The translations under genes were made by a program, and so were the position numbers. From NCBI GenBank assembly GCA_902482185.1, contig CABSZR010000084.1, positions 1-6,480 of the forward strand: DNA of 6,480 nucleotides. The letters run 5' to 3'. The stretch comes from an uncultured Collinsella sp. GTDB lineage: Bacteria > Actinomycetota > Coriobacteriia > Coriobacteriales > Coriobacteriaceae. The notes beneath the pieces are model-generated. The model worked only from the letters and a program-made list of their open reading frames with translations. It searched no databases and was not told where the DNA came from. This document shows positions 1 to 6,480 of this stretch, in pieces; the stretch's first letter is position 1, and each line of letters opens with the position of its first letter.

Positions 1-167
1 TCGACACCGCCGAGTTCGCGATCCCCGGGCTTGACGACGAGTTCCGCGTCATCGTCTCCCCGTGGATTCTGACGGTGCTCGTGACCGACCGCCTGGCTCG
101 CTACTACGAGACGGTCACCAAGCACAACCTCAAGTATCGTCGCTACTATCACCAGTTCGACTACTAA
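1..167 (+). CDS. SIS-domain sugar-phosphate isomerase/deglycase, C-terminal fragment
   Basis: Only the last 54 complete codons are present, in frame from base 3 to the TAA at 165-167; the start lies upstream of the window. The fragment contains a hydrophobic stretch ending VSPWILTVLVTDRLARYYE, then a basic and aromatic tail (KYRRYYHQFDY). This resembles the C-terminus of SIS-domain enzymes of the FrlB/GfrE/GfrF and AgaS type. They act in the cytoplasm on phosphorylated sugars delivered by a PTS, for example cleaving fructoselysine 6-phosphate to glucose 6-phosphate and lysine. The catalytic region is outside the window, so the substrate is not determined. The gene lies 46 bp upstream of the EIIA gene in the same direction, so it is probably the enzyme of this operon. 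The SIS family call is moderately sure; the deglycase role is inferred from context. Confidence 0.6.
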   Translation, partial: DTAEFAIPGLDDEFRVIVSPWILTVLVTDRLARYYETVTKHNLKYRRYYHQFDY

Positions 168-213
168 AGAAAACGGGTGCGGGAACGTGCCGGGCTATTG
201 AGAGGAACACAGA

Positions 214-633
214 ATGAGACAGTACATCATCGCCAGCCATGCGCACTTCGCCACCGGCATCAAGGAGAGCGTCGAGCTGCTCTCGGGCGCTCGCGACAAC
301 GTCCACGATCTTTCGATGTTCGTCGATGGCCGCATGGACGTGGCCGAGGAGGCCCAAAAACTGCTGGCAGGCATGTCTGCCGACGATGATGTCGTTGTCT
401 GCACCGACCTCTTTGGCGGTAGCGTTAACAACGAGTTCACCAAGATCGTCCAGACGCGTCCCCGCACGTACCTCGTTACCAACATGAACCTTCCTCTGCT
501 CATCCAGCTGCTGTTCTCTGACGAGTCGGCGCCGGTTGAGGAGACGATTCGCGCCATCGTCTCTGCGGACGATACGCGCGTGAAGTTTGTCAACGATCTT
601 TTGGTCGATGACGAGGAGGAGGAAGAGTTCTAA
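214..633 (+). CDS. PTS mannose-family EIIA component
   Basis: A 139-residue cytoplasmic phosphocarrier, the usual size for a stand-alone EIIA of the mannose (EII-Man) family. It takes phosphate from HPr and passes it to EIIB. The N-terminus MRQYIIASHAHFATGIKES matches the family pattern in which a beta strand leads to the phosphorylated histidine, here His9. TDLFGGS at 64-70 supplies the conserved aspartate (Asp65) and glycines near the active site. The ATG at 214 is preceded by AGAGGA (201-206) at 7 bp, which supports this start. The protein ends in an unusual acidic tail with a final phenylalanine (DDEEEEEF). It lies between the SIS gene and EIIB and is probably co-transcribed with both. 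The family assignment is firm; sugar specificity cannot be read from EIIA. Confidence 0.93.
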   Translation: MRQYIIASHAHFATGIKESVELLSGARDNVHDLSMFVDGRMDVAEEAQKLLAGMSADDDVVVCTDLFGGSVNNEFTKIVQTRPRTYLVTNMNLPLLIQLLFSDESAPVEETIRAIVSADDTRVKFVNDLLVDDEEEEEF

Positions 634-653
634 TCCGCAGCACCTACTGACAC

Positions 654-666
654 GCCGTATGACGGC
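654..666 (+). other. Small intercistronic hairpin between EIIA and EIIB
   Basis: GCCGT (654-658) and ACGGC (662-666) form a perfect 5-bp stem with a 3-nt loop in the 57-bp gap between EIIA and EIIB. There is no T-run after it, so it is not an intrinsic terminator. It could mark an mRNA processing or stabilising element, or be chance. Confidence 0.3.
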
Positions 667-690
667 ACAAGACCTTTGGGGGGTCACATT

Positions 691-1173
691 ATGATTCAGC
701 TACTTCGCGTTGACCATCGCCTGCTTCATGGCCAGGTCGCAGTTTCCTGGGTTCAGGGCCTTGGCTCCAACTGCATCTTCTGCGTGGGCGATAAGGTCGC
801 TAACGACCCGGTGTGGAAGACGACGCTCAAGATGGGCAAGCCTGCCGGCTGCAAGCTCGTCATCAAAGATATGGAGCATGCAATCGAAGCTATCAACTCG
901 GGCGTGACCGACAAGTACAAGATGATCATCTGCGTCGCCACTATCGCTGAGGCAAAGCAGCTTGTTGAGAGCTGCCCGCAGATCAAGTCGGTCAACCTGG
1001 GCAACACCAAGCCCAAGGACGAGAAGCGTCCCGACGCTCGTCAGGTCTCTCGTCAGATCTTCCTGACCGCGGCCGAGGAAGCCGATGTGCGCGAGATGCT
1101 GGATCGTGGCGTTGAGGTCGAGATTCGACCCCTGGCCGATGACCCCAAGGTCGACTGCGCCAGCGTGCTCTAG
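691..1173 (+). CDS. PTS mannose-family EIIB component
   Basis: A 160-residue cytoplasmic EIIB of the mannose family. It accepts phosphate from EIIA and transfers it to the incoming sugar at the EIIC-EIID channel. The N-terminal motif RVDHRLLHGQV (6-16) is the family hallmark, with the phosphorylated histidine at His13. The usual family form is R-[IV]-D-[DE]-R-L-[IL]-H-G-Q-V, so His9 replaces a common acidic residue. The rest follows the alternating alpha/beta pattern of the domain, including VNLGN near the middle. I chose the ATG at 691 because GGGGGG (678-683) sits 7 bp upstream. An in-frame TTG at 676 would add five residues but overlaps that site. It follows EIIA by 57 bp and precedes EIIC by 58 bp in one operon. 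Confidence 0.93.
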   Translation: MIQLLRVDHRLLHGQVAVSWVQGLGSNCIFCVGDKVANDPVWKTTLKMGKPAGCKLVIKDMEHAIEAINSGVTDKYKMIICVATIAEAKQLVESCPQIKSVNLGNTKPKDEKRPDARQVSRQIFLTAAEEADVREMLDRGVEVEIRPLADDPKVDCASVL

Positions 1174-1184
1174 GCGTTCAATTT

Positions 1185-1204
1185 CGAAGAGTCTGAGCTC
1201 TTCG
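1185..1204 (+). other. Intercistronic hairpin between EIIB and EIIC
   Basis: CGAAGAG (1185-1191) and CTCTTCG (1198-1204) form a perfect 7-bp stem around a 6-nt loop, 12 bp after the EIIB stop. No T-tract follows, so full termination is unlikely. Such stems between PTS genes often stabilise or segment the mRNA, which would set the ratio of cytoplasmic to membrane components. That role is inferred. Confidence 0.4.
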
Positions 1205-1231
1205 TAGTGTCCTATATGGAAAGGGGGATGT

Positions 1232-2005
1232 ATGCTTACCCAAGCAATCCTCATCGGACTTATCGCCGCATTTGGTAAGTTCGACTGCCAGCTCGGTACG
1301 CTCTACGCGTTCCGCCCCATCGTCCTGTGCCCGCTCGTGGGCCTGGTGCTGGGGGACCTGCAGTCCGGCCTCGCGATCGGTGCGAGTCTGGAGCTGCTGT
1401 TCATGGGCTCGATCTCCATCGGCGCCTACGTGCCGCCTGATGAGACGATCGGCGGCGTGCTCGCCTGCGCCTTCGCTATCCAGCTGGGCCAGAGCACCGA
1501 GGCAGCCATCGCGCTTGCCATGCCCATCGCCACGCTGTGCCTTGCCATCAAGAACATCCTTAACGCCGCCCTGCCGATCCTGGTCGACCGCGCTGATGTC
1601 TACTCCGGCCAGGGCAACCTTAAGGGTGTCTATGCGATGCACTTCCTGATCGGTTTGACCGGTATCATCATGGCGTTCCTGCTGTGCTCGCTGTCGTTCT
1701 ATCTGGGTGCTGACGCCATCCAGGGCCTGCTCGACTTCATCCCGCCCTTTGTCCTTGCTGGCTTTGGCGTTGCCGCCAACATCCTGCCTGCCATGGGCTT
1801 CGCCATGCTCGGCCGCCTGGTGCTCACCAAGCAGCTCGTGCCCTTCTACTTCCTGGGTTTCCTGCTGTGCTCCTACGCCAACGTGCCCGTCCTGGGCGTC
1901 GCCCTGATCGCCATCATCATCGGCATCGACAAGTTCGACCTGCTCGGCCTGGGCGGAGCCCAGCCCCAGCTCTCCGCGGAAGGGGATGAGGACGATGACT
2001 TCTAG
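1232..2005 (+). CDS. PTS mannose-family EIIC component, copy 1
   Basis: A 257-residue integral membrane protein, normal length for mannose-family EIIC, which forms the sugar channel together with EIID. Family signatures are visible: FRPIVLCPLVGLVLGD (27-42), the GASLEL segment (50-55) and GAYVPPDE (64-71). Several long hydrophobic segments follow (about 73-110, 136-158, 169-195, 203-231). The ATG at 1232 follows AAGGGGG (1221-1227) by 4 bp. The C-terminus is acidic and ends in Phe (EGDEDDDF), and its codons also carry the ribosome binding site of EIID, which overlaps the end by 11 bp. From codon 24 (base 1301) onward the gene is identical to the second EIIC at 4024. The first 23 codons differ, with seven amino acid changes. 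The copy belongs to the SIS-EIIA-EIIB-EIIC-EIID operon. Confidence 0.94.
   Translation: MLTQAILIGLIAAFGKFDCQLGTLYAFRPIVLCPLVGLVLGDLQSGLAIGASLELLFMGSISIGAYVPPDETIGGVLACAFAIQLGQSTEAAIALAMPIATLCLAIKNILNAALPILVDRADVYSGQGNLKGVYAMHFLIGLTGIIMAFLLCSLSFYLGADAIQGLLDFIPPFVLAGFGVAANILPAMGFAMLGRLVLTKQLVPFYFLGFLLCSYANVPVLGVALIAIIIGIDKFDLLGLGGAQPQLSAEGDEDDDF
1978..1991 (+). promoter_or_regulatory. EIID ribosome binding site inside the EIIC tail (copy 1)
   Basis: GGAAGGGG (1978-1985) touches an in-frame ATG at 1986 with no spacing but lies 9 bp from the ATG at 1995, and GAGG (1988-1991) lies 3 bp from it. The start at 1995 (MTSSPENK) is therefore preferred over 1986. This makes an 11-bp overlap with EIIC and suggests translational coupling, which would keep the two membrane subunits equimolar. 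Confidence 0.55.
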
Positions 2006-2819
2006 TCCCGAGAACAAGATCACGCGCTCCGACCTCGTCAAGAGCGCCGTCAACACCGGCGCCCTGGGCATGGAGTTCTCCTGGACCTACTACAAGCAGA
2101 TGAACATCGCCTTCTGCCTGATGGTCGCCAACATGCTCAAGAAGATCTACGCCGGCCGCCCCGACGACTACGCCGCGGCCCTGCACCGCCACTGCGCGTT
2201 CTTCAACATTACCGTCCAGTTCGCCCCGTTCGTCGGCGGCATCGCGATGGCCATGGAGGAGAAGGTCGCCCGCGGCGAGATCGAGCCCGAGAGCGTCAAC
2301 GACGTCAAGGCCGCCCTCATGGGCCCGCTGTCCGGCATCGGCGACTCCATCTTCCTGTCGACGCTGCGCGTGGTCGCCGCCGCGGTGGGCATCAGCCTGT
2401 GCCAGGCCGGCAACCCCTTCGGCCCCATCGCCTTCCTGCTCATCTACAACGTCCCCGGCTTCGCGCTGCGCATCTGGGGCGCCGTCAAGGGCTACGAGCT
2501 GGGCGTTGGCTTCCTGGACGAGGCCCAGAGGACCGGCCTCATGCAGAAGATCATGACCTGCGTGGGCATCGTGGGCGTCATGGTCGTGGGCGCCATGTGC
2601 AAGGACATGTTCTGGGCCAGCATCCCGGTGGCCATCGGCTCGGGCGAGGACGCCCAGACCCTCCAGGACATCCTGGACGGCATCATGCCCGGCATGCTCG
2701 GCATGATCGCCTTCTGGCTGTACTACTGGCTGCTGTCCAAGAAGATCAACCCCATGGTGCTGATCGTGGCCACCATGGTCGTGGGCATCATCGGCGCGTT
2801 CTTCGGCGTGCTGGCGTAA
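1995..2819 (+). CDS. PTS mannose-family EIID component, copy 1
   Basis: A 274-residue protein, typical for EIID, the second membrane subunit of mannose-family permeases and unique to this family. Family marks include an aromatic segment near the N-terminus (EFSWTYYKQMNIAF, 27-40), KKIYAGR (49-55), HRHCAFFNIT (64-73), AMEEK (86-90) and ALMGPLSGIGDSIF (107-120). Hydrophobic segments lie at about 124-136, 144-162, 185-201, 232-247 and 253-273, the last anchoring the C-terminus. After the first few codons almost every codon ends in G or C, with rare exceptions such as one ATT and one GTT. This is much more biased than the neighbouring genes. The whole gene plus 7 bp after its stop is identical to the second EIID. 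It is the last gene of the first operon, followed by a terminator 30 bp on. Confidence 0.94.
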   Translation: MTSSPENKITRSDLVKSAVNTGALGMEFSWTYYKQMNIAFCLMVANMLKKIYAGRPDDYAAALHRHCAFFNITVQFAPFVGGIAMAMEEKVARGEIEPESVNDVKAALMGPLSGIGDSIFLSTLRVVAAAVGISLCQAGNPFGPIAFLLIYNVPGFALRIWGAVKGYELGVGFLDEAQRTGLMQKIMTCVGIVGVMVVGAMCKDMFWASIPVAIGSGEDAQTLQDILDGIMPGMLGMIAFWLYYWLLSKKINPMVLIVATMVVGIIGAFFGVLA

Positions 2820-2849
2820 GGGCCCGACCTATTATCTGCCCCCAAGGGA

Positions 2850-2879
2850 AACGGCGACCCGTTGTGGTCGCCGTTTTTT
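2850..2879 (+). terminator. Intrinsic terminator of the first PTS operon
   Basis: AACGGCGACC (2850-2859) and GGTCGCCGTT (2866-2875) form a perfect 10-bp stem with a 6-nt loop, running into six T residues (2874-2879). It lies 30 bp after the EIID stop and separates the PTS operon from the EamA transporter gene. Its sequence is unrelated to the terminator after the second EIID. Confidence 0.93.
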
Positions 2880-2907
2880 ATTACCGAAAGCTAGTTGGAG
2901 GTGCTTC

Positions 2908-3798
2908 GTGATTCGATCTGACAATCCACCCGATAATGGCGTGAGCGGGGCGATGTATCTATTTGGCACGGCGCTCTTGTGGAGTTTTATCGGCATCCTC
3001 GTTCGCGCCAATTCGCAGTCAGCTCTTTTGATCGGTGCCGTTACGGCAATATTTATGGCGCTCTTTATCCTGCTCGTCGGTAGGCCCGTCCTCCGCGTCA
3101 GCCGTCTTATTGTCCTTGTGGCCGTCTGCAACTTCGTGACGGGCACCACGTTTAACTTTGCCAACCAGCTCACGACGGTCGGCAACGCGATCGTCCTGCA
3201 GTACACCTCGATGATTTTTGTTATCGTGTATCAGTCGCTCGCAACTCGCACGTTGCCCTCGCCTGCGAAGATTGCCTCCGTGTTGGTTGCTTTTACGGGT
3301 ATGGGACTTTTCTTTTTAGGCGATTTGAGCGCCGAGGGCATGCTCGGCAACCTGCTTGCCGTCATTTCGGGAGCCACCTTTGGGCTGTGTTTCTTTTTGA
3401 ACTCTCGCCCCGATGCGTCGCCCATGGTGTCCTCGCTCATCTCCTGCGGTATCTCGATGCTGCCGATCGTCTATTTTGCCGGCGCCCTAGACTCCGTGAG
3501 GCCATTTGAGTGGGGGCTCATGCTGGTGCATGGCCTTTTTTGCAGTGGCCTTGCGAGCGTGCTGTATGCCAAGGGGATCGCGCGAACCAACGCGTTTGCG
3601 GCCAACTTGGTTTGCATGAGCGAGGTCGTGCTCGCTCCCTGCTGGTCGGCGCTCTTCTTTGGCGAGGTCTTTCGCTGGAACGAGTTTTTGGGCGCGGCGA
3701 TTATCGTTTTGGTAATTGTGGCCAACTTGGCATCTGATGCCTTTGGCGATGGCTTTCTGGTGGCGCTTGTCCGCCATCGAAACAAAGAGCGTGCCTAA
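2908..3798 (+). CDS. EamA/DMT-family membrane transporter
   Basis: A 296-residue, very hydrophobic protein with about ten membrane segments arranged as two EamA-like halves (about 14-138 and 146-274). This is the standard length and design of drug/metabolite transporter superfamily exporters and permeases. The second half carries a typical family segment in which a glutamate in SEVVLAP (238-244) is followed by FFGE (250-253). The first half has the equivalent LQYTSMIFVIVY region (98-109). The GTG start at 2908 is supported by GGAGG (2897-2901) at 6 bp. Codon use includes many T-ending codons, unlike the EIID genes on either side, so it has a different compositional history. The gene sits between the two EIIC-EIID copies. 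Substrate unknown; export of an amino acid or metabolite is the usual role of the family but cannot be shown here. Confidence 0.88.
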   Translation: MIRSDNPPDNGVSGAMYLFGTALLWSFIGILVRANSQSALLIGAVTAIFMALFILLVGRPVLRVSRLIVLVAVCNFVTGTTFNFANQLTTVGNAIVLQYTSMIFVIVYQSLATRTLPSPAKIASVLVAFTGMGLFFLGDLSAEGMLGNLLAVISGATFGLCFFLNSRPDASPMVSSLISCGISMLPIVYFAGALDSVRPFEWGLMLVHGLFCSGLASVLYAKGIARTNAFAANLVCMSEVVLAPCWSALFFGEVFRWNEFLGAAIIVLVIVANLASDAFGDGFLVALVRHRNKERA

Positions 3799-3844
3799 TG
3801 GGATGCGCCTGCCGTTTACGGTAAAAAACACCCCGCTGAGCGAC

Positions 3845-3890
3845 TGGTATTAAATAAGGCGAACCTGCATACCTATAATTGGTATCAAAT
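3845..3890 (+). promoter_or_regulatory. Candidate promoter with paired operator-like repeats upstream of EIIC copy 2
   Basis: A perfect -10 hexamer TATAAT lies at 3874-3879. No good -35 is present at the normal spacing; the best candidate near 3850-3856 matches only half the consensus. TGGTATTAAAT (3845-3855), where the -35 would be, and TGGTATCAAAT (3880-3890), just after the -10, are direct repeats matching at 10 of 11 bases. A related perfect palindrome TTGATATCAA lies further down at 3961-3970. This arrangement suggests a regulated promoter bound by a dimeric regulator; no regulator gene is visible in the window. Confidence 0.5.
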
Positions 3891-3895
3891 CATTT

Positions 3896-4023
3896 GTGCC
3901 TGGCATGGGTGTTAGCAGCACACCAGGTACGCTTCGAGCCGTGGAATCGAACTCCCGGAATTGATATCAACAACGCGCGCGACGGGAGTGACGACGGTTC
4001 GAGATTCCTTATTGGGAGGAATT
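3896..4023 (+). promoter_or_regulatory. Structured 5' leader of EIIC copy 2, possible translational switch
   Basis: Several complementary segments lie between the promoter and the start codon. GTGCCT (3896-3901) pairs with AGGTAC (3925-3930), enclosing GGTGT/ACACC (3908-3912/3920-3924). TCGAGCC (3934-3940) pairs with GGTTCGA (3996-4002) with one G-U pair, enclosing ACTCCCG/CGGGAGT (3951-3957/3983-3989). Alternatively GGAATC (3943-3948) pairs with GATTCC (4003-4008), which conflicts with the former. CTCCC (3952-3956) can pair either with GGGAG at 3984-3988 or with the GGGAG of the ribosome binding site (4014-4018). I do not recognise a known riboswitch or antiterminator class. The folding is by eye only. 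Confidence 0.4.
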
Positions 4024-4797
4024 ATGCTTGTCCAAGCAATCCTCGTCGGCTTAGTCGGAGCGTTTGGATGCCTCGACTACCAGCTCGGCACCCTCTACGC
4101 GTTCCGCCCCATCGTCCTGTGCCCGCTCGTGGGCCTGGTGCTGGGGGACCTGCAGTCCGGCCTCGCGATCGGTGCGAGTCTGGAGCTGCTGTTCATGGGC
4201 TCGATCTCCATCGGCGCCTACGTGCCGCCTGATGAGACGATCGGCGGCGTGCTCGCCTGCGCCTTCGCTATCCAGCTGGGCCAGAGCACCGAGGCAGCCA
4301 TCGCGCTTGCCATGCCCATCGCCACGCTGTGCCTTGCCATCAAGAACATCCTTAACGCCGCCCTGCCGATCCTGGTCGACCGCGCTGATGTCTACTCCGG
4401 CCAGGGCAACCTTAAGGGTGTCTATGCGATGCACTTCCTGATCGGTTTGACCGGTATCATCATGGCGTTCCTGCTGTGCTCGCTGTCGTTCTATCTGGGT
4501 GCTGACGCCATCCAGGGCCTGCTCGACTTCATCCCGCCCTTTGTCCTTGCTGGCTTTGGCGTTGCCGCCAACATCCTGCCTGCCATGGGCTTCGCCATGC
4601 TCGGCCGCCTGGTGCTCACCAAGCAGCTCGTGCCCTTCTACTTCCTGGGTTTCCTGCTGTGCTCCTACGCCAACGTGCCCGTCCTGGGCGTCGCCCTGAT
4701 CGCCATCATCATCGGCATCGACAAGTTCGACCTGCTCGGCCTGGGCGGAGCCCAGCCCCAGCTCTCCGCGGAAGGGGATGAGGACGATGACTTCTAG
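4024..4797 (+). CDS. PTS mannose-family EIIC component, copy 2 (orphan pair)
   Basis: A 257-residue membrane channel subunit, the same length as copy 1 and identical from residue 24 to the end. The first 23 residues differ at seven positions relative to copy 1 (T3V, I8V, I11V, A12G, K16C, F17L, C19Y) and at 18 of 69 bases, so the N-terminus comes from a truly diverged paralogue. The ATG at 4024 follows GGGAGGA (4014-4020) by 3 bp; an in-frame TTG at 3961 is rejected because it lacks a ribosome binding site and would add a non-family, non-hydrophobic leader. No EIIA or EIIB gene accompanies this pair; the upstream neighbour is the EamA transporter. It would have to use the EIIA and EIIB at 214-1173 or others elsewhere. 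Expression is probably separate from copy 1 through its own promoter and leader. Confidence 0.93.
   Translation: MLVQAILVGLVGAFGCLDYQLGTLYAFRPIVLCPLVGLVLGDLQSGLAIGASLELLFMGSISIGAYVPPDETIGGVLACAFAIQLGQSTEAAIALAMPIATLCLAIKNILNAALPILVDRADVYSGQGNLKGVYAMHFLIGLTGIIMAFLLCSLSFYLGADAIQGLLDFIPPFVLAGFGVAANILPAMGFAMLGRLVLTKQLVPFYFLGFLLCSYANVPVLGVALIAIIIGIDKFDLLGLGGAQPQLSAEGDEDDDF
4770..4783 (+). promoter_or_regulatory. EIID ribosome binding site inside the EIIC tail (copy 2)
   Basis: This is the exact duplicate of the site at 1978-1991: GGAAGGGG ends 9 bp before the ATG at 4787, within the codons for the acidic EIIC tail. It supports the 4787 start over the ATG at 4778, and coupling of EIID to EIIC. Confidence 0.55.
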
Positions 4798-5611
4798 TCC
4801 CGAGAACAAGATCACGCGCTCCGACCTCGTCAAGAGCGCCGTCAACACCGGCGCCCTGGGCATGGAGTTCTCCTGGACCTACTACAAGCAGATGAACATC
4901 GCCTTCTGCCTGATGGTCGCCAACATGCTCAAGAAGATCTACGCCGGCCGCCCCGACGACTACGCCGCGGCCCTGCACCGCCACTGCGCGTTCTTCAACA
5001 TTACCGTCCAGTTCGCCCCGTTCGTCGGCGGCATCGCGATGGCCATGGAGGAGAAGGTCGCCCGCGGCGAGATCGAGCCCGAGAGCGTCAACGACGTCAA
5101 GGCCGCCCTCATGGGCCCGCTGTCCGGCATCGGCGACTCCATCTTCCTGTCGACGCTGCGCGTGGTCGCCGCCGCGGTGGGCATCAGCCTGTGCCAGGCC
5201 GGCAACCCCTTCGGCCCCATCGCCTTCCTGCTCATCTACAACGTCCCCGGCTTCGCGCTGCGCATCTGGGGCGCCGTCAAGGGCTACGAGCTGGGCGTTG
5301 GCTTCCTGGACGAGGCCCAGAGGACCGGCCTCATGCAGAAGATCATGACCTGCGTGGGCATCGTGGGCGTCATGGTCGTGGGCGCCATGTGCAAGGACAT
5401 GTTCTGGGCCAGCATCCCGGTGGCCATCGGCTCGGGCGAGGACGCCCAGACCCTCCAGGACATCCTGGACGGCATCATGCCCGGCATGCTCGGCATGATC
5501 GCCTTCTGGCTGTACTACTGGCTGCTGTCCAAGAAGATCAACCCCATGGTGCTGATCGTGGCCACCATGGTCGTGGGCATCATCGGCGCGTTCTTCGGCG
5601 TGCTGGCGTAA
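4787..5611 (+). CDS. PTS mannose-family EIID component, copy 2
   Basis: A 274-residue EIID identical to the protein at 1995-2819 and to its DNA, including synonymous positions. It therefore has the same family marks (HRHCAFFNIT at 64-73, ALMGPLSGIGDSIF at 107-120) and the same near-total use of G- or C-ending codons. It overlaps EIIC copy 2 by 11 bp and forms a two-gene unit with it. Complete identity with no synonymous change means the copies were made equal very recently, or that one was assembled from reads of the other. It should pair equally well with either EIIC, since the EIIC difference is confined to the N-terminal 23 residues. It ends 34 bp before a strong terminator stem. Confidence 0.94.
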   Translation: MTSSPENKITRSDLVKSAVNTGALGMEFSWTYYKQMNIAFCLMVANMLKKIYAGRPDDYAAALHRHCAFFNITVQFAPFVGGIAMAMEEKVARGEIEPESVNDVKAALMGPLSGIGDSIFLSTLRVVAAAVGISLCQAGNPFGPIAFLLIYNVPGFALRIWGAVKGYELGVGFLDEAQRTGLMQKIMTCVGIVGVMVVGAMCKDMFWASIPVAIGSGEDAQTLQDILDGIMPGMLGMIAFWLYYWLLSKKINPMVLIVATMVVGIIGAFFGVLA

Positions 5612-5645
5612 GGGCCCGGCTGCATAGATTTTCGTTGCAACCTGG

Positions 5646-5685
5646 AAAGGGGATGGAGCAGGCCTATGCCCTCCATCCCCTTTTT
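5646..5685 (+). terminator. Intrinsic terminator after EIID copy 2
   Basis: AAAGGGGATGGAG (5646-5658) and CTCCATCCCCTTT (5671-5683) form a perfect 13-bp stem around a 12-nt loop, with T residues at 5681-5685. It closes the EIIC-EIID copy 2 unit and lies just before the ribosome binding site of the MFS gene. It is unlike the terminator at 2850-2879. Confidence 0.93.
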
Positions 5686-5702
5686 GTATAGAAGGAGTTC
5701 GT

Positions 5703-6480
5703 ATGTTCGCGAAGGATCGCGAAGCAATGCGCCTGACGCCGGCAGAGGTCAGGCTGATTCTTATTGAGTCCCTGCAGTGGTGCGCCAACAACGCGGTCTA
5801 CTTTTTGGGGCTTATCGGTGCGGCCACGTATGATCTGGCCGGCACGGCCTTTTTGGTTGCCGCCATTACGCTCGCGCGCAATCTTATGACGTCGGTGGGC
5901 AATATGGTGTCGGGCTCGGTCATCGACCGCTTTGGACCGCGCCGGACGTCATTTGTGACGTGCGTGATTACGGCGGTGCTATCGCTTGGCGTGGGGTTGG
6001 CGCCGTTGTCTGTCCCCGGGCTTGTGTTTGCCGCGTGCGTCTTGGGACTTGCGGGCGGCTTTATCAACACCTGCACGCATGCGTTTCCGGGATACCTGGA
6101 GTCGACCACCGAGGGCCGTACCCGCGTGAACGGTCTCATGGTGTTCTACAGCAATATCGCCTATACCGCTGGCCCGCTGCTCGGCGGTGCCATCGTGAGC
6201 TGTTTTGCCACGCAATCGGTCTATCTGCTCATGGCGGGCATGATGGGTGTGGCGGCCGTGCTCTCCTTGGGCTGTCACGAGTGTGTTGCTCCCGCAAAAG
6301 GGGAGAAGCCGAAGGGCGGTATTCTGGGCGGCATGGCCGAGGGCGCGCGACTTACGTTTCGCGACCACGACTTGCGCCTCATCTTTATCTCGGGCTTTTT
6401 GGGTTTCTTTGCGTTCGGCGCGTTCGATTCGCTTGAGTCGTTGTTCTACCGCGATGTGCTCAACGTGGATATCGTCTGGC
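5703..6480 (+). CDS. MFS transporter, N-terminal part (runs off the window)
   Basis: The reading frame is open from the ATG at 5703 to the end of the window, giving 259 codons, so the C-terminal third or more is missing. AAGGAG (5692-5697) lies 5 bp before the start. Five or six hydrophobic segments are visible (about 29-42, 48-66, 83-103, 105-124, 145-165, 168-186), followed by a hydrophilic central loop (about 192-225) and the start of the second six-helix bundle (near 228-240). GSVIDRFGPRR at 71-81 matches motif A of the major facilitator superfamily, between helices 2 and 3. This indicates a proton-coupled exporter or symporter; the substrate is not identifiable. Codon use is mixed, like the EamA gene and unlike EIID. 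A terminator separates it from the PTS genes, so it is probably a separate unit, although no clear promoter is seen. Confidence 0.85.
   Translation, partial: MFAKDREAMRLTPAEVRLILIESLQWCANNAVYFLGLIGAATYDLAGTAFLVAAITLARNLMTSVGNMVSGSVIDRFGPRRTSFVTCVITAVLSLGVGLAPLSVPGLVFAACVLGLAGGFINTCTHAFPGYLESTTEGRTRVNGLMVFYSNIAYTAGPLLGGAIVSCFATQSVYLLMAGMMGVAAVLSLGCHECVAPAKGEKPKGGILGGMAEGARLTFRDHDLRLIFISGFLGFFAFGAFDSLESLFYRDVLNVDIVW

Follow-up and report, generated by a model that had tools for sequence, protein, structure and literature searches.

Bacterial multicopy genes such as the rRNA operons are described as evolving in concert by intragenomic gene conversion (PMC8022953), and for Mycobacterium tuberculosis the available text of two papers describes gene conversion between protein-coding paralogues which is easily missed by short reads (PMC12046097, PMC13061034). 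Lassalle et al. 2015 (PMC4450053) is described as relating, over many species, the GC content of genes to signs of recombination. Among sugar transporters, the gfrABCDEF genes of Salmonella are described as a phosphotransferase system (PTS) for fructoselysine and glucoselysine (PMC12675984). Here we analyzed a stretch of 6,480 bp (the window), which carries two EIIC-EIID gene pairs of a mannose-family PTS; the window strain is a member of the Collinsella aerofaciens group.

The locus resembles the rRNA case, as far as that case is described in PMC8022953, in that conversion keeps the copies within a genome alike; it differs in being a protein-coding pair in which homogenisation covers one gene plus the 3′ end of its neighbour, and in that eight relatives share a boundary near codon 178 of EIIC with a diverged module upstream of it. 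With the M. tuberculosis case, as described in PMC12046097 and PMC13061034, it shares intragenomic conversion between bacterial paralogues, in other genes and another species. The likeness to the picture in PMC4450053 is that recombining genes are richer in G+C, the difference being that here the signal would sit in one zone within an operon, for which single-copy orthologues serve as controls. As in the description of gfrABCDEF (PMC12675984), mannose-family EIIA, EIIB, EIIC and EIID occur, here with candidate deglycase genes; unlike that description, the regulator of the present locus is of the GntR-UTRA type, an epimerase gene resembling FrlC follows downstream, a further EIIC-EIID pair is preceded by a leader of its own, and the deglycase candidates do not reach the family cut-offs.

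The genes of the window are as follows.

3..167, + strand, 3′ end of a SIS-domain protein gene, truncated at the window edge (open frame)
214..633, + strand, EIIA, mannose-family PTS (PF03610, 63 bits against a cut-off of 21.4)
691..1173, + strand, EIIB, mannose-family PTS (PF03830, 144.6 bits against 27)
1232..2005, + strand, EIIC copy 1, the likely donor (PF03609, 218 bits against 26.3; clusters with C1 of the relatives)
1986..2819, + strand, EIID copy 1 (PF03613, 283.6 bits against 25)
2908..3798, + strand, EamA-type transporter between the copies (PF00892, 66.6 bits)
4024..4797, + strand, EIIC copy 2, the likely recipient, chimeric in the window strain (PF03609, 216.6 bits against 26.3)
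4778..5611, + strand, EIID copy 2, same sequence as EIID copy 1
5703..6480, + strand, MFS transporter gene, truncated by the window end (PF07690, 70.1 bits)

All four PTS components score above the Pfam gathering scores of the mannose/fructose/sorbose family; for EIID the scan was done on copy 1 only, copy 2 being identical. The frame of EIID copy 1 overlaps the end of EIIC and has an alternative start, the ATG at 1995. No specific named PTS subfamily is claimed because the NCBIfam subfamily and equivalog cut-offs are not reached (EIIC at best 170.4 against 300, EIID 188 against 292.75). EIIC and EIID are sequence relatives of solved mannose-PTS complexes (6k1h, 7dyr, 7vlx, 8hfs, 7xno, 7xtg and 9wjr), EIIC matching those chains at only 74-100 bits, and no solved structure of this EIIC/EIID subfamily was found. 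EIIA and EIIB, which are present once in the locus, would serve both membrane pairs.

The coordinates first given for the repeat, 1301/4093 to 2826/5618 (1526 bp), proved exact, with the first mismatch after it at 2827. The aligned copies differ at 0/685 positions over 1301-1985 and at 0/834 over 1986-2819, and an identity of 1526 bp cannot be chance. The identity of about 74% described for the first 69 bp of EIIC was also confirmed (18/69 positions differ in 1232-1300), as was the lack of similarity of the leaders and downstream spacers, for which the repeat finder lists no joining repeat of at least 20 bp; the shared sequence begins at 1223/4015, 9 bp ahead of the start codons. The two EIIC proteins have seven residue differences, all within the first 19, and because they differ only there, EIIC2 of the window is predicted to no longer have a function of its own.

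The preliminary description had read the whole repeat as one recent conversion of one paralogue by the other. Conversion between the paralogues is supported, in the direction from copy 1 to copy 2, but a single recent tract of 1526 bp was rejected, most of the stretch being near-identical between copies in relatives too. The comparison set consisted of nine related two-copy genomes, eight of them unconverted (native) and the ninth L002. EIIC1 and EIIC2 of the eight natives differ by 17-19 positions in the 5′ 69 bp and by 115-130 bp over 1301-1985, and in 8/8 the divergence ends at 1765-1789; their EIID copies differ by 0-1, excepting L059 (4/731, beside an N gap). Over 1301-1765, 80 sites are fixed between the loci in the natives. 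EIID and the 3′ end of EIIC are homogenised group-wide, and not in the window strain alone, because 1766-2819 is near-identical in all nine two-copy relatives: the copies differ by 0-3/1054 in the seven gap-free relatives, and by 5/950 and 1/727 in the gapped L059 and L060. Copies are more alike within than between genomes in this zone, where, of the variable sites, 24 have the same state in both copies of every genome, 11 do not, and 0 are fixed between loci. Both single-contig chromosomes agree, their copies differing by 1 and 3 over 1766-2819, and four EIID sites vary between these genomes and are equal within each. A contrary site is 2819, at which the same copy-to-copy difference occurs in 4/10 genomes. 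The tract is composite, with the following parts.

1301..1765, + strand, copy 1 stretch that is the likely donor in the conversion specific to the window (5′ end anywhere in 1301-1363)
1766..2826, + strand, group-wide homogenised zone in copy 1 (EIIC 3′ end and EIID, with 7 bp more in the window strain)
4024..4092, + strand, EIIC2 5′ end left unconverted (same sequence as C2 of L004, L053, L054 and L059)
4093..4557, + strand, window-specific converted stretch of EIIC2 (5′ end anywhere in 4093-4155)
4558..5618, + strand, group-wide homogenised zone in copy 2 (from copy comparison with relatives)

The trees follow this division. Grouping by strain from codon 24 of EIIC onward and by locus before it had been predicted, and the window strain behaves so, while eight relatives switch at about codons 178-186. 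The tree of 1301-1765 is split by locus, except for copy 2 of the window and of L002, and in the tree of 1766-2819 the copies cluster by genome or remain unresolved. An AU test over 1766-2819 rejected holding all ten copy-2 rows together (p-AU 8.8e-46); it decides that ten-row constraint only, and the other groupings rest on the trees. Short-read assemblies and gene trees can mislead at this locus, since EIID trees track the genome and EIIC trees mostly the locus.

In the window's own extension of 402-465 bp, copy 1 is likely the donor and EIIC2 the recipient because EIIC2 has the copy-1 state at 80/80 of the locus-diagnostic sites over 1301-1765, these sites being taken from the eight unconverted relatives. 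Over 1232-1300 EIIC2 carries the copy-2 sequence of the group, and nine C2 rows, its own among them, form a clade there (100/100). The tract end earlier placed at codon 24 stands as an outer limit and not as an exact point; the true end lies in codons 24-44, because native C1 and C2 next differ consistently only at 1364. EIIC2 chimeras like that of the window, with other breakpoints, occur among the matches listed in the public proteins P0094, P0016 and P0127, whose source contigs are mostly short and can be chimeric. L002 has 1/62 copy-to-copy differences in the 5′ part, 0 over EIIC 1301-1985 and 1 in EIID; its longer conversion could share ancestry with that of the window, the two being nearest neighbours.

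The best explanation, to which we give a probability of about 0.88, is that gene conversion from copy 1 overwrote the body of EIIC2 and so lengthened a zone, centred on EIID, which is likely homogenised recurrently. Its observed basis is the layout of the locus, the composite tract, copies that cluster by genome over 1766-2819 but by locus ahead of that zone, and an EIIC2 body in the window with the copy-1 state. The conversion would be intragenomic and of RecA type, and the drop in homology near codon 178 would be its usual stop. EIIC2 clusters with Olsenella-type EIIC (93/96) and EIID with Collinsella (98/97); EIIC2 is probably a mosaic, its first two thirds being of Olsenella/Atopobiaceae type and joined to a resident EIIC end and EIID. 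Gene conversion between paralogues is already known; here the part kept common (EIID and the EIIC end) and the part left free (EIIC codons 1-178) can be seen side by side, and in the window strain the difference between EIIC1 and EIIC2 has apparently just been erased.

The same identity would arise if an assembler had put one EIIC-EIID sequence into both places. Short-read assemblers can render near-identical copies identical, these repeats are interrupted by N gaps in five related drafts (L001, L002, L004, L011 and L012), and the exact window junction was absent from all 260 loci examined and from the viral contigs searched. Such an artefact is nevertheless improbable: a native EIIC2 body, about 20% off EIIC1, should assemble separately (native C2 alleles are 20.5-21.2% different over 1301-1880), similar EIIC2 chimeras exist in L002, P0094 and P0016, and two single-contig chromosomes carry the two-copy locus with EIIDs differing by 1/834, one of them resolving five near-identical 5.5-kb repeats, of rRNA-operon length, in its first 2.0 Mb. 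Still less probable is horizontal allelic replacement, in which a copy-1-type body came from another strain and not from the strain's own copy 1. The single-copy alleles of these genes fall into more than one clade, and the C2 alleles are patchy; both fit such inter-strain exchange, but C1 of the window equals C2 over 1526 bp while C1 of 12 other genomes is 0.86-5.9% off that of the window over 1301-1880.

Conversion from copy 1 also has to be set against a recent tandem duplication, without conversion, onto which a foreign or diverged 5′ end was joined. The grouping of the first two thirds of EIIC2 with Olsenella-type EIIC speaks for it, as a foreign-resident join is probably in the ancestry of EIIC2. 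As a substitute for conversion, we consider such a duplication very unlikely indeed, the most remote of these accounts, for the duplication is old (the copy 2 flanks, leader and EamA neighbour are the same in 9 relatives) and EIID copies still cluster by genome, which contradicts a plain duplication. The EamA gene had zero DNA matches at E 1e-5 in the 2 single-copy and 4 outgroup genomes searched. In the 1301-1765 DNA tree the outgroup L058 stands beside the C2 rows, so that any age or source given to the C2 module is provisional.

The homogenised zone is also unusual in composition at third codon positions. After codon 7, 0/270 EIID codons end in A or T in both single-contig chromosomes, and 5/277 do so in EIID copy 1 of the window, against 260/1467 (18%) in six genes which we take, by their sequence starts, to be ribosomal and elongation proteins. 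On the C. aerofaciens branch the fixed third-position changes, AT-to-GC against GC-to-AT, are 8:0 in the zone and 5:12 in the EIIC 5′ part and EIIB (Fisher p 0.0016, with small numbers and EIIA left out), so that the AT-to-GC excess is confined to the converted zone, as expected of GC-biased gene conversion. Of the 62 ORFs reaching GC3 of 0.92 or more in 2.0 Mb of one chromosome, 56 fall within near-identical repeats, by unfiltered ORF counts; a count filtered by GC3 > GC1 (12/16 against 3/1046) was set aside, as the filter favours the result. Biased conversion is a plausible cause of the saturation in EIID. The wider proposal, that repeat repair in Collinsella is strongly GC-biased and drives GC3 towards saturation wherever a near-identical twin exists, is tentative and somewhat short of an even chance. 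Besides EIID, an arginine deiminase pair and unrelated transposase families are named as cases of such twin-linked saturation.

For GC3 alone, codon selection or a high-GC origin could act in place of biased conversion, and we hold this to be close to an even chance, on the lower side. High GC3 without a close twin is seen in ArcC, with GC3 of 0.987 (L260) and 0.975 (L254), each genome having a single match, and of 1.000 in L259, where the second match is only 88% alike; single-copy ArcA reaches 0.966, and the one apparently unduplicated EIID of G027 has 0.932. GGG and CGG are avoided in EIID and likewise in the ribosomal/elongation genes, insertion sequences may derive from high-GC hosts, EIID is already slightly richer in G/C in the outgroup L056 (43/270 codons A/T-ending against 43/178 in the EIIC 5′ part, p 0.037), and the segregating EIID sites, 8 AT-to-GC (none at a third position) and 9 GC-to-AT, have no clear bias. 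Against these causes stand the 18% of A/T-ending codons in the ribosomal/elongation genes beside the 0/270 of EIID, GC3 of only 0.74-0.82 in EIIA, EIIB and EIIC codons 1-178 of the same operon, and the placement of EIID with Collinsella; moreover, EIID of the nearest single-copy relatives (L008, L009, L010 and L013) has GC3 of just 0.83-0.86, about 16% A/T-ending. If biased conversion is the cause, an issue so far argued on genome-wide averages could be put to the test at a single locus that brings its own controls, and bacterial GC-biased gene conversion would have a direct natural test in the EIIC-EIID locus. Among the papers listed in the literature searches, which cover few subscription journals, none dealt with this locus or with saturated GC3 in paired bacterial paralogues.

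The second pair may also be regulated separately, as the following predicted elements suggest.

3799..4023, + strand, copy 2 leader with its own predicted regulated promoter
3845..3855, + strand, predicted operator-like site TGGTATTAAAT
3874..3879, + strand, TATAAT, a possible −10 element read off the sequence, touching the second operator-like site
3880..3890, + strand, predicted operator-like site TGGTATCAAAT

The two operator-like sites are exact and 35 bp apart in the window, and two sites were found in 0/200 shuffles with one mismatch allowed; the motif recurs ahead of the first gene of the operon in relatives. A consensus promoter scan did not report the TATAAT at 3874..3879 and gave 1 hit against 1.8 expected, a weak result. 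An RNA element in the leaders was rejected, the sole Rfam match being mir-718 (E 0.3, under the gathering score) in the MFS gene. The copy 2 leader partially aligns with the EIIB-EIIC spacer of the single-copy outgroups L056 and L057. The A-B-C1-D1 operon and the C2-D2 pair are predicted to be controlled by one GntR-type regulator via separate promoters, and the predicted substrate is an Amadori sugar such as fructoselysine or glucoselysine; these assignments of function, regulation and substrate are based on homology, with scores below the NCBIfam cut-offs. The full-length counterpart of the 3..167 gene in L054 is a SIS protein whose top NCBIfam match is fructoselysine-6-P deglycase, far under the cut-off; the scores in the L054 locus are 76.3 against 430 bits for FrlB-like and 150.5 against 305 for FrlC-like. 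In the same genus, Wolf et al. 2019 reportedly connected Collinsella intestinalis with fructoselysine.

The window is placed by its best matches in the C. aerofaciens group of Collinsella. Its genes are listed below with position and strand; copy 1 (EIIC1 and EIID1) and copy 2 (EIIC2 and EIID2) are mannose-family PTS membrane genes.

214-633, +, EIIA
691-1173, +, EIIB
1232-2005, +, EIIC1
1986-2819, +, EIID1
2908-3798, +, EamA transporter
4024-4797, +, EIIC2
4778-5611, +, EIID2
5703 onward, +, MFS gene, start only

The repeat coordinates of the preliminary description were exact, as EIIC1 and EIIC2 differ at 18 of the 69 positions at the 5′ end and thereafter at none over 1526 bp. This identity had been ascribed to a likely conversion of one paralogue by the other. 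Conversion is well supported, and its direction and a bounded breakpoint can be added, but the tract did not arise as one separate event: the conversion in the window is, with good support, an extension of a zone homogenised across the group. The case belongs to a known kind of process, as a novel form, and what makes it worth pursuing is the saturation of GC3 (the share of codons ending in G or C).

The similarity search with the window gave 48 loci, and an EIIC-EIID query matched 19 of the 43 genomes of the genus (E 1e-50). The two-copy layout was found in nine relatives (L001, L002, L003, L004, L006, L053, L054, L059 and L060; L059 and L060 are the same loci as L012 and L011), of which L053 and L054 come from chromosomes represented by single contigs (2.31 and 2.25 Mb). 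Three loci (L005, L055 and L061, the last also fetched as L007) have one copy-1-type pair, joined directly to the spacer normally found downstream of copy 2, with the MFS gene next. The outgroups (L008, L009/L057, L010, L056 and L013/L058) are single copy, with DNA identity of about 80-87%. Copy-2 positions are compared in copy-1 numbering, and the eight two-copy relatives with an unconverted EIIC2 are called natives.

The eight natives have 115-130 mismatches between EIIC1 and EIIC2 over 684-685 positions, the last of them at 1765-1789. In the zone that follows (1766-2819, the EIIC 3′ end and EIID) the copies show 0-3 differences per 1054 positions in the seven gap-free relatives (1 and 3 in the single-contig chromosomes L053 and L054), and 5/950 in L059 and 1/727 in L060 beside N gaps. 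The last base of the zone, 2819 in the EIID stop codon, is already unlike between copies in L002, L004, L053 and L054. Among the variable sites of the zone, 24 show no difference between the two copies within any genome, 11 are unlike in one or more genomes and none separates the loci consistently; over 1301-1765, 80 sites are fixed between loci in the natives, 91 are otherwise variable and none is concerted. L053 and L054 differ from each other at EIID sites 2472, 2649, 2706 and 2790 and match within each genome, and site 2819 differs by locus in both. The trees of the zone and of the upstream EIIC part agree with these counts, with the unexpected placement of outgroup L058 beside the copy-2 rows in the 1301-1765 tree (98/92), and a constraint joining all ten copy-2 rows in the zone was rejected (p-AU 8.8e-46, with two groups of identical rows unconstrained). 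A stretch of 106 bp of EIIC (1880-1985) has the same sequence in all ten copy-2 rows and in copy 1 of the window, in contrast with EIIC1 over 1301-1880, where divergence between genomes reaches 5.9%. EIIC2 of L003 and L059 forms a second allele class, 7.6-10.9% from other native alleles over 1301-1880, with ordinary EIIC1, and the native-type EIIC2 of L004 has an in-frame stop at about codon 163 (pseudogene or assembly error).

EIIC2 of the window equals the native alleles through 1300 and has the copy-1 state afterwards at 80 of 80 fixed sites, the first being 1364, so that the breakpoint lies within 1301-1363; copy 1 is the donor and copy 2 the recipient. A longer conversion (80/80 sites, all of EIIC2 except the first few codons) was found in L002, but it may not be an independent case, because an N gap covers the start of EIIC1 there and L002 is the nearest neighbour of the window. 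The exact window junction was absent from all 260 fetched loci and from the viral contigs searched. At least 168 proteins were collected, and 50 passed the similarity filter; among the matches listed, the EIIC end was of C. aerofaciens type in 26 of these, and the other 24 were Atopobiaceae-like. The 26 include, among the matches listed, three window-like chimeras (P0094, P0127 and P0016, whose additional N-terminal residues resemble a frame read from leader 2) and mosaics that break elsewhere (P0003, P0009, P0011-P0015 and P0017). Most of these proteins are on short contigs, so some may be assembly chimeras. The listed clusters are of 2433 members for the copy-1 type (P0093) and 1410 and 385 for the copy-2 type (P0001 and P0002).

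EIIC2 is probably a mosaic, because it groups with EIIC of the Olsenella/Atopobiaceae type (93/96) and EIID groups with Collinsella (98/97); codons 88-178 of the L054 EIIC2 share 76% identity with Olsenella L015 and 63% with EIIC1. The copy-2 leader aligns partially to the EIIB-EIIC spacer of outgroups L056 and L057, and has two TGGTATYAAAT sites 35 bp apart. One such site lies upstream of the first operon gene in L053-L055 (with one mismatch in L053), and a weaker half-site was spotted by eye about 35 bp upstream of it.

TGGTATYAAAT sites of the copy-2 leader and first operon gene: window 3845-3890; L054 oriented 781 and 6734-6779

In L054 there is a GntR-UTRA gene upstream, the motif is a likely (predicted) regulon operator, and we infer a shared regulator for the first operon gene and copy 2. 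A fructoselysine-type substrate is a guess, as the resemblance of the L054 SIS and epimerase genes to fructoselysine enzymes is below model cut-offs; PMC9749803 names Collinsella as one of the genera that may take part in fructoselysine degradation. Two related deglycase-like SIS genes flank the PTS locus (L054 oriented 1995-3056, GC3 0.935, and 9905-11038), and L053 has a second, single-copy EIIA-EIIB-EIIC-EIID set downstream (oriented 11197-13774; EIID GC3 0.74).

In a comparison of 12 loci the three single-copy alleles do not fall into a single clade (p-AU 3.4e-7 for EIIA+EIIB+EIIC1, 0.0004 for MFS and 0.008 for both sets joined). This scatter fits, and from the trees suggests, repeated deletion between direct repeats; exchange between strains could also explain it.

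EIID has GC3 of 0.975-0.989 in 14 of 56 rows, those of the C. aerofaciens group (L011, which contains N, was left out); the remaining 42 rows have 0.200-0.916. A/T-ending codons number 3 of 277 in L053 and L054, all in codons 5-7 at the EIIC overlap, 5 in the window, and 46 and 43 in outgroups L056 and L057. EIIA, EIIB and EIIC codons 1-178 show no shift on this scale (0.74-0.82 within the group and 0.74-0.87 for L056/L057). The EIIC 3′ part is also richer (3-5 of 73 A/T-ending codons versus 11-12 in the outgroup), and the step at EIID is sharper than the one within EIIC, because the EIIC 3′ part is already partly rich in the outgroup. Other EIIDs of the genomes G027 and G011 have GC3 of 0.59-0.93, with 0.932 as the exception. 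Six G027 genes, presumably ribosomal and elongation genes, have 260 A/T-ending codons in 1467 versus 0 in 270 for EIID after codon 7. On the C. aerofaciens branch, the third-position changes that became fixed number 8 AT-to-GC against 0 GC-to-AT in the zone, compared with 5 against 12 for the EIIC 5′ part and EIIB taken together; segregating EIID sites (8 AT-to-GC versus 9 GC-to-AT) count against biased conversion.

A survey of the first 2.0 Mb of G027 (2.25 Mb in all) took every ORF of 200 codons or more without filtering, antisense frames included. GC3 was at least 0.92 in 62 of 2402 ORFs, of which 56 lie at least half within repeats (≥95% identity over 400 bp) versus 157 of the 2340 others, counts that are not independent, many ORFs being copies of one element and antisense frames being included. 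Among the 62 are EIID, ArcA (arginine deiminase), one ArcC (carbamate kinase) and transposase-like families. ArcA behaves like EIID: 13 genomes have two full-length near-identical copies (bit scores equal in nine, 4-5 bits apart in four), and among 30 loci examined out of 55 matches, GC3 was 0.973-0.983 in 13 loci of two-copy genomes. Two close one-match genomes gave 0.971 and 0.976, and the 15 more distant ArcA loci, including L229 with its second match at 68%, spanned 0.821-0.966. ArcC is matched only once in 39 of the 43 genomes, and in 30 loci examined its GC3 was 0.956-0.987 in three one-match genomes and 1.000 in L259. Biased conversion is therefore a plausible cause, not a demonstrated one, as ArcC is high in one-match genomes and codon selection or high-GC donors remain as explanations.

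In the surveyed part of G027, GC3 is very high in near-identical multicopy ORFs, among them transposase-like ORFs from unrelated families; neighbouring genes at 169222-171617, one of them an EIID, are an exception, with GC3 of 0.93-0.95 and no near-identical twin seen. The G027 ArcA tandem pair (1581952-1583193 and 1585041-1586282, GC3 0.98) is a second candidate for the same process.
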